The notes under the pieces were generated by a model. That model had not been told where the DNA came from, made no database searches, and worked only from the letters and a program-made list of their open reading frames with translations. A program made the translations under genes and the position numbers. Positions 1 through 64,000 of a DNA stretch of 64,000 nt are shown here, piece by piece (position 1 is the stretch's first letter; every line of letters starts with the position of its first letter). Origin of the DNA: Streptomyces sp. SID12488 (GTDB lineage: Bacteria; Actinomycetota; Actinomycetes; Streptomycetales; Streptomycetaceae); NCBI RefSeq assembly GCF_010548275.1, contig NZ_JAAGLT010000003.1, positions 310,001-374,000 of the forward strand, in the 5' to 3' direction.

Positions 1-221
1 GCCCCCGAGTCCTTGGCGGCCTGCAACACCTTGGCGAAGTCGAGATAACTGCTCGCCGGGGTGTCACCGCCCAAAGCGAACGCCTCATCCGCGGCACGCA
101 CATGAAGCGCGTCCCGGTCCGGGTCGGCGTACACGGCCACGCTCGCGATCCCGGCATCCTGACAGGCCCGGGCAACGCGGACAGCGATTTCGCCACGGTT
201 GGCGATGAGCACCTTGCGCAC
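1..221 (-). CDS. accA2: Acyl-CoA carboxylase alpha subunit (biotin carboxylase N-terminus), partial
   Basis: Only the first 73 codons are in the window; the gene continues past position 1. The product begins [20 protein letters not shown], the signature N-terminal beta-alpha unit of biotin carboxylase, followed by a [11 protein letters not shown] segment. In actinobacteria this subunit carries biotin carboxylase and BCCP domains in one chain and pairs with carboxyltransferase beta subunits to make malonyl- or methylmalonyl-CoA. The start is GTG at 221 because an SD-like GGAGGG lies ten bases upstream (complement of 231-237). The beta and epsilon subunits lie about 2 kb away on the same strand, which supports the assignment. 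The symbol follows S. coelicolor usage from memory. Confidence 0.9.
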
Positions 222-644
222 GATTGAGGCTCCCTCCTTGAAACAAGCCGAGTTTAGGGACTGCCGACACGGCGCATCGACCCGTCCCCACTGGTGAGCT
301 TGCCCACACGGAGCGTGATGCGAGGCTCGCCCTACCCGTGAAATCCCTTGTCGCACCTATGTACGCGGGACTCCATCGGGAAACCCTAGCCCCCTGATGT
401 GGTCAAGGTCTCTGTGAGAGCGTGCTGCGGCCCACTCGGTTTCTTTGTGGACATCCTACGAACGGCCCAATGATTCTCTGCCCGCCGAGGAACCTCCGCC
501 GAACCCTTGTCCACAGGTTTACCGGTTAGTAGCGTTCAGGATGTACCGAACGTAGTACCAGCTGAACTTACTAGTGGTAACAGCAGCCTTGCTCGTACGG
601 CGCCCACGCGGCGACCGTGCGCAGTCGAAAGTGGGTGGGGGCCG
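222..644. promoter_or_regulatory. Divergent intergenic region between accA2 and a membrane protein gene
   Basis: This stretch holds the leader of the leftward alpha-subunit gene and probably the promoter of the rightward membrane protein. It becomes unusually AT-rich for this genome between about 515 and 585. There lie TTACCGGTTAGTA (519-531), GTACCGAACGTAGTAC (543-558) and CTTACTAGTGGTAAC (567-581), partial inverted repeats of the TTAC...GTAA kind bound by many TetR-family regulators of lipid metabolism. An open frame with a TTG start crosses the region but its codons are atypical, so it is read as regulatory. Function is inferred, not shown. Confidence 0.4.
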
Positions 645-1115
645 GTGGTCCGCAGACCGGTGGCATGGATCGTCGCGATCGTCCTCTTCGTGGAGGCGTT
701 CGGCATAGCCGCACTGAACTGGTTCCTGGGGATCGTGGCCGACAACCAGCGGATGTCCCTCGCGGGCCTCGACCCGGACATGATGTCCGTGTCCTCGAAG
801 ATCGGCGGCGTGGTCTTCGGTCTCTACTTCGCGCTGTGCGGCGTGGTGGCCCTGCTCGTCGCCTGGCGCGACCGCTCCCCGGCCGGGCTCGGCCGCATCC
901 TGCTGATCAGCGTGGCCGTGGTGCACGCGCTGCTGGGTGCGTTCGCCTGGGGGCTCGTGGGCGTACCGGCGTTCCTCACCATGGTCGTGGTGCTGACGCT
1001 GGTGGTGCTCCTGCTGATGACGTACGACAGGCAGGACCCCACCGCGACCGAGGCCTCCGATGTCCCCGAGGACGCCTCCCCGCTGACGCCCCCGCCGGCG
1101 CCCAGCACCCCCTGA
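645..1115 (+). CDS. Conserved four-helix membrane protein, function unknown
   Basis: About 156 residues. Hydrophobic segments occur roughly at residues 6-28 (VAWIVAIVLFVEAFGIAALN), 48-70 (GGVVFGLYFALCGVVALLVA), 79-97 and 101-118, giving four predicted membrane helices and a short Pro/acidic cytoplasmic tail. The frame stays open back to a TTG at 507, but codons between 507 and 645 lack the local GC3 bias and overlap operator-like repeats, so GTG at 645, preceded by a purine-rich GTGGG run, is preferred; the start is uncertain. It is divergent from the carboxylase alpha subunit and convergent with maf. Its position next to acyl-CoA carboxylase genes is, from memory, conserved in Streptomyces, but no role is known to me. 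Confidence 0.7.
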   Translation: MVRRPVAWIVAIVLFVEAFGIAALNWFLGIVADNQRMSLAGLDPDMMSVSSKIGGVVFGLYFALCGVVALLVAWRDRSPAGLGRILLISVAVVHALLGAFAWGLVGVPAFLTMVVVLTLVVLLLMTYDRQDPTATEASDVPEDASPLTPPPAPSTP

Positions 1116-1130
1116 CCGCCTCCGCCCCGG

Positions 1131-1754
1131 CTACTTCTCCCGGGGCGTCCACAACTCCGTGATGCCGACGCCCAGTTCGGCGAGCAGTTTGCGTACGAGC
1201 GGCAGGCTGATGCCGATGACGTTGCCGTGGCCGCCGTCGATGCCGTCGATGAACGGCGCCGAGCGGCCGTCGAGTGTGAACGCCCCGGCGACGTGGAGGG
1301 GCTCGCCCGAGGCGACGTACGCGGCGATCTCCTCGTCCGTCGGCTCGCCGAAGCGGACCACGGTGGACGCGGTCGCCGAGACGGAGCGCCCCGTCGCGGT
1401 GTCGTGGACGCAGTGGCCGGTCTCGAGCGTGCCCGCCCGGCCGCGCATCGACTTCCAGCGGGCGGTGGCCTCCTCGGCGTCGGCGGGCTTGCCGTACGCC
1501 TCGCCGTCGAGGTCGAGGACGGAGTCGCAGCCGATCACCAGTGCGCCGTGCACCTCGGGCAGCGCGGCCACCACGGCGGCCTTGGCCTCGGCGAGGACGA
1601 GGGCCAGTTCGGCCGGGGTCGGCGCGGTCACGGCGTCCTCGTCGAACCCGCTGACGATCACCTCGGGGTCGAGTCCGGCCTGCCTGAGCAGGTTGAGCCG
1701 GGCGGGGGACTGGGAGGCGAGCACGAGGCGGCGGCGCGGCTGATCATCGGTCAT
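1131..1754 (-). CDS. maf: Maf-family nucleotide pyrophosphatase
   Basis: 207 residues, normal for the family. The N-terminus [16 protein letters not shown] is the conserved Maf SxSPRR-type motif near the active site; FDEDAV and the [16 protein letters not shown] block contain the acidic metal/nucleotide ligands. Maf proteins are house-cleaning nucleoside triphosphate pyrophosphatases acting on non-canonical or pyrimidine NTPs and have been linked to septum control. It is read leftward after pccB, accE and mmpB and is probably cotranscribed, being only 40 bases from mmpB. Confidence 0.92.
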
Positions 1755-1794
1755 GCGGCCAGGGTATCGGCGGCGTACTGGGCCCGGACAGGCC

Positions 1795-1923
1795 CTACAG
1801 CACGCCGAGCACGATCATCGCGAGCAGCATGGCCAGCGCCATGAGGAACCCGAGCCGCCGAAGCATCTGCTGCGCGTCGCGCAGTTCCTTCGGCGGCTCG
1901 TTCTCGGGGTCGGACCACAACAT
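1795..1923 (-). CDS. mmpB: Morphogenic membrane protein MmpB-like micropeptide
   Basis: A 42-residue protein starting [18 protein letters not shown] and ending in one hydrophobic helix (about residues 25-42, [20 protein letters not shown]). The start ATG at 1923 follows a GGTGGA ribosome site; the open frame extends upstream but that part is not needed. The charged N-terminus plus single C-terminal helix matches the small protein annotated in Streptomyces as MmpB, recalled from memory. It lies in the acc operon between accE and maf on the same strand. Confidence 0.7.
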
Positions 1924-2019
1924 TCCACCAGCGTGCGGCCTAACGGGGCGGGGCGCCTGAGTAGGCGTACTCAAATCGGCGCCCTTTCCGTACACCCCGC
2001 GGCCCCTGAAGGCCTCCGG

Positions 2020-2229
2020 TCACGCGGGCCAGTACGTCCGGGTCCATGATGTCCGGCCCGGCTGGGGGAGGCGGTGGGACGCGATCCTCGCCGGATCCGC
2101 CCAGGCGTCCTTCGTGCCGGGTGTGCCGGGCGCCGCGGAGGACGCCGCCACGGCGCGGGCTCGGACCACCGCCAGGGCGGCGGCGAGCTCCTCGGGGGTC
2201 GGATTGCCCCGTACGACCTTGATGTTCAC
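2020..2229 (-). CDS. accE: Acyl-CoA carboxylase epsilon subunit
   Basis: 69 residues starting with GTG after a CAGGAG ribosome site. The N-terminal block IKVVRGNPTPEELAAALAVV is the hallmark of the actinobacterial AccE/PccE subunit, a small helical protein that binds the carboxyltransferase hexamer and stimulates the holoenzyme. It lies 53 bases downstream of the beta subunit on the same strand, the usual arrangement. The C-terminal tail (after about residue 40) is low-complexity and ends in the conserved-looking RTSWTRTYWPA. Confidence 0.92.
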   Translation of the reverse strand: MNIKVVRGNPTPEELAAALAVVRARAVAASSAAPGTPGTKDAWADPARIASHRLPQPGRTSWTRTYWPA

Positions 2230-2282
2230 AACGGCTCCTGAACTGTCTGAACGGTCTGCGCGATCTGCTCGGTCCGGACGGT

Positions 2283-3887
2283 CTAGAGGGGGATGTTGCC
2301 GTGCTTCTTCGGGGGCAGGGACTCGCGCTTCGTACGGAGCTGGCGCAGGCCCCGTACGACCTGGCGGCGGGTGTCGGACGGCAGGATCACCGCGTCGACG
2401 TAACCACGCTCGGCCGCGATGTAGGGGTTGAGGAGGTGGTCCTCGTACTCCTGGATGAGGCGGGCGCGGACCACGTCCAGGTCCTCACCGTTCGCCTCCG
2501 CCTCCGCGATCGTGCGGCGGTGCAGGATGTTGACCGCGCCCTGGGCGCCCATCACCGCGATCTGGGCGGTCGGCCAGGCCAGGTTGAGGTCGGCGCCCAG
2601 GTGCTTGGAGCCCATGACGTCGTAGGCGCCGCCGAAGGCCTTGCGGGTGATGACCGTGATGAGCGGGACGGTCGCCTCCGCGTAGGCGTAGATCAGCTTC
2701 GCGCCCCTGCGGATGATGCCGGTGTGCTCCTGGTCGACGCCCGGCAGGAAGCCGGGGACGTCCACGAAGGTGAGGACCGGGACGTTGAAGGCGTCGCAGG
2801 TACGGACGAAGCGGGCCGCCTTCTCCGACGCGTCGATGTCGAGGCAGCCCGCGAACTGCATCGGCTGGTTGGCGACGACACCGACCGGACGGCCCTCCAC
2901 CCGGCCGAACCCGGTGAGGATGTTCGGCGCGAAGAGGGACTGCGTCTCGAAGAACTCGGCGTCGTCCAGGACGTGTTCGATCACCGTATGCATGTCGTAC
3001 GGCTGGTTCGCGCTGTCCGGGATCAGGACGTCCAGCTCGCGGTCCTCGTCCGTGACGGCGAGGTCCGCCTCCTCCGGGAACAGCGGGGGCTCGCTGAGGT
3101 TGTTGGACGGCAGGTACGACAGCAGCTGCTTGACGTACTCGATGGCGTCCTTCTCGTCGCCGGCCATGTGATGGGCCACGCCCGACGCGGAGTTGTGGGT
3201 GCGGGCGCCGCCCAGCTCCTCCATGCCGACGTCCTCGCCGGTGACCGTCTTGATGACGTCCGGGCCGGTGATGAACATGTGCGAGGTCTGGTCGACCATG
3301 ACCGTGAAGTCGGTGATGGCGGGCGAGTACACGGCGCCGCCCGCGCAGGGGCCCACGACAAGGCTGATCTGCGGGATGACCCCGGACGCATGGGTGTTGC
3401 GGCGGAAGATCTCGCCGTACGCGCCCAGGGACGCCACGCCCTCCTGGATACGGGCGCCGCCCGAGTCGTTGATGCCGATGACCGGACAGCCGGTCTTCAG
3501 CGCGAAGTCCATGACCTTGACGATCTTCTGCCCGTACACCTCGCCCAGCGCACCGCCGAAGACGGTGAAGTCCTGCGAGAACACGGCGATCGGACGGCCG
3601 TCGACGGTGCCGTAACCGGTCACCACGCCGTCTCCGTACGGGCGGTTGTTCTCCAGCCCGAAGTTGGTGGAGCGATGGGTGGCGAACTCGTCCAGTTCCA
3701 CGAACGAGTCCTCGTCGAGGAGCAGTTCGATCCGCTCACGGGCCGTCAGTTTGCCCTTGGCGTGCTGCTTCTCGACAGCCCGTCCCGATCCGGCGTGCGT
3801 CGCCGCCTCGACGCGGCGCTGCAGGTCGGCGAGCTTGCCCGCGGTGGTGTGGATGTCGATCTGCTGCGGCTGTACCGGCTCGGCCAT
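2283..3887 (-). CDS. pccB: Propionyl/acetyl-CoA carboxylase carboxyltransferase beta subunit
   Basis: 534 residues, the family length. Two crotonase-like carboxyltransferase halves are evident. The first has [19 protein letters not shown], an [12 protein letters not shown] acyl-CoA oxyanion motif and [16 protein letters not shown]; the second has [12 protein letters not shown] and [16 protein letters not shown]. The enzyme transfers the carboxyl group from carboxybiotin on the alpha chain to acyl-CoA, giving methylmalonyl-CoA (and possibly malonyl-CoA) for polyketide and fatty-acid synthesis. ATG at 3887 follows AGGGAG. AccE and maf lie downstream on the same strand and the biotin ligase that modifies its partner is divergent. 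Confidence 0.95.
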
Positions 3888-4199
3888 CGGGATGCGGCTC
3901 CCTGCAAAGAGTGACGTGCTCAGAAGGGGGGTTGGCTACTCATCCGTAGCGTAGTGGCGTGCCTACCCATCGGCAGTGCGGCGTTTACCACACTCCTCTC
4001 CTCTTCACAGAGGGGCAGGGAAGATCTCCAGAAGACGTCACGTGAGCACGCGGCCACGCATATGCTCACGATGTCGCGGCGGGACACGCCGGAGAGGTGA
4101 CATCGCGAGAGCGGTCGAGCGCCTGTGAACCTCAGCCCTCAGGGGCTGGAATCCATCCCCCTCTGCGGGATGGAGGATGTCAAATCTAGTGTGGCTTGC
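3888..4199. promoter_or_regulatory. pccB-birA divergent region
   Basis: A 312-base gap between divergent pccB and birA. The pccB-proximal part presumably holds its promoter but no hexamer pair stands out. The birA-proximal part (about 4056-4180) consists of nested hairpins and resembles the right end of an IS200/IS605-type element; see that entry. Confidence 0.5.
4056..4180 (+). mobile_element. Putative IS200/IS605 (tnpB-type) right-end relic
   Basis: Two subterminal hairpins are visible: AGCCC-TCAG-GGGCT (about 4134-4147) and a perfect 8-bp stem TCCATCCC / GGGATGGA (4152-4159 with 4167-4174). They are followed by GGATGTCAA ending near 4182. Hairpin, GAGG and terminal TCAA is the architecture of right ends of IS200/IS605 elements, where the end also forms the 3' scaffold of the TnpB guide RNA. 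No transposase or tnpB is present, so this would be a solo end or miniature element. The left border is a guess. It ends about 20 bases before the birA start. Recognition is by pattern memory only. Confidence 0.45.
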
Positions 4200-5096
4200 A
4201 TGATGGAGACGCCACCGAATGATGAAGGTAACCCGCCCGACGGGCACGGTGAGCCGAGGTCGGACCGCTGGTCCGACCTCGACCGCCCCCCTCTGAACGC
4301 CGCTGGCCTGCGCAGGGCCCTCGTGCGCGAGGGCAGCCTGTGGTCCGACGTGAACGTGGTGCGGAGTACCGGCTCGACCAACGCGGACATGGTCGCCCTC
4401 GCGAGCGCGGGCAAGGCGGAGGAGGGGCTGATCCTGCTCGCCGAGGAGCAGACCGCCGGGCGCGGGCGGCTGGACCGGCAGTGGACGGCGCCCGCTCGTT
4501 CCGGGCTGTTCTTCTCCGTGCTGCTGAAACCGACGCAGGTCCCCGTGGCCCGCTGGGGCTGGCTGCCGCTGCTCACCGGGGTCGCGGTGGCGACGGGGCT
4601 GTCACGTGCCGCCGGCGTCGACACGTCCCTCAAATGGCCCAATGACCTGCTGGTGAGCGTGGGGGGCGCGGAGCGCAAGGCGGGCGGGATCCTCGCGGAG
4701 CGGTCCGGCGAGGACGGTGTGGTGATCGGCATCGGCATCAACGTCACCCTGCGCGAGGACGAGCTGCCGGTGCCGACGGCGGGGTCGCTGGCGCTGGCCG
4801 GGGCGGTGACGACGGACCGGGATCCGCTGCTGCGGGCGGTACTGCGGTCGCTGGAGCAGTGGTACGTCCGGTGGCGGTCGGTGGAGGGGGACCCGGTGTC
4901 GTCCGGCCTGCAGGAGACCTATGCGGCGGGCTGCGCGACGTTGGGGCGGACGGTGCGGGCGGAGTTGCCGGGGGATCGGTCGATCGTGGGCGAGGCGGTT
5001 GCCGTGGACGGGGACGGACGGTTGGTGCTCGCCACGGGGGAGGGGGTGCAGGAGCCGGTGGGGGCGGGAGATGTGGTGCACCTGCGGCCGGCGTAG
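4200..5096 (+). CDS. birA: Biotin--[acetyl-CoA-carboxylase] ligase
   Basis: About 298 residues. The catalytic core shows TGSTNADM, the biotinyl-AMP loop TAGRGRLDRQW, SGLFFSVLLKP, LKWPNDLLV and a C-terminal SH3-like GEAVAVDGDGRLVLAT. There is no N-terminal helix-turn-helix, so it is the monofunctional type that biotinylates the carboxylase without repressing transcription. The frame is open upstream to 4125, but that part coincides with mobile-element-like hairpins, so ATG at 4200 (or the adjoining ATG at 4203) is preferred; neither has a good ribosome site. Placement beside carboxylase genes fits its substrate. Confidence 0.9.
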   Translation: MMETPPNDEGNPPDGHGEPRSDRWSDLDRPPLNAAGLRRALVREGSLWSDVNVVRSTGSTNADMVALASAGKAEEGLILLAEEQTAGRGRLDRQWTAPARSGLFFSVLLKPTQVPVARWGWLPLLTGVAVATGLSRAAGVDTSLKWPNDLLVSVGGAERKAGGILAERSGEDGVVIGIGINVTLREDELPVPTAGSLALAGAVTTDRDPLLRAVLRSLEQWYVRWRSVEGDPVSSGLQETYAAGCATLGRTVRAELPGDRSIVGEAVAVDGDGRLVLATGEGVQEPVGAGDVVHLRPA

Positions 5097-5110
5097 GTCC
5101 GGCTTTCGCC

Positions 5111-5208
5111 CCGCGCCCCTACCCGTCCCTCCCCAAGAGGGGGACCCCATCGGGGCTCCGCCCCCGAACCCCCGCTCCTCAAACTCCCCCAGAGGGGGGA
5201 CCCCAAGG
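5111..5208. repeat. Streptomyces intergenic repeat (degraded)
   Basis: GC-rich text with CGGGGCTCCGCCCCCGAACC and CCGCTCCTCAAACTC blocks and a GAGGGGGACCCC motif occurring twice. This wording recurs in intergenic spaces across Streptomyces chromosomes. It separates birA from the cyclase gene and could act as a terminator. Confidence 0.55.
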
Positions 5209-5317
5209 GACCGAATAGTCAGCTCCGGTACGTCGTCACTGCTGGACCTGACGGAGTGAGGCCGTATCGTTGAGGGCGGTCGATATCTGACCGTGACAGA
5301 TCGGAAGGGCAGCAGGC

Positions 5318-6442
5318 GTGACCGTCGACGACACGGGCTCCGACACGGCGGGCGGCCGGGTGGACGGCCAGGATGCCGACCCCGGTGAGGATCCGCTCGC
5401 CCTGCGCCTCGAACAGCTCATCCTGGGCGCCGAGCGGCGCTACACCCCTTTTCAGGCCGCCCGCAGCGCCGGTGTCTCCATGGAACTCGCGTCCCGTTTC
5501 TGGCGGGCGATGGGTTTCGCCGACATCGGACAGGCCAAGGCGCTGACGGAGGCGGACGTCCTCGCACTGCGCCGGCTCGCCGGTCTCGTCGAGGCGGGGC
5601 TGCTCAGCGAGGCGATGGCCGTGCAGGTGGCGCGCTCCACGGGGCAGACCACCGCCCGTCTGGCCGAGTGGCAGATCGACTCCTTCCTGGAGGGGCTGAC
5701 CGAGCCGCCCGAGCCCGGAATGACGCGCACCGAGGTGACGTATCCGCTGATCGAGCTGCTCCTGCCCGAGCTGGAGGAGTTCATCGTGTACGTCTGGCGG
5801 CGCCAGCTCGCCGCCGCGACCGGGCGGGTCGTGCAGGCCGCCGACGACGAGGAGATGGTCGACCGGCGGCTCGCCGTCTGCTTCGCCGACCTGGTCGGCT
5901 TCACGCGGCTGACCCGGCGGATGGAGGAGGAGGAGCTCGGCGAACTCGTCGAGGCCTTCGAGACCACGGCAGCCGACCTGGTGGCGGCGAACGGCGGGCG
6001 GCTCGTCAAGACGCTCGGCGACGAGGTGCTGTACGCGGCGGACGAGCCGGGCGTGGCCGCCGAGATCGCGCTGCGGCTGATCGAGACGATGGCCCACGAC
6101 GAGACGATGCCCGAGCTGCGGGTCGGGATGGCCTTCGGCACGGTGACCACCCGTATGGGTGATGTGTTCGGGTCGACGGTGAATCTGGCCTCGCGGTTGA
6201 CGTCGATAGCGCCACGGGACGCCGTGCTCGTCGACGCGGCCTTCGCGGAGGAGCTGATCCGTACCGGGGACGCGCCCGCCTCCGAGGCGGAGGCGGCCGA
6301 GGCCGCCGCCACCGCGGAGAAAGAGGGCGAGGAGCCGCCGGTGTACCGCTTCGCGCTCCAGCCGATGTGGCAGCGGCCCGTGCGCGGGCTCGGCGTGGTC
6401 GAGCCCTGGCTGCTGACCCGGCGGGCCGGCCCCGTCGCGTAG
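5318..6442 (+). CDS. cya: Class III adenylate cyclase
   Basis: 374 residues, cytoplasmic. Residues 1-175 form a helical N-terminal region; from about 183 a class III nucleotidyl cyclase domain follows. The first metal Asp is D191 in FADLVGFTRLTRR, the second D235 in KTLGDEVLYA with adenine-specifying K231, and the transition-state pair is N289/R293 in STVNLASRLTS, so it should be active. Makes cAMP from ATP; in Streptomyces cAMP affects germination and antibiotic production. GTG start at 5318 follows GGAAGGGCAGCAGGC. Single-gene unit downstream of birA; the next gene is convergent. Confidence 0.93.
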   Translation: MTVDDTGSDTAGGRVDGQDADPGEDPLALRLEQLILGAERRYTPFQAARSAGVSMELASRFWRAMGFADIGQAKALTEADVLALRRLAGLVEAGLLSEAMAVQVARSTGQTTARLAEWQIDSFLEGLTEPPEPGMTRTEVTYPLIELLLPELEEFIVYVWRRQLAAATGRVVQAADDEEMVDRRLAVCFADLVGFTRLTRRMEEEELGELVEAFETTAADLVAANGGRLVKTLGDEVLYAADEPGVAAEIALRLIETMAHDETMPELRVGMAFGTVTTRMGDVFGSTVNLASRLTSIAPRDAVLVDAAFAEELIRTGDAPASEAEAAEAAATAEKEGEEPPVYRFALQPMWQRPVRGLGVVEPWLLTRRAGPVA

Positions 6443-6488
6443 CACTGGCCGGCCACCGCTGGTCCTCTCCGCTCCTCTCCGCTCCCGC

Positions 6489-7346
6489 TCAGTGGCGGTG
6501 GTTCAGCGCGTCCACGCACAGGCCGATGATCGGTACGCACACTCCGCCCGGCTTCGCGGGCTGCGGGGCCGGTGCGGGGGCCTTCGGGGGCTCGGGCGTC
6601 GGCGCGGGGGCCGGTGCCGCCTGCTGCGGGGGCTGTGGCTGGGGCTGGGGGGCCACCGGGGCCGGTGTCGACGCCGCCGGGCGCGACTGGCCGGGCGTGG
6701 TGACGGGCGCCGGTGTGTCGGGCTGCTGCGGGATCGTGGTGGCGTCGGCGGCGGGCCCGCGTGATGTGGGGAGCGCGCCGAGGGGGAAGGGCCGCAGCGG
6801 GCCCGTCGCGTTCGGCAGGGCGGTCGGGAGTGCCGTCGGGGGCGTGGTCGGGACGGGGGTCGCGCCGCCCATGGGGGCACTCGCCGACGGGGTCGCCGTG
6901 GGGGCGCCGCCGACGGTGGCCGCCGTGTTGCCCGTGCGGTCGGCCGAGGTGCCTGTGCCTGTACTGGTGTCCGAGTCCGTGTTCGCGCCGGCGTTCGTGT
7001 CCGCGTCCAGGTCGGACTGGGCCTGTGCCCTGCCGAGGCCCACACCACCGTCGGGTGCCAGCCGTACGAGGCTCAGGACCCCGGCGGCCAGCGCGAAGCC
7101 GCCCGCCGCGAGCAGGACCTTGCGGGGGCGAGGCTTGCGGTGCCGGCCCCGGGGGCGGTTGAGGAGGGGCGTGGGCGGGGCCTCGGGCGCGGGGCGCGTC
7201 GAAGGAGGCGGGGGAGGGGTCCATGGCCGGGCGGGGGCCTGGAACCGCGGCGGGACGCCGTGTGGAGCCTGGGGCGGGACCTGGGGCGGGACCTGCGCGT
7301 GCCTTGGTGTGCCTGTCTCGACCGGCCTTGTCGTCGTGTCCGTCAT
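6489..7346 (-). CDS. Proline-rich single-pass membrane protein, unknown function
   Basis: 285 residues. The N-terminal 70 residues are Pro-rich and end in a basic patch (RPRGRHRKPRPRK); one membrane helix spans about 80-98; the rest is a disordered Ala/Pro/Thr external region with PQPQPQPP-type repeats. It ends in a conserved-looking GGVCVPIIGLCVDALNHRH with two cysteines six residues apart that could form a disulfide or anchor a partner. Low-complexity composition blocks family assignment. It is convergent with cya and divergent from the enoyl-CoA hydratase gene. Confidence 0.7.
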   Translation of the reverse strand: MTDTTTRPVETGTPRHAQVPPQVPPQAPHGVPPRFQAPARPWTPPPPPSTRPAPEAPPTPLLNRPRGRHRKPRPRKVLLAAGGFALAAGVLSLVRLAPDGGVGLGRAQAQSDLDADTNAGANTDSDTSTGTGTSADRTGNTAATVGGAPTATPSASAPMGGATPVPTTPPTALPTALPNATGPLRPFPLGALPTSRGPAADATTIPQQPDTPAPVTTPGQSRPAASTPAPVAPQPQPQPPQQAAPAPAPTPEPPKAPAPAPQPAKPGGVCVPIIGLCVDALNHRH

Positions 7347-7538
7347 CGCGATCCCTCCCCGTTGCGCTCGCGCCCCGGGTGCGCCGTGGCCGAGCGCACG
7401 TTATGCGCTCTGGCGAGGGGAATTTCCGGAGATCGGCGCCATGTCACCCGAACGAGGAGAGTGGCCTTCCGGGTCTCTTCTCCCTCCGCCCGTTCTTCCC
7501 CTGGGTGCGGGCGGGCTGCGATGATCGGGGCGACCGTA

Positions 7539-7555
7539 GTTAACCTGCGTTAACC
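7539..7555. promoter_or_regulatory. GTTAACC direct/inverted repeat at hydratase gene
   Basis: GTTAACC-TGC-GTTAACC immediately precedes the ribosome site of the enoyl-CoA hydratase gene. Because GTTAAC is itself palindromic the pair is both a direct and an inverted repeat with a 10-bp period, as expected for a dimeric repressor site. Confidence 0.5.
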
Positions 7556-7566
7556 AGGAGGGTGTC

Positions 7567-8385
7567 ATGGGCGAGGAAGGGTCCGAGGGGCGGTCCGAGG
7601 AACGGTTCGGGGAGTTCGTCGTGGTGCGGCGGCACGGGTTCGTCGCCGAGCTGGTCCTCGATCGGCCGAAGGCCATGAACGCGGTCTCCTCCGCCATGGC
7701 CCGGTCCATCGCCGGTGCGTGTGCCGCGCTGGCCGCCGACCGTGACGTACGCGCGGTGGTGCTGACCTCCACCCATGAGCGGGCGTTCTGTGTCGGGGCC
7801 GACCTCAAGGAGCGGAACTCGATGTCCGACGCCGAACTGATCCGGCAGCGGCCGGTGGCCCGGGGCGCCTACACCGGCGTACTGGAGCTGCCGATGCCGA
7901 CGGTCGCCGCGGTGCACGGGTTCGCGCTGGGGGGCGGGTTCGAGCTGGCCCTGTCCTGCGATCTGATCGTGGCGGACGCCACGGCGGTGGTGGGGTTGCC
8001 CGAGGTGTCCGTGGGCGTGATTCCGGGCGGTGGCGGTACGCAGTTGCTGCCCCGGCGGGTGGGCGCGGCGCGGGCCGCCGAGCTGGTCTTCACCGCGCGG
8101 CGGGTGGAGGCGGTCGAGGCGCGGGAGCTGGGACTGGTGGACGTGCTGGTGGAGCAGGGGCGCGACGGGGAGGAGGCGCTGGCGCTGGCGTCCCGGATCG
8201 CGGCGAACTCTCCTGTGGGGGTACGGGCGGCCAAGCGGGCGTTGCGGGTGGGGTTCGGGCTGGACCTGCGGGCGGGCCTCGAGGTGGAGGACGCAGCGTG
8301 GCGTTCCGTCGCCTTTTCGGGCGATCGGGCGGAGGGGGCCGCGGCGTTCGCCGAGAAGCGGTCGCCCGTCTGGCCGGGGGAGTAG
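7567..8385 (+). CDS. Enoyl-CoA hydratase/isomerase (crotonase family)
   Basis: 272 residues; start ATG follows an excellent CCAGGAGGGTGTC. Crotonase signatures are clear: the first oxyanion block ERAFCVGADLKE, then AVHGFALGGGFELALSCDLIVA and the PEVSVGVIPGGGGTQLLPR block that carries the catalytic-Glu region. The enzyme hydrates trans-2-enoyl-CoA in beta-oxidation or a related branched-chain pathway; exact substrate cannot be read. A tandem GTTAACC site sits right before the ribosome site, suggesting local repression. Downstream lies the GGDEF gene after about 105 bases. Confidence 0.92.
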   Translation: MGEEGSEGRSEERFGEFVVVRRHGFVAELVLDRPKAMNAVSSAMARSIAGACAALAADRDVRAVVLTSTHERAFCVGADLKERNSMSDAELIRQRPVARGAYTGVLELPMPTVAAVHGFALGGGFELALSCDLIVADATAVVGLPEVSVGVIPGGGGTQLLPRRVGAARAAELVFTARRVEAVEARELGLVDVLVEQGRDGEEALALASRIAANSPVGVRAAKRALRVGFGLDLRAGLEVEDAAWRSVAFSGDRAEGAAAFAEKRSPVWPGE

Positions 8386-8490
8386 TTTTCCCGCCTCCGA
8401 CGACCTTGAAAGGGTCCTTCCGTAGGGGGCCACCCCCCTGTTCGCCCTCTCGATGTCTCAATTCATCCCAAACCTTCCTAACCTGGATCA

Positions 8491-9648
8491 ATGGGTGAGG
8501 AAAGCCGGCTCCGCGCCGTCGTGACGCTCGCGCAGGGCATGGCCGCGGCGCAGAGCCCCCGCGAGTCCTGGCGTGCCGCCGCGCTCGGTGCCTGTCACGC
8601 GCTGAGCGGCAACTTTGCCGCGCTGTCGGTGTGGGAGCGGGAGCTGGGGCGGCTGCGGGTTCTGGTGAACGTGGGGGAGCGGGCCGCCGACGAGGAGGAG
8701 TTCCCGGAGGGCGAGGCCTATCCCGTGCACCAGTTCCCGGAGATCACCGAGTTCCTGCACGAGCGATGGGCGGGCGGCGGTGAGCCCAATGCCTGGGTCG
8801 AGACCGCCCAGGGGCCCGCGCGCGGGTCGTCGGCGGGGCGTGCCGGGTACTGCCATCAGCGCGTCGCCGCCCTGCGGCGGCGGGGACGCGGCTGTTGTGT
8901 CGTCGCCCCTGTCGTGCTGCACGGCCGGGCGTGGGGTGAGCTGTATGTCGCCCGGCCCGTCGGTGCCCCCGTCTTCGGCCGTGCCGACGCCGACTTCGCC
9001 ACCGTCCTGGCCTCCGTCGTCGCCGCCGGGATCGCCCAGACCGAGCGGCTGGAGGAGGCCCGGCGGCTCGCCTTCACCGACGCGCTCACCGGGCTTGCCA
9101 ACCGCCGTGCTGTGGACGCCCACCTCGACGAGGCGATCGAGCGGCACCGGCGGGACGGTGTCGTGGTCAGCCTCGTCGTCTGTGATCTGAACGGGCTCAA
9201 ACGCGTCAACGACACCCTGGGGCACGCGGTCGGCGACCGGCTCCTCGAACGGTTCGGGTCGGTGCTGTCGCTGTGCGGGGCCATGCTGCCGGGAGCCCTC
9301 GCCGCGCGTCTCGGGGGTGACGAGTTCTGCCTGCTGGTGGTCGGTGCGCCTGCGGACGACGTGGTCCGGGCGGGTGTCGAACTGTGCCGTCGCGCCGCCG
9401 AGTTGGAGCTGGGGGAGGGGGTCGCGTGCGGGATCGCCTCGACCGCCGACGGGATCGGGCCGGTGCGGACGGCTCGCCGGTTGTTCCGGCTTGCAGATGC
9501 GGCGCAGTACCGGGCGAAGGCGGTCCATGCGGACCGGCCGGTCGTCGCGGGGCGCGAGGGGCCCGACGACCCGGTGGTACGGCTCGCCGAGGAGCCCTCC
9601 GGGGAGGCGGTTGTTGAGCGGCGGCGGTTCCGTGGGCGTCGGCTGTGA
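8491..9648 (+). CDS. GAF-GGDEF diguanylate cyclase
   Basis: 385 residues, no membrane helices. Residues about 5-180 form a GAF-like sensory domain (VVTLAQGMAAAQSPRESWRA at its start, CCVVAPVVLHGRAWGELYVA near its end). A short coiled linker (AQTERLEEARRLAFTDALTG) leads to a GGDEF domain with intact ARLGGDEFCLLV active site and DLNGLKRVNDTLGHAVGD. It should make c-di-GMP, which holds BldD on DNA and keeps Streptomyces vegetative. No EAL domain. A possible leaderless start: TAACCT (8479-8484) lies six bases before ATG 8491 and no ribosome site is visible. Confidence 0.9.
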   Translation: MGEESRLRAVVTLAQGMAAAQSPRESWRAAALGACHALSGNFAALSVWERELGRLRVLVNVGERAADEEEFPEGEAYPVHQFPEITEFLHERWAGGGEPNAWVETAQGPARGSSAGRAGYCHQRVAALRRRGRGCCVVAPVVLHGRAWGELYVARPVGAPVFGRADADFATVLASVVAAGIAQTERLEEARRLAFTDALTGLANRRAVDAHLDEAIERHRRDGVVVSLVVCDLNGLKRVNDTLGHAVGDRLLERFGSVLSLCGAMLPGALAARLGGDEFCLLVVGAPADDVVRAGVELCRRAAELELGEGVACGIASTADGIGPVRTARRLFRLADAAQYRAKAVHADRPVVAGREGPDDPVVRLAEEPSGEAVVERRRFRGRRL

Positions 9649-9670
9649 GGTGCGGGGTGTTGGTGCGGGC

Positions 9671-9747
9671 GCCTGCTGGGGGCTGCCGCCCCCAGACCCC
9701 CGCTCCGGCCCTGAACGGGCCTTGTCCTCAAACGCCGGACGGGCTGG
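9671..9747. repeat. Streptomyces dispersed intergenic repeat
   Basis: Contains GGGGGCTGCCGCCCCCAGAC and CTCAAACGCCGGACGGGCTG, wording found many times between genes in Streptomyces chromosomes. The GGGGGCTGCCGCCCCC hairpin may terminate the diguanylate cyclase transcript before hutH. Confidence 0.7.
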
Positions 9748-9777
9748 ATGGGTAAGGGGTGTACCGGGCACCCGGTA

Positions 9778-9806
9778 GTGACATCTTCGAATTCACTGGT
9801 TACGCT
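9778..9806 (+). promoter_or_regulatory. hutH promoter, leaderless configuration
   Basis: GTGACA (9778-9783), exactly 17 bases, then TACGCT (9801-9806) resembles a HrdB-type promoter. The hutH ATG is at 9814, seven bases after the -10, so transcription would begin at or next to the start codon; no ribosome site precedes it. Confidence 0.6.
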
Positions 9807-9813
9807 CCTGAAT

Positions 9814-11358
9814 ATGGATATGCACACTGTGGTGGTGGGGACGTCCGGGACGTCCGCGGCCGACGTGCTCGCTGTGGCGCGGGGCGGGGCTCGGATCGAG
9901 CTGTCCGGGGAGGCTGTCGCCGCCCTGTCGAAGGCTCGCGGGATCATCGACGCGCTGGCCGCCAAGCCTGAGCCCGTGTACGGCGTGAGCACCGGGTTCG
10001 GTGCCCTCGCGAGCCGGCACATCAGCCCCGAACTGCGCGCCCAGCTGCAGCGCAACATCGTCCGCTCGCACGCCGCCGGCATGGGACCGCGGGTCGAGCG
10101 CGAGGTCGTACGGGCGCTGATGTTCCTGCGGCTCAAGACCGTCTGCTCGGGGCACACGGGCGTGCGGCCCGAGGTCGCGCAGACCATGGCCGACGTGCTC
10201 AACGCCGGGATCACCCCGGTCGTGCACGAGTACGGCTCCCTGGGCTGCTCCGGCGACCTCGCGCCCCTCTCCCACTGCGCCCTCACGCTCATGGGCGAGG
10301 GCGACGCGGAAGGGCCGGACGGAGTCGTGAAGCCGGCCGCCGGACTCCTCGCCGAACACGGCATCGCTCCCGTCGAACTGCGCGAGAAGGAGGGACTCGC
10401 CCTTCTCAACGGCACCGACGGCATGCTCGGCATGCTGATCATGGCGCTCGCCGACCTCGACACCCTCTACAAGTCCGCCGACGTCACCGCCGCGCTCTCC
10501 CTGGAGGCGCTCCTCGGCACCGAGAAGGTGCTCGCGCCCGAGCTGCACGCCATCCGGCCGCACCCGGGACAGGGGGCCAGCGCGGCCAACATGCTCGCCG
10601 TGCTCAAGGGCTCGGAGCTCACCGGGCACCACCAGGACGGCGCGCCCCGCGTCCAGGACGCCTACTCCGTGCGCTGCGCCCCGCAGGTCGCCGGCGCCGG
10701 GCGCGACACCATGGCGCACGCGAGGCTCGTCGCCGAGCGGGAGCTGGCCTCGTCCGTCGACAATCCCGTCGTCCTGCCCGACGGGCGGGTCGAGTCCAAC
10801 GGGAACTTCCACGGCGCCCCGGTGGCGTACGTCCTCGACTTCCTCGCCATCGCCGCCGCCGACCTGGGATCCATCGCCGAGCGGCGCACGGACCGCCTTC
10901 TCGACAAGAACCGCTCGCACGGGCTGCCGCCGTTCCTCGCGGACGACGCCGGTGTGGACAGCGGGCTGATGATCGCCCAGTACACGCAGGCCGCCCTGGT
11001 CAGCGAGTTGAAGCGGCTGGCGGTGCCTGCTTCGGCGGACTCGATTCCCTCCTCCGCGATGCAGGAGGACCATGTCTCGATGGGCTGGTCGGCGGCGCGC
11101 AAACTCCGTACGGCCGTCGACAACCTCGCCAGGATCATCGCCGTCGAGCTGTACGCGGCCACGCGCGCCATCGAGCTGCGGGAGGGGCTGACGCCGGCGC
11201 CCGCGTCCCGGGCCGTCATCGACGCCGTACGGGCGGCGGGGGTCGAGGGGCCGGGGCCCGACCGGTTCCTGGCGCCCGACCTCGCCGCGGCTGACGCGTT
11301 CGTGCGGGGCGGGCACCTGGTCACGGCGGTGGAACCGGTGACCGGGCCCTTGCAGTAG
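9814..11358 (+). CDS. hutH: Histidine ammonia-lyase
   Basis: 514 residues from ATG 9814. Converts L-histidine to trans-urocanate and ammonia, the first step of histidine use. The MIO cofactor site reads GSLGCSGDLAPLSH, so the cyclising tripeptide is Cys145-Ser146-Gly147 instead of the textbook Ala-Ser-Gly. Other conserved blocks: YGVSTGFGALA near residue 57, LLNGTDGMLG, RPHPGQ, QDAYSVRCAPQV and SSAMQEDHVSMG. No other hut genes are adjacent. The upstream-extended frame is ignored because a promoter sits at 9778-9806 and the mRNA looks leaderless. Confidence 0.95.
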   Translation: MDMHTVVVGTSGTSAADVLAVARGGARIELSGEAVAALSKARGIIDALAAKPEPVYGVSTGFGALASRHISPELRAQLQRNIVRSHAAGMGPRVEREVVRALMFLRLKTVCSGHTGVRPEVAQTMADVLNAGITPVVHEYGSLGCSGDLAPLSHCALTLMGEGDAEGPDGVVKPAAGLLAEHGIAPVELREKEGLALLNGTDGMLGMLIMALADLDTLYKSADVTAALSLEALLGTEKVLAPELHAIRPHPGQGASAANMLAVLKGSELTGHHQDGAPRVQDAYSVRCAPQVAGAGRDTMAHARLVAERELASSVDNPVVLPDGRVESNGNFHGAPVAYVLDFLAIAAADLGSIAERRTDRLLDKNRSHGLPPFLADDAGVDSGLMIAQYTQAALVSELKRLAVPASADSIPSSAMQEDHVSMGWSAARKLRTAVDNLARIIAVELYAATRAIELREGLTPAPASRAVIDAVRAAGVEGPGPDRFLAPDLAAADAFVRGGHLVTAVEPVTGPLQ

Positions 11359-11431
11359 CCGCTGTCAGCCAGCCGCTCGTGGTGAGCGGGTCGGGGGCCT
11401 GTCGGTGCTGCCGGTCAGGTCCTCGTCCCGC

Positions 11432-11857
11432 TCAGAAGCCCAGGCGCTCCCGCCGTAGCGAATAGACCACGAAACCGGCCCCCAGGGTGAGGGAGAACGT
11501 GCCGCCGACGACGTACGGCGTGGTGTCGAAGCTGCCGGTGTCGGCGAGGCGGGTGCCGTCGTCGTCGGCGGCCGAGTCCGAGGTCGTCGTCGCCGTGGTG
11601 GTGGTCGTGGTGGCGGTCGTACTCGTGCTTGTGCTCGTACTTGTCCTTGCAGCCGTGCTCGTGCCCGAACGCTTGGCGGTGCTCGTTATGGAGATCTGCC
11701 GGGTGTGCTCCGACATCGTGGACATGGACGTGTCCGCTCTGTGCCGTTGCTCCACCGGCTTCTCGGCCGTCGCGTTGGCGGACGGGACGAACCACAGGGC
11801 ACCCAGCAGGGTGCCCGCGGCGGTGGCGGTCAACAACGATCGACGTGCGGATGACAC
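11432..11857 (-). CDS. Sortase-anchored Ser/Thr-rich surface protein (LADTG)
   Basis: 141 residues from GTG 11857, which follows AAGGGG. It has a signal peptide (SSARRSLLTATAAGTLLGAL, ending near ANA-TA) and a stalk rich in Thr/Ser with a run of TSTSTST and TATTTTTT. The C-terminal cell-wall sorting signal is LADTG (residues 104-108), a hydrophobic helix, and a basic tail RRERLGF. LAxTG is the motif used by the Streptomyces class E sortases that anchor long chaplins. No chaplin domain is present; the stalk could be glycosylated or simply a spacer. Convergent with hutH, divergent from the next gene. Confidence 0.8.
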   Translation of the reverse strand: MSSARRSLLTATAAGTLLGALWFVPSANATAEKPVEQRHRADTSMSTMSEHTRQISITSTAKRSGTSTAARTSTSTSTSTTATTTTTTATTTSDSAADDDGTRLADTGSFDTTPYVVGGTFSLTLGAGFVVYSLRRERLGF

Positions 11858-11967
11858 GGAATATCGATCCCCTTGTGGCGCTGGCGAATTGGCCGTGACC
11901 CCGATGTTAATGACAGGCGTGGGTCGTGGGAAAGTTGCGGGAGCTGTGAGCCGTACGCTCTGCGTCC

Positions 11968-12321
11968 ATGAGTACATCAGAGACATCACGTTTTGTACGG
12001 CTTCGGGTGGAACTGGTCGTCGAGGTCGACGACGTGGACGCCCTTACGAAAGCCGCGTTGCAGCGGATCGCCGGTGACACCGAGATGCCGGCCGACGAGC
12101 GGGTGCACGCGGAGGACACTGTGACGGAAGACACCGCGGAGGCGCTCGCGTACCTCGTGGACCCGTTCGACCTGGTCGGCGAGGTGCCGGGGACCGAACT
12201 GGCGCAGGCCTCGTGGAGCAGCGAGGAGATCGACTACGACCCGGATTCGCCGGATTGGGATCTGGACGAGGATGATGAGGCGGACGGCGATGAAGTGGTC
12301 GGCGAGCGGGTAGACGGCTGA
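11968..12321 (+). CDS. Small acidic conserved hypothetical protein
   Basis: 117 residues, very acidic, especially the tail (DPDSPDWDLDEDDEADGDEV). The N-terminus FVRLRVELVVEVDDVDALTK suggests a small alpha/beta fold. No recognised family. No ribosome site is present; TACGCT (11954-11959) sits eight bases before the ATG, the same arrangement as hutH, so a leaderless mRNA is likely. A strong terminator follows the gene. Confidence 0.75.
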   Translation: MSTSETSRFVRLRVELVVEVDDVDALTKAALQRIAGDTEMPADERVHAEDTVTEDTAEALAYLVDPFDLVGEVPGTELAQASWSSEEIDYDPDSPDWDLDEDDEADGDEVVGERVDG

Positions 12322-12342
12322 GGCCGCTGGGGAAAAAGGTGA

Positions 12343-12368
12343 CCCCGGGCGGCAACCGCCGACCGGGG
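12343..12368 (+). terminator. Rho-independent-like hairpin
   Basis: CCCCGG (12343-12348) pairs with CCGGGG (12363-12368), with an inner GGCGG/CCGCC stem, followed by TTTCG. It lies 20 bases after the small acidic gene. Confidence 0.7.
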
Positions 12369-12614
12369 TTTCGTCGTCTCAGGAGAAGCAGTGACCGGCA
12401 GTGGCACCACGCGACCCGGTGGAGTACGGGATGAGCGGACAGCTCCCTGTGACCCAGGCGACGTGGTGTCCCCCACACATCGAGTGAATGTGGAACGGGA
12501 CGCACTGGTCGTAGCGTTGAGTTGTGTTGAAACGTGTTACGGGGATCTGCAGGTTTCGTACGGGGACCCTCGCTGGTTCTGGTTGGGGATTCGGCAACGA
12601 TGGAGAAGCGTGTG

Positions 12615-13871
12615 ATGACGGACAGTAGGCGGCGCAAGGGTCTGACGGCCGCGTCCGCCCTGCTCGGTGGCGTGTTGGTGCTCTCTGCGTGCAGCGGAGG
12701 CGACAGCGACAGTGCCTCCAAGGGCGACAGCGGTACCGACAGCTCGCAGGCCAAGGCCGACGAGGCGGCGGCCGAGAAGACCTCCGAGGCCCAGATCAAG
12801 ATCACACCCGGGGACGGTTCGAACAACGCCTCCATCAACAACGCCGCCCAGGTGGCGGTGACCAAGGGCACCCTCACGGCCGTGGAGATGAAGACGGCGG
12901 ACGGTACCGCTGTCGCCGGTGAAATATCTGCCGACAAGACCAGCTGGAAGCCGAGCGCCCAGCTGGAGCGCGCCACCACCTACAAGGTGACGGCGACGGC
13001 GGCGGACGCCGACGGCCGTGCCGCGCACGAGAACGCCTCGTTCACCACGGTCGCCGCCGCGAACAGCTTCGTCGGCTACTTCACGCCCGAGGACGGCTCG
13101 ACCGTCGGTGTGGGCATGCCCGTGTCGATCAACTTCGACAAGGCGATCACCGCGAAGGCGGACGTCCAGAAGGCCGTCACGGTCTCCTCGACCAGCGGGC
13201 AGGAGGTCGTCTGCCACTGGTTCAACGACACCCGCATGGACTGCCGGCCCGATGACTACTGGAAGGAGAACTCCACCGTCACGCTGAAGCTGGCGCTCGA
13301 CGGCGTGGAGGGCTCGAAGGGCGTCTTCGGCGTGCAGCAGAAGACGGTCACCTTCAAGATCGGCCGCAACCAGGTGTCCATCGTCGACGCCAAGACGAAG
13401 ACGATGAAGATCATGCACAACGGTACGGTCGTCAAGACCATCCCGATCTCCGCCGGTTCGCCCGAGAACAAGACGTACGAGGGCAAGATGGTGATCTCCG
13501 AGAAGTTCAAGGAGACCCGGATGAACGGCGCCACGGTCGGCTTCACGGACGACGACGGCAAGGGCGAGTACGACATCAAGGACGTGCCGCACGCCATGCG
13601 TCTGACCACGTCCGGCACCTTCGTGCACGGCAACTACTGGAGCTCCGACGGCACCTTCGGCAGTGCCAACGTCAGCCACGGCTGCGTCGGCCTGAACGAC
13701 ACCAAGGGCGCCAACGACAAGAACTCCGCGGGCTACTGGTTCTACGAGAACTCGATCGTCGGTGACGTCGTCGACGTCCGGAACACCGGTGACAAGACCG
13801 TCGACCCGGCCAACGGCCTCAACGGCTGGAACCTGAACTGGGCGGACTGGAAGGCGGGTTCGGCGGTCTGA
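12615..13871 (+). CDS. L,D-transpeptidase lipoprotein
   Basis: About 418 residues. ATG 12615 follows GGAGAAG at ideal spacing; GTG 12612 is possible. A lipoprotein signal peptide ends in the lipobox LSAC. After a Ser/Asp linker, two Ig-like repeats (about residues 60-240) precede a YkuD catalytic domain with the motif VSHGCVGLND holding the nucleophile Cys, and the upstream FVHGNYW His. It makes 3-3 crosslinks in peptidoglycan on the outer face of the membrane, like mycobacterial Ldt enzymes. A strong hairpin terminator follows. Confidence 0.93.
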   Translation: MTDSRRRKGLTAASALLGGVLVLSACSGGDSDSASKGDSGTDSSQAKADEAAAEKTSEAQIKITPGDGSNNASINNAAQVAVTKGTLTAVEMKTADGTAVAGEISADKTSWKPSAQLERATTYKVTATAADADGRAAHENASFTTVAAANSFVGYFTPEDGSTVGVGMPVSINFDKAITAKADVQKAVTVSSTSGQEVVCHWFNDTRMDCRPDDYWKENSTVTLKLALDGVEGSKGVFGVQQKTVTFKIGRNQVSIVDAKTKTMKIMHNGTVVKTIPISAGSPENKTYEGKMVISEKFKETRMNGATVGFTDDDGKGEYDIKDVPHAMRLTTSGTFVHGNYWSSDGTFGSANVSHGCVGLNDTKGANDKNSAGYWFYENSIVGDVVDVRNTGDKTVDPANGLNGWNLNWADWKAGSAV

Positions 13872-13913
13872 GTTCCTCAAGGCCTGCCTGACGCACACTC
13901 ACCGCACAGCTTT

Positions 13914-13947
13914 CCGATGCCGCCCCCAGGGGCGGCATCGGTTTTTC
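13914..13947 (+). terminator. Strong Rho-independent terminator
   Basis: CCGATGCCGCC pairs perfectly with GGCGGCATCGG, loop CCCAGG, followed by a TTTTT tract. Ends the L,D-transpeptidase transcript. Confidence 0.92.
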
Positions 13948-14000
13948 CTGGGTGTCTCCTGGCTGTTCCCTGGCTGTTCCCTGGGCTCGTCACAGCCTTC

Positions 14001-14029
14001 TCATGCATCTCTTATGCAGGACTTATCGC
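14001..14029 (+). promoter_or_regulatory. Three 11-bp-spaced direct repeats upstream of ABC transporter
   Basis: TCATGCA at 14001, TTATGCA at 14012 and TTATCGC at 14023 repeat with an exact 11-base period, the spacing of OmpR-type response-regulator sites. They end about 15 bases before a TACCTA (14044-14049) that could be the -10 of a leaderless permease transcript. Confidence 0.5.
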
Positions 14030-14059
14030 GTCATCACGCGGCGTACCTAGCTTGCGGCC

Positions 14060-15550
14060 ATGTTCTTCACCTACCTGAGGCGCGAACTGCGCCGCCGTCG
14101 TAAAGCGGCACTCGTCGTCGCCTCCGGGCTCGCGCTCGGCATCGCCCTGGTCATCGTGGTCACCTCGGTGTCCGCGGGCATGTCGAAAGCGCAGGACAAG
14201 GTCCTCGAGTCGCTGTACGGACTCGGCACCGACATGACCGTCACCAAGGCCGCCGCGGCCCAGACCGGCGCCGGTGCCACCCAGCGCCCGCGCTTCCAGT
14301 TCGACGCGCGGCCCGACGGCAGCGACTCCGACGCGGAGCAGAGCAGCGACCGGGTGTTCGTCCAGGGCTTCCAGACCCTGGCCGCCTCCACGGTCACCAA
14401 GGTCGACACGCAGAAGGGCGTCTCGGACGCCGTCGGCGGACTGAGCCTCCAGGTCGTCAAGGTCAGCGGCCAGTTCCGGCAGGGCCAGTTCCAGCAGGAC
14501 CAGCAGGGCAGCGGCGGCAACCAGGGCGGCGGACGCCCCGGCGGTGGCTCAACTGCCGCTCCCCAGGGGCGTGTCGAGGGCGGCGGCGCCAACTTCGACG
14601 TCAACAACTACTCGGTGTACGGCACCGACGTCACCAAGCCGGCCCTCGGCCCGCTGACCTCCTCGAAGATCACCAGCGGCCGTACCTTCACGACCTCCGA
14701 GACCGATGCCAAGGTCGTGGTCGTCGACGCCTCCTACGCCAAGGAGAAGAAGCTCAAGGTCGGCAGCACGGTCACCATCAAGAGCGTCAAGTACAAGGCC
14801 ATCGGCATCGCCACCCCCGAGAGCGGCGACTCGGCGGCCAACCTCTACATCCCGCTGAAGCAGGCCCAGACCCTCAGCGACTCCAAGGACAAGGTCACCA
14901 CGATCTACGTCCAGGCGACCGACTCCCAGCAGATCACCGCGGTCAAGTCGACGATCCAGAAGAACATCTCGGGTACGACCGTCACGACGTCCGCCGATCT
15001 CGCCAGCACCGTCTCCGGGTCCCTGTCCACCGCCTCCGACCTGGCCTCCAACGTCGGTAAGTGGCTGTCCATCGCGGTGCTCGTCGCCGCCTTCCTGGTC
15101 GCGGGCCTGCTCACCTCCTCGGCCGTCTCCCGCCGGGTGCGGGAGTTCGGCACGCTGAAGGCGCTCGGCTGGAAGTCGGGCCGGGTCACCCGGCAGGTCG
15201 TCGGCGAGGCCGTCGTCAACGGGCTGGTGGGCGGCGCCCTCGGTATCGCGCTCGGCCTCGCCGGTGCGTATGTCGTCACCGCGATCAGCCCGGAACTCCA
15301 GGCGGAGGTGGGCAGTTCGGGCGGGAACGGCGGTGGCGGCGGTGGCGGCTTCCCCGGCGGTGGTGGCGGTGGCTTCGGCCGGCAGGCCGCGACCAAGGCC
15401 CTGACGGTCGCGCTCACCGCGCCCGTCGCGCTCTCCACCATCACCCTCGCGGTCGGCCTCGCAGTCGCCGGTGGCCTGATTGCCGGCGCATTCGGCGGCT
15501 GGCGAGCGTCCAGGCTGCGCCCGGCGGACGCGCTGAGGCGAGTCGAGTAG
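14060..15550 (+). CDS. MacB/FtsX-type ABC transporter permease
   Basis: 496 residues. One helix near the N-terminus (about 15-40) is followed by a large extracytoplasmic domain (about 41-330) with Gly/Gln-rich insertions. Three helices follow: about 334-356, 386-412 and 462-485. It ends RLRPADALRRVE, the classic tail of the FtsX/MacB family. A Gly-rich loop (GGNGGGGGGGFPGGGGGGFG) lies between the last helices. Such transporters act in extrusion or envelope signalling rather than import. No ribosome site; TACCTA 10 bases before ATG suggests leaderless translation. The ATPase gene follows. Confidence 0.9.
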   Translation: MFFTYLRRELRRRRKAALVVASGLALGIALVIVVTSVSAGMSKAQDKVLESLYGLGTDMTVTKAAAAQTGAGATQRPRFQFDARPDGSDSDAEQSSDRVFVQGFQTLAASTVTKVDTQKGVSDAVGGLSLQVVKVSGQFRQGQFQQDQQGSGGNQGGGRPGGGSTAAPQGRVEGGGANFDVNNYSVYGTDVTKPALGPLTSSKITSGRTFTTSETDAKVVVVDASYAKEKKLKVGSTVTIKSVKYKAIGIATPESGDSAANLYIPLKQAQTLSDSKDKVTTIYVQATDSQQITAVKSTIQKNISGTTVTTSADLASTVSGSLSTASDLASNVGKWLSIAVLVAAFLVAGLLTSSAVSRRVREFGTLKALGWKSGRVTRQVVGEAVVNGLVGGALGIALGLAGAYVVTAISPELQAEVGSSGGNGGGGGGGFPGGGGGGFGRQAATKALTVALTAPVALSTITLAVGLAVAGGLIAGAFGGWRASRLRPADALRRVE

Positions 15551-15592
15551 GACGCGGAGTTCGGCTACGGCCGACGGGGGCCCGGCTTCCCC

Positions 15593-15610
15593 GGGCCGCA
15601 TATGCGGCCC
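15593..15610. repeat. 18-bp perfect palindrome between permease and ATPase genes
   Basis: GGGCCGCATATGCGGCCC reads identically on both strands. It follows the permease stop by about 40 bases, beside a CCCGG/CCGGG hairpin. It may be an mRNA-processing or attenuation hairpin that sets permease to ATPase ratio. Confidence 0.6.
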
Positions 15611-15697
15611 CGCCCCGTGGGAGCGACCAGCCCTCACCGGCCCGCCGGCCGACAAACGACGACGCACCACCCCGAACCCCACCCAGGAGTCACCCAC

Positions 15698-16381
15698 ATG
15701 TACGAACTCAAGGGCGTGACCAAGCGCTACACCCGAGGCAGGGAAACCGTGGACGCCCTCGCGGGCATCGACCTCACCATCGCCGACGGCGACCGTCTGG
15801 TCATCCAGGGCCCCACCGGCGGCGGCAAGTCCACCCTCCTGCAAATGCTCGGCGGCCTCGACCGTCCCACCGGCGGCAGCATCGACCTCGACGGCACGGA
15901 TCTTGCCAAACTGTCCGAGAGTCGCCTCACGAAGGTCCGCAGCGAAAACATCGGCTTCGTCTTCCAGAGCTTCAATCTCATTCCGACCCTCTCGGCCCAG
16001 GAAAACGTCGAGACCGCTCTCGTACCCCTCGGTGTGAAGGGCCGGGAGCGCCGCGAACGGGCCGCCGAGGCGCTGAAGTCGGTGGGGCTCGGGGAGCGGC
16101 TCGGGCATCTGCCGGGGGAGATGTCCGGCGGTCAGCAGCAGCGCGTCGCCATCGCTCGTGCGCTGGTCAAGCAGCCGAAGGTGCTGCTCGCCGACGAGCC
16201 CACCGGCAACCTCGACGAGTCGATGCGCGACGAGATCATGGACGTACTCGAAACCATGTGGAAGGAGCTCGGGCTCACTTTCATCATGGTCACGCACGAT
16301 TCGGCGATCGCGAGGAAAGCCCCGCGGCTGGCGGTCATCCGCAAGGGGAAGATCACCGTGAAGGAGAACGCCGGTTCGTAG
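15698..16381 (+). CDS. ABC transporter ATP-binding protein (LolD/MacB type)
   Basis: 227 residues from ATG 15698 after CCAGGAGTC. Walker A GPTGGGKST, Q-loop FVFQSFNLIPTLSAQENVE, signature MSGGQQQR, Walker B VLLADEPTGNLDES and the H-loop MVTHD are all intact. Pairs with the FtsX-like permease just upstream; the two are separated by about 150 bases containing a palindrome. Substrate unknown. Confidence 0.93.
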   Translation: MYELKGVTKRYTRGRETVDALAGIDLTIADGDRLVIQGPTGGGKSTLLQMLGGLDRPTGGSIDLDGTDLAKLSESRLTKVRSENIGFVFQSFNLIPTLSAQENVETALVPLGVKGRERRERAAEALKSVGLGERLGHLPGEMSGGQQQRVAIARALVKQPKVLLADEPTGNLDESMRDEIMDVLETMWKELGLTFIMVTHDSAIARKAPRLAVIRKGKITVKENAGS

Positions 16382-16456
16382 AGTCCGTAAGGTCCGCAAG
16401 GCCCGCAAGATTTCGTAACTGGCTCGTAACAGCCAAAAGCGTAATCCTCCAGTCTA

Positions 16457-16485
16457 TTGAGCGGCTGATCACCCCTCGGCATAAT
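16457..16485 (+). promoter_or_regulatory. Promoter of subtilisin gene
   Basis: TTGAGC (16457-16462), 17-base spacer, CATAAT (16480-16485), close to the HrdB consensus. This predicts a leader of about 90 bases before the S8 protease start. Confidence 0.6.
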
Positions 16486-16582
16486 TCACGGTCGGGGGGT
16501 GTGCGCGCATGCGTACGGGAGTCCCCTCTGCCGGGTGAACGGGGAACTGCCCGGCACTTCAGCCAGCGCTCCAGGGGGAGAC

Positions 16583-19500
16583 TTGCGCACAGAAGTGAAA
16601 AGAGCATGCGCGGCAACCGTGGCCACGGCCGCGGCGGTTGCCCTCGCGGCGGGCATGACCGGCCCGGCGTCCGCGAAGGCAGACGCGAAGAGCGAGCAGC
16701 AGCGTATGACCAGCGCCGCGCAGAAGCTCAAGCCCGCGCACCGCATCACGCTGATCACCGGTGACCGTGTCGCCGTCGACGCGAAGGGCCGCGTCGTCGG
16801 TCTGGAGCGGGCGGCGGGCCGCGAGAAGATACCCGCCCAGATCCGCAAGGCCGACGGGCACACGTTCGTCGTCCCGGCCGACGCGGCCCGGCTGGTCTCG
16901 AGCGGCAAGCTCGACCAACGGCTGTTCGACGTAACGGAGTTGAACAAGGCGGCGACCCGCAGGTCCCAGCAGAAGGGACTGAAGGTCATCGTCGGCTACT
17001 CGGGGGCGGCGACCGCCACCAAGGCCGATGTCCGCGACGCGGGCACCCTCCGTCAGACGCTGAAGTCCCTGAACGCGGACGCCGTGCAGACGCCGCAGAA
17101 GGACACTCCCGAACTCTGGGACGCGGTGACCAACGGCGACAGGACCGCCGCCGGGATCGCGCACGTCTGGCTCGACGGCACCCGCAAGGCCAGCCTCGAC
17201 AAGTCCGTGCCGCAGATCGGCGCGCCGAAGGCCTGGGCGGCCGGCTTCGACGGCAAGGGTGTCAAGATCGCCGTCCTGGACACGGGTGTCGACGCCACCC
17301 ACCCGGACCTCAAGAACCAGGTGATCGCGGCCAAGAACTTCTCCACGGCCACGAGCAGCACCGACAAGTTCGGTCACGGCACGCACGTCGCGTCCATCGC
17401 GGCGGGCACCGGGGCCAAGTCGGGCGGCAAGTACAAGGGTGTCGCACCCGGCGCCAAGATCCTCAACGGCAAGGTCCTGGACGACACCGGTTCCGGTGAC
17501 GACTCGGGCATCATCGCCGGCATGGAGTGGGCGGCCGAGCAGGGCGCCCAGGTCGTCAACCTCAGCCTCGGCGGCCAGGACACCCCCGAGGTGGACCCGC
17601 TGGAGGCGACGGTCAACAAGCTGTCCGCCGAGAAGGGCATCCTCTTCGCGATCGCGGCGGGCAACTCCGGTCCGGAGACGGTCGGTTCGCCGGGCAGCGC
17701 CGACGCGGCGCTCACCGTCGGCGCGGTCGACGACAAGGACCTGCTGGCCGACTTCTCCAGCACCGGCCCGCGCGTCGGCGACGGCGCCATCAAGCCGGAC
17801 GTGACCGCGCCCGGCGTGGACATCACGGCCGCCTCCGCCAAGGGCAGCGTCATCGAGCAGGAGGTCGGCGAGAAGCCGGCCGGGTACCTCACCATCTCGG
17901 GCACGTCGATGGCGACGCCGCATGTGGCGGGCGCGGCGGCGATCCTCAAGCAGGAGCACCCGGACTGGACGTACGCCGAGATCAAGGGCGCGCTCACCGG
18001 CTCGGCGAAGGGCGGCAAGTACACGCCGTTCCAGCAGGGTTCGGGCCGGATCCAGGTCGACAAGGCCATCAAGCAGACCGTGATCGCCGACCCCGCGTCG
18101 GTGAGCTTCGGCACGCAGCAGTGGCCGCACACCGACGACACCCCGGCGACCAAGCCGCTGACGTACCGCAACCTCGGCAAGACCGACGTCACGCTGAAGC
18201 TGACGGCGACCGCGACCAACCCGAAGGGCCAGGCCGCTCCGGCCGGCTTCTTCAAGCTGGCCGCGACGACCCTGAAGGTCCCGGCGGGCGGCACCGCCTC
18301 GGTCGGCTACACCGTCAACACCAAGCTGGGCGGCACTCTCGACGGCGCGTACTCCTCGTACGTGACGGCGACGGCCGGCGCCCAGACCGTCCGTACGGGT
18401 GCGGCGGTCAACCGTGAGGTCGAGTCGTACGACGTCACGGTCAAGCACATCGACAAGGCGGGTCAGCCGACGGGCGAGTACAACACGGTCCTCTTCGGCT
18501 ACGCCGGCCTGGGCAACGGCCGCGGTTACCAGGTCCCGACGGCCACCACCGGCATCACGACCATGCGGCTGCCCAAGGGCACGTACCTCCTGGACGGCTG
18601 GATCGCGAAGGACTTCACCAAGCCCGACATGGGCGGCGAGGGCCTCGACTGGGTGGTCCAGCCGAAGCTGGCGGTCACCAAGAACACCTCGGTGACGATC
18701 GACGCCCGCACCACCAAGCCGGCGGACATCACGGTGCCGGACGCCGCCGCCAAGCCGCTCAGCGCGACGATCGACTACCTGTACGACGCGCCGGGCATCG
18801 GTATCGGCGTGATCCTCGACTCCTTCGCGAACCTGCGGATGGCTCACCTCGGCCCGGAGGTCACCGGCCTCTCCCAGACCTGGTTCGGCCAGTTCAGCAA
18901 GGGCGCGGGCGCGGAGTACGACGCGATCACCACCGCCAAGGTCAAGAAGATCCAGGGTGACAAGGTCCGCCACTTCAAGGCGAGCGAGTTCGCCACGGTG
19001 ACGAACCGGCTCGGTTCCGGATCGCCCAACAAGACCGGTGGGCTCGGCGTGATCGCCTTCCTGCCCGAGGACGTCGGTTTCGGCGCGCTCGTCGAGCAGG
19101 CCCTGCCGGCCACGCGGACGTTGTACGTGTCCACGGGTGAGAAGGTCGAGTGGTTCCTCGACTTCACCCAGTTCAAGGGCAAGGACGCACAGGGCTTCCC
19201 GGTCCCCGAGGCCTACTACACGCTCGGGAACTCGCAGAAGGTGACGCCGGGCGGCAAGTACACGCGCACCTTCAACACCGCGGTCTTCGGTCCTCGGCTG
19301 CTGTCGGACTACGGCGTCTTCCGTGACGGCAACAACATCTACGGCACCATCCCGCTGTTCGCCGACGGCGCGGGCAACCCCGGCTCGTCCGAATTCACGT
19401 CGGTGACGACGACGCTCTACCGCAACGGCCAGAAGGTCGGCACGAACGACGACCCGCTGTTCGGCGGGAAGGCGTTCACGGTGCCGGCGGGCGACGCCGC

Positions 19501-19915
19501 GTACAAGCTGACCACGTCGGTCAAGCGCAGCGTCAAGGTCGCCCAGGCGTCCACGCGGATCGACGCGAGCTGGACGTTCCGCTCCAAGAAGCCGGGGGTG
19601 GACGGGGCCCAGCTCCCGGTCTCCTCGGCCCGCTTCAACGCGGCCGTCGGCCTGGACAACAAGGTCGCGGCGGGCAAGAAGGCCACGTTCCCGGTCGTCG
19701 TCGAGGGCGCGGCGCGCGGCAGCAACCTGAAGTCGCTGTCGGTGTACGCGTCGTACGACTACGGCAAGACCTGGAAGAAGCTGACCGTGAAGAACGGGAA
19801 GATCACCGTCGTGAACCCGGCGAAGGGGGCGGCGATCTCCTTCCACGCGAAGATCAGCGACAAGAAGGGCAACAAGTCGACGATCTCGATCTACAACGCG
19901 TACTACGGCAAGTAA
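16583..19915 (+). CDS. Secreted S8 subtilisin-family peptidase, large
   Basis: About 1110 residues from TTG 16583, which lies just after CCAGGGGGAG; GTG at 16595 is an alternative. A signal peptide (VKRACAATVATAAAVALAAG) ends near ASA. A propeptide runs to about residue 200. The catalytic triad is D233 (AVLDTGVDATH), H265 (GHGTHVAS) and S442 (GTSMATPHVAG), with oxyanion N361 (AAGNSGPE). About 600 residues of beta-rich C-terminal domains follow, ending in a SLSVYASYDYGKTWKKL jelly-roll-like repeat. Such proteases are exported nutrient or morphology enzymes in Streptomyces. Confidence 0.93.
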   Translation: MRTEVKRACAATVATAAAVALAAGMTGPASAKADAKSEQQRMTSAAQKLKPAHRITLITGDRVAVDAKGRVVGLERAAGREKIPAQIRKADGHTFVVPADAARLVSSGKLDQRLFDVTELNKAATRRSQQKGLKVIVGYSGAATATKADVRDAGTLRQTLKSLNADAVQTPQKDTPELWDAVTNGDRTAAGIAHVWLDGTRKASLDKSVPQIGAPKAWAAGFDGKGVKIAVLDTGVDATHPDLKNQVIAAKNFSTATSSTDKFGHGTHVASIAAGTGAKSGGKYKGVAPGAKILNGKVLDDTGSGDDSGIIAGMEWAAEQGAQVVNLSLGGQDTPEVDPLEATVNKLSAEKGILFAIAAGNSGPETVGSPGSADAALTVGAVDDKDLLADFSSTGPRVGDGAIKPDVTAPGVDITAASAKGSVIEQEVGEKPAGYLTISGTSMATPHVAGAAAILKQEHPDWTYAEIKGALTGSAKGGKYTPFQQGSGRIQVDKAIKQTVIADPASVSFGTQQWPHTDDTPATKPLTYRNLGKTDVTLKLTATATNPKGQAAPAGFFKLAATTLKVPAGGTASVGYTVNTKLGGTLDGAYSSYVTATAGAQTVRTGAAVNREVESYDVTVKHIDKAGQPTGEYNTVLFGYAGLGNGRGYQVPTATTGITTMRLPKGTYLLDGWIAKDFTKPDMGGEGLDWVVQPKLAVTKNTSVTIDARTTKPADITVPDAAAKPLSATIDYLYDAPGIGIGVILDSFANLRMAHLGPEVTGLSQTWFGQFSKGAGAEYDAITTAKVKKIQGDKVRHFKASEFATVTNRLGSGSPNKTGGLGVIAFLPEDVGFGALVEQALPATRTLYVSTGEKVEWFLDFTQFKGKDAQGFPVPEAYYTLGNSQKVTPGGKYTRTFNTAVFGPRLLSDYGVFRDGNNIYGTIPLFADGAGNPGSSEFTSVTTTLYRNGQKVGTNDDPLFGGKAFTVPAGDAAYKLTTSVKRSVKVAQASTRIDASWTFRSKKPGVDGAQLPVSSARFNAAVGLDNKVAAGKKATFPVVVEGAARGSNLKSLSVYASYDYGKTWKKLTVKNGKITVVNPAKGAAISFHAKISDKKGNKSTISIYNAYYGK

Positions 19916-19924
19916 GTCGCCTTT

Positions 19925-19996
19925 GACGCAGGCGTCGACGTAGGTGTCGAGGCGGGCGTTGATGCAGGTGTCCACGTAGGTGTCTACGTAGGTGTC
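19925..19996. repeat. Six tandem 12-bp repeats
   Basis: Six consecutive 12-base units with consensus GACGTAGGTGTC start nine bases after the subtilisin stop codon and end four bases before an 18-bp-stem terminator. Units two, five and six differ only in their first base, so expansion was recent; units one, three and four carry several changes. Confidence 0.85.
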
Positions 19997-19999
19997 GGC

Positions 20000-20039
20000 G
20001 GACGGCCGGTCGGGGGGAACTCCCCCCGACCGGCCGTCC
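20000..20039. terminator. Bidirectional terminator, 18-bp perfect stem
   Basis: GGACGGCCGGTCGGGGGG pairs perfectly with CCCCCCGACCGGCCGTCC around the loop AACT. It separates the convergent subtilisin and XRE regulator genes. Confidence 0.9.
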
Positions 20040-20054
20040 GTGCGTTTCAGCCCT

Positions 20055-21020
20055 TCAGGTGCCCGCACCCGCTCTCGTCGCGTCCCGCCCCCAACTGGCG
20101 AGCAGGCGCAAGGCCTCCGCCGACGGTGACCCCGGTTCCGCGTGGTAGACGAGCAGCGTCTGGTCGCTGTCGTCCGGGAGTCTGAACGACTCGAAGTTCA
20201 GGGTCAGTTCGCCCACCAGGGGATGCCGGAACCGCTTCACCCCGTAGCTCTTCTCCTTGACGTCGTGGGTCGCCCACAGCCGCCGGAACTCCTCGCTCTT
20301 CACCGACAGCTCACCCACCAGCGCGGCCAGCCTCGGGTCCTCCGGATAGCAGCCGGCGTCCATCCGCAGATGGCAGACGATGTCGATCGCCTTCTGCTCC
20401 CAGTCCATGAACAGGTCGTGGTACTCCGGCCGCAGGAACACCAGCCGCGCCCAGTTCAGGTCCTGCGGAGGCAGCTCGGCCCAGTCCCCGAAGAGGGACG
20501 CGGTCATCGCGTTCCACGCGAGGATGTCCGTACGCCGCCCGGCGATGTACGCCGGTACGCCGTCCATCGTGTCGAGCAGCTGCCGCAGCGTCCCGCGTAC
20601 GACCTGTGCCCGCACCGACGGCTTCTTCTTGTGCTGCTTCGGCTTGGCGAGGTGGGTGAGGTGGGCGTGCTCCGCGCCCGTCAGCCGCAGGGCGCGGGAG
20701 ATGGCGTCGAGGACCTCGGCGGAGACGTTCTGCCCGTTCCCCTGTTCGAGCCGCGTGTAGTAGGCGACGGACACCCCGGCGAGCTGGGCCAGCTCCTCGC
20801 GGCGCAGCCCGGGCACCCGGCGGTGCCGCCCGAAGTCCGGCAGCCCCACGTCCTCCGGCTTGAGCCGGGCCCGCCGGGTGCGCAGGAACTCGCTGAGCTC
20901 GGCACGCCGGTCCAGGGCAGCACCGGCCCCAGCGCCGGCCCCGGTGTTCAGCCCGTTCCCGGAGGTGTGCGCCGAATACGCTGACTCGGGAGACTCGGGA
21001 TGTTCGTCCATACGGTCCAT
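20055..21020 (-). CDS. XRE-family regulator with MmyB-like ligand domain
   Basis: About 321 residues from ATG 21020; ATG 21011 is also possible. An N-terminal disordered tail leads to a helix-turn-helix (about residues 40-100) with [22 protein letters not shown]. An MmyB-like domain follows, containing [29 protein letters not shown] and a tail [22 protein letters not shown]. MmyB-like domains are thought to bind fatty-acid-like ligands. It is divergent from the alcohol dehydrogenase and likely controls it; three GTACG motifs lie in the 160-base spacer. Confidence 0.9.
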
Positions 21021-21182
21021 TATTCCCGGTCGTACGAACACGAGCCTGACCCCGCCAGTGGTACGACCGCTGGACGTACGCAGAAGCGTGGACTGGGTGA
21101 ATGCGAGAACCTTGGGCAGACTGAATGTCGCACCCGGTCAGAAGGCGGCCGGGCGCGAATCCCCCCGAGGAGAACTCCCGGC

Positions 21183-22226
21183 ATGACCACTGTCGCTGCA
21201 TACGCCGCCCCGTCCGCCAAGGCTCCCCTGGAGCGCACCACCATCGAGCGTCGCGACGTCCGCGAGTTCGATGTCCTGATCGACATCAAGTTCGCCGGTA
21301 TCTGTCACTCCGACATCCACCAGGCCCGCGAGGGCTGGGGCGAGGCCATCTTCCCGATGGTTCCCGGCCACGAGATCGCCGGTGTGGTCGAGGCCGTCGG
21401 TTCCGGTGTCACCAAGTTCGCGGTCGGCGACCACGTGGGCGTCGGCTGCATGGTCGACTCGTGCCGCGAGTGCGACAACTGCAAGGCCGACCTGGAGCAG
21501 TACTGCACCGGCGGCGGCATGACCGGCACGTACAACGCTCTCGACAAGAACGGTGAGCCGACCTACGGCGGCTACTCCCAGAAGATCGTCGTGGACGAGA
21601 ACTACACGGTCCGCATCCCCGACGGCCTGGCCCTCGACGTGGCCGCGCCGCTGCTCTGCGCCGGCATCACCACGTACTCCCCGCTGAAGCACTGGAACGC
21701 CGGCCCCGGCAAGAAGGTCGCGATCCTCGGCATGGGCGGCCTCGGCCACATGGGCGTCAAGATCGCGCACGCGCTCGGCGCCGAGGTCACCGTCCTCTCG
21801 CAGTCCCTCCGCAAGAAGGAGGACGGCCTGAAGCTGGGCGCGGCGCACTACTACGCCACCAGCGACGAGGCCACCTTCAAGGAGCTGCGCGGCACCTTCG
21901 ACATCATCCTGTCCACGGTCTCGGCCCCGCTGAACCTGGACACCTACCTGTCGCTCCTCAAGACGGACGGCGCGTTCGTGAACGTCGGCGCCCCCGAGGA
22001 GCCCGTCGCGCTGAACCTCTTCTCGGTGATCGCCGGCCGCAAGACCCTCGCCGGCTCCGGCATCGGCGGCATCCAGGAGACCCAGGAGATGCTGGACTTC
22101 TGCGCCGAGCACGGCCTGGGCTCCGAGATCGAGCTGATCAGCGCGTCCGAGATCAACGAGGCGTACGAGCGGGTCCTGGCGAGCGATGTGCGGTACCGCT
22201 TCGTGATCGACGCGGCGACGATCTAG
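21183..22226 (+). CDS. Zinc-dependent NAD(P) alcohol dehydrogenase (YahK/CAD type)
   Basis: 347 residues from ATG 21183 after CGAGGAGA. Catalytic zinc ligands appear in GICHSDIH and PGHEIAG; structural zinc cysteines lie in [18 protein letters not shown]. The cofactor motif is GMGGLGHMG. The [17 protein letters not shown] block is typical of the broad-range aldehyde reductase / cinnamyl alcohol dehydrogenase group, normally NADPH-dependent. Divergent from the MmyB-type regulator, which probably responds to a related aldehyde or lipid. Confidence 0.93.
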
Positions 22227-22235
22227 CGCCGTCGG

Positions 22236-22344
22236 GGGGCGCGTATTCGGCCGCGGGTCCGTCGTGGCTGGTCGAGCCCACGCGGCGGAGCCGCATGTCG
22301 ACACAGCCCCGCGCCCCTGGAGGACGGGGCTGCGCCCCTGTCCC
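22236..22344. repeat. Streptomyces dispersed intergenic repeat
   Basis: Contains GTGGCTGGTCGAGCCCACGC, GGCGGAGCCGCATGTCGACA and a CAGCCCCGCGCCCCTGGAGG/ACGGGGCTG hairpin (GCCCCG 22306-22311 with CGGGGC 22325-22330). This family recurs between genes in many Streptomyces. It separates convergent genes and probably terminates both. Confidence 0.7.
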
Positions 22345-23433
22345 CTAGGCGTGATCCAGGCGACGGTTTCCAGGGGCGGCCAGGAGCCACAGCAAGTACG
22401 GGCCGCCCACCAACGCCGTGAGTGCCCCCACTGGGATTTCCAGTGGGGGCAGCAGCGTGCGGGCCACCAGATCGGCCCCCACCAGCACCACCGCCCCCGT
22501 CAACGCCGATCCCAGCAGAGGCAGTTGAGGCGTACGGGTGAGCCGCCTCGCCAGTTGTGGCGCGGTGAGCGCGACGAACCCGATCGGTCCGGCGGCGCCG
22601 GTCGCGGTGGCGGCGAGGACGACCCCGAGGACGGTCAGCCCGAGCTGTGTCCGCCGCACCCGCACCCCGAGCGCGGCGGCGGTGTCGGCGTCGAGCCCGA
22701 GCGGTCGCAGAGCCCGGCTCGCCCACACCAACGCCGGCAGACACAGCAGCAGTACGACGGCCAGCGGCCCCGCCTGCTCCCACCCCCGCCCGTTGAGACT
22801 CCCCGTGAGCCACAGCTTGACCTGCTCGGCGGCCTCCAGCTCACTGTCGGTGAGGTACAGCTGGACCACAGCGGAGAGCGCGACGCCGATCCCCACCCCC
22901 GTGAGCACGAACCGGCTCGCCTGCATCCCACGCCGCCACGCGAGCACGTACACCAGCGCGGCAGCCGAGATCCCGCCCGCGACGGACACGGCGGGCATGG
23001 CACCCGGGGAGGCCACCACCCCGGTGGCGAGCGCCAGCACGGTCGCGGCGGCGGCGCCGTGCCCGACGCCGATGACGTCCGGGCTGGCCAGCGGATTGCG
23101 CGTCACGCTCTGCACGAGCGCCCCGGCGAGCCCGAGGGCGGCCCCGACGAGCACCCCGAGCACGATCCGCGGCACCCGCAGTTCGTTGACGACGAGGTCG
23201 TACGCCCCGCCCCCGCGCCGCACGGTCGCCCACACCTCCCCGGGCGGGACGTACGTCTGTCCGACGCACGCGGACACCGCCATCACCAGGGCGAGCAGCG
23301 CGAGGAGCAGGACGGCGACGATGCCTGACCGCCGGTGCAGTAGAAGGGAGAGGCGGGGCCGGGGCCGCAGCACGACGACCCCGCGAGGAAGGGAACCGCC
23401 CCGGGTGTCCCGGCGTACCGGAGTTCCGCTCAC
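22345..23433 (-). CDS. FecCD-family siderophore ABC permease (second)
   Basis: 362 residues with about nine to ten hydrophobic helices. Family blocks: LRVPRIVLGVLVGAALGLAG, QSVTRNPLASPDVIGVGHGA and the cytoplasmic ATPase-contact region GPIGFVALTAPQLARRLT. Imports ferric siderophores. Its GTG start (23433-23431) overlaps the TGA of the preceding permease gene, so the two are translationally coupled. Confidence 0.93.
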   Translation of the reverse strand: MSGTPVRRDTRGGSLPRGVVVLRPRPRLSLLLHRRSGIVAVLLLALLALVMAVSACVGQTYVPPGEVWATVRRGGGAYDLVVNELRVPRIVLGVLVGAALGLAGALVQSVTRNPLASPDVIGVGHGAAAATVLALATGVVASPGAMPAVSVAGGISAAALVYVLAWRRGMQASRFVLTGVGIGVALSAVVQLYLTDSELEAAEQVKLWLTGSLNGRGWEQAGPLAVVLLLCLPALVWASRALRPLGLDADTAAALGVRVRRTQLGLTVLGVVLAATATGAAGPIGFVALTAPQLARRLTRTPQLPLLGSALTGAVVLVGADLVARTLLPPLEIPVGALTALVGGPYLLWLLAAPGNRRLDHA

Positions 23434-24476
23434 GTACTCGCCACCTTCCGCCGTACGAGCACCACCAGCACCGGCACGCCCACCAGCGCCGTCATGACAC
23501 CGGCGGGGACCTCGGCCGGAGCCCGTACGACCCGTCCGGCCACGTCGGCGGCCAGCAGGAGCGCGGCGCCGAGCAGGGCCGACAGCGGGAGGACGAGGCG
23601 ATGGCCACCGCGGACGAGGCGTCGGGCCAGGTGGGGCACTGCTAGGCCGATGAACGCGATCGGCCCGGCGGCGGCGACCGCGGCGGCCGTCAGCAGGGTG
23701 GCGCCGAGCGCCGCAGTCCCCCGTACGGCATGCACCCGGTGCCCGAGCGCACGGGCCGTGTCGTCGCCCAGCGCGAGGGCGTCGAGACCACGGGCGCAGC
23801 CCAGCACGAGCAGCGCCCCGCAGAGCAGGAACGGCAGCATGCGCCCCACGGTGTCGGCGTCCCGCCCGCTGAGCGCGCCCACCTGCCAGAAGCGGAACTG
23901 GTCGAGCGTGGCGGAGGAGGAGGTGAGGACGACGGTGGTGGCACCGGCGGTCATCGCGGACAGGGCGGTACCCGCCAGCGCGAGCTTCACGGGCGAGGCG
24001 CCGCCACGGCCGCGCGCCGCGATGGCGTACACGAGACAGGCGGCGGCCACGGCCCCGGCGAACGCGTACCAGACGTACCCGCCGAAGCCGTTCGCGAGCC
24101 CGAGCGCGATGGCGATCACGACACCGGCCGCCGCGCCCTGACTGAGCCCGAGGATCCCCGGGTCGGCGAGCGGATTCCTAGTGACGGCCTGCAACGCGGC
24201 CCCGGCGAGCCCGAGGGCGGCCCCGGCGGTGAGCCCGATCTCGGTCCGGGGCACCCGCAGCGAACGTACGACCAGCGCGTCCGGGGTGCTCCCGCCGTGC
24301 AGCAGCGCGTCGAGAACGGCGCCCGGCGGCACAGGGCGGGTGCCGACGGCGAGGCTGAGCAGAGCGACGCCGACCACGGCCAGGAGGGCGAGGAGGGCGA
24401 TGGCGGTGGAGGCCGCGGTACGTGCGGTCCGCGAGGTACGTGCGGTACCCGCTGTACCCGCTGTACGGGCGGTCAC
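23430..24476 (-). CDS. FecCD-family siderophore ABC permease (first)
   Basis: 348 residues from GTG 24476, which overlaps the stop of the binding-protein gene in a GTGA. After a Thr/Arg-rich start, helices begin at about residue 20. Family blocks: LRVPRTEIGLTAGAALGLAG, QAVTRNPLADPGILGLSQGA, GPIAFIGLAVPHLARRLV. With its neighbour it would form a heterodimeric channel. No ATPase gene is nearby, so it must borrow one encoded elsewhere. Confidence 0.93.
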   Translation of the reverse strand: MTARTAGTAGTARTSRTARTAASTAIALLALLAVVGVALLSLAVGTRPVPPGAVLDALLHGGSTPDALVVRSLRVPRTEIGLTAGAALGLAGAALQAVTRNPLADPGILGLSQGAAAGVVIAIALGLANGFGGYVWYAFAGAVAAACLVYAIAARGRGGASPVKLALAGTALSAMTAGATTVVLTSSSATLDQFRFWQVGALSGRDADTVGRMLPFLLCGALLVLGCARGLDALALGDDTARALGHRVHAVRGTAALGATLLTAAAVAAAGPIAFIGLAVPHLARRLVRGGHRLVLPLSALLGAALLLAADVAGRVVRAPAEVPAGVMTALVGVPVLVVLVRRKVAST

Positions 24477-25537
24477 TTGCCGAGGTGCTCGGCGAGCTGC
24501 CGTACGACGAGACGGGCGGCGGTCGGGCCGGCGTTGAGGTACCAGGGGTCGTCGTCGACCTTGACGGCGTGCCCGGCGGTGACGGCCTTCATGGACTTCC
24601 AGAGCGGCCCGGCGACGACACTCGCCGCGTCGGTCTTGTCGGCGTCGCCCTGCACGGAGTAGAAGATCCAGTCGGCGTCGGCGGTGTCGATGCTCTCGGC
24701 CCCGATGTCCTCCGAAATGGCCCTGAACTGCTGGGACTTGGGCCGCCCGAGGCCCATGTCCACGGCGATGGACCCGGTGAAGGAGGAGACTCCGAACATA
24801 CGGGTGCGGTCGGGAGTGAAGCGGATCATGGAGACGGTGGTGGAGCCGAGTCCGCCGCCCTGCTTGCCGGCGCCGGCGGCGGTGCCTGCGATGTCGTCGA
24901 CGAGCTTCTGGGCTTCCTCCCCCTTGCCCACCGCGTCCCCGACGAGCAGCAGGTCCCGCTTCCAGTTGATGCCGTTGCCGGCGGTGACGACGGTCGGGGC
25001 GATCTTGGAGAGCTTCGGGTAGAGGTCGGCGAGCGAGTCGTTGGCGAGGATGAGATCGGGCTTGGCGGCGGCGAGGGTCTCCAGGTTCGGTGCCTGGCGG
25101 GTCCCCGCGTCGGTCATGGCGGCGAGCTTCGCCTTGTACTGCGGGAAGGCGTCGGCGAGATAGTCGGGGACGAGCCCGGCGTTGCCGGCACGGGTGGTGG
25201 CGGCGGGGACGAGCCCGAGGGAGAGCAGGTCGTCGAGCTGCCCGGTGCTGAGGACGGCGACACGGGTGGGCGCGGCCTTGAGAGCGGTGGAGCCCTTGAA
25301 GTGCGTGACGGTACGGGGGAATTCGCCGTCCGTGTCGACATCGGAACCCATCCCGGCGGCGAGGGCGGAGGGAGCGGCGGAGGGTCCGTCGTCGGAGCCC
25401 TCGGAGGCCCCGATGACGGGGTTGCGGGCGTCGGCACCGACCGCCTTGGCATCGTTGTCGGAGGCCGACGAGCAGCTGGTCAGCAGCCCTCCGGCGAGGA
25501 TCGCGACCACGAGGGGCTGCCACTTCGACGTACGCAC
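24473..25537 (-). CDS. Ferri-siderophore-binding lipoprotein
   Basis: About 354 residues from GTG 25537, chosen because GCGGAG lies eight bases upstream; the frame is open to 25570. Signal peptide with lipobox LLTSC near residue 21. A class III periplasmic-binding-protein fold is indicated by TRVAVLSTGQLDDLLSLGL, KPDLILANDSLADLYPKLSK, and the C-terminal DDDPWYLNAGPTAARLVVRQ. It captures ferric siderophore at the membrane and feeds the two downstream permeases. An unusual 60-residue Ser/Asp-rich linker follows the lipid Cys. An iron-repressor box lies upstream. Confidence 0.92.
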   Translation of the reverse strand: MRTSKWQPLVVAILAGGLLTSCSSASDNDAKAVGADARNPVIGASEGSDDGPSAAPSALAAGMGSDVDTDGEFPRTVTHFKGSTALKAAPTRVAVLSTGQLDDLLSLGLVPAATTRAGNAGLVPDYLADAFPQYKAKLAAMTDAGTRQAPNLETLAAAKPDLILANDSLADLYPKLSKIAPTVVTAGNGINWKRDLLLVGDAVGKGEEAQKLVDDIAGTAAGAGKQGGGLGSTTVSMIRFTPDRTRMFGVSSFTGSIAVDMGLGRPKSQQFRAISEDIGAESIDTADADWIFYSVQGDADKTDAASVVAGPLWKSMKAVTAGHAVKVDDDPWYLNAGPTAARLVVRQLAEHLGK

Positions 25538-25581
25538 TTTGTTCACTCCGCTGCTTTGCTTTTCCGCCACTCCGGCATTGC

Positions 25582-25600
25582 TAAGGCAAGGCTTACCTTA
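25582..25600 (-). promoter_or_regulatory. DmdR/IdeR iron box
   Basis: On the minus strand TAAGGTAAGCCTTGCCTTA is a 19-bp imperfect palindrome fitting the actinobacterial iron-repressor consensus TTAGGTTAGGCTAACCTAA. It lies about 45 bases before the binding-lipoprotein start, so the importer should be repressed when iron is replete. Confidence 0.85.
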
Positions 25601-25721
25601 ACTTTGCTTCCTGCGTGGTGCGGACCGGGGTCGTGATGTGGAGGTCTGACGTGGGGGTGTCACGTGGGGGTGTGACGCGGAGGTCTGACGTGTGTGTGGG
25701 GCTCGAGTGAGCCTTTGGCCA

Positions 25722-26672
25722 TCACGTCCCGCTGGTGTCGTCGAACGTCCACACGGCACGGGCGCCCGGGCCGACGACCAGGGCCGAGTGGCCGAGCCGT
25801 TCCTTGTGCCGGTGGCTCACGGACCGGTTGAGGGACATCTCGACCCGCCGCACTCCCGCGTGTTCACGCGCGACGACGTCGTAGCGGATCGTGGTGCCGC
25901 CGCCCTTCGCGACGACGCCGCCGCCCGCCACCGACCGGACGGCGAAGCCGCCTGCCCGCAGCAGCGGCACCGTGGCGGCGAGGTCGCGTGCGGTGACCGC
26001 GAGGCGGACCGAGGTGATGTCCCGCATCAGGTGGTCGCGGTAGAGGTCGGGCAGATAGCGCTCCCGGCCGACGTCACCGGGGAAGGCGGCCGGTTCGGTG
26101 TTGCTGCGCGGGTCGGCGAAGTACTCGGGCGTGTACTCCATCGCCCAGGCGCCGTACGCGTCGCACTGGGCGGTGGTGAGGGCCGCGTCGAACCACGGCA
26201 CCGGGACGCCGTCGCCGAAGTCCCGTGTCTGCCGGAACAGGACCGGGTCGGTGACCCCGCCCGCCCGCAACCGCTCGATGACAGTGGCCAGATCGCCCAC
26301 CCGCTCGGTCGACAGGCCCGTTCCGGCGGAGCCGAGGGTGCTGTCCTGGCCGGGCAGGTCGCCGACGCCGAACAGTTCGAGGTAGGTCTCGCGGCCTGTC
26401 AGATACCGGCCGGTCCAGATCTCGCCGCCGGCCCCGGTCGTGGTGCGGACCTGGAAGTTGGCGAACCTCCGCAGATAGGCGGAATGCTCGATGGCGTCGG
26501 CGGTCTCCCGGTCGAACACCCCGTAGGCGTGGTTGTAGTAGAGCAACTGCCTTCCAGGCGACGGTGGTTGATTCTCCCGAGCGGGTGTCGCGCTCGCGGT
26601 ACCACCCTGCACCGTCGCCGTGAGGGCCATGGCGACGACCATGATCATCCATAGTTTCCTTCGAAGCAGCAT
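25722..26672 (-). CDS. Secreted DUF5829-family protein
   Basis: 316 residues with a signal peptide (RRKLWMIMVVAMALTATVQG, cleavage near ASA). The mature part begins LLYYNHAYGVFDRETADAIE and has RFANFQVRTTTGAGGEIWTG and YLELFG, motifs that recall the glyoxalase-like DUF5829 family of secreted actinobacterial proteins. A single free Cys occurs. No operon partner; it is followed on the same strand by nothing until the siderophore locus. Function unknown. Confidence 0.75.
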   Translation of the reverse strand: MLLRRKLWMIMVVAMALTATVQGGTASATPARENQPPSPGRQLLYYNHAYGVFDRETADAIEHSAYLRRFANFQVRTTTGAGGEIWTGRYLTGRETYLELFGVGDLPGQDSTLGSAGTGLSTERVGDLATVIERLRAGGVTDPVLFRQTRDFGDGVPVPWFDAALTTAQCDAYGAWAMEYTPEYFADPRSNTEPAAFPGDVGRERYLPDLYRDHLMRDITSVRLAVTARDLAATVPLLRAGGFAVRSVAGGGVVAKGGGTTIRYDVVAREHAGVRRVEMSLNRSVSHRHKERLGHSALVVGPGARAVWTFDDTSGT

Positions 26673-26849
26673 GTGGGTGATCGTAGGACCCGGGGTTTGT
26701 GTCTCCGTTTATTCCAGGGCGCCGTCCGCCGTCCTCCATGCGCCATCGCTCGCCCGCGACTTCGATCGACGGTGACGCACAATCGGTCGGCACAATGGGG
26801 CGGTGACGGGCGGTAAGGGCAGGAGGCACGGCGAAGCCGTACGGCCTGC

Positions 26850-27584
26850 TCAGGTGGTCGCGGTGCCGCCGAGGAGCACGAACGGGGCGCGGCCCTCACT
26901 GCCGTCCGGCAAGCGCCAGCCGGCGGTGACGTGCCCTCGGGCCTCGGTCGGGTCGAGGCCGGGGTCCTGCTGTTCCGGCTGCGCCAACTGTTCCGACCGC
27001 GTCGGCTGTTCCGGTGGGAGGACGCGGGTCACCTGAAGGGTCAGGGCGCTCCCCGGCTCGCCGCTGCCCGCCGTCACGGTCTCCACCACTACGACGGTGC
27101 CGTGCTCCCCATCGGTGACGGCAACGGACGCGACCTCGGCAGAGACCCCGGCCCCCGTGAAGCAACCGGTGACGGAGGGGTCGGGGGTGTCGCTCACGCC
27201 CTGTGCCTGCGCCTCGGCGCGGCCTTGGAGGAGCGCGAGCAACTGGCCGACGACCACCGGGTCGTGGGCCCCGTCGTAGAGCCAGCGCTTGCCCAGCACC
27301 CCGTGCTCGGACGTGCCCACGAGGGCCTCGTCGGCTGCTCCGTCGAGCGGCGCGCCCCGGTAGCCGAGCGGTACGTGATAGGAGACCGGCTGCTCGCCGG
27401 ACGTGTCCGTGACCACCATGAACTCGATACCCACCTCTCCTTCCGGATCATCGAGCCGAAAGCCCCCGGCTTTGCTCAACTCCGGCTCACGCGCCGCGCC
27501 GACATACCAGGGACGCGTGGGAAGCCAGGCCGTGAGCAGCTCCAGCTTGCCGGGGGACATGGTCGTGTGGTGGATGACAGCCAT
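26850..27584 (-). CDS. Maltokinase N-terminal cap-like domain protein
   Basis: 244 residues from ATG 27584. The start AVIHHTTMSPGKLELLTAWL followed by RPWYVG resembles the N-terminal cap of maltokinases and of stand-alone proteins once labelled 1,4-alpha-glucan branching. The region to about residue 190 matches that cap-like pattern (VSYHVPLGYRGAPLDGA, EHGVLGKRWLYDGAHDPV); no kinase catalytic domain follows, and the tail is a Pro/Gln-rich linker plus GWRLPDGSEGRAPFVLLG. It may bind sugar or nucleotide but its role is unknown. Confidence 0.72.
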   Translation of the reverse strand: MAVIHHTTMSPGKLELLTAWLPTRPWYVGAAREPELSKAGGFRLDDPEGEVGIEFMVVTDTSGEQPVSYHVPLGYRGAPLDGAADEALVGTSEHGVLGKRWLYDGAHDPVVVGQLLALLQGRAEAQAQGVSDTPDPSVTGCFTGAGVSAEVASVAVTDGEHGTVVVVETVTAGSGEPGSALTLQVTRVLPPEQPTRSEQLAQPEQQDPGLDPTEARGHVTAGWRLPDGSEGRAPFVLLGGTATT

Positions 27585-27724
27585 GCCTCGTGAACTTCTT
27601 CGCCGGACGGAAGATTCCGCGTGGCGACCACCACATCGAGGGCTCGCGAGGCCCCTTCCGCTGGCCCGACCCAATCAAACGGTCCGGGGCAGTTGGTGCG
27701 CATCGCCGTCTTCTCGGGTTGATC

Positions 27725-28425
27725 TCAGGCCGGTGCTGTACCCGTTGGCCCGGGCTTGGTTGCCTTGACTGCCAGGACGATCGGGGTCGGTGCCCCGTCC
27801 TCGGCGAACCGGTCGAGCTTCAGACCGGCGTCGAGGAACGCGTGCAACAGTTCGGGAAGTGGGCGGTGCATGGCGCCCACCTTGTCGCGCACCCCCTTGT
27901 TCGTCCAGGACTCCTTCGTCCAGTAGCCGCTGTCGAGGTAGCCAGGGTGGATCACCACTGCTTCCGGGTCGCTGAAGTCGGCGAATCCGCCGCAGAAGCT
28001 GGGGTGGACGCCGATGTGCACGAACGTGCCGCCCGGCTGGAGGACCCGCGCGGCCTCACGTAACACCGCCGGATATCCGGGCATGTCCGTGTGGACCATC
28101 ATCGCGATCACGGCTGGAACGGACTCGTCCCGCAGGGGCAGCTGCTCGGCATCGGCCTGGGCGACCGGCAGCCGTTCGTGGCCGTGGGCCAGCATCCGCC
28201 CGGAGAGGTCGATACCCACCGGTGTCCAGCCCAGTTCGCGCACCAGAGCCGCGTGGACGCCCGTACCGCAGCCGATCTCCAGGCAGGTGCCACCGCCTTC
28301 ACCTTCACCGAGCAGGTCACGCAGGAGGCCGCCCAGGCTCAGAGGGTGGCCGTCTCCTGGGGTCTGGCGAGAAACTCCGTCTCGTACCAGTCCGCGATCT
28401 CGTCGTATGCCGCTGTCGGCGCCAT
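27725..28425 (-). pseudogene. SAM-dependent methyltransferase, frameshifted
   Basis: A class I methyltransferase split by a -1 shift. From ATG 28425 the product reads MAPTAAYDEIADWYETEFLA and stops at TGA 28341-28339 after 28 codons. From about 28342 the next frame continues CLEIGCGTGVHAALVRELGW (SAM-binding motif I), IDLSGRML, QADAEQLPLRDESV and a C-terminal WTNKGVRDKVGAMHRPLPEL, to the stop at 27725. One missing base near 28336-28345 explains both. The downstream part could be expressed from GTG 28243 but would lack motif I. Either a recent pseudogene or an assembly error. Confidence 0.8.
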
Positions 28426-28759
28426 CGGTTCCTCCGACACGTCGTGGTCATTCCTCCGGAGACTGCCCGCCCAGGCCACCGCTGCCCGGGATTCCGCCCG
28501 AGGCGGAACTGCCCGGTTTCACGCGTGCCGCCCGGGCAGGACATCGCACCGCGGAAGGCGACAGTTCGGGTCCTGCGGCCCAGCACGGCTCTGGTTACTG
28601 CCCAGTCATGTTGACCTGCGGCTATGGCGGGGTGGGCCGCCTTTGGTGAGTGGATATGCGAGACGGTGATTGCTGGGTAGAGTCGTCTGGTTACAACTGG
28701 TTGTGGGGACAACCAAAGTGTTTCCCGGCTGCCAATGTCCTGGGGAGGGCCTGCAGCAC
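28426..28759. other. Non-coding gap between divergent methyltransferase and Mrr-TerD gene
   Basis: No credible gene or RNA seen. A hairpin TGGTTGT-GGGG-ACAACCA (28698-28715) lies 45 bases before the Mrr-TerD start and may be operator or leader structure. The rest has no clear promoter hexamers. Confidence 0.5.
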
Positions 28760-30823
28760 ATGAGTCGTCGCTCTACTGGTTCTGTCGGCGTCTGGGCCGA
28801 GATGCAACGGCAGCAGCAGCGCCAGCTGGAAGCCGCGGCCAGACGGCAGAGGCAGGAAGCACAACAGGCGCGGGCCTACCAGAGGCGAGCCGCCCAGAGC
28901 CACCGCGAGTACCGCCAGGCAGACGCGCAGCGTCGCACGGAGGAACTGGACGTACAGGTCGCGTCACTGCAGGCTCTTCTCGCCGTCGGTTGCGGGGCCC
29001 CGGCGTTCAGTGCGGCGGCACTCATGCGGGCCGAGACGGTCCAGCCCTACTCCGCCGGGTCGTTGGCCTATGCCCTGCCCATGCCCAGCCCGGATCAGTA
29101 CCAGGCACAGGGTGGCTGGACGGCGAGCCGTCGCGCGCAGGCGCAGGCCGAGGCGCGGGCGCGCTTCGAGCGGGACTGGCAGGCCGCACAGGCCGCGGAA
29201 GCTCAACGCCAGCAGCAACTCGCCGTATCCCAGAGGGAGTACCAGCAGTGGGCGAGTACTCAGCTGGCAGAGGTCCGTCGACACAATGCCGGCATTCGTG
29301 AGGTGACCGAAGGCGTCAGACGGGGAGACCCCGGTTCGGTGGTCGAGTACTTCTCCGCCGCTCTCTATTCGTCGGGCGCGTGGCCCGAGGACTTCCCCCG
29401 CCACGTGTCGGCGGCGTACGACCCGGCGGCCCGACAGCTGGTTCTTGACTGGGAGTTGCCCGGATACGCCGTGGTCCCCGAAGCGAAGTCCGTGCGGTAT
29501 ATGTCCTCCCTCGACCAGGACAAGGAATCCCCGCGCCCGGTGAGCCAGCGCCGCGCCCTGTACAGGGAGGTTCTCGCGCAGTGCGTACTGCTCGTCCTGC
29601 ACGAGCTTTTCGCCGCGGACGAGCTGGGCGTGCTGGAGTCGGTGTCCTTGAACGGGTTCGTGGACGAGCACGACCCGACGACGGGCCAACGCGGCCACAT
29701 CTTCCTCGTGACGGCGATGGCCTCGGGGTCGTCGTTCCGCGCGTTGCATCTGGCCCAGGTGGACGCGGTCAGCTGCCTGACCGACGGACTACGAGGGCAA
29801 CTCTCGGCGCGGCCGGACCAACTCGCCACCGTACGGCCGAGTCGGCGGCCGCAGGATGTCGGCAATCGCGTTGTTGCCCATGGCGGCGATGACGAACCCG
29901 ATCTGTTCGCCATGGATCCGATCGCGTTCGAGGATCTCGTGGCCGATCTCTTCCGGGCCATGGGCATGCAGGCGGTGACCACGCAGCGCTCGAACGACGG
30001 CGGTGTGGATGTCAACGCGCTTGATCCGACACCGATTCGCGGCGGCAAGATCGTCGTGCAGGTGAAGCGCTACCGCAACACGGTGCCACCCACCGCTGTG
30101 CGTGACCTCTACGGCACCGTCCAGGACGCCGGCGCCAACAAGGGCGTCCTCGTGACGACTTCAGGGTTCGGCCCCGGCTCACATACCTTCGCCAACGGCA
30201 AACCCCTGGAACTGATCTCAGGAGCCGAGCTCGTCGACCTGCTGCACCGTCATGGGCTGCGTGGGCGACTGGGCGAGGGGGGTGGACGCCCGACAGCGGC
30301 GGGACCGACGCCCGTAGGGCCCGTCACACAGCTGCCCGCCGACTACAACATCCTGGGCATGTCGTGGACCGGAAGCGTCGCCCTGGACGTGTGCGCTCTC
30401 GTCTGCCGTGGCAACAGTGTGCTCAGCGATGATCACTTCGTCTTCTTCAACAACCACCAGACACCTGACGGCGCGGTGCGAGCTCTTCCCGCCGCCGCAC
30501 CGGACAAAGCCGCGATCTGTGTGACCTTCGACGGGCTGCCGGAGGACGCGGACCGGTTCGTGCTCGTGGCCGCCATCGACCCAGAGGTGAATCCGGACGC
30601 CGACCTGTCCGGTTTCACGGACGCGTGCATCCGGCTCCTCGATCCAGGGATGACCGAACTGGGACGCCTTGAGGTCTCCGACGGTCGGCCTGGTGAGACT
30701 GCCCTGGTGCTTGGTTCCTTCCGCCGAAGGTCCAACGGGGACTGGGACTTCGTGCTCGGAGGCAAGGGCTACAGGGGCGGTCTCGAGGAACTCGTGCAGG
30801 ACTTCGGCATCGTGGTGGAGTAG
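28760..30823 (+). CDS. Coiled-coil, Mrr-type restriction endonuclease and TerD fusion protein
   Basis: 687 residues from ATG 28760 (GGGGAGGG ten bases upstream). Residues about 14-75 and 125-190 are Gln/Arg/Ala-rich predicted coiled coils. Residues 215-370 form an unassigned alpha/beta region. Residues 385-505 are an Mrr_cat PD-(D/E)XK nuclease: E391 (FEDLV), D417 (DGGVDV), Q434-V-K436 (QVKRY), then GVLVTTSGFG. Residues about 529-687 are a TerD domain (SWTGSVALDVCALV, DHFVFFNN, GLPEDADRFVLVAAI). The acidic calcium loop of classical TerD is missing. Nuclease-TerD links were noted in comparative work on Ter stress/antiviral systems. A monocistronic defence or stress nuclease is inferred. Confidence 0.85.
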   Translation: MSRRSTGSVGVWAEMQRQQQRQLEAAARRQRQEAQQARAYQRRAAQSHREYRQADAQRRTEELDVQVASLQALLAVGCGAPAFSAAALMRAETVQPYSAGSLAYALPMPSPDQYQAQGGWTASRRAQAQAEARARFERDWQAAQAAEAQRQQQLAVSQREYQQWASTQLAEVRRHNAGIREVTEGVRRGDPGSVVEYFSAALYSSGAWPEDFPRHVSAAYDPAARQLVLDWELPGYAVVPEAKSVRYMSSLDQDKESPRPVSQRRALYREVLAQCVLLVLHELFAADELGVLESVSLNGFVDEHDPTTGQRGHIFLVTAMASGSSFRALHLAQVDAVSCLTDGLRGQLSARPDQLATVRPSRRPQDVGNRVVAHGGDDEPDLFAMDPIAFEDLVADLFRAMGMQAVTTQRSNDGGVDVNALDPTPIRGGKIVVQVKRYRNTVPPTAVRDLYGTVQDAGANKGVLVTTSGFGPGSHTFANGKPLELISGAELVDLLHRHGLRGRLGEGGGRPTAAGPTPVGPVTQLPADYNILGMSWTGSVALDVCALVCRGNSVLSDDHFVFFNNHQTPDGAVRALPAAAPDKAAICVTFDGLPEDADRFVLVAAIDPEVNPDADLSGFTDACIRLLDPGMTELGRLEVSDGRPGETALVLGSFRRRSNGDWDFVLGGKGYRGGLEELVQDFGIVVE

Positions 30824-31261
30824 GGCCGCCGGGGGTCCGCACACTCCTGCGGCCCGCCGCGCCCGGTTGTCCGGACGGTCGGTCGCGCGGCCCCGGTGCG
30901 CGGCGGCCTGCCCGGTCATGTGCCCCACAGGCCCTCGTCGAGTCAAACCCGTACGGCGATACTCGCTACTCGTGAGACGTGATGATCTCCGCCGGGCAGT
31001 CCCGCCAACCGGGGACCCGTGGTCGTCACGCTCAACCAGGCCGTGATGCGCACGAGTTGTTCATGTTCTCGTTGCTGATCCTCACACGACGGCGCGGGGC
31101 TGAGGGTGCGGGATCAATTACCGTGCGCGGAAGGCCGACGAACCGCGCAGTCCCGGCTCAGGGACCTGCGTGACATCCGTGCCGCACCCACGACCTGGTT
31201 CAGATCTCAAAGTTCAGCGTTCAGCGTTCAGAGTTCAAAAAACGTTCTGGAGACAAGCTCG
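30824..31261. other. Gap upstream of DUF3455 gene
   Basis: 438 bases without a convincing gene. It contains a GTCCC...GGGAC hairpin near 31150 and, at its right end, four heptamer repeats (31212-31239). No tRNA or riboswitch recognised. The short open frames here have poor codon bias. Confidence 0.5.
31212..31239. repeat. Four tandem GTTCAGC heptamers
   Basis: GTTCAGC, GTTCAGC, GTTCAGA, GTTCAAA in immediate succession, 23 bases before the DUF3455 start codon. Probably slippage-prone leader sequence. Confidence 0.8.
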
Positions 31262-31813
31262 ATGAAACTCGCCAAGCGTCTCATCCTCACCACCACCGCT
31301 CTCACCGCCGTGGCAGCCGGAACCCTCCTGAGTGCGACCGTCGGTCAGGCGGCAACCGTGCAGTCCGCCCGCCACGGCGTCGACGCTCCCGCCGCGCTGA
31401 AGGTTCCCGACGGCAACCGGCTGACCGGTGTCTTCTCCGCCGCAGGTGTCCAGACCTACACCTGCACCGACGGCGTCTGGAAGCTGCTGGAGCCCGCGGC
31501 CACTCTCTGGGCCAAGAACGACCGCTCCCACCGCACGGTGGCCCTCCACTCCCGTGGCCCCGTCTGGGTTTCGACGGTGGACGGCAGCGCGGTCAACGCC
31601 GCCGCCATCGCCAACTCGCCCAAGACCGGCACGATCCCGGAGCTCCTCCTGCAGTCCACCGCCACCCGGGGCACCGGCGTCTTCGCGGGCGTCTCCTACA
31701 TCCAGCGCCTCAACACCCACGGCGGCGTCGCCCCCGCGACCACCTGCACCGGCACCGACCAGGTGAGCGTTCCGTACTCCGCGACGTACACGTTCTACAA
31801 GCCCGCCAAGTAG
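31262..31813 (+). CDS. Secreted DUF3455-family protein
   Basis: 183 residues from ATG 31262 after CTGGAGACAAGCTCG. The signal peptide (MKLAKRLILTTTALTAVAAG) ends near GQA-ATV. The mature domain has VPDGNRLTGVFSAAGVQTYTC and WVSTVDGSAVNAAAIA and a final STATRGTGVFAGVSYIQRLN, matching the DUF3455 pattern of small exported proteins; two cysteines (YTC, TTC) may pair. No function known. Heptamer repeats lie in the leader. Confidence 0.78.
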   Translation: MKLAKRLILTTTALTAVAAGTLLSATVGQAATVQSARHGVDAPAALKVPDGNRLTGVFSAAGVQTYTCTDGVWKLLEPAATLWAKNDRSHRTVALHSRGPVWVSTVDGSAVNAAAIANSPKTGTIPELLLQSTATRGTGVFAGVSYIQRLNTHGGVAPATTCTGTDQVSVPYSATYTFYKPAK

Positions 31814-32144
31814 TCACGGACCGTCAACTGCCTTGATTTCAGGGGCAGAAGTGACGTGAAGCGACTGCCCCCGGTAGCGTCAGGCGCCGGGGACAGTCGT
31901 GTCACCTCAACGCGTATCGCGCGCTCCTCGATTCCGCTCTCGGCAACGAGATCGGCGTCCTGGAGCAACGGCGGAAGGTGTCCGCCCCGGGGACTCGATC
32001 GGCATTCTCCGTCACGGTCAGCGGGACGCCGGCCGTGTGAGCAGGTGATCCTCGCTGTGCACCGATCGCCATTTCCAGAACCGTCAGCCCGCAGCCCACC
32101 GGAGACGGTGAGCGCGAGCGCGGCCGAGTCGCACACGCATACCC
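31814..32144. other. Convergent gap, DUF3455 / AI-2E transporter
   Basis: 331 bases between convergent genes. A minus-strand frame here reads like a coding remnant (LLQDADLVAESGIEERAIRV), but it has no start and no recognised family. No clear terminator seen. Confidence 0.4.
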
Positions 32145-33260
32145 CTAGGACGGAACAGCGGCGCCGGCCTCTGACTCGTCGGTCCCCGGGTCCTGTGACG
32201 GTTCGCGGAGCTGCTCGCGCACGTAGTTCCAGACCACCGCGATCAGCGCGGCGATCGGTACCGCGAGCAGACTGCCCACGATGCCGGCCAGGCTGCCGCC
32301 CAACGTCACCGCCAGCAGGATCGCCCCCGCGTGGAGGCCGAGCCCACGACTCTGGATCATGGGCTGGAACACGTTGCCCTCCAGCTGCTGCACCACGACG
32401 ATGATGGCCAGCACGATCAGCGCGTCCGTCAGGCCGTTGGAGACCAGCGCGATGAGAACCGCGACGAAACCGGCGAACAGGGCACCGATGATCGGCACGA
32501 ACGCGGAGACGAAGGTCAGCACCGCCAGCGGGAGCACCAGCGGTACCCCGAGAATCCACAGTCCCAGGCCGATCAGGACGGCGTCGAGCAGGCCGACGAC
32601 CGCCTGAGAACGTACGAACGCTCCCAGGGTGTCCCAGCCGCGCGCGGCCACGGTCGGGACGTCGGTGGCGAGCCGACCGGGCAGTTGATGGGCGAGCCAC
32701 GGCAGGAACCGCGGGCCGTCCTTGAGGAAGAAGAACATCAGGAAGAGGGCCAGGACAGCGGTGACCAGGCCGTTCACCACGGTGCTCACTCCCGTGACGG
32801 CAACGCCGACCACGCTGCCCAGACCGTCCTGCGCGCGGGAGACCGCGGTGTCGAAGGCCTTGTCGATCTCGGCGTCACCGATGTTCAACGGCGGCCCGGC
32901 GGCCCACTCGCGCAACTTCTGGATGCCTTCGACCACACCGTCGGTCAGGTCGCCGGACTGGGATGCCACCGGTACCGCGATCAGTGCCACGAAGCCCAGG
33001 GCGACCAGGAGGAACAGCACAGTCACGGTAGACGCGGCCAGGGCGGGTTTCCATCCGTGACGACGCAGGAAGCGGGTCGGCGGCCAGGTCAGTGTGGTCA
33101 GGAGCAGGCCGACCACGAGCGGCCAGACGATCGACCACATCCGGCCCAGGATCCACAGAGTCACCGCGAGCATCAGCAGGATGAGCAGCAGCTCGCCGGA
33201 GGCACGCGCCGTCGTGCGGAGCGCGGCGCGGGTTTTTGTGGAACTCAACGAGGCAGTCAC
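32145..33260 (-). CDS. AI-2E family transporter (UPF0118)
   Basis: 371 residues with about seven to eight helices in the usual layout: two N-terminal hairpins, an external helical domain (about 110-160), then helices with the conserved FPIIG-like segment VSAFVPIIGALFAGFVAVLI and QQLEGNVFQPMIQSRGLGLH. The family includes the E. coli AI-2 exporter TqsA and Na+(Li+)/H+ antiporters, so substrate is open. An HxlR regulator lies 83 bases upstream on the same strand. Confidence 0.92.
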   Translation of the reverse strand: MTASLSSTKTRAALRTTARASGELLLILLMLAVTLWILGRMWSIVWPLVVGLLLTTLTWPPTRFLRRHGWKPALAASTVTVLFLLVALGFVALIAVPVASQSGDLTDGVVEGIQKLREWAAGPPLNIGDAEIDKAFDTAVSRAQDGLGSVVGVAVTGVSTVVNGLVTAVLALFLMFFFLKDGPRFLPWLAHQLPGRLATDVPTVAARGWDTLGAFVRSQAVVGLLDAVLIGLGLWILGVPLVLPLAVLTFVSAFVPIIGALFAGFVAVLIALVSNGLTDALIVLAIIVVVQQLEGNVFQPMIQSRGLGLHAGAILLAVTLGGSLAGIVGSLLAVPIAALIAVVWNYVREQLREPSQDPGTDESEAGAAVPS

Positions 33261-33343
33261 GGATGCACCCTATGGTTACTCACGTCACACGGATATGGCT
33301 GATCACGGTGTGCCTACCCCGGCGCACGAGAGATACCGGAGGA

Positions 33344-33721
33344 TCACCGATCTTCTGGGGTACCGCTCTCCCGGGCCTCAAGAAGCTCGTCGGCGTGATC
33401 GAGTGCCCAGCGGCCGAGTACCGCCATCGGGCCCTCGACCAGACTCCGTCCCAAGCCGGTCAGGGCGTACTCGACGCGAGGCGGCGCCTCGGCGTGTGCG
33501 TGGCGGTCGAGCAGGCCGGCGGCGAGCAGCCGGTGCAGGGACTCGGTGAGCACCTTGTCGCTGATGCCGCCGATCGCGGTGCGCAGCTCACGGCGTCGGC
33601 GCGGCCCCAGGCGAAGAGCCGCCAGCACCACGGGATCCCAGGTGTGGGTGAAGAGATCGGTGGCCGCGCGCAGACGGCAGTCGGCGACGAAATCGAGGCA
33701 GTGGGCGTCGTGATCAGTCAT
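33344..33721 (-). CDS. HxlR-family transcriptional regulator
   Basis: 125 residues from ATG 33721 (GGCGGCGAG upstream). HxlR winged helix: CRLRAATDLFTHTWDPVVL, RRRELRTAIGGISDKVLTES and LEAAGLLDR-like wing region PPRVEYALTGLGRSL. Members are often redox- or aldehyde-sensing repressors of a divergent oxidoreductase, which matches the divergent Rossmann gene here. An 18-bp perfect palindrome sits 28 bases before the start. Confidence 0.9.
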   Translation of the reverse strand: MTDHDAHCLDFVADCRLRAATDLFTHTWDPVVLAALRLGPRRRRELRTAIGGISDKVLTESLHRLLAAGLLDRHAHAEAPPRVEYALTGLGRSLVEGPMAVLGRWALDHADELLEARESGTPEDR

Positions 33722-33748
33722 CTCGCCGCCCATCATGCGGTGTTGGTC

Positions 33749-33766
33749 ACGCACCGATCGGTGCGT
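33749..33766. promoter_or_regulatory. 18-bp perfect palindrome, probable HxlR operator
   Basis: ACGCACCGATCGGTGCGT is fully symmetrical and central in the 101-base spacer between the HxlR gene and the divergent oxidoreductase, so it would control both. Confidence 0.8.
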
Positions 33767-33822
33767 AACGCCCTGCATACCTTGCCTACCCAACCAATCA
33801 CGGTTCGAGAGGCAGTGAGGCA

Positions 33823-34521
33823 GTGACGATGCGCATCGGGATCCTGGGAACAGGGACACTCGCGGCGGCCCTGGGTGAGGGCTGGGCACGGGCGGGGCAT
33901 GAGGTGGTGATCGGCGGGCGGTCGCAGGTGAAGGCGGAGAGGCTTGCCGAGCGGCTGGGGCACGGTGTGCTCGCCGTCCCACCGCGTGAGGTGGTCACCG
34001 GGCGCGATGCGGTGCTGCTCGCCGTGTCCTGGGACGGTGTCGAGGGGACGCTGAAACTGGCGGGCGCGGCAGACGGCGTACTCGACGGGACGCCGTTGAT
34101 CGATCCCACGAACGCCGTGGCACATGGTGTCGGCACTCTGCTCACCGGAGAGGGCGAGTCGATGGCCGGACGGATCGCCGGGCTCGCTCCAGGCGCGCGG
34201 GTAGTGAAGGCGTTCCACCTCTTTCCCGCCGCCCGGTGGACGAGCCCGCCCGACGACGGCCACTCCCGTGTGACGGTGGCGATGTGCGGCGACGATGCGA
34301 CGGCACTCGACGTCGTCGGCGAGCTGGTCCGTGACGTCGGCGGGATCCCGGCGACTCTGGGGGCGCTGGACCGCGTCCGACAGTTGGAGGAGGTGGCGGG
34401 TTTCGTCATCGGCCTGGCCTTCGCGGGCTTCGACCCCAACTCCGCCATCCCCCAGGTCCCCTCAGTCCCCTCAGTCTCCTCAGTCCCCTCGGACGACAGC
34501 CCCGCCAGCTCACAGGGGTAG
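33823..34521 (+). CDS. NADPH-dependent F420 reductase-like oxidoreductase
   Basis: 232 residues. Rossmann motif [27 protein letters not shown] at the cofactor-specificity strand, [15 protein letters not shown] and VVKAFHLF. The protein belongs to the NADP-oxidoreductase coenzyme-F420-dependent family but may act on another substrate. The tail is a short Pro/Ser/Val repeat ([13 protein letters not shown]). GTG 33823 or ATG 33829 could start it. Divergent from the HxlR gene and likely its main target. Confidence 0.85.
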
Positions 34522-34685
34522 CCGTGTCCCTGCCTCCAGCGCCGGCGCGACTACCGCAGGGGCGGTTGGCCGGGCACGGAATTGCCTGGAACCCTCGCGC
34601 GTTGAGGCAGGTGGGCATGGGATGCCGGTGGTGGGCGAGCCGAGCAGCCCGAGTGACCGAGCCGACAGAAATTGGAGGGGCCTCG

Positions 34686-35198
34686 ATGGCTGCGCAGACG
34701 CAGAGGGTGGTGCTGGCGGGTGGATGCTTCTGGGGGATGGAGGACCTGATCCGCCGGCTCCCGGGCGTGACGGCGACCCGGGTCGGTTACACCGGCGGGG
34801 ACGTGCCGAACGCGACGTACCGGAACCATGGCACGCACGCGGAGGCCATCGAGATCCTCTTCGACCCCGAGACGACCGGTTTCCGCGCGATCCTGGAGCT
34901 CTTCTTCCAGATCCACGACCCGAGCACCAAGAACCGCCAGGGCAACGACATCGGCCTCAGCTACCGCTCGGCGATCTACTACGTCGATGACGAGCAGAAG
35001 CGCGTCGCCGAGGACACGATCGCGGACGTGGACGCCTCCGGACTGTGGCCGGGCAAGGTCGTCACCGAGGTGGAGCCGGTAGGCCCCTTCTGGGAGGCCG
35101 AGCCCGAGCACCAGGACTATCTGCAGCGTTACCCGAACGGCTACACCTGCCACTTCCCGCGCCCGGGATGGCGGCTGCCCGCCCGCGCGGAGAGCTGA
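34686..35198 (+). CDS. msrA: Peptide methionine (S)-S-oxide reductase MsrA
   Basis: 170 residues from ATG 34686 after TTGGAGGGGCC. The catalytic motif [10 protein letters not shown] holds Cys14; [17 protein letters not shown] and [16 protein letters not shown] are family blocks. It repairs S-sulfoxide methionine in proteins with thioredoxin. A terminator hairpin lies at 35330-35364. Confidence 0.95.
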
Positions 35199-35329
35199 CC
35201 ACGGGACGGCTCGGCGGCGGGCGCAGGCCGACCGGCCGAGGCGCTGCGGCCGGGCCGTCCCTGCGCCTGCTCGCGGGGCTGGGGATGACGATGGGGACGA
35301 GGATGAGGTAGGTCGAGTTCGGTGGGCTC

Positions 35330-35364
35330 GGGCGGCATCGGCGAGAACAGCGCCGATGCCGCCC
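35330..35364. terminator. Bidirectional terminator, 14-bp stem
   Basis: GGGCGGCATCGGCG pairs perfectly with CGCCGATGCCGCCC around AGAACAG. Lies between convergent msrA and the helical-repeat protein gene; GTATTT follows on the plus side. Confidence 0.88.
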
Positions 35365-35399
35365 GTATTTGTGCTGCCTCCGGGTGGGGGCCGACGGGG

Positions 35400-36548
35400 T
35401 CAGCCCGCCCCGACTCCTGCCTCGGCCCCCGCCGACACGACCGCCTGCGCCGACAGGTTCCGGATCCGGCAGTAGCGCGCCGTCATCCCCGTGCCGTGGT
35501 AGCGCCACGGGAGGGCATCCACGTAGCCGTCGACCAGTCTGAACTGCTCGATCGCGGCCTCGTCGCGGTCCTGGAGGGACAGGTAGTACGCCAGGAGGTG
35601 GCGCAGTTCCGGGAGGCGCGGGTGGGCCGGGTCGGCCGCCGCCGCGTCGGCGAGGCCGGCGTTCACGCGGGCGATCATCTCGGGGGTGCGGTCGGCGGCG
35701 CTGTCGTCCGAGTCGTCGTGCTCGAAGTGGGCGATCAGCGGGAGGACCGTCAACAGGCTGCCCAGCGGTGCGGAGGCCGCCGCGCGCTCGGCGAACTCGG
35801 TCGCGAGCTCCTCCGAGCCCCGCCACTTCTTGCACCAGTACTGGAGTGCCGAGAAGTGGGCCTCGTAGTGGTGGGGGTCGCGGGCGGTGAGTTCCGACCA
35901 CAGCCTGTCCATCTCGGAGTGCGGGTAGCCGAGGCCGAGCGCGGTCCAGATCTCCGTGACGTACGGGGTCGGGTCGTCCGGGCTGAGCGCCGCGGCCCTC
36001 GCTATCTCCTGGCGGGAGCGCTGCAGCAACCGGTGGAAGCCCGCGAACTGTTCGCCCGTCGTGTTGTTCGCCCGCTTGGCGCCCCGGATGTTCCAGGCGA
36101 GGATCACCGTGCTCCGGGCACGGACCAGGGCCGCGTCCGGGTCGTCGGAGCCGCCCGGCCCGTCGGCCTCCCAGGCGAGGAGCCAGCCGTCGTCCTCGGC
36201 GGCGATGTCCGCCAGCAGATATGAGGCGAGGGAACGGCGGTCCCAGTCCCGGCCGATGCCGCGCAGCAGTTCCGCGGCGGCCTTCCAACCGGCGTCGCCG
36301 CCGCCCCGTACCGCGTCGAGCGCCGTCTCCCAGTCGGCCGGCAGCGGCCCCGCGGACTTCGTGCTCTGGCGTTCGGCGGGGAGGAGACCGAGCTGTTCGG
36401 CGGCTTCGACACCGCCGTCGCCGTCCTCGCCGCCGTCCGTTCCCTTCGTCTGAGCGACGAACTCCTTGACGAAGACCCCGCCCAGCCAGAGCACGACGAT
36501 CAGGGTGGGTACGGCCAGGATGCCCAGGATCCACAGCAGTACGGTCAT
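35400..36548 (-). CDS. Membrane-tethered helical-repeat protein, paralogue 1
   Basis: 382 residues with one N-terminal helix (VLLWILGILAVPTLIVVLWL), then an acidic linker and a long alpha-helical domain (about 60-360) rich in Trp/Tyr/Leu pairs. Its ATG overlaps the stop of the M48 protease gene (ATGA at 36548-36545), so the two are coupled. It is clearly homologous to the protein at 38416-39534: compare ALQYWCKKWRGSEELA with ALHYWCEKWHGSRALA, and LSPDDPTPY with LSPGDPIPY. Probably a TPR-like adaptor of the protease. No family name known to me. Confidence 0.8.
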   Translation of the reverse strand: MTVLLWILGILAVPTLIVVLWLGGVFVKEFVAQTKGTDGGEDGDGGVEAAEQLGLLPAERQSTKSAGPLPADWETALDAVRGGGDAGWKAAAELLRGIGRDWDRRSLASYLLADIAAEDDGWLLAWEADGPGGSDDPDAALVRARSTVILAWNIRGAKRANNTTGEQFAGFHRLLQRSRQEIARAAALSPDDPTPYVTEIWTALGLGYPHSEMDRLWSELTARDPHHYEAHFSALQYWCKKWRGSEELATEFAERAAASAPLGSLLTVLPLIAHFEHDDSDDSAADRTPEMIARVNAGLADAAAADPAHPRLPELRHLLAYYLSLQDRDEAAIEQFRLVDGYVDALPWRYHGTGMTARYCRIRNLSAQAVVSAGAEAGVGAG

Positions 36549-38206
36549 CGGGGGGCGTCCGTTTCTCGGGGGGAGCGGGGAGCGGGGGGAAGCAGGGCGC
36601 GCAGCGGGGCGGTGTCCGGGGGGTCGGCGAGGGCCGTGTCCACGGCGACGGCGATCGCGGCGTCGAGCCCGGGGGCACCGTCGTCCGGTGTGCTGTCCGG
36701 CGCCGGGAGCAGACGCGCCTTCGCCGGCTGCTCCCAGGAGAACTCCCAGCGCATCCGGGAGCGCGCGCTGAACTCCGCCATCACCATGCTGTGCAGCGAG
36801 TTGTGCAGCGTCGGGCGCACGAACTCCCGGAACGCGCGTCCCTTCGCCGCGACCGCCTCGTCCGACAGCGGCAACCGGCGCGCCAGCTGCCACAGTTGGC
36901 CGTTGTCGATGAGGGTGAGGAGGGCCGGGAGGGTGGGGCGGTCCTTTGTGTACAGGGCCAGGGCCCGGTGCAGCGGAGTGCTGAGCGCGGCGAGGTTGCC
37001 CGCCATCGCGCCGTCGAGGAGTTCCTGCCAGTCGGCGGCACGCCGCAACTGCCGTACCTCGTCCGTCAGGACGGTGTCCTCCAGCGCGGCGAACGTGCGC
37101 TCCTCGTCGGCCAGGACGGCGATGGCCGCGCCGTGGGCCTCGTCCGCGCGGCCGTCGGCGGGGAGCAGCTCGATCCGGCGTACGCGGTCGGTGACAGGCG
37201 GGTGGGAGTCGTACGGCGATACCGGCTCCGTGGGCAACTCGCTGCGCATGCCCGCCAGTTCGAGCTGGCGGGCGGTCAGCATCCGGCCGAAGCCGCCGAA
37301 CACCTCACCGCGCGGCGGCAGCAGCCCGGCGTCGGCGCCCAGGGTGGCGTAGCTGCGCGCGTAGAACGCGAACGCGCCGGTCAGCACCGGGATTTCGCGC
37401 AGTGCGGACGCGGTGGCGTCGCGTCCGGCGATCCGGGCGGCCGAGGCGTCGGCGGCGTACTCCCGGCGGCGGGAGTCGGCGAGCGTGGCGCGGAGGTACA
37501 ACTCGGCGTACGCCGTGTAGATCCGGGCCAGCACGCGGTACGTGATGCCCGCGCCGCCCGTGTCGATCTCCCGGCCGTCCTTGCCCCTGGCCTGGGCCCT
37601 GGCGTTCTTCCGCTCCTGCCGGGCCCGCTCCCGGGCCTCCGTGCTGCCGGCCCGCTCCTCGAAGTTCCTTATGGTGCGCAGGAGTTGGACACGTCCGCGC
37701 AGGGTGGGGGCGGCCAGGCGGGTGTCGGAGCCGGCGTAATGGCCCAGTTCATGGGCGAGGACCGCGCGCAGTTGGGCCTCGGTCAGGCCCTGCATCAGGG
37801 GTACGCCGAGACAGAGCGTGCGCGGGCCGGGGAGCAGGCCGAGCAGGCGGGCGTCCTCGCTGACGGCGGCGTTGACGTCGCCGGTGAGCAGGATGCGGGA
37901 CGGGGCGCGGGTGCCGACCTGGTCGGCCAACTCCCGCACAGCACGCCAGAGTTCCGGCTCGTCCGCCTCGGTCACGGGCAGGCCTGCGGGCTCCTCGCCC
38001 TTCGGTGTGCGCAGCATGAGCAGGCCGCGGACCAACGGAATCGCCAGCAGTACGGAGATGACGGCCAGCTTTGTCGCGAGGGCGGTCGGGGCGTGCGCGA
38101 AGAGCAGGTAGTCGGTGCCGGCGAGTACCGCCAGCAGGAGCACGCCGAGCAGATAGAAGCCGGCGAGCAGTACGAGAGCGCGCAGCGCGCGCAGGGTCGA
38201 GCCCAT
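36545..38206 (-). CDS. M48-family membrane metalloprotease
   Basis: 553 residues. Two N-terminal helices (about 8-30 and 42-65), then a peptidase M48 core with HELGH at 152-156 and the third zinc ligand E249 in RREYAADASAA. The C-terminal 300 residues are helical with PVTDRVRRIELL, which is the usual M48 substrate-cleft tail, then an unassigned extension. HtpX/Ste24-like enzymes cut misfolded membrane proteins; here the coupled downstream adaptor suggests a defined complex. Confidence 0.9.
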   Translation of the reverse strand: MGSTLRALRALVLLAGFYLLGVLLLAVLAGTDYLLFAHAPTALATKLAVISVLLAIPLVRGLLMLRTPKGEEPAGLPVTEADEPELWRAVRELADQVGTRAPSRILLTGDVNAAVSEDARLLGLLPGPRTLCLGVPLMQGLTEAQLRAVLAHELGHYAGSDTRLAAPTLRGRVQLLRTIRNFEERAGSTEARERARQERKNARAQARGKDGREIDTGGAGITYRVLARIYTAYAELYLRATLADSRRREYAADASAARIAGRDATASALREIPVLTGAFAFYARSYATLGADAGLLPPRGEVFGGFGRMLTARQLELAGMRSELPTEPVSPYDSHPPVTDRVRRIELLPADGRADEAHGAAIAVLADEERTFAALEDTVLTDEVRQLRRAADWQELLDGAMAGNLAALSTPLHRALALYTKDRPTLPALLTLIDNGQLWQLARRLPLSDEAVAAKGRAFREFVRPTLHNSLHSMVMAEFSARSRMRWEFSWEQPAKARLLPAPDSTPDDGAPGLDAAIAVAVDTALADPPDTAPLRALLPPAPRSPRETDAPR

Positions 38207-38415
38207 CGGGCCGGGATCCCTCCACGGGGAACGGGGACGGTAGGAAGGGCGCGCGGCCGAGCGGTGGGGTCATGACCGGCTGGTGGGGGAAAGCGGAGTA
38301 TCGCGTACGGGCACGCGGGCAGGCAAGACATGATCATGCCACCGGACGGGCGCTCCCTGACCTTCCCCTGCCCCCGGCGCCTCTGACTCTCACAGCCACC
38401 GTCCCGCGTCCACCC

Positions 38416-39534
38416 TCACCGCAGCAGCGTCGCCGGGTTCCCGCCGTTCGCCTCGTAGCCTGCCACCGCCAGCGCCCGGTACACCGCGAACTCCGACGCC
38501 GGGTCGGCGGTGAGGGTCCAGGGGAGGGCGCCCACATGGCCGTCCACGTGCACCAGCTGGTTCATGGCCTCCGCCCAGCGCTCGGAGCGCACCAGGAAGA
38601 AGATCAGCAGGTGGCGTACGTGGGCGAGCATCGGGTCGCCCGGCCGGGCCGCGTGGACCGCGTACAACGCGCCGTGGATCGACTTCGTCACCACCTCGCT
38701 CTGGTAGAAGCCGCTGACCAGGTTCACCTCGGGCAGATGCTCGAAGACCGCGAACAGGGGCATCGCCGCCAGCAGCGAACCCTGCGGAGCCCGGGCCGCC
38801 GCCGCTTCCGCGAACGACATCGCCAGCGCGCGTGAGCCGTGCCACTTCTCGCACCAGTAGTGCAGGGCCGCGAGATGCGCCCCCATGTGCTCCGGCGCGC
38901 GGTCGAGGATCTTCAGCCAGAGCTGCTCGAACTCCGGCCGGGAGTACGCCAGTCCGCGCGCCACCGACAGCTCGACGATGTACGGGATCGGGTCACCGGG
39001 GGAGAGGAGCGCCGCGTCGCCGCACGCCGCCTTCGCCTCCTCCATGATGATCCGGAACTCGTCCGTGCCGGGCGTCGACGTCCGCCACGCCTGCTGCACC
39101 AGGAACTCCGCGTGCACCGCCGCGCCGCCCGCGTCCTTGGGCGTCTCCGTCCGCCACACCCGCAGCCACTGGCCGCCCGGCGACTCGCTCACCCCGCCGG
39201 GGCGCTGCCGCAGCTCCAGCGACGCGGCGCCCGCGAAGGCCTGCACGCGCTGCCAGCGCCGCTCGCCGTCCCTCTCCGTGCCGGCGAGCAGCTGCGCCGC
39301 CGCTCTGTAGTCCCGCGTGCGCTGCACGACGTCCAGGACGTCCAGCAGATCCTGGTCCGGGCCGGGCATACGGACGTCCAGCTCCTCCTGCCGCACGAAG
39401 CCGTAGTTCGCCGGGTCCGCGGCGTCCGGGTCGCCGGGGGAGACCTGCTGAATACCGGCACTCCTGCGCCGCACGAACGGCAACACCACGAAGCCCAGCA
39501 TGACCAGCGCCATCAGGACCCAGAGAATCTGCAT
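38416..39534 (-). CDS. Membrane-tethered helical-repeat protein, paralogue 2
   Basis: 372 residues from ATG 39534; one N-terminal helix (QILWVLMALVMLGFVVLPFV) then RRR. The body aligns with paralogue 1 (35400-36548) across LSPGDPIPYIVELSVARGLA, ALHYWCEKWHGSRALAMSFA, PQGSLLAAMPLFAVFEH and a C-terminal VDGHVGALPW. Separated from the M48 gene by 209 bases on the same strand. Function unknown; duplicated adaptor of the protease is the simplest reading. Confidence 0.8.
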   Translation of the reverse strand: MQILWVLMALVMLGFVVLPFVRRRSAGIQQVSPGDPDAADPANYGFVRQEELDVRMPGPDQDLLDVLDVVQRTRDYRAAAQLLAGTERDGERRWQRVQAFAGAASLELRQRPGGVSESPGGQWLRVWRTETPKDAGGAAVHAEFLVQQAWRTSTPGTDEFRIIMEEAKAACGDAALLSPGDPIPYIVELSVARGLAYSRPEFEQLWLKILDRAPEHMGAHLAALHYWCEKWHGSRALAMSFAEAAAARAPQGSLLAAMPLFAVFEHLPEVNLVSGFYQSEVVTKSIHGALYAVHAARPGDPMLAHVRHLLIFFLVRSERWAEAMNQLVHVDGHVGALPWTLTADPASEFAVYRALAVAGYEANGGNPATLLR

Positions 39535-39644
39535 GCCCCAAGCGAACCAGACGCCTCTGACAATTGGCGAACCAGGCCCGCCCCGCACCGGGCCCCGGGG
39601 CGGTGGCAGTCAACAAACCCTCGGGCGCATTACCCTCGGTGCAC

Positions 39645-40799
39645 ATGAGCGACAGGCACATCAGTCAGCACTTCGAGACCCTCGCGATCCACGCGGGCAA
39701 CACCGCGGATCCCCTCACCGGCGCGGTCGTCCCGCCGATCTACCAGGTCTCGACCTACAAGCAGGACGGCGTCGGCGGGCTGCGCGGCGGCTACGAGTAC
39801 AGCCGCAGCGCCAATCCGACCCGTACCGCCCTCGAAGAGAACCTCGCGGCGCTGGAGGGCGGTCGCCGCGGACTCGCGTTCGCGTCCGGACTGGCGGCCG
39901 AGGACTGCCTGTTGCGTACGCTGCTCAGCCCCGGCGACCACGTGGTCATCCCGAACGACGCGTACGGCGGCACGTTCCGTCTCTTCGCGAAGGTCGTCGC
40001 CCGCTGGGGCGTCGAATGGTCGGTCGCCGACACCAGCGACCCGGCCTCCGTACGGGCCGCCCTCACCCCGAAGACCAAGGCCGTCTGGGTGGAGACGCCC
40101 TCCAACCCCCTCCTCGGCATCACCGACATCGCCGCGGTCGCCCAGATCGCCCGTGAGGCAGGCGCCCGGCTCGTCGTCGACAACACCTTCGCCACGCCCT
40201 ACCTCCAGCAGCCGCTGGCCCTCGGCGCGGACGTCGTCGTGCACTCCCTGACCAAGTACATGGGCGGCCACTCCGACGTCGTCGGCGGCGCGCTGGTCAC
40301 CGGTGACCAGGAACTCGGCGAGGAGCTGGCGTACCACCAGAACGCGATGGGCGCCGTCGCCGGCCCCTTCGACTCCTGGCTGGTGCTGCGCGGCGCCAAG
40401 ACGCTCGCCGTGCGGATGGACCGGCACAGCGAGAACGCCACAAAGATCGCCGACATGCTCACCCGGCACGCGCGCGTGACGCGCGTTCTCTACCCGGGGC
40501 TCCCGGAGCACCCCGGTCACGAGGTCGCCGCCAAGCAGATGCGGGCGTTCGGCGGCATGGTGTCGTTCCAGGTCCAGGGCGGCGAGGAGGCGGCCGTCGA
40601 GGTCTGCAACCGTGCCAAGGTGTTCACGCTCGGCGAGTCCCTCGGCGGCGTGGAGTCCCTGATCGAGCACCCGGGGCGCATGACGCACGCCTCCGTCGCC
40701 GGGTCGGCCCTGGAGGTTCCGGGCGACCTCGTACGCCTTTCCGTGGGCATCGAGAACGTCGACGACCTCCTGGAAGACCTCCAGCAGGCCCTCGGCTAG
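39645..40799 (+). CDS. metB: Cystathionine gamma-synthase
   Basis: 384 residues from ATG 39645. PLP-dependent Cys/Met metabolism family: ETLAIHAGNTADPLTGAVVP, YEYSRSANPTRTALE, ASGLAAED, PLP lysine K204 in VVHSLTKYMGGHSD and a C-terminal ESLGGVESLIEHPGRMTHAS. It joins cysteine with an activated homoserine in the transsulfuration route; a lyase role cannot be excluded from sequence alone. TACCCT (39631-39636) eight bases before the ATG and no ribosome site suggest a leaderless mRNA. Confidence 0.92.
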   Translation: MSDRHISQHFETLAIHAGNTADPLTGAVVPPIYQVSTYKQDGVGGLRGGYEYSRSANPTRTALEENLAALEGGRRGLAFASGLAAEDCLLRTLLSPGDHVVIPNDAYGGTFRLFAKVVARWGVEWSVADTSDPASVRAALTPKTKAVWVETPSNPLLGITDIAAVAQIAREAGARLVVDNTFATPYLQQPLALGADVVVHSLTKYMGGHSDVVGGALVTGDQELGEELAYHQNAMGAVAGPFDSWLVLRGAKTLAVRMDRHSENATKIADMLTRHARVTRVLYPGLPEHPGHEVAAKQMRAFGGMVSFQVQGGEEAAVEVCNRAKVFTLGESLGGVESLIEHPGRMTHASVAGSALEVPGDLVRLSVGIENVDDLLEDLQQALG

Positions 40800-40808
40800 A
40801 GAGGCCTC

Positions 40809-41057
40809 TCACCAGCCGTTCAGAGGTGGAGTCGTCTTCGACGGCGGCTCCACCCAGGGGTGGACCATCCCCGCCCACACGCTGAAGACGACCACCGCGA
40901 AGAGCAGCAGCAGCCACATCAGCCGCCGCGCCGCCCGCCTGCGCCGCAACATGTGGCTGCCACGCCGTACGACCTCCACGTACAGGTCGGGCGGTACCGG
41001 AGGCGGCGTACCCTCCATCAGCTGCCGCGCGGCGGCCTCCCGGTCCCGCCGGCTCAC
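40809..41057 (-). CDS. Small single-pass membrane protein, possible anti-sigma partner
   Basis: 82 residues from GTG 41057. Cytoplasmic N-terminus of about 45 residues, basic HMLRRRRAARR, one helix (LMWLLLLFAVVVFSVWAGMV), and a short outer tail. Its start overlaps the TGA of the sigma-like gene (GTGA, 41057-41054), so stoichiometric expression is expected. The size and topology would suit a short anti-sigma factor, but no zinc anti-sigma HxxxCxxC motif is seen. Confidence 0.7.
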   Translation of the reverse strand: MSRRDREAAARQLMEGTPPPVPPDLYVEVVRRGSHMLRRRRAARRLMWLLLLFAVVVFSVWAGMVHPWVEPPSKTTPPLNGW

Positions 41058-41557
41058 GACGGCACCACCTTCGGCCCGGCCACAGTCGGCGCCGGCCCCC
41101 GCGGCGGATGCAGAAGCGTCGCCGTCGCCCGGTCGCAGATCGTGTGCACGCGCTCCGTGGGCAGACCGAGCAGCGCCGCCGTCTGCTCCTCACCGACCCC
41201 CTCGTACAGCCGCAGGACCAGGATCAGCCGCTGCTGGGGGGTGAGCAGCGCCAGCGCGCTGCCGGGGTGCGGGCGGGCCCGGCCGAGACCGCCGTACTGG
41301 TGCCAGGCCCCGTGCGCGAAGCGTACGGCGAGATACTGGCGGGTCCGGTCGTACGGGTCCTCGCCGCGCATCCGGTCCCAGCACGCGTACGTGTGCGCGA
41401 AGGCGTGTATGAGCAGGCGCCGCGCGCGCGGGTTGTCGCGCGGCGCCTCCGCCGTGAGCAACGTGGCCGTGTACAGCAGCCGGCCCGCCGCGCCCGCGAC
41501 GAACGCCTCGAAGTCCCTGGCCGGTCCGGCACCCTGGGACACCTGCCGTTCTCGCAC
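41054..41557 (-). CDS. Degenerate ECF/SigE-type sigma factor-like protein
   Basis: About 167 residues from GTG 41557 after GGGAGG. Residues about 13-80 resemble sigma region 2 of the SigE-like ECF group (FEAFVAGAAGRLLYTATLLT, HTYACWDRMRGEDPYDRTRQ) but lack the usual AEDLVQ core. Residues 108-150 are a good region 4 helix-turn-helix (LTPQQRLILVLRLYEGVGEE, QTAALLGLPTERVHTI). It may be a DNA-binding regulator derived from a sigma factor. Coupled to the downstream small membrane protein. Confidence 0.72.
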   Translation of the reverse strand: MRERQVSQGAGPARDFEAFVAGAAGRLLYTATLLTAEAPRDNPRARRLLIHAFAHTYACWDRMRGEDPYDRTRQYLAVRFAHGAWHQYGGLGRARPHPGSALALLTPQQRLILVLRLYEGVGEEQTAALLGLPTERVHTICDRATATLLHPPRGPAPTVAGPKVVPS

Positions 41558-41652
41558 CGTGCCTCCCGCCGTACGACAAGGACCCGGTCTCATCTGAGGC
41601 CAGGTGCCGCCCGCCGGTCAAGAGCCAGGACGCAGGAGCTGTCAGGAGTCGG

Positions 41653-42177
41653 TCAGGAGGCGGACTCCGGTTCCCCCACCGGGATGCCCTGCGAGGCCTG
41701 ACGGGCGGAGAGCGCGGTGTTGAAGCGCGTGAGGAGCGTGCAGAACACCTCGCGCTCCTCCGGTGCCCACTCCTCCGTCAGCTCGGCCATCAACTGACGC
41801 CTCGACGAACGGACTTCCTCCAGCCGCGAGAGCCCGCGCGGGGACAGCTGGAGGACCACCGCCCGCCCGTCCTCAGGGTGCGAGGTGCGCTTGACGAGGC
41901 CCGTGTCGACGAGCGGAGCCACCTGTCGGGTGACCGTCGACGAGTCGATGCCCATGCTCGCGGCGAGCGCCTTGACGCCCATCGGGCCTTCCTTGTCGAG
42001 GCGGTTGAGCAGCAGATACGCGGCGCGGTCCATGGAGTTGCGCACCTGCCCGACTCCCCCGAGCCGGGTCTGTTCGGCACGGCGCGCGAACACCGCGACC
42101 TCGTGCTGCAACGTGTCGAGGAGACCGCTGTCACCGACGGTCGTCATGTCCATCGACATTTCAGGTGTTGTGGGCAT
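41653..42177 (-). CDS. MarR-family transcriptional regulator
   Basis: 174 residues. Winged-helix: NSMDRAAYLLLNRLDKEGPM, GVKALAASMGIDSSTVTRQV (recognition helix), LVDTGLVKRTSHPEDGRAVV (wing with the DxR pattern). Divergent from ilvA by about 145 bases. The tail GEPESAS is short. Ligand not predictable. Confidence 0.9.
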   Translation of the reverse strand: MPTTPEMSMDMTTVGDSGLLDTLQHEVAVFARRAEQTRLGGVGQVRNSMDRAAYLLLNRLDKEGPMGVKALAASMGIDSSTVTRQVAPLVDTGLVKRTSHPEDGRAVVLQLSPRGLSRLEEVRSSRRQLMAELTEEWAPEEREVFCTLLTRFNTALSARQASQGIPVGEPESAS

Positions 42178-42322
42178 GGCCGGGGGCTCGCTTCATCAAA
42201 GGGGTGCTGGGTTGGGGGACAGGGTACGCGGCAGAAAGGCGGCCCGTACCGACGCTGCGAAAACCGATCTCGGAGCTTGGTCACACCGTGAGCGCGCGCC
42301 TGTGAACTGCGAGACTTGGGTC

Positions 42323-43561
42323 ATGAGCTACAGCACGGCTGACTCCTTGCACTCCCTGAGGCCCGTCACGCTCGACGACGTACGCGGTGCCCAGAAGATG
42401 CTCATGGGTGTGGCACGGGTGACGGCCATGGAGGGCAGCCGGTATCTGTCCCAGCTGGTGGGCGCGCCGGTGCACCTCAAGTGCGAGAACCTCCAGCGGA
42501 CCGGGTCCTTCAAGCTGCGCGGAGCGTACGTCCGTATCGCCGGGCTGCTGCCCGAGGAGCGGGCCGCCGGTGTCGTCGCGGCCAGTGCGGGCAACCACGC
42601 GCAGGGGGTCGCGCTGGCCTCGGCGCTGCTCGGCGTGCGTGCCACCGTGTTCATGCCGCAGGGTGCCCCGCTGCCGAAGATCAGCGCCACCCGCGAGTAC
42701 GGCGCCGAGGTGAGGCTGCACGGCCAGGTCGTCGACGAGACGCTGATCGCCGCCCAGGAGCACGCGGACCGGACGGGCGCGGTGCTGATCCACCCCTTCG
42801 ACCACGCCGACATCATCGCCGGGCAGGGCACGGTGGGCCTGGAGATCCTGGAACAGTGCCCCGAGGTACGCACGATCCTCGTCGGGATCGGCGGGGGCGG
42901 CCTGGCCGCCGGGATCGCGGTCGCAGTGAAGTCGGTGCGGCCCGACGTACGGATCGTGGGCGTACAGGCGGCGGGAGCCGCCGCGTATCCGCCCTCGCTG
43001 GCGGCCGGTCGGCCGGTGTCGGTCGCCAACCCGGTCACGATGGCCGACGGGATCAAGGTCGGGCGGCCCGGCGACGTGCCGTTCGGGATCATCGGCGAGC
43101 TGGTCGACGAGGTCCGCACGGTCAGCGAGGACGAGCTGTCGGCCGCGCTGCTGCTCTGCCTGGAGCGCGCCAAGCTCGTCGTGGAACCGGCGGGGGCGAG
43201 CCCGGTCGCGGCACTGCTGAGCGAGCCCGGGGCCTTCGAGGGACCGGTCGTCGCGGTGCTGTCCGGCGGCAACGTCGACCCGGTGCTGCTGGAGCGCATC
43301 CTGCGTCACGGCATGGCCGCACAGGGCCGCTACCTGGCGGTTCGGCTGCGTCTGACGGACCGGCCGGGCGCCCTCGCGACGCTGCTCGGGGTGTTGTCAG
43401 TGGTCGACGCTAATGTCCTCGACGTGAGCCATGTCCGGACCGATCCGCGGCTGGGGCTCACGGAGGCGGAGGTCGAGCTGCACCTGGAGACGAAGGGTCC
43501 GACGCACTGCGCCGAGGTCGGTCTGGCGCTGCGCGAGGCCGGATACCTCGTCATCGACTGA
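42323..43561 (+). CDS. ilvA: Threonine ammonia-lyase with ACT domain
   Basis: 412 residues from ATG 42323. Fold-type II PLP enzyme: K64 in TGSFKLRGAYVR, ASAGNHAQGVAL, the phosphate-binding GIGGGGLAAGIAV, LEPAG-like VVEPAGASPVAAL. A C-terminal ACT-like domain (about 330-412: RLRLTDRPGALATLLGVLS) suggests feedback control. Converts threonine to 2-oxobutyrate, feeding isoleucine and propionyl-CoA, which links it to the carboxylase cluster at the start of the window. No ribosome site is obvious, and a leaderless mRNA is possible. Confidence 0.93.
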   Translation: MSYSTADSLHSLRPVTLDDVRGAQKMLMGVARVTAMEGSRYLSQLVGAPVHLKCENLQRTGSFKLRGAYVRIAGLLPEERAAGVVAASAGNHAQGVALASALLGVRATVFMPQGAPLPKISATREYGAEVRLHGQVVDETLIAAQEHADRTGAVLIHPFDHADIIAGQGTVGLEILEQCPEVRTILVGIGGGGLAAGIAVAVKSVRPDVRIVGVQAAGAAAYPPSLAAGRPVSVANPVTMADGIKVGRPGDVPFGIIGELVDEVRTVSEDELSAALLLCLERAKLVVEPAGASPVAALLSEPGAFEGPVVAVLSGGNVDPVLLERILRHGMAAQGRYLAVRLRLTDRPGALATLLGVLSVVDANVLDVSHVRTDPRLGLTEAEVELHLETKGPTHCAEVGLALREAGYLVID

Positions 43562-43594
43562 GGTCACTCACTCGGACGGGTGGCCTCCGGAAAA

Positions 43595-43628
43595 ATGTAT
43601 TGAGAGACGCGATACATCGCGTTATGGT
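43595..43628 (+). promoter_or_regulatory. Promoter with inverted repeats for DrrAB-type exporter
   Basis: TTGAGA (43600-43605), exactly 17 bases, then TATGGT (43623-43628). The spacer contains CGCGAT-AC-ATCGCG (43608-43621), and a longer ATGTATTG...CGATACAT repeat spans 43595-43617. A repressor of PadR or TetR type bound here would block the polymerase. The leader to the ATG at 43772 is about 140 bases and holds a TTCTCC/GGAGAA stem. Confidence 0.72.
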
Positions 43629-43771
43629 GTGTGTCACGCCACTGCACCCGCACTCTCGGCCGCTCTCTCATCCTCAACCTCAACCCAATCCTTCTTCTCC
43701 GGCTCGCCGGGCGGGACGAAGGAGAAAAATCTAGGCTCTTGCGGTAATCCCCAACGACGTGGAGAACAGAT

Positions 43772-44782
43772 ATGCCAGGCGCCATCTATGCCGAAGGCCT
43801 GGTGAAGACCTTCGGTGACGTAAGGGCTCTGGACGGCGTCGATCTGGACGTCCCGGAGGGCACGGTCCTCGGTCTGCTCGGGCCGAACGGAGCCGGCAAG
43901 ACCACCACCGTCCGCTGTCTGACGACCCTGCTGCGGCCCGACAGCGGCTCGGCGGTCGTCGCGGGCATCGACGTCCTGAAGCACCCCGACGCCGTCCGCC
44001 GCTCGATCGGCCTCTCCGGCCAGTTCGCCGCGGTCGACGAGTATCTGACCGGCCGCGAGAACCTCCAGATGGTCGGTCAGCTGTACCAGATGAAGGCGAA
44101 GGCGGCGAAGGCCCGCGCGGCCGAACTGCTGGAGCAGTTCCACCTCGCGGACGCCGCCGACCGCCCCGCGAAGACCTACTCCGGAGGCATGCGCCGCCGA
44201 CTCGACCTCGCGGCGGCCCTGGTCGTCTCTCCGCCGGTGATGTTCATGGACGAACCGACGACCGGCCTCGACCCGCGCAACCGCCAGCAACTGTGGGAAG
44301 TAATCAAGCAGTTGGTCTCCGGAGGGACGACGCTGCTGCTGACCACGCAGTATCTGGAGGAGGCCGACCACCTCGCGCACGACATCGCGGTGGTCGACCA
44401 CGGCCGTGTCATCGCCCGCGGCACCTCCGACCAGCTCAAGGCCCGCACCGGCGGCGAGCGCGTCGAGGTCGTCGTGCACGAGCGCGAGCACATAACGACC
44501 GCGTCCGAGGTGCTGGGCGCCTTCGGTAAGGGCCAGGGCGAGGTCACCGTCCAGGAACACATGCGCAAACTCACGGTGCCCGTCACAGGCGGCGCGAAGC
44601 TCCTCGCGGAGGTCATCCGTGAACTGGACACCCGCGGCATCGAGATCGACGACATCGGCCTGCGCCGCCCGACCCTCGACGACGTCTTCCTCTCCCTGAC
44701 GGGCCACCTGGCCGAGGTGAAGGACGAGGAGAACGGCGCGAAGCAAAGCGGGAAAGAGAACGGAAAGGAGACCGACAAGTGA
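43772..44782 (+). CDS. DrrA-type ABC exporter ATPase
   Basis: 336 residues. Walker A GPNGAGKTT, signature YSGGMRRRLD, Walker B VMFMDEPTTGLDPRNRQ, H-loop TTQYLEEADHLAHD. The C-terminal domain (about 230-320, GIEIDDIGLRRPTLDDVFLSLTGH) is diagnostic of the daunorubicin-resistance DrrA subgroup. Exports a drug or lipid-like molecule with the next gene. GTGGAGAACAG precedes ATG 43772. Its stop overlaps the permease start. Confidence 0.94.
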   Translation: MPGAIYAEGLVKTFGDVRALDGVDLDVPEGTVLGLLGPNGAGKTTTVRCLTTLLRPDSGSAVVAGIDVLKHPDAVRRSIGLSGQFAAVDEYLTGRENLQMVGQLYQMKAKAAKARAAELLEQFHLADAADRPAKTYSGGMRRRLDLAAALVVSPPVMFMDEPTTGLDPRNRQQLWEVIKQLVSGGTTLLLTTQYLEEADHLAHDIAVVDHGRVIARGTSDQLKARTGGERVEVVVHEREHITTASEVLGAFGKGQGEVTVQEHMRKLTVPVTGGAKLLAEVIRELDTRGIEIDDIGLRRPTLDDVFLSLTGHLAEVKDEENGAKQSGKENGKETDK

Positions 44783-45624
44783 GTGCCGTCACCGACGCGG
44801 TGCCCGCAACGGCGCCCACGAACCCCTTCAGCCAACTGATCCGCGACTCCCTGGTCATCGCGAAGCGGAACCTGCTCCGCATGACCAGGATCCCCGAGAT
44901 GGTGATATTCGGGCTGATCCAACCAATCATGTTCGTGGTGCTCTTCGCGTACGTCTTCGGTGGCTCCATGAACATCGACGGCTCCACGGACCCCGGCACC
45001 TACCGCGAGTTCCTGATGGCCGGCATCTTCGCCCAGACCGTCACCTTCGCCACGGCGGGTGCCGGCGCGGGCATCGCCGACGACATGCACAAGGGCCTCA
45101 TCGACCGCTTCCGCTCCCTGCCCATGGCGCGCGGCGCGGTGCTCACCGGGCGCACGCTCGCCGACCTCGTGCAGACGGCGCTCACGCTGTTCGTACTGGC
45201 GGTGGTCGCCCTGCTGGTCGGCTGGCGCACCCACACCAACATCGGTGAGGTGCTCGGTGCCTTCGGGCTGCTTCTCCTGACGGGATACGCGTTCACCTGG
45301 ATCGGCGCCCTGATCGGCCTGTCCGTGCGTACGCCCGAGGCGGCGACGTCCGGCGGACTGATCTGGCTCTTCCCGGTCACCTTCGTGTCGAACGCGTTCG
45401 TGGACTCCAGCCGGATGACCCCCTGGCTGCGTCACGTCGCCGACTGGAACCCGTTCAGCGCCACGGTGCAGGCCTGCCGGCAACTGTTCGGCAACCCCGG
45501 CGTCTCACCGTCGGACGCCTGGCCCATGCAGCACCCCGTGTGGGCCTCGGTCATCTACTCGGTCCTGATCGTCCTCATATTCAGGACCCTGGCGGTCCGC
45601 AAGTACCGCTCCGCCACGGCATGA
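44779..45624 (+). CDS. DrrB-type ABC-2 exporter permease
   Basis: 281 residues, about six helices, N-terminal amphipathic stretch SLVIAKRNLLRMTRIPEMVI, then YREFLMAGIFAQTVTFATAG, GLIDRFRSLPMARGAVLTGR (ABC-2 signature) and WLRHVADWNPFSATVQACRQ. GTG start overlaps the ATPase stop (GTGA, 44779-44782). Forms the exporter with DrrA. Confidence 0.93.
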   Translation: MSAVTDAVPATAPTNPFSQLIRDSLVIAKRNLLRMTRIPEMVIFGLIQPIMFVVLFAYVFGGSMNIDGSTDPGTYREFLMAGIFAQTVTFATAGAGAGIADDMHKGLIDRFRSLPMARGAVLTGRTLADLVQTALTLFVLAVVALLVGWRTHTNIGEVLGAFGLLLLTGYAFTWIGALIGLSVRTPEAATSGGLIWLFPVTFVSNAFVDSSRMTPWLRHVADWNPFSATVQACRQLFGNPGVSPSDAWPMQHPVWASVIYSVLIVLIFRTLAVRKYRSATA

Positions 45625-45645
45625 CGGCGACCCGGGCATGACGAT

Positions 45646-45674
45646 GCCCCCGGCGCCCACTGGGCGCCGGGGGC
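45646..45674. terminator. Bidirectional terminator, 13-bp stem
   Basis: GCCCCCGGCGCCC and GGGCGCCGGGGGC pair perfectly around ACT, between convergent exporter and greA. Confidence 0.9.
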
Positions 45675-45738
45675 TCGTAAGGGCCGAGGCAAGGGATTCC
45701 GACGGGTCCGACAGGTTCGAAGGGTCGGTTCCGGAAGG

Positions 45739-46236
45739 TCAGCTCTGGTAGGGCACTGCCTTCAGGATCTTCACGTTGGCGCGCTTGCCGTTGGGCAGCT
45801 CGTACTGCGCGTCCGCGCCGACCTTCTTGCCGCTCACCCCGCTGCCGAGCGGAGACTGCGGCGAGTAGGTCTCGATGTCGGAGCTGGCGTACTCGCGTGA
45901 CGCGAGCAGGAAGGTCAGCGTGTCGTCCTCGTCGCCGTCGAAGGCGATGGTCACGACCATGCCGGGCGCGACCGCACCGTTCGCCGCCGGAGCCTCGCCG
46001 ACCTTCGCGTTCTCCAGGAGCTGGGTCAGCTGGCGCACACGGAGTTCCTGCTTGCCCTGCTCCTCCTTGGCGGCGTGATACCCGCCGTTCTCGCGCAGGT
46101 CGCCCTCCTCGCGTGCAGCGGCGATCTTGGCGGAGATCTCCGTGCGCGCAGGACCAGTAAGGTGCTCAAGCTCGTCCTTGAGCTTGTTGTACGCCTCCTG
46201 GGTGAGCCAGGTGACGTTCTCGCTGGTCTGGGTCAC
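45739..46236 (-). CDS. greA: Transcription elongation factor GreA
   Basis: 165 residues from GTG 46236 after CGAGGAGCACCT. The N-terminal coiled coil has EISAKIAAAREEGDLRENGG with the tip acidic residues that rescue backtracked RNA polymerase; the C-terminal FKBP-like domain ends SPLGSGVSGKKVGADAQYEL. Protein length is normal. Confidence 0.95.
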   Translation of the reverse strand: MTQTSENVTWLTQEAYNKLKDELEHLTGPARTEISAKIAAAREEGDLRENGGYHAAKEEQGKQELRVRQLTQLLENAKVGEAPAANGAVAPGMVVTIAFDGDEDDTLTFLLASREYASSDIETYSPQSPLGSGVSGKKVGADAQYELPNGKRANVKILKAVPYQS

Positions 46237-46401
46237 AGGTGCTCCTCGTAGGTACTGGGAATACAAAGCAACGCCCTACCAGAAGAATGTTCCTTCACGG
46301 ATGGGCGAAACCACGAGCCTAACAATTCAGCGGCGACAGGGGGAGGACATAAGCCATCAGAAAAACGTCAGCGCAGGTCAGCACTTGTGTGATGAGTGTG
46401 A

Positions 46402-46441
46402 CCCCACTGATGACCCCCGCTGATGGCCCCACTGATGACCC
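46402..46441. repeat. 15-bp direct repeats
   Basis: CCCCACTGATGACCC at 46402-46416 and again at 46427-46441, with a degenerate CGCTGATGG between. Intergenic, between the DUF4307 stop and the greA leader. Confidence 0.7.
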
Positions 46442-46452
46442 GGCCGGCGGCC

Positions 46453-46851
46453 TCAGTCGCTGTGACAGCCGAGCAGCTCGGCCGTGGTCCCCTGGGACGT
46501 CGTACGGAGTGTGACGAGCCGGTCGATGCGGGTGGCGTCACCGTCGAAGCGGAAGTCGGCGCGGCCGACCTCGGCACCGTTCTCGGCCTGGGAGCGGACC
46601 GTGCAGTAGCCGTTCGTGCCGGAGTCCTTGCGGACCTCCAGATGCACTTTGACCGAGTCGTCGTACGTCTTGAAGGTGATGATCTCGGCGCTGATCTTGT
46701 TGCCGACGACGTAGTGGTAACCGAACCAGCCGACCACGACGAGCAGTACCGAACCGAGGACAGCGGCGACGATCTTGAGCTTGCGGTCGGCCCGCTCGTC
46801 CGTGGAGCGGCCGTACCGTCCCTCGGGCAGTCGCGTGCTCGCCGTACTCAT
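46453..46851 (-). CDS. DUF4307 membrane protein
   Basis: 132 residues: cytoplasmic RYGRSTDERADRKLKI, one helix (VAAVLGSVLLVVVGWFGYHY), then an external beta-rich domain with SAEIITFKTYDDSVKVHLEV and two cysteines (NGYC, LLGC). This matches DUF4307, a small actinobacterial family almost always divergent from mca, as here. Function unknown. Confidence 0.88.
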   Translation of the reverse strand: MSTASTRLPEGRYGRSTDERADRKLKIVAAVLGSVLLVVVGWFGYHYVVGNKISAEIITFKTYDDSVKVHLEVRKDSGTNGYCTVRSQAENGAEVGRADFRFDGDATRIDRLVTLRTTSQGTTAELLGCHSD

Positions 46852-46975
46852 GATCGTCCTCTCCGCGAAGGCCCGGAAAGCCGGGCCCCGGAATTATTGG
46901 CCGCTCGGTTCGGTCACTATAGAAGCCGCTCATCGCACCCGCTCACACCGGATGCCGACTTACGAGGATTGAGTC

Positions 46976-47857
46976 TTGACTGACCAGCTGCGACTGATGG
47001 CCGTGCACGCGCACCCCGACGACGAGTCGAGCAAGGGTGCGGCCACCATGGCGAAGTACGTGTCCGAGGGGGTGGACGTGCTCGTCGTGACCTGCACGGG
47101 CGGGGAGCGCGGGTCCATCCTCAACCCGAAACTGCAGGGCGACAAGTACATCGAGGAGAACATCCACGAGGTACGCAAGAAGGAGATGGACGAGGCCCGC
47201 GAGATCCTCGGCATCAAGCAGGAGTGGCTCGGTTTCGTCGACTCCGGCCTGCCCGAGGGCGACCCGCTGCCTCCGCTCCCCGAGGGCTGCTTCGCCCTGG
47301 AGGACGTGGACAAGGCGGCCGGGGAACTGGTGAAGCAGATCCGCTCGTTCCGCCCGCAGGTGATCACGACGTACGACGAGAACGGCGGGTACCCGCACCC
47401 CGACCACATCATGACCCACACGATCTCGATGGTGGCCTTCGAGGGCGCCGCCGACCCCGAGACCTACCCGGAGTCGGAATTCGGCCCGGTGTACCAGCCG
47501 CGGAAGCTGTACTACAACCAGGGCTTCAACCGGCCGCGCACCGAGGCGCTGCACAACGCGCTGATCGAGCGCGGCATGGAGTCGCCGTACGGGGACTGGC
47601 TGAAGCGGTGGTCGGAGTTCGAGCGCACCGAGCGCACGCTGACCACGCATGTTCCGTGCGCCGATTTCTTCGAGATCCGCGACAAGGCGCTGCTCGCGCA
47701 CGCCACCCAGATCGACCCCGACGGGGGCTGGTTCCGGGTGCCGATGGAGCTTCAGCGGGAGGTCTGGCCGACGGAGGAGTACGAGCTCGCGAAGTCGCTC
47801 GTGGACACTTCCCTCCCCGAGGACGACCTCTTTGCGGGCATCCGCGACAATGCCTGA
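46976..47857 (+). CDS. mca: Mycothiol S-conjugate amidase
   Basis: 293 residues from TTG 46976 after ACGAGGATTGAGTC. LmbE-type deacetylase: AVHAHPDDESSKGAATMA (zinc ligands H13, D16), TTYDENGGYPHPDHIMTH (H141, H144), and Mca-specific GERGSILNPKLQGDKYIEEN. It cleaves mycothiol-toxin adducts, giving a mercapturic acid for export and GlcN-inositol. It is a bona fide actinobacterial marker. The small membrane protein gene begins at its stop. Confidence 0.95.
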   Translation: MTDQLRLMAVHAHPDDESSKGAATMAKYVSEGVDVLVVTCTGGERGSILNPKLQGDKYIEENIHEVRKKEMDEAREILGIKQEWLGFVDSGLPEGDPLPPLPEGCFALEDVDKAAGELVKQIRSFRPQVITTYDENGGYPHPDHIMTHTISMVAFEGAADPETYPESEFGPVYQPRKLYYNQGFNRPRTEALHNALIERGMESPYGDWLKRWSEFERTERTLTTHVPCADFFEIRDKALLAHATQIDPDGGWFRVPMELQREVWPTEEYELAKSLVDTSLPEDDLFAGIRDNA

Positions 47858-47858
47858 C

Positions 47859-48137
47859 ATGAGCGCAAGCGCAAGCCTGGCAATGACACATCTCCTTCCG
47901 TTCGCGGCGGAGGTCGACGAGGACAAGGTGACCCCCGGTGTCCTCGGCTTCATCGTGTTCGCGGTGATGGCTCTCGCCGTGTGGGCCCTGATGAAGTCCA
48001 TGAACAAGCAGATGGGCAGGATCGAGTTCAAGGAGGCGCCGGACCCCGAGCAAACCCCCGCCGCCACCAAGGAAACGGCAAGCGGGGCGGCCAACGGAGC
48101 GGCCAGGGGATCGGCCAAGGGTTCCGCGCAGGACTGA
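47859..48137 (+). CDS. Small membrane protein downstream of mca
   Basis: 92 residues from ATG 47859, two bases after the mca stop. Helix about residues 27-45 (PGVLGFIVFAVMALAVWALM) then SMNKQMGRIEFKEAPDPEQ and a Gly/Ala/Ser tail. ATG 47850 (overlapping mca) or 47883 are alternatives; none has a clear ribosome site, so it is likely coupled to mca. Function unknown. Confidence 0.75.
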   Translation: MSASASLAMTHLLPFAAEVDEDKVTPGVLGFIVFAVMALAVWALMKSMNKQMGRIEFKEAPDPEQTPAATKETASGAANGAARGSAKGSAQD

Positions 48138-48180
48138 GGCCGCACCGGGTGCCCTGCACCCGGTGACCGTGCCTCCCGCC

Positions 48181-51100
48181 CTACCGCCGGCCTGCCGCCG
48201 CCACCGGCACCCCCATGACCTCCCGGGCGTGCCGGTTCGGGATCATGCCCAGGCGCCACCCCTGCCAGCCCGACTCCAGGGCCACACCGCGCTCCAGGAG
48301 GAGCTGGTAGGCGTCGACGAAGTCGTCGAGCTTGTCGTCGCGGGACGGGTGGCGGCTGCGGGAGAGCTGGGACAGCTCCTCCTGGGCCACCGCCGTGCCG
48401 ATGTCGACGCCGCCGGGGGCCGCGTACGGCAGCAGGGTGCAGCGCAGGAAACGCGCCCAGTCCTCGCCGCGCCGGTCGCCGTACGAGGTGAACAGGCCGA
48501 TCGCCTCGTCGCACAGAGCCAGCGCCTGCTGGGTGCGGGCGTTGCCCGCGTCGACGATCGCGAGCTCCAGGCAGGTCCAGGCCTCGCCGTGGGCCACCCC
48601 GATGCGCTGGAAGTCGGCGCGGGCGTCCACCAGGAGCTGGCGGGCGAAGCCCGAGTTGCGCAGCGAGCCCGTCTGGACGGCCCGCTGGTCACGGGTGACG
48701 CGGGCCGAGTGATGGCGGGCGCAGGCCAGGCCGTAGACGTCCCGGATGCGGGAGAACATCGTGCGGGAACGTTCCAGCTCGCGGACCGCCAGATCCAGGT
48801 TGCCCGTCTCCTCCAGGGACTGGCCCAGGTAGTAGACCGACCACGCCTCGCCGCGCGCGTCCTCGTTGTCCCGGTGCACGGCCGCCGCCCGCCGCAGCCC
48901 GTCCACCGCCGCCGACGCGTCCCCGGCGACCAGCCGGGCCCGGGCCAGCTGGGTCAGGGCCCAGGCCTCGCCACGGGCGTCGCGCGTACGGCCGTACAGA
49001 TCGAGGGCCGTGCGCAGTTCGGACTCGGCGCGCGGTACGTCGCCCATCCGCAGGCCCAGTTGACCGAGCTGGAAGTGGGCCCACGCCTCGCCGTGGATCG
49101 ACTCGCCCTCCTTGTGCAGGACCAGGGAACGGGTCAGCAGGTCCCAGGCCTCGGCGAGGCGGGAGCGGTCACGCTCGACGGCGGCGAGGGCGTGCATCGT
49201 CCAGGCGCGGTCGGTCGCCAGTTCGGGCGCCTGCTGGAGGTCCAGGGCCTCCTGGAGTTTCGCCGCCGCCTCGATCAGGTTGCCCTGGTGATGCAGCGTG
49301 ATGCCGAGCGAGCACAGGGCCCGGGCGGCGCCCGCGTCGTGGTGGGCCTCCATGTACAGCTCGACGACCGAGGTGAGCGTTGTGCGTGCCTTGTCCAGCT
49401 CGCCCAGCTGACGGGCCGCGATACCCGTACGCCACTGCACCGAGCGGACCAGCAGCCCCTGGTCCACCGACTCCGCCAGCTCACTGATCTCGCCGAGCCG
49501 GTAGAGATCGCCGCGCAGCAGGCAGTAGTCGCACAACGCGCCCAGCAGGTTGAGTACGGCGGCCTGGTTGACGCCGTCCGCGTGCCGCAGCGTCGCCGTG
49601 ATGAAGCTCGACTCGTCGTCCAGCCAGCGCAGCGCCTCGTCGAGGGAGGTGAAGCCGTGCGGGCTGAAGCGGTCCGAGCGGGTCGACATGTTGCCGTCGA
49701 CCAGGCGCAGCACCGAGTCGGCCAGCTCGCCGTAGCTCACGATCAGGCGTTCCTGCGCGGCCGTGCGCTCCGCCGGTTCCTCCTCGTCCTGGAGGCGGGC
49801 CTGCGCGAAGGCACGGACCAGGTCGTGCAGGCGGTAACGGCTGCCCCGGACATGGTCGATCAGGCCCGCGCGGGCGAGCGCGTCAAGCTGACGGGTCGCC
49901 TCCGTCCGGTCCGTGGCGAGGAGGGCAGCGGCAGCAGCCGCGCCGAGCGAGGCCCGGCCTGCCAGCGCCAGCCTGCGCAGCAGCCGCCGGGCCTGATCCG
50001 ACTGGTCGGTGTAACGCAGCCACAGCACCCGCTCCACCGGCTCGACCGGGCCGTACGCGCCCAGGTCGGCGGCCAGCCGGCGCTGGCTGCGCGGGCCCAG
50101 CGAGGAGCCCGCGACGCGCAGCGCCAGTGGCAGCCCGCCGCACAACTCCCTTATCCGCTCGGCGGATTCGGCATCGTACGGACTTGATCCCGACCCCGGC
50201 TCGGCCTGCGCGGACGCGTTCAGCAGCTCCTCCGCGCCCGCCGCGTCCAGGGGCTCCACTGGCAGCTGATGGACCCAGAAGGGCAGGTCTGCCGGAAGGG
50301 CGAGAGGCTCGCGGGCGGTGACGATGACGAGGCTGTCGGAGCGCTCCGGGATGAGCGTGCGGACCTGCTCGGGGTCCTGGGCGTCGTCCAGGACGATCGT
50401 CACCGGGACCCCGGTGAGATGCTGGTTGTAGAGCTCGGTCAGCCTTCTGACCTGCTGGTCCGGTGAGGAACGCTCGCGGAAGAGCGACTGTTCGCGGGAG
50501 GCGCCGAGCCGGTTGAGCAGGTACAGAAGGGCGTCGCGGGTGGGCAGCGGCGGCTCCTTCGGACTGTCGCCGCGCAGATCCACCACGCACGCGCCCCGGA
50601 ACTGGTCCCGCAGATCGTGCGCCGCGTGGATGGCGAGCGCGCTGCGGCCACTGCCGGACGCGCCGTGCAGGACGACCAGGGTCGGCCGGGTCTCCGTACT
50701 CGCCCGGGCCGCGTGCACCCACTGCCGGATACGGGCCAGTTCCTGCCGTCGGCCCGCGAACGGCTCGTCCGGGTCCGGGAGTTGGGCGAACGACTGATCG
50801 AGGACGCTACGCGTGCGGGCCGCCGCGCTCTTGTCGCTGCCGCGCAGCCTCGGCCCCGACTTCTTCGGCCCGGTGGACGCGCTGAGCACCCGCTGCTGGT
50901 CGAGGAACGGCCGGATGCCGCGTACCTCCAGCGCCGTCAGCCAGGTCAGCCGCAGCTGTTCGGGCCCGCCGGGCTGACTCACCGCTCCGGCCCGGTGGTG
51001 GGCGGCCGGCAGATGGGAGGCGGTCACCTTTAGGACGGTCGCGGCGGCGCCCACGACACCCACGGTCAGCGCCGCCCCCACGGCGGTGCCTGTGCCGGTG

Positions 51101-51399
51101 CCGAGCGCCAGGTCGGCGATGCCTGCCGCGAGCGCGGCAACAGCCGCCACCAGCAACGGAGTTCCGGCACCCTCCCGGGCGTAGCGCTGCCCGAAGGTGA
51201 GCTGCCCGGCCTTCGCCTCGTCGAGCGCCCGCGTGTACGCGGCGTACTCCTCCGCGGACGACTGCGCCATGGTGTCCAGCGCCCCGCGCGCCCGGGTGAG
51301 CAGCGCACCCCCGTCCGTACGCCCCCCGGACTGCCGCACCTCTTCCTCCACGGCCCGGCCCAACAGCCGCTCGGCTTCCGCCCGGTGGCTGTCCCGCAT
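48181..51399 (-). CDS. STAND-type P-loop NTPase with TPR repeats
   Basis: 1072 residues from ATG 51399 after AGAGGGGGACACC. A helical N-terminus, two membrane-like segments (about 81-99 and 104-128), then an NB-ARC-like module: Walker A GASGSGRS (246-253, Arg replacing the usual Lys), Walker B TIVLDDAQDP (DD 338-339), and GLPLALRVAGSSL (the GLPL motif). A winged-helix segment ends near 560 and about ten TPR-like repeats follow (e.g. AWAHFQLGQLGLRMGDVPRA, AWSVYYLGQSLEETGNLDLA). Such proteins act as regulators, cell-fate switches or defence sensors. Membrane association is unusual. Confidence 0.85.
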   Translation of the reverse strand: MRDSHRAEAERLLGRAVEEEVRQSGGRTDGGALLTRARGALDTMAQSSAEEYAAYTRALDEAKAGQLTFGQRYAREGAGTPLLVAAVAALAAGIADLALGTGTGTAVGAALTVGVVGAAATVLKVTASHLPAAHHRAGAVSQPGGPEQLRLTWLTALEVRGIRPFLDQQRVLSASTGPKKSGPRLRGSDKSAAARTRSVLDQSFAQLPDPDEPFAGRRQELARIRQWVHAARASTETRPTLVVLHGASGSGRSALAIHAAHDLRDQFRGACVVDLRGDSPKEPPLPTRDALLYLLNRLGASREQSLFRERSSPDQQVRRLTELYNQHLTGVPVTIVLDDAQDPEQVRTLIPERSDSLVIVTAREPLALPADLPFWVHQLPVEPLDAAGAEELLNASAQAEPGSGSSPYDAESAERIRELCGGLPLALRVAGSSLGPRSQRRLAADLGAYGPVEPVERVLWLRYTDQSDQARRLLRRLALAGRASLGAAAAAALLATDRTEATRQLDALARAGLIDHVRGSRYRLHDLVRAFAQARLQDEEEPAERTAAQERLIVSYGELADSVLRLVDGNMSTRSDRFSPHGFTSLDEALRWLDDESSFITATLRHADGVNQAAVLNLLGALCDYCLLRGDLYRLGEISELAESVDQGLLVRSVQWRTGIAARQLGELDKARTTLTSVVELYMEAHHDAGAARALCSLGITLHHQGNLIEAAAKLQEALDLQQAPELATDRAWTMHALAAVERDRSRLAEAWDLLTRSLVLHKEGESIHGEAWAHFQLGQLGLRMGDVPRAESELRTALDLYGRTRDARGEAWALTQLARARLVAGDASAAVDGLRRAAAVHRDNEDARGEAWSVYYLGQSLEETGNLDLAVRELERSRTMFSRIRDVYGLACARHHSARVTRDQRAVQTGSLRNSGFARQLLVDARADFQRIGVAHGEAWTCLELAIVDAGNARTQQALALCDEAIGLFTSYGDRRGEDWARFLRCTLLPYAAPGGVDIGTAVAQEELSQLSRSRHPSRDDKLDDFVDAYQLLLERGVALESGWQGWRLGMIPNRHAREVMGVPVAAAGRR

Positions 51400-51552
51400 G
51401 GTGTCCCCCTCTGACGTCACCTGCTTTGCCTATGAGTGTCCGTCGCGGAAGGCAAGAGCGCGAGAGGGCCAACGATCAGTGGAGCCGGGTCCGTGACGTT
51501 CGAGTGGCTCGCTCGTTCATCCGTATGTCGAGATCATTATCGATCCGGGGGT

Positions 51553-52842
51553 GTGGAAAAGCGTGATGAGAGTCGACCGGCCGGACTGATTCCGGTTGTT
51601 TCCTATGCGCGGACGTCCGAGGACATCCGCCAGCGTGACGGACACGGTGTGCGCCATCAGTTGCTCATCAATGAGCGGACCGCGCACGAACATGGCTGCA
51701 GGGTGGTCGAGGCCTACAGCGACAACGGCCTCAGCGCGTCCAGGGCAGGGATCGTGCGGCCTGAGTTCAACCGTCTGGTCGCCGACCTGGTGCGTGGGCA
51801 CACCGACAGCGGACAACAGATCGAAGGGGTCGTCTGCGTCGCGGACGACCGGCTGTATCGCCGGGCGGAGGATCTTGCACAGTTCTTCGAGGCACTGACC
51901 TGTCGGCCGGGACGCGTTTACGTCGATGCGGAGGGCGTCCGAGATCCGTACTCGCAGGATGGGTTGATGCAGGCCGTGCGCTCGCTGAACGCGGCGATCA
52001 CGGAAACGCGAATCCGGAGCAGGAGGCTGACGGACTGGCACTGGGCGCGCGCCGTCGAGGGGGTGCCGCACAGCGGGCCGCGTCCCTTCGGCTGGCGGGA
52101 GGACAGGATCACTCTTCACCCGGATGAGGCCCAACTCGTCGAGCAGGCGATCACGGACCGCATCGAAGGGAAGGCGATCCGGGCCATCGCGCGGGACTGG
52201 TGTGATCTCGGAGCCACCGGCACCCGTGGCGGTAGACCCAACGCCCAGACGGTCACACAGATCCTCACCGCGCCCAGGGTGTGCGGATACCGGGCGAACA
52301 GGGGTGAGCTGCTGCTGATGCCGGAGACGCGGCAGCCCGTACTGGGCCAGTGGGAACCCATCGTGGCCCCAGATCAGTGGCAAGCAGTATGCGGGACGTT
52401 TTCGCCCGGCAGTCTCTACCTGCACAGGGGCAGTGGTGCTCCGAGACTCACTGGGAAGAGGAAACCTGCCCCCAGTCGCCTCGCCACTGGCTTTCTCCGC
52501 TGTGGGGCGGAGCGCCCCGACGGCACGATGTGCTGCGGAGCGATGTGCGCTCAGAAAGGGAGAAGCAAGCGGAGTCCCTACGTCTATGCCTGCCGTAGCT
52601 GCGGGCGATGTGCCATCAGCGGACCGTTGGCCGACGAGACCCTGGAACACCTGCTGTTTCCCGAAACTCCGGAGCATACGAGGCTGCCCGAGTCTGTGCG
52701 ACAACGCTGGCAGTCCGGCGAGATGAGTCTTGAGGAAAAGCGAGGAGTCATCGCGTCCGTCCTCACCCATTGCATCGTCCGACCTGGGATGAAGGGAAGC
52801 CGTGTGTGGGACTACTCGCGGCTGGAACCCGTCCGACGCTGA
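51553..52842 (+). CDS. Large serine recombinase (resolvase/integrase)
   Basis: 429 residues from GTG 51553. N-terminal resolvase domain: Ser22 nucleophile in VVSYARTSEDI, VEAYSDNGLSASRAGIVRPE, and VADDRLYRRAEDLAQFFEAL. The recombinase domain follows (PHSGPRPFGWREDRITLHPD, AIRDWCDLGATGTRGG-like segment), then a zinc ribbon with a doublet CC and CRSCGRC, and a short tail; the long coiled coil of phage integrases is reduced. GC3 is lower than in neighbours, indicating acquired DNA. It stands alone, with no excisionase or phage genes, next to the DUF255 gene. Confidence 0.87.
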   Translation: MEKRDESRPAGLIPVVSYARTSEDIRQRDGHGVRHQLLINERTAHEHGCRVVEAYSDNGLSASRAGIVRPEFNRLVADLVRGHTDSGQQIEGVVCVADDRLYRRAEDLAQFFEALTCRPGRVYVDAEGVRDPYSQDGLMQAVRSLNAAITETRIRSRRLTDWHWARAVEGVPHSGPRPFGWREDRITLHPDEAQLVEQAITDRIEGKAIRAIARDWCDLGATGTRGGRPNAQTVTQILTAPRVCGYRANRGELLLMPETRQPVLGQWEPIVAPDQWQAVCGTFSPGSLYLHRGSGAPRLTGKRKPAPSRLATGFLRCGAERPDGTMCCGAMCAQKGRSKRSPYVYACRSCGRCAISGPLADETLEHLLFPETPEHTRLPESVRQRWQSGEMSLEEKRGVIASVLTHCIVRPGMKGSRVWDYSRLEPVRR

Positions 52843-52927
52843 GGGGATCGGGTTGCGTCGGTGGGCGTGACCTTATGAGAAGTGGCCGTCGCACGGTTGG
52901 CCGGGCCCGTCCGGCAGGATGGACCCC

Positions 52928-54961
52928 ATGCCGAACCGACTGGCCCATGAGACGTCCCCCTATCTCCTCCAGCACGCCGACAACCCGGTCGACTGGTGGC
53001 CCTGGTCGGCCGAGGCCTTCGCGGAGGCGCGACAGCGGGGTGTTGCCGTACACCTGAGCGTCGGCTATTCCAGCTGCCATTGGTGTCATGTCCTAGCTCG
53101 CGAGAGCTTTGAGGACGAAGCAGTCGCCGCTTTCATGAACGAGCACTTCGTGAACATCAAGGTCGACCGCGAGGAGCGTCCCGACGTCGACGCCGTCTAC
53201 ATGGAGGCCGTCCAGGCGGCGACCGGACAGGGCGGCTGGCCCATGACGGTGTTTCTCACGCCGGACGCCGAGCCCTTCTACTTCGGTACCTACTTCCCGC
53301 CCGAGCCCCGCAGCGGCATGCCCTCCTTCCGGGAGGTGCTGGAGGGGGTCCGGGCCGCCTGGACCGACCGGCGGGACGAGGTCTCCGAGGTCGCAGGGAA
53401 GATCACACGGGACCTCGCCGAGAGGGAGCTCCAGTACGGCGGCACCGAGGCGCCCGGTGAGGAGGAGCAGGCGCGGGCGCTGCTCGGGCTCACCCGGGAG
53501 TACGACGCCCAGCGCGGCGGATTCGGCGGCGCCCCGAAGTTCCCGCCGTCCATGGCCCTGGAGTTCCTGCTGCGGCACAGCGCCCGTACGGGGGCCGAGG
53601 GGGCGCTGCAGATGGCCCAGGACACCTGCGAGCGCATGGCCAGGGGCGGGATCTACGACCAGCTCGGCGGTGGCTTCGCCCGGTACTCCGTCGACCGGGA
53701 GTGGGTCGTGCCCCACTTCGAGAAGATGCTGTACGACAACGCGCTGCTGTGCCGTGTGTACGCCCATCTCTGGCGCGCCACCGGTTCCGAGCTCGCCCGG
53801 CGCGTCGCACTGGAGACCGCCGACTTCATGGTGCGTGAACTCCGCACGAACGAAGGGGGGTTCGCTTCCGCGCTCGATGCCGACAGCGACGACGGGGCAG
53901 GCAAGCACGTCGAAGGTGCCTACTACGTGTGGACGCCGGCCCAGCTCACCGAGGTGCTCGGCGACGAGGACGCGGAGCTTGCCGCGCACTACTTCGGCGT
54001 GACGGCGGACGGCACCTTCGAGGAGGGCGCATCTGTTCTCCAACTTCCGCAGCACGAGGGCGTGTTCGACGCCGAGAAGATCGAGTCCGTCAAGGCGCGA
54101 TTGCTCGACGCCCGTCGCGAGAGGCCCGCTCCCGGGCGGGACGACAAGGTGGTCGCCGCGTGGAACGGGCTCGCCGTCGCCGCGCTCGCCGAGGCCGGCG
54201 CCTACTTCGAGCGGCCGGACCTCGTGGACGCCGCGCTGGCCGGCGCCGATCTCCTCGTACGGGTTCATCTGGACGACCGGGTCCACCTCGCCCGTACCAG
54301 CAAGGACGGTCAAGTCGGAACGAACGCCGGGGTGTTGGAGGACTACGCCGATGTCGCCGAGGGGTTCCTCGCCCTTGCCTCCGTGACGGGGGAAGGGGTG
54401 TGGCTGGAGTTCGCCGGATTCCTGCTCGACCATGTGCTCGTGCGGTTCGTCGACGCGGAGTCGGGTGCCCTGTACGACACCGCCAGTGACGCCGAGCAGC
54501 TCATCCGGCGGCCTCAGGATCCGACCGACAACGCGGTGCCCTCCGGGTGGACGGCCGCCGCGGGGGCGCTGCTCGGGTACGCCGCCCAGACCGGTTCCGA
54601 GCCCCATCGGGCCGCCGCCGAGCGGGCGTTGGGGGTCGTGAAGGCGCTCGGTCCGCGTGTGCCGCGGTTCATCGGGTGGGGGCTCGCTGTCGCCGAGGCG
54701 CTGCTCGACGGGCCCCGGGAGGTTGCCGTCGTCGGGCCGGCGCTCGATGATCCGGCCACAACTGTCCTGCACCGTACGGCACTTCTGTCCACCGCTCCGG
54801 GTGCTGTCGTCGCGGCGGGGACTGCGGACAGTGACGAGTTGCCGTTGCTCGGCGGGCGGATTCTCGTCGGCGGTGAACCGACCGCGTACGTCTGCCGTAA
54901 CTTCACCTGTGACGTTCCGACGACCGATCCGGAGCGCCTGCGCGTCGCGCTGGGCGGCTGA
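52928..54961 (+). CDS. DUF255 thioredoxin-domain protein (YyaL/spermatogenesis-associated 20 family)
   Basis: 677 residues from ATG 52928 after CAGGATGG. It has [20 protein letters not shown], a thioredoxin-fold with redox-like [41 protein letters not shown], then an (alpha/alpha)6 barrel with ALDADSDD and NAVPSGW. Family members are conserved from bacteria to man with no firm activity. Positions about 53036-53145 are markedly lower in GC than the rest and diverge from memory of the usual Streptomyces wording, and a serine recombinase lies just upstream. Confidence 0.93.
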
Positions 54962-54991
54962 AAGATGCCCCAACCAGGGTGAACCGGGAGA

Positions 54992-55016
54992 GAACGCGGC
55001 TTCCTGCGCCGCGTTC
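54992..55016. terminator. Terminator after DUF255 gene
   Basis: GAACGCGGC pairs perfectly with GCCGCGTTC around TTCCTGC, 30 bases after the stop codon. Confidence 0.75.
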
Positions 55017-55031
55017 GGCGGGCTGGATTTA

Positions 55032-55053
55032 CGGATGTGTTCCGATACATCCG
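55032..55053. promoter_or_regulatory. Inverted repeat upstream of glycan operon
   Basis: CGGATGT-N8-ACATCCG. The ATGT-N8-ACAT core is the layout of PadR/TetR-type operators. It precedes the polysaccharide operon by about 140 bases. Confidence 0.5.
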
Positions 55054-55154
55054 GCTAGAGGCTCCACCGTTCGGAAACATGCTATTTATCGGAAGAGTTC
55101 GCCCCCTTCACACTCCTCCCCTAGGTTCGCCACCGGAACGCGGCAGGGGTAACT

Positions 55155-55170
55155 CCCTGTCGCGACAGGG
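55155..55170. promoter_or_regulatory. 16-bp perfect palindrome in leader of glycan operon
   Basis: CCCTGTCGCGACAGGG lies 24 bases before the TTG start; the preceding CAGGGGTAACTCCCTG can form a competing hairpin. Either an operator or a leader RNA switch controlling ribosome access. Confidence 0.55.
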
Positions 55171-55193
55171 GGTATGGGATCTGGGGGGATCTG

Positions 55194-56459
55194 TTGCTCA
55201 CATCTGTCTTCATCGCTGCCGTTTCGCTGGCCCTGTTCTGGATGGCCGCCTTCACCTTGTGGTGGCAGATGCACGCCTGGCGTACGCCGGAAGTGCTTGC
55301 CTCCACCCGATTCAACAGACCGGACGGCGGTGAGGGACTGTCGTTCTCGCTCCTGCTGCCCGCCCGGCACGAGCAGGCCGTCCTGGACCACACCATCCAG
55401 CGCCTCCTCGAATCCGGTCATACCGACTTCGAGATCATCGTCATCGTCGGGCACGACGACCCCGAGACCGCGGCGGTGGCCGATCGGGCCGCCGAACGCG
55501 ACGCGCGCGTCCGGGTCGTCGTGGACACCCACGAGAGGAAGAACAAGCCGAGGGCCATGAACACGGCGTTGCCGCACTGCCGCGGCGACATCGTCGGGGT
55601 CTTCGACGCGGAGGACCAGGTCCACCCGGAGCTGCTCTCCCACGTCGACCACGCGTTCCGGACCACCGGCGCGGACGTCGTCCAGGGCGGTGTCCAGCTC
55701 ATCAACTTCAACTCCAGCTGGTACAGCCTGCGCAACTGCCTGGAGTACTTCTTCTGGTTCCGGTCGCGGCTCCATCTGCACGCGCAGAAGGGGTTCATCC
55801 CACTCGGCGGCAACACCGTCTTCGTACGGACCGAGGTGCTGCGGGACGCGGCCGGCTGGGACCCCGACTGCCTTGCCGAGGACTGTGATCTGGGCGTACG
55901 GCTGTCCAGCGTCGGCAAGAAGGTCGTCGTCGCCTACGACTCCGACATGGTGACCAGGGAGGAGACCCCGGGCTCGCTGATGTCGCTGCTCAAGCAGCGC
56001 ACCCGCTGGAACCAGGGCTTCCTTCAGGTGTACCGGAAGGGGGACTGGAAACAACTCCCGGGATTCGGGCAGCGGTTGCTTGCCCGCTACACCCTGATGA
56101 CGCCCTATCTCCAGGCGATCTCCGGGGTGGTGATCCCGCTCAACGTGGCTGTCGCGCTCTTCCTCGACGTGCCCGTCGGGGTCGCGTTCATCACGTTCCT
56201 GCCGCTCGTCACCGCCATGGTGACCTTCGTCTTCGAGCTCGTCGGACTGCACGACTTCGGCAAGCAGTACGGGCTCCGGGTCCGTCCCGTCCACTATCTC
56301 AAGCTCGTCGTGGGCGGCCCCTTCTACCAGGTGGTCCTCGCCGGGGCCGCCGTGCGCGCCGTGTGGCGTGAGCAACGCGGCCGCAGCGACTGGGAGTTGA
56401 CCAGTCACGTCGGCGCACACCTCAACTCCGTTGAGTTCCGAGAGGATGTTCCCGCGTGA
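55194..56459 (+). CDS. Processive family 2 glycosyltransferase (CslA-like)
   Basis: 421 residues from TTG 55194 after GGGGGGATC. One N-terminal helix, a GT-A domain with FSLLLPARHEQAVLDHTI, D138-A-E-D141 (FDAEDQVHPE), GGNTVF, acceptor E229-D230 and Q268-RTRW272 (the QxxRW of processive synthases), then four C-terminal helices. Such enzymes build beta-glycans while extruding them through the membrane. Its stop overlaps the GTG of the next gene (56456-56459). Chain identity is not readable. Confidence 0.9.
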   Translation: MLTSVFIAAVSLALFWMAAFTLWWQMHAWRTPEVLASTRFNRPDGGEGLSFSLLLPARHEQAVLDHTIQRLLESGHTDFEIIVIVGHDDPETAAVADRAAERDARVRVVVDTHERKNKPRAMNTALPHCRGDIVGVFDAEDQVHPELLSHVDHAFRTTGADVVQGGVQLINFNSSWYSLRNCLEYFFWFRSRLHLHAQKGFIPLGGNTVFVRTEVLRDAAGWDPDCLAEDCDLGVRLSSVGKKVVVAYDSDMVTREETPGSLMSLLKQRTRWNQGFLQVYRKGDWKQLPGFGQRLLARYTLMTPYLQAISGVVIPLNVAVALFLDVPVGVAFITFLPLVTAMVTFVFELVGLHDFGKQYGLRVRPVHYLKLVVGGPFYQVVLAGAAVRAVWREQRGRSDWELTSHVGAHLNSVEFREDVPA

Positions 56460-58120
56460 CTTCCACCCTCCCCGCGGTGACCACGGTTCCCAAGGTCCCC
56501 GCACAGCGGCAGCCTGCGCCCGAAATTGGTTCCGCGCCTCGGGAAACTCCGTCGCCGAGCCGCTGGGGCCGCCTCCGATCCGCCCGCCCCGACCTTCTGA
56601 CCTGCGGTCTTCTGCTCGTGGTCATCATGGTCGTGCAGGGCTGGAACATCGCCGACTATCCGACCCTGAGCGACGACGAGGGCACCTACCTCGCGCAGGC
56701 GTGGGCCGTGCAGCAGGGCAAGGGCCTCGCCCACTACACGTACTGGTACGACCATCCGCCCCTCGGCTGGATCCAGCTGGCCGCCCTGACCTGGATCCCG
56801 TCACTGTTCAGCCCCGACTCGATGACCGTCGGCTCGATGCGCGTCGCGATGCTGCTGGTCAGCGCGGCCAGCGCGGTCCTCGTCTACGTCCTGGGGCGCC
56901 GTCTGTCACTGCCCCGCTGGGCCGCGGGCCTCGCCATGGCGCTGTTCGGACTCTCGCCGCTGTCGGTCGTGCTCCAGCGGGAGATCTTCCTCGACAACAT
57001 CGCGGTGATGTGGGTGCTGCTCGCCTTCACCCTCGCGGCCTCCCCGAGCCGTCACCTGTGGCACCACTTCGGCGCCGGTCTCGCGGCTGCGGCGGCGGTG
57101 CTCACCAAGGAGACGGTGCTCGTCATCCTGCCCGCCCTGCTGGTCACCATGTGGCGGCACGGCCACCGCGACACCCGCAAGTTCGCGCTCACCGGGGCCA
57201 TCACCGCCTGCGCCCTGATCGGCCTCTCCTACCCCCTGTTCGCCCTGCTCAAGGGCGAGTTGTTCCCGGGCGGCGGCCACGTCTCGCTGTTCGACGGGCT
57301 CACGTACCAGATGACCAGGCCCGGTTCGGGTTTCATCCTCGACAAGGGCTCCGGCTCGTACGGCGTCCTGCAGTCCTGGCTCTACTACGACCGTGTGCTG
57401 CCCCTCGGGGGCCTCGCCGGCGCCCTGCTCCTCATCGCCTCCTGGCGCTGGTCGGTGACCGCCCGTGCACTCGCCGGACCGGCCCTCACCGTCGGCATCC
57501 TCGCCCTGGTCGCGATGCGCCCCAGCGGCTATCTGCCCGCGATGTACGTCATCCAGGCGCTGCCCTTCCTCGCCCTGGTCCTCGCCGGAGGCATCGCGAG
57601 CGTCGCCCACGCGGTACTGCGCCGGCGGCGCGCCGAAGGAGAGAAACGGCGACTCACCTGGGTGCGGTACGCGGTTGCCGCGGTCCTCGTCGCCGCGTCG
57701 GCCGCGTACGTCGTGCCGCGCTGGTACGACGGTGACCGTACCGCCCTCACCGCCGACGCCAACGCCCCGTACCGCGCCGCCTCCAGGTGGCTCGCTACCG
57801 AGGTTGCCGACCCGGCGCACACCCGGGTGCTCGTCGACGACGCGCTCTGGCTCGACCTCGTGCACGCGGGGTACAAGCCCGGGCTCGGCGTCATCTGGTT
57901 CTACAAGGCCGACCTCGACCCGGCCGTGACGAAGACGATGCCCAGGGGCTGGAAGGACCTGGACTACGTCGTCGCCTCTCCGACAGTACGGCGCGACGCG
58001 GTCGATCTGCCCAACGTCAAGGCCGCGATGGACCATTCGACCCCGGTGGCCACCTTCGGCACCGGTGACGACCGGATCGAGATCCGCCATATCGAGGCCA
58101 CGGGAGGCGTCGTCCGATGA
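56456..58120 (+). CDS. GT-C family (ArnT/PMT-like, GT39) glycosyltransferase
   Basis: 554 residues. About ten to eleven helices; the first external loop has LSDDEGTYLAQAWAVQQGKG with D73-D74-E75, the acidic catalytic site of polyprenyl-phosphate-sugar transferases. HPPLGW and LQREIFLDNIAVMW are further family blocks. The soluble C-terminal region (about 440-554) includes TRVLVDDALWLDLVHAGYKP. It would transfer a sugar from a lipid carrier on the outer face. Coupled to both neighbours by 4-base overlaps. Confidence 0.88.
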   Translation: MTSTLPAVTTVPKVPAQRQPAPEIGSAPRETPSPSRWGRLRSARPDLLTCGLLLVVIMVVQGWNIADYPTLSDDEGTYLAQAWAVQQGKGLAHYTYWYDHPPLGWIQLAALTWIPSLFSPDSMTVGSMRVAMLLVSAASAVLVYVLGRRLSLPRWAAGLAMALFGLSPLSVVLQREIFLDNIAVMWVLLAFTLAASPSRHLWHHFGAGLAAAAAVLTKETVLVILPALLVTMWRHGHRDTRKFALTGAITACALIGLSYPLFALLKGELFPGGGHVSLFDGLTYQMTRPGSGFILDKGSGSYGVLQSWLYYDRVLPLGGLAGALLLIASWRWSVTARALAGPALTVGILALVAMRPSGYLPAMYVIQALPFLALVLAGGIASVAHAVLRRRRAEGEKRRLTWVRYAVAAVLVAASAAYVVPRWYDGDRTALTADANAPYRAASRWLATEVADPAHTRVLVDDALWLDLVHAGYKPGLGVIWFYKADLDPAVTKTMPRGWKDLDYVVASPTVRRDAVDLPNVKAAMDHSTPVATFGTGDDRIEIRHIEATGGVVR

Positions 58121-59325
58121 GCAGCTTCGAAAGCACTGTCCCCGGTGAACTGGGCGATCCGGCCGTACGCGCGGCGGAAGTGGCGGAGCCCGGTGCCGTC
58201 ACCATCGTCGTACCGACTTTCAACGAGTCCGCGAACATCGGGGAGTTGCTGCGCCGGATCACCGAGTCGGTGCCGTCGCGGCTGCCCTGCGAGGTCGTCT
58301 TCGTCGACGACTCCACGGACGACACGCCCGCGGTGATCTCCGAGGCCGCGCAGGACTGCCCGTTCCCCGTCACCGTCATCCACCGCGAGGAGGCGGTGGG
58401 CGGGCTCGGTGGCGCGGTCGTCGAGGGCATCAAGGCGGCGACCTCCGACTGGATCGTCGTCATGGACGGCGACTGCCAGCATCCGCCTTCCCTGGTACCT
58501 GAGTTGGTGGCCACCGGTGAGCGGGCCAACGCCGGGCTCGTGGTCGCCTCCCGGTACATCAAGGGCGGCAGCCGGGCCGGGCTCGCGGGCAACTACCGCG
58601 TGGCCGTGTCCCGTTGCGCGACCTGGCTGACCAAATCCCTGTTCCCGCGCAGGCTGCACGGCATCAGCGACCCGATGAGCGGGTTCTTCGCGATCCGGCG
58701 CAGCGCGGTCACCGCCGACATCCTCCAGCCCCTCGGCTACAAGATCCTCCTCGAACTGGCCGTCCGCAGCCGCCCCCGCGAGGTCACCGAGGTCCCCTTC
58801 GTATTCCAGGACCGATACGCCGGCGAGTCCAAGTCCTCGGCCCAGGAGGGCCTGCGATTCCTGCGCCATCTGGTCGGCCTGCGCTCCGCCTCGCCCGCCG
58901 CCCGCATGGTCGGCTTCGGCCTGATCGGCGCCACCGGCTTCCTGCCGAACCTGCTCGGGCTGTACGGGCTCACCGCGACCGGTCTGCACTACGTACCGGC
59001 CGAGATTCTCGCCAACCAACTGGGCGTCGCCTGGAACTTCCTGCTCATCGAGCATCTGCTGTTCCGCGACCGCCGTCGGCACCGCCGCTGGTGGGACCGT
59101 GCCGGCCGGTTCGCGGTGATCGCCAACCTCGACCTCGTCCTGCGGCTGCCGCTCATCGCGCTGTTCGTGGACCGGTTCGGGATGGGCGTGCTGCCCGCCA
59201 CCGCGCTCGCGCTGGTGACGACCTTCGTCCTGCGCTTCGTCGGAACCGAAGCGCTGGTCTATCTGCCGCGTCGGGGTCACCAGGGAGCCGCGTGCGAAAG
59301 CGAAGCAGCGAGGAGAGCCGCGTGA
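58117..59325 (+). CDS. DPM1-like glycosyltransferase fused to GtrA flippase-like domain
   Basis: 402 residues. GT2 domain about residues 28-265: TIVVPTFNESANIGELLRRI, VVFVDDSTDD, VMDGDCQHPP (DxD-like), SDPMSGFFAIRRSA. A GtrA domain with four helices follows (about 270-385: FGLIGATGFLPNLLGLYGLT, NQLGVAWNFLLIEHLLF). Makes a polyprenyl-phosphate sugar and probably flips it, supplying the GT-C enzyme upstream. ATG overlaps the previous stop; its own stop overlaps the next GTG. Confidence 0.92.
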   Translation: MSSFESTVPGELGDPAVRAAEVAEPGAVTIVVPTFNESANIGELLRRITESVPSRLPCEVVFVDDSTDDTPAVISEAAQDCPFPVTVIHREEAVGGLGGAVVEGIKAATSDWIVVMDGDCQHPPSLVPELVATGERANAGLVVASRYIKGGSRAGLAGNYRVAVSRCATWLTKSLFPRRLHGISDPMSGFFAIRRSAVTADILQPLGYKILLELAVRSRPREVTEVPFVFQDRYAGESKSSAQEGLRFLRHLVGLRSASPAARMVGFGLIGATGFLPNLLGLYGLTATGLHYVPAEILANQLGVAWNFLLIEHLLFRDRRRHRRWWDRAGRFAVIANLDLVLRLPLIALFVDRFGMGVLPATALALVTTFVLRFVGTEALVYLPRRGHQGAACESEAARRAA

Positions 59326-61853
59326 GACCGTTCAGCACATTCCGCACAGCAGGAAGAGCAGTAGGAAGAGCTGCGGGAAAACCAGCGGGAAAACCAGCAG
59401 GTAGATCAACTGTCCGAAGAAGAACTGCGTTTGTCGGGGTCGGGGCCCTGACCGCCGGCCTCCTCCTCACCTCGCCCCAGCCCGCGTCCGCCGCCAACCT
59501 CGTCCTCAACCCCGGCTTCGAGACGGTGGGCAGCGGCGACATGCCGTACTGCTGGGAGAAGTCCGGGTGGGGCGACAACGACTTCACCTTCTCCACCGTC
59601 ACCGGCGGCCACTCGGGCTCGAAGGCCATGAAGGTCGAGCTGACCCGGCGGGTGAGTGGCGACCGCAAGGCGCTGATCACCGAGGACACGACCTGCGCGC
59701 CCGTGGTGACCGCGGGCAAGCAGTACGACCTCGGGCTCTGGTACAAGACGACCACCCCCGACGCGGCCATCACTCTGTTCCGGCACGACACGACGCTCGG
59801 CTGGCAGTACTGGACCGACCTCAAAACCCTGGAGATGCAGGGTAGTTGGACCCAGGCCACGGTCCGCACACCGGCGGTCCCGGCCGGCACCGACCGCATC
59901 ACGTGGGGCGTCTCGGTGTACGGCACGGGCTCCGCGACGACCGACGACTACACGATGGAGCAGGTCGTCGACCCGGTCCCGCCCGCCACCTGCACCGGCA
60001 CCGCCGAGGAGTGCGCCAACGGGAAGTGGACGGTGCTGCCCACACAGAACCCGGTCCGCTCCATGCACTCCGTCGTCCTCAACAACGGCAAGGTGTTGCT
60101 GATCGCGGGCTCCGGCAACAGCGAGGAGCAGTTCAACGCGGGCACGTTCACCAGCGCGGTGTACGACCCGGCCAACGGCACCTACAAGGTCATCCCCACG
60201 CCGAAGGACATGTTCTGCTCCGGGCACGTCCAGCTCCAGGACGGGCGTGTGCTGGTGATGAGCGGCAACAAGGCGTACCCGGTCGCGGGCGGGCACGGCT
60301 ACGAGGGCTTCAAGGACTCGTACATCTTCGACCCGGTGACTGAGACGTACAGCAAGACGAACGACCTGAACGACGGTCACTGGTACCCGTCGGCGACCGC
60401 CCTCGGCAACGGTGACGTGATCTCCTTCGGCGGGCTCAAGGAGGATTCGACGGGTTCGGTGACCGCCGAGCTGTGGTCGGACGCGCAGCAGAAGTGGCTG
60501 CCGCTGTGGCAGGTCAACCAGACCTGGTCGTACTGGGGTCTCTACCCGTCGATGATCCTGATGCAGGACGGCCGCCTCTTCTACTCGGGCAGCCATGTCT
60601 TCGGCAACGGCACGCCCGGCACCGGGTCGGCGATCTACGACTACGCGGCCAACACGACGACCGCGATCTCCGGGCTCCAGAACAAGGACCAGCGCGACCA
60701 GTCGGCGAGTGTGCTGCTGCCGCCGGCCCAGGACCAGCGGGTGCTGACGCTGGGCGGTGGCAACATCGAGTCCAATCCGGACGCGGGCCGGCTGACCGAC
60801 GTCATCGACCTCAAGGCGGCCAACCCCGCGTACGTGGCGGGTCCGCCGCTGCCGCAGGGCACGGTCGACCTCGGCAACGGTCCGGTCGCCGAAACCGGCA
60901 GCCAGGGCAAGATGTACGTCTCCGCCGTACTGCTGCCGGACGGCAAGGTGCTGGAGACCGGCGGCGCACTGCACAACCGGGCCAACCCGGTCTTCGAGTC
61001 GTCGATCTACGACCCGGCGGCGAACACCTTCGACCCGGTGGCCGCCGATCCGCAGGCCCGCGGCTACCACTCGTCGTCGTTCCTGCTGCCCGACGGCCGG
61101 GTGATGTCGACCGGTGACAACCCGGGCAACGGCACCTGGAACCACAACGTGTCGATCTACACCCCGCCGTACCTCCTCAAGGGCACGCGTCCGACGATCA
61201 CTTCGGTGATCGACGGTGAGTGGAACTACGGCGACACGCAGCGCATCACGGTCGACCGCCCCATCGTCAAGGCGGAGTTGATCCGCCCGGCCGCGGTCAC
61301 GCACTCCTCGGACCCGAACCAGCGGTTCGTGGACCTGCCCCTGTCGGTCGACGGCAACAACATCGACCTCAACGTGACGAGCAACCCCAACCTGGCCCCG
61401 CCCGGCTGGTACATGCTCTTCGCGGTCGACGCCAACGGCGTTCCCTCGGTGGCGAAGTGGGTCCACCTCCAGGGGCCGGCGGCACTGTCGTCGACGGCGA
61501 TGTCCATGTCGATGCCCGCGGAATCCTCCGACGCGACCCCTTCCGCGCACATCCACTCCTTCGCGGACGGCCTGAAGGGCAAGGTCACCGGCCCCGGCAA
61601 GAAGCGTGCCTCGCAGCAGGTCAGCCCGACCCTCTCGGGCTGTGACCGCCACTACGGCTCGATCAACGTCTGCGTCCCGACGGTGTTCCCGGCGGAGGTC
61701 AAGAAGACGACGGCCGCCCGCTGCGCCTGGCTCAAGGCCAACGACTACGGCCGCCTGAAGATCAACGGCAAGGACGACCCCCTCGGCCTCGATCCGAGCC
61801 GCAACGGGGTGGCCTGCGAGAAACAGGACCTGAGGAAGAGCGCGAGGAAGTGA
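59322..61853 (+). CDS. Secreted galactose oxidase-like copper-radical enzyme (GlxA-like) with excalibur tail
   Basis: 843 residues from GTG 59322 (GAGGAGAGCC upstream). Signal peptide (TAFVGVGALTAGLLLTSPQP, ASA), a carbohydrate-binding-like module (about 60-220: NLVLNPGFETVGSG), a kelch propeller with copper-radical ligands C299 (MFCSGHVQLQDG), Y355 (GHWYPSATAL), Y582-H583 (GYHSSSFLLPDG) and H661 (VTHSSDPNQRF), a DUF1929-like domain, and an excalibur-type tail (LDPSRNGVACEK). All ligands of galactose oxidase are present. In Streptomyces GlxA oxidises a CslA-made glycan at hyphal tips; this is a different locus with extra transferases. Confidence 0.9.
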   Translation: MRPFSTFRTAGRAVGRAAGKPAGKPAGRSTVRRRTAFVGVGALTAGLLLTSPQPASAANLVLNPGFETVGSGDMPYCWEKSGWGDNDFTFSTVTGGHSGSKAMKVELTRRVSGDRKALITEDTTCAPVVTAGKQYDLGLWYKTTTPDAAITLFRHDTTLGWQYWTDLKTLEMQGSWTQATVRTPAVPAGTDRITWGVSVYGTGSATTDDYTMEQVVDPVPPATCTGTAEECANGKWTVLPTQNPVRSMHSVVLNNGKVLLIAGSGNSEEQFNAGTFTSAVYDPANGTYKVIPTPKDMFCSGHVQLQDGRVLVMSGNKAYPVAGGHGYEGFKDSYIFDPVTETYSKTNDLNDGHWYPSATALGNGDVISFGGLKEDSTGSVTAELWSDAQQKWLPLWQVNQTWSYWGLYPSMILMQDGRLFYSGSHVFGNGTPGTGSAIYDYAANTTTAISGLQNKDQRDQSASVLLPPAQDQRVLTLGGGNIESNPDAGRLTDVIDLKAANPAYVAGPPLPQGTVDLGNGPVAETGSQGKMYVSAVLLPDGKVLETGGALHNRANPVFESSIYDPAANTFDPVAADPQARGYHSSSFLLPDGRVMSTGDNPGNGTWNHNVSIYTPPYLLKGTRPTITSVIDGEWNYGDTQRITVDRPIVKAELIRPAAVTHSSDPNQRFVDLPLSVDGNNIDLNVTSNPNLAPPGWYMLFAVDANGVPSVAKWVHLQGPAALSSTAMSMSMPAESSDATPSAHIHSFADGLKGKVTGPGKKRASQQVSPTLSGCDRHYGSINVCVPTVFPAEVKKTTAARCAWLKANDYGRLKINGKDDPLGLDPSRNGVACEKQDLRKSARK

Positions 61854-61883
61854 GGTAGCGGTAAGGGGACCGGTCCCCAACTA

Positions 61884-61921
61884 CCGGAGGGCGCACCCGC
61901 GTTGGTGGGTGCGCCCGCCGG
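61884..61921. terminator. Terminator between convergent glycan operon and TetR gene
   Basis: GGGCGCACCC and GGGTGCGCCC form a perfect 10-bp stem, extended by CCGG/CCGG across a mismatch. Just before it lies the 14-bp perfect palindrome GGGGACCGGTCCCC (61865-61878). Confidence 0.85.
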
Positions 61922-61934
61922 CAGTGACCGCAGC

Positions 61935-62567
61935 TCAGGAAGAGGTCCGCGTGGGCAGCCCGTGCTCGAAGACGGTCACTGTGCGGTCCAACAGGTCGGC
62001 CAGGTTGTCCTTGAAGTCGTTCTGCGCCCAGTAGACGGTGACCTCCGACAGGCCGCCGATCAGGGACATCGCGTAGACGCGGACCTCCAGGTCGGCGGGG
62101 TCGCGGCCGGTGCGTTCCGCGATGACGCGGCAGAGGAGGCGGCCGGTTTCGGACATGCTCTCGATCATGCGGGCACGCACCGCCGGGACCTCCAGCATCA
62201 TTCGGCTGCGCAGCCGGGTCACCTCGGTCTCTTCCATCGAGCTGATGCCGACGGCCCGCTTCAGGACGTATCGCAGGGAGTCGATCCACGGTTCGTCCGC
62301 CGGGCGTGCGCGCAGTTCCTCCTCCAGCATGGAGTCGTACTCGTCGGTGAGGACGATGTCCTCCTTGGTGGGGAAGTAGCGGAAGACCGTGGACTGCGAC
62401 ACCTCGGCGAGCTCGGCGATCTGCTCGATCGTCGTGGCGTCGTATCCCTGGTGCCCGATCAGTTCGTACGTCGCGGCACGGATCGCCATCCGGGTCTTGA
62501 TCTTCTTCCGCTCACGGAGGCCCAGCTGGGGGCGGTCGGCGAGGGGAGAGGTGCGTGCGGCCGTCAT
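61935..62567 (-). CDS. TetR-family transcriptional regulator
   Basis: 210 residues from ATG 62567 (ATG 62585, inside the MFS gene, is an alternative). N-terminal helix-turn-helix TTIEQIAELAEVSQSTVFRY FPTKEDI segment; the ligand domain has SMEETEVTRLRSRMMLEVPA and WAQNDFKDNLADLLDRTVTV. Lies directly behind the MFS exporter and most likely represses it in response to a transported drug. Confidence 0.92.
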   Translation of the reverse strand: MTAARTSPLADRPQLGLRERKKIKTRMAIRAATYELIGHQGYDATTIEQIAELAEVSQSTVFRYFPTKEDIVLTDEYDSMLEEELRARPADEPWIDSLRYVLKRAVGISSMEETEVTRLRSRMMLEVPAVRARMIESMSETGRLLCRVIAERTGRDPADLEVRVYAMSLIGGLSEVTVYWAQNDFKDNLADLLDRTVTVFEHGLPTRTSS

Positions 62568-62571
62568 GCGT

Positions 62572-64000
62572 TCATTGTCGGCCATCGGGCTGGTCGGTAG
62601 CCATGTCAGGGGTGGAGGGCGTCGGGTTCGCCGACGCGGGCCCGGTGTGTGCCGGGGTGTTGGGGAGGAACGCCCCGGCCAGCATCGCCGCCGCCAGAGC
62701 CGCCACCCCGCTCACCAGCAGGACGACGCCCATGCCATGGACGTACGCACTGTTCGCTGAGGTCAGTAGCTGTGCCGAGCCCGTTCGCTCCGCGATCAGG
62801 TGGGCCGCCACCACCGAGTCGCCGGCCGTGTCCGCGGCACCGGCGGGCAGGCCCGTGACGTCGAGGCGGTCGCGGAACGTGCTCGCCAGCAGGCTGCCCA
62901 GCAGGGCGACGCCGATCGCGCCGCCCACCTGACGCAGCGTCATCAGGAGTCCGGAGCCACTCCCCGCGCGGTCGGCGGGCAGGGCGGCCAGGGCGCCGTC
63001 CATCGCCGGGACGACGGCGAAGCCGAATCCGAATCCGGCGATGGTCAGCCACAGCGCCGTGTAGCCGTAGCCCGCGTCGACCGTCGTACGGCTGCCCAGG
63101 ATCGCCGCGAAGCTCAGGACCACCAGGCCGGCGGCCACCGTCGCCCGAGAGCCGAACCGGGCGCTCACGGGCTGCGCCGCACGGGCGGCCACCGACAGGC
63201 CGGCCATCAGCGGCAGCAGCCGTACGCCCGTGCCCAGCGCGTCACTGCCCAGTACCGCCTGGAGATACGGCGGCAGTACGAACATCAGGCCGGACAGGAC
63301 GAACATCACCAGCGTCACCGCGACCGTGTTCAGCAGGAAGCCCCGCTGGGAGAGCAGCGTCATGTCGAGCATGGGGCGGGTGGCGCGGCGTTCGCGCAGG
63401 ACGAGGGCCGTCAGGAGTACGGCCGCCGCGGCGAACAGGGTGAGGACCAGCGGGTCGGTCCAGCCCCGGGTGGGGGCCTCGATGATCGCGTAGATGAGCG
63501 CGCCCAGGCCCGTCACCGTGAGCGCGGTGGAGACCACGTCCACCTTGGGGGAGGCCGGGTCGCGGGTCTCGGGGAGGAGGAACACGCAGGCCGCGATCCC
63601 GATGGCGACCATCGGGACGTTGATCAGGAAGACCGAGCCCCACCAGAAGTGGTTGAGCAGCCAGCCGCCGATGATCGGGCCGAGCGGCATTCCGAGCGCG
63701 GAGCCGGCGGAGATGATGCCGACGGCCTTGGTGCGCTCGTGGGGCGGGAAGAGCGAGGGCAGGACGGAGAGGGCCAGGGGCATGACCAGGGCCGCGCCGA
63801 CGCCCATCAGCGCTCGGGCCGCGACGATCCAGTTCACGTCACCCGCCAGCGCTCCGAGGAGCGACCCGGCGAGGAAGACGCCGAGCCCGGCGATCAGCAT
63901 CCGGCGCCGCCCGAAGCGGTCGCCGAGGAGACCTGCCGGGAGCATCAGCGCGGCGAACACGACGATGTACGCGTCCGCCATCCACTGCTGCTCGCCGGTG
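62572..64000 (-). CDS. DHA2-type (14-helix) MFS drug exporter, partial
   Basis: At least 476 residues; the 5' end lies beyond 64000, since the frame stays open as TGEQQW before the internal Met at 63981. Motif A-like GDRFGRRRMLIAGLG, antiporter motif C in SAGSALGMPLGPIIGGWLLN, and multiple helices through GMGVVLLVSGVAALAAAMLA mark an EmrB/QacA-type antiporter. A coupled TetR gene follows; the two probably form one operon. Confidence 0.93.
   Translation of the reverse strand, partial: TGEQQWMADAYIVVFAALMLPAGLLGDRFGRRRMLIAGLGVFLAGSLLGALAGDVNWIVAARALMGVGAALVMPLALSVLPSLFPPHERTKAVGIISAGSALGMPLGPIIGGWLLNHFWWGSVFLINVPMVAIGIAACVFLLPETRDPASPKVDVVSTALTVTGLGALIYAIIEAPTRGWTDPLVLTLFAAAAVLLTALVLRERRATRPMLDMTLLSQRGFLLNTVAVTLVMFVLSGLMFVLPPYLQAVLGSDALGTGVRLLPLMAGLSVAARAAQPVSARFGSRATVAAGLVVLSFAAILGSRTTVDAGYGYTALWLTIAGFGFGFAVVPAMDGALAALPADRAGSGSGLLMTLRQVGGAIGVALLGSLLASTFRDRLDVTGLPAGAADTAGDSVVAAHLIAERTGSAQLLTSANSAYVHGMGVVLLVSGVAALAAAMLAGAFLPNTPAHTGPASANPTPSTPDMATDQPDGRQ

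Follow-up and report, generated by a model that had tools for sequence, protein, structure and literature searches.

The window analysed here is a stretch of 64,000 nucleotides from Streptomyces sp. SID12488. Between positions 55194 and 61853 it carries four ORFs, which encode a GT2 glycosyltransferase, a GT-C glycosyltransferase, a DPM1-GtrA fusion and a copper-radical oxidase. All four are open, their ends are correct, and the three stop/start overlaps of four bases that join them are found as described in the original prediction:

55194..56459, + strand: GT2 glycosyltransferase with a cellulose-synthase-like fold, predicted membrane-embedded polymer synthase (TTG start, 421 aa)
56456..56459, + strand: stop/start overlap GT2/GT-C, GTGA
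56456..58120, + strand: GT-C glycosyltransferase, PMT superfamily (GTG start, 554 aa)
58117..58120, + strand: stop/start overlap GT-C/DPM1-GtrA, ATGA
58117..59325, + strand: DPM1-GtrA fusion (ATG start, 402 aa)
about 58201-58710, + strand: DPM-type synthase domain of the fusion
about 58915-59259, + strand: GtrA membrane domain of the fusion
59322..59325, + strand: stop/start overlap DPM1-GtrA/oxidase, GTGA
59322..61853, + strand: copper-radical oxidase, read as secreted (GTG start, 843 aa)
about 59322-59490, + strand: signal-like region of the oxidase (N-terminus read by eye)
about 59493-59966, + strand: beta-rich N-terminal module of the oxidase, family unknown
about 59997-61469, + strand: kelch propeller and E-set catalytic core of the oxidase
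60216..61304, + strand: copper-site residues C299 (60216), W354 (60381), Y355 (60384), Y582 (61065), H583 (61068) and H661 (61302)
between the catalytic core and the C-terminal domain, + strand: low-confidence linker of the oxidase
about 61629-61850, + strand: Cys-containing C-terminal domain of the oxidase

The overlaps were compared in 79 named loci which have all four genes (78 titled Streptomyces and one titled 'Actinobacteria bacterium'). They are drawn from the 80 best-ranking loci among at least 556 relatives; 79 of these 80 have Streptomyces in their title, and L103 was left out because its 4574-base contig ends. Laboratory strains with the operon include S. viridochromogenes DSM 40736 and S. 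coeruleorubidus ATCC 13740. The four-base overlap is kept in 78 of the 79 loci between GT2 and GT-C, in all 79 between GT-C and DPM, and in 67 between DPM and oxidase. Since they are kept across so many four-gene loci, the overlaps are not due to chance. The linkage of the genes is well supported, and they are presumably co-transcribed.

Families and motifs of the four proteins

The GT2 protein matches PF13641 with 139 bits and has the motifs DAED, AEDCDLG and QRTRW, together with a conserved C-terminal WELTSHVGAH. Its model aligns with BcsA over residues 1-421, membrane helices included, and the protein is modelled with a synthase fold of the BcsA/HAS type, membrane helices and a QxxRW motif; it is a predicted processive polymer synthase. 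A WExTxHxGAH-like motif is present in the GT2 of 128 of 131 loci, and its likeness to the gating-loop FxVTxK was seen by eye, outside the reach of the profile alignment.

The GT-C protein matches PF02366 (PMT) with 37.5 bits, for a cut-off of 22.7, and a search against the PDB gave no match up to an E value of 1. A simple scan finds nine hydrophobic segments. The protein carries the motif SDDEGTY, and DE-G-T-Y recurs in the GT-C of 128 of 132 loci; this acidic motif would sit in the first outer loop. Its predicted role is to act on the outer side of the cell, with a polyprenyl-phosphate sugar as the donor.

Both halves of the fusion are recognized by Pfam above the cut-off (PF00535 and PF04138), and the protein, which has the motif DGDCQHPP, aligns over nearly its full length with the dolichol-phosphate-mannose synthase from Pyrococcus (5mlz, 2.7e-49). 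In the latter, a DPM1 domain is likewise fused with a GtrA-type membrane domain, but the present protein is bacterial and shares its operon with the GT2, the GT-C and the oxidase. By homology, it probably acts as both a polyprenyl-phosphate-sugar synthase and a GtrA flippase.

The oxidase matches PF09118 (90.7 bits) and Kelch/Glyoxal_oxid_N. A simple hydropathy scan finds no segment at its threshold in this protein, which is probably secreted, judging from the signal-like N-terminus. Searches of the PDB and Pfam with the N-terminal module, and of Pfam with the C-terminal domain, gave no useful match. The residues of the AA5 Tyr-Cys cofactor and the copper ligands were counted in 110 aligned rows (L143, too short, was left out): the C, W and Y are present in 109, the remaining row having a gap, and the Y, H and H in all 110. 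The copper ligands are therefore intact in every scorable locus, and an alcohol-oxidizing activity is predicted. The QRTRW, the DDE and the galactose-oxidase ligands listed in the original prediction are all there.

Co-occurrence and gene neighbourhoods in actinobacteria

In 61 genomes (that of the strain and 60 relatives), GT2 and GT-C occur in an identical set of 23, of which 20 also have the oxidase. A survey of 394 genomes of the class, which covered the oxidase and GT-C, finds GT-C in 33 of the 33 genomes which carry this type of oxidase. The class survey scored only 3 and 2 candidates per genome, and a further scan 4, so that misses are possible; widened searches around G336, G086, G365 and G041 brought up no genome beyond those already known with GT-C. 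Scattered homologues are thus not what is seen for GT2, GT-C and oxidase, and the idea of a scattered gene set was dropped. The four genes are co-inherited, mostly kept or absent as a set in relatives, and likely form an operon.

The loci compared below are not random samples: matches to the oxidase served to select L037-L055, matches to GT-C served to select L068-L147, L160-L168 and L206-L225, and L059-L061 and L064 were included for their GT2/GT-C. In Frankiaceae, the same gene set is found in a different order, with the addition of a gene for the copper chaperone SCO1, which is also in the cluster at L054. L220 was the sole source of the SCO1 model, and Pfam confirms the assignment in two loci (L220 and L054). 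In three loci of this family, L207, L208 and L209, the stretch read has no oxidase; at L207 the run of genes extends to the end of the contig. Of the 110 loci with an oxidase, five gave no DPM-GtrA, and a sixth, L055, is truncated by its contig.

In nine loci of other actinobacteria, GT2-GT-C is accompanied by a hydrolase of family GH8 (Pfam-confirmed in six of the nine), and the oxidase is absent. GH8 is a family of polymer hydrolases. None of 133 loci (one sequence is counted twice, as L040 and L140, since it is in two collections) has both oxidase and GH8; the model seeds of this HMM survey included some of the oxidases and five of the nine GH8 proteins. That the two enzymes do not share a locus suggests that hydrolytic and oxidative finishing are naturally swapped for each other.

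Large secreted-looking proteins also adjoin GT2-GT-C, at L059 (Ig-like and lectin domains), L162 and L166 (GSDH) and L163 (Ig-like); L166 holds GH8 as well. Its large neighbour was considered as an oxidase of the present type and rejected, for Pfam and the PDB assign it GSDH and cell-wall-binding domains and the galactose-oxidase domain is absent. Of the four-gene unit proposed originally, the GT2-GT-C core and the linkage stand, but the foursome is not fixed: DPM-GtrA can be lost, and the oxidase is lineage-specific, with GH8 or other secreted proteins elsewhere.

A putative assembly route for a surface polysaccharide

On balance, we favor the reading that the operon makes one surface polysaccharide. 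The pathway would be synthase-dependent and would incorporate a three-component unit for extracytoplasmic glycosylation, together with a finishing enzyme that can be exchanged. GT2 would polymerize and extrude the chain, DPM1-GtrA would make and flip a polyprenyl-phosphate sugar, likely mannose, and GT-C would attach this sugar to the emerging chain outside the cell. The oxidase would then convert primary alcohols of the glycan into aldehydes. Polymer, lipid-linked sugar, transfer and oxidation are here deduced from protein family and gene context.

It is less probable that GT2 is no polymerase and that its intracellular product is a short lipid-linked or glycolipid sugar, which GT-C would join outside to a second lipid-linked sugar from DPM1-GtrA, giving an oxidized glycolipid or a cell-wall glycan of fixed size. 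The alignment of the GT2 model with BcsA over its membrane helices argues against it, and so does the presence of a hydrolase of polymers in the nine loci devoid of oxidase.

The proposed polysaccharide route resembles the GtrA-GtrB-GtrC type glycosylation of teichoic acids and O-antigens, in which a polyprenyl-phosphate-sugar synthase, a GtrA flippase and a GT-C transferase cooperate (PMC8035078, PMC11127046, PMC7389260). Unlike in those systems, synthase and flippase are here one protein, operonic with a GT2 of polymer-synthase fold, and the oxidase is next to them. GtrA is also linked to exopolysaccharide formation or modification in Lactobacillus johnsonii (GtrAB), where the available part of the source names no oxidase (PMC7117936), and in the gsf cluster of Actinoplanes missouriensis, whose proposed outer transferase is not a GT-C and whose description does not contain 'galactose oxidase' in its main text (PMC13390465). 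The combination of a synthase, outside addition of a side sugar and copper oxidation was not found in the literature searched.

Relation to CslA-GlxA and implications

The CslA-GlxA(-CslZ, LpmP) system of Streptomyces, which makes a cellulose-like tip glycan, also co-encodes a synthase and a galactose-oxidase-like copper-radical enzyme (PMC11022532, PMC9040799, PMC4736821). The locus could be a further cslA-glxA cellulose copy, in which the oxidase would be a structural partner to the synthase, while GT-C and DPM would lie next to them without being related to the system. Indeed, GlxA is the nearest solved structure to the oxidase (4unm, 7.3e-86), GlxA is described in PMC11022532 as a partner required for CslA activity, and the GT2 has a remote match to CslA profiles (hhalign 96%, E 3.6e-9, 260 columns).

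We consider this copy unlikely. The same genome has two cslA-glxA pairs at other sites, so the locus is neither the only cslA-like one nor simply the known system, and the original prediction of a distinct joint pathway holds in this respect. Their oxidases reach 1125 and 1042 bits with the GlxA equivalog model NF052501 (cut-off 800), versus 399 for the oxidase of the locus. In the tree, the 17 oxidases of the locus type group in a single clade (100/99), to which the GlxA rows do not belong. The oxidase lacks the domain-2 insertion of GlxA (about 115 alignment columns are present only in two GlxA rows) and has extra N- and C-terminal modules. The GT2 is only 25% identical over 143 aa and 23% over 279 aa to the CslA proteins of the genome, is no CslA-type synthase partner, and obtains 33 bits with the CelA model, versus 85 and 87 for these two proteins. 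Unlike in the CslA-GlxA system, DPM1-GtrA and GT-C are added, and GT-C accompanies the oxidase throughout the class survey.

Sco is reportedly required for GlxA maturation, and SCO1 similarly joins the present cluster in Frankiaceae and at L054. PMC4736821 describes a Frankia cslA-glxA-cslZ cluster which adjoins a sco homologue; this cluster may be the present locus, seen in part.

Protein O-glycosylation, in which GT-C would decorate the oxidase, or the large secreted-looking neighbours in several other lineages, with a sugar that GT2 extends, agrees with the PMT clan of GT-C and with these neighbours but is improbable, since a protein-glycan extender does not need the membrane synthase fold of GT2.

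The preferred polysaccharide route may tentatively be extended to an actinobacterial hybrid assembly line, in which a synthase-extruded backbone would be mannosylated outside while it emerges, a swappable finisher (GH8 trimming or copper-radical oxidation) giving, in the latter case, a wall coat that bears aldehydes and can be cross-linked. Synthase-dependent export and three-component glycosylation, both known as assembly routes, would meet in a single gene unit. On our reading of the discussion of PMC11022532, it is unsettled what bacterial galactose-oxidase-like enzymes, GlxA included, act on in nature. This widespread operon links an enzyme of this kind with both a synthase and a branch-adding unit, which predicts a specific oxidized and decorated glycan and makes the question of the substrate testable.

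Relation of the operon to the CslA-GlxA system

The operon and its surroundings are as follows, together with the second of two cslA-glxA pairs carried elsewhere in the genome.

Features of the operon, its flanks and the second cslA-glxA pair (domains from Pfam)
52919–54961, upstream flank: DUF255 gene
55194–61853, + strand: four-ORF operon, head-to-tail, 4-base overlaps GTGA, ATGA, GTGA
55194–56459, + strand: GT2 gene, PF13641
56456–58120, + strand: GT-C gene, PMT-clan PF02366
58117–59325, + strand: DPM1-GtrA gene, GT2 domain PF00535 and GtrA_DPMS_TM PF04138
59322–61853, + strand: oxidase gene, kelch and GO-like_E_set PF09118
Downstream flank, opposite strand: TetR/MFS pair
Locus L005, 5791–9510 (contig C161): second cslA-glxA pair, besides the contig C95 pair near an LPMO gene

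The three start/stop overlaps claimed in the original prediction were read at the junctions. Long antisense ORFs overlap the operon (e.g., 59406–61880, minus strand) and are taken as composition artefacts at about 69% G+C. A serine recombinase gene (Resolvase and Recombinase domains, 51436–52842) lies between a TPR regulator gene and the DUF255 gene; with a homologue in just six of 80 named loci, the best 80 of at least 556 relatives, the recombinase gene was probably inserted recently.

Of the matches to the oxidase, GlxA (4unm, 7.3e-86) ranks first, followed by galactose oxidase. The enzyme has all six copper-site residues (C299, W354, Y355, Y582, H583 and H661), which bears out the claim that every galactose-oxidase ligand is present. 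The genome encodes two further oxidases, each with a CslA-type GT2 directly upstream, on C95 (locus L004, about 3.5 kb from the LPMO gene) and C161. The search for a second cslA-glxA locus suggested earlier thus yields two, and the window is not the only cslA-like locus. With the GlxA equivalog model (cut-off 800 bits), the window oxidase scores 399 bits, versus 1125 and 1042 for the C95 and C161 enzymes. In a tree of 31 sequences, 17 window-type oxidases form a single clade (support 100/99), outside which lie ten GlxA-like and four more distant sequences. The window GT2 is only remotely similar to the synthase CslA, with 25% identity over 143 residues and a remote profile match (hhalign 96%, 260 columns). 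Given the two other pairs, the score below cut-off, the separate clade and the remote GT2, the operon is not the known CslA-GlxA system.

The window oxidase lacks the insertion that GlxA carries after the first propeller strands and has, unlike GlxA, an added N-terminal β-rich module and a C-terminal Cys-containing domain. Its structure is predicted with moderate confidence: pLDDT averages 70 and falls below 50 in the linker and at the ends. The Cys-containing domain, which has no Pfam match, is a C-terminal fusion in the Streptomyces oxidase (about 61629–61850 in the window); in another compared locus, L220, it is a separate gene (5607–6074) between the oxidase and SCO1.

Distribution of the gene set

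Among 61 genomes (the strain's own and 60 relatives), 23 contain GT2 (E-value at most 1e-60), and GT-C (E-value at most 1e-20) is found in those 23 and no others. A long oxidase orthologue occurs in 20 of these (partial, at a contig end, in genome G028), of which 17 also have a DPM1-GtrA homologue in the cluster, fragmented in G018 and G028. Of 37 genomes of the genus, 19 carry all of GT2, GT-C and oxidase; the other 18 lack all three at these thresholds, and most of them have GlxA-type matches. A class survey of 394 genomes found GT-C in 42 and the window-type oxidase (at least 389 bits; next matches at most 339 bits) in 33, all 33 with GT-C. The nine of 42 genomes that have GT-C without this oxidase count against a fixed unit. 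In the same survey, Frankiaceae have a second oxidase paralogue (about 300–340 bits), present even without a GT-C match in G514, G645 and G661.

The order GT2, GT-C, DPM1-GtrA, oxidase is found in 79 of the 80 named loci, chosen as the best of at least 556 relatives and 79 of them titled Streptomyces; the 80th is a 4.6-kb contig. Of these 79 loci, 78 have the 4-base overlap at the GT2/GT-C junction, 79 at GT-C/DPM and 67 at DPM/oxidase. A second DPM1-GtrA gene of the strain, 84% identical to that of the window, lies in a stretch without GT2-GTC (L062, 9465–11051; contig C114, 70473–71681).

The gene set survives REARRANGEMENT: its genes form two divergent pairs in loci L052 and L053 (49–69% identity), and the customary DUF255 and TetR neighbours are missing in L050 and L051. 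In one other family, seven oxidase-bearing loci have the order DPM-GtrA, oxidase, C-terminal-domain gene, SCO1/SenC, GT2, GT-C (SCO1 confirmed by Pfam in L220 and L054); no oxidase was found in the stretch read of L207, L208 and L209, of the same family. We read this family as Frankiaceae, because the named proteins closest to the L220 oxidase come from Frankia torreyi and F. canadensis (82%), and proteins of Parafrankia and Protofrankia follow lower in the list. The SCO1 gene in these rearranged clusters is informative, since Sco is required for GlxA maturation in S. lividans, according to PMC4736821.

Core, suppliers and finishing enzymes

Across 133 loci (the window and 132 others), an HMM survey detected the oxidase in 111, a GH8 hydrolase in nine (confirmed by Pfam in six), and both together in none. 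GT2-GTC is present at each of the nine GH8 loci; DPM and GtrA are separate genes in five of them and match within a single ORF in L166, and the stretch read of L165, L216 and L217 contains neither. GtrA is fused to GT2 in L160 and L162, and L164 and L218 have GT2-GTC only. DPM-GtrA is missing from five oxidase clusters (L048, L049, L050, L223 and L224). The proposed joint pathway is supported for GT2, GT-C and oxidase by their co-occurrence, but not as a fixed foursome. This distribution makes GT2-GTC the core, supplied in most cases by DPM and GtrA, with either the oxidase or GH8 as the proposed finishing enzyme.

Other large proteins lie beside GT2-GTC: one that begins like a propeller and carries Ig-like and lectin domains in L059 and L060, whose family, of the same order, we guess to be Catenulispora-like, and GSDH (sugar-dehydrogenase-like), secreted-looking proteins in L162 (1629–4796) and L166 (2151–5243). 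The GT2-GTC cluster of both the L059 and L060 genomes lacks the oxidase. The L059 protein (3646–7779, minus strand, divergent from GT2-GTC) is secreted-looking, with 1377 residues, an N-terminus that is propeller-like by eye, and Ig-like and legume-lectin-like domains; L060 has a counterpart of similar size. A large secreted-looking protein with Ig-like repeats also lies beside GT2-GTC in L163 (12183–15323).

All steps of the pathway are predicted from sequence, and most of the compared loci come from related Streptomyces. Also against the proposed reading, the GT2 may be non-processive, given its top structural match, PcManGT, and a simple hydropathy scan gives only two membrane segments in this protein.

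Novelty of the combination

PMC4736821 describes a cslA-glxA cluster adjoining a sco homologue in Frankia and two cslA-glxA copies in some streptomycetes, and homologous clusters are compared in Fig. 1 of PMC9040799; these clusters may include parts of the present operon. Among the matches listed in the open-licence literature, no paper was recognised as describing the gene set. The combination, not found described, is real and conserved: every part is of a known kind, and it is the assembly that appears to be new.
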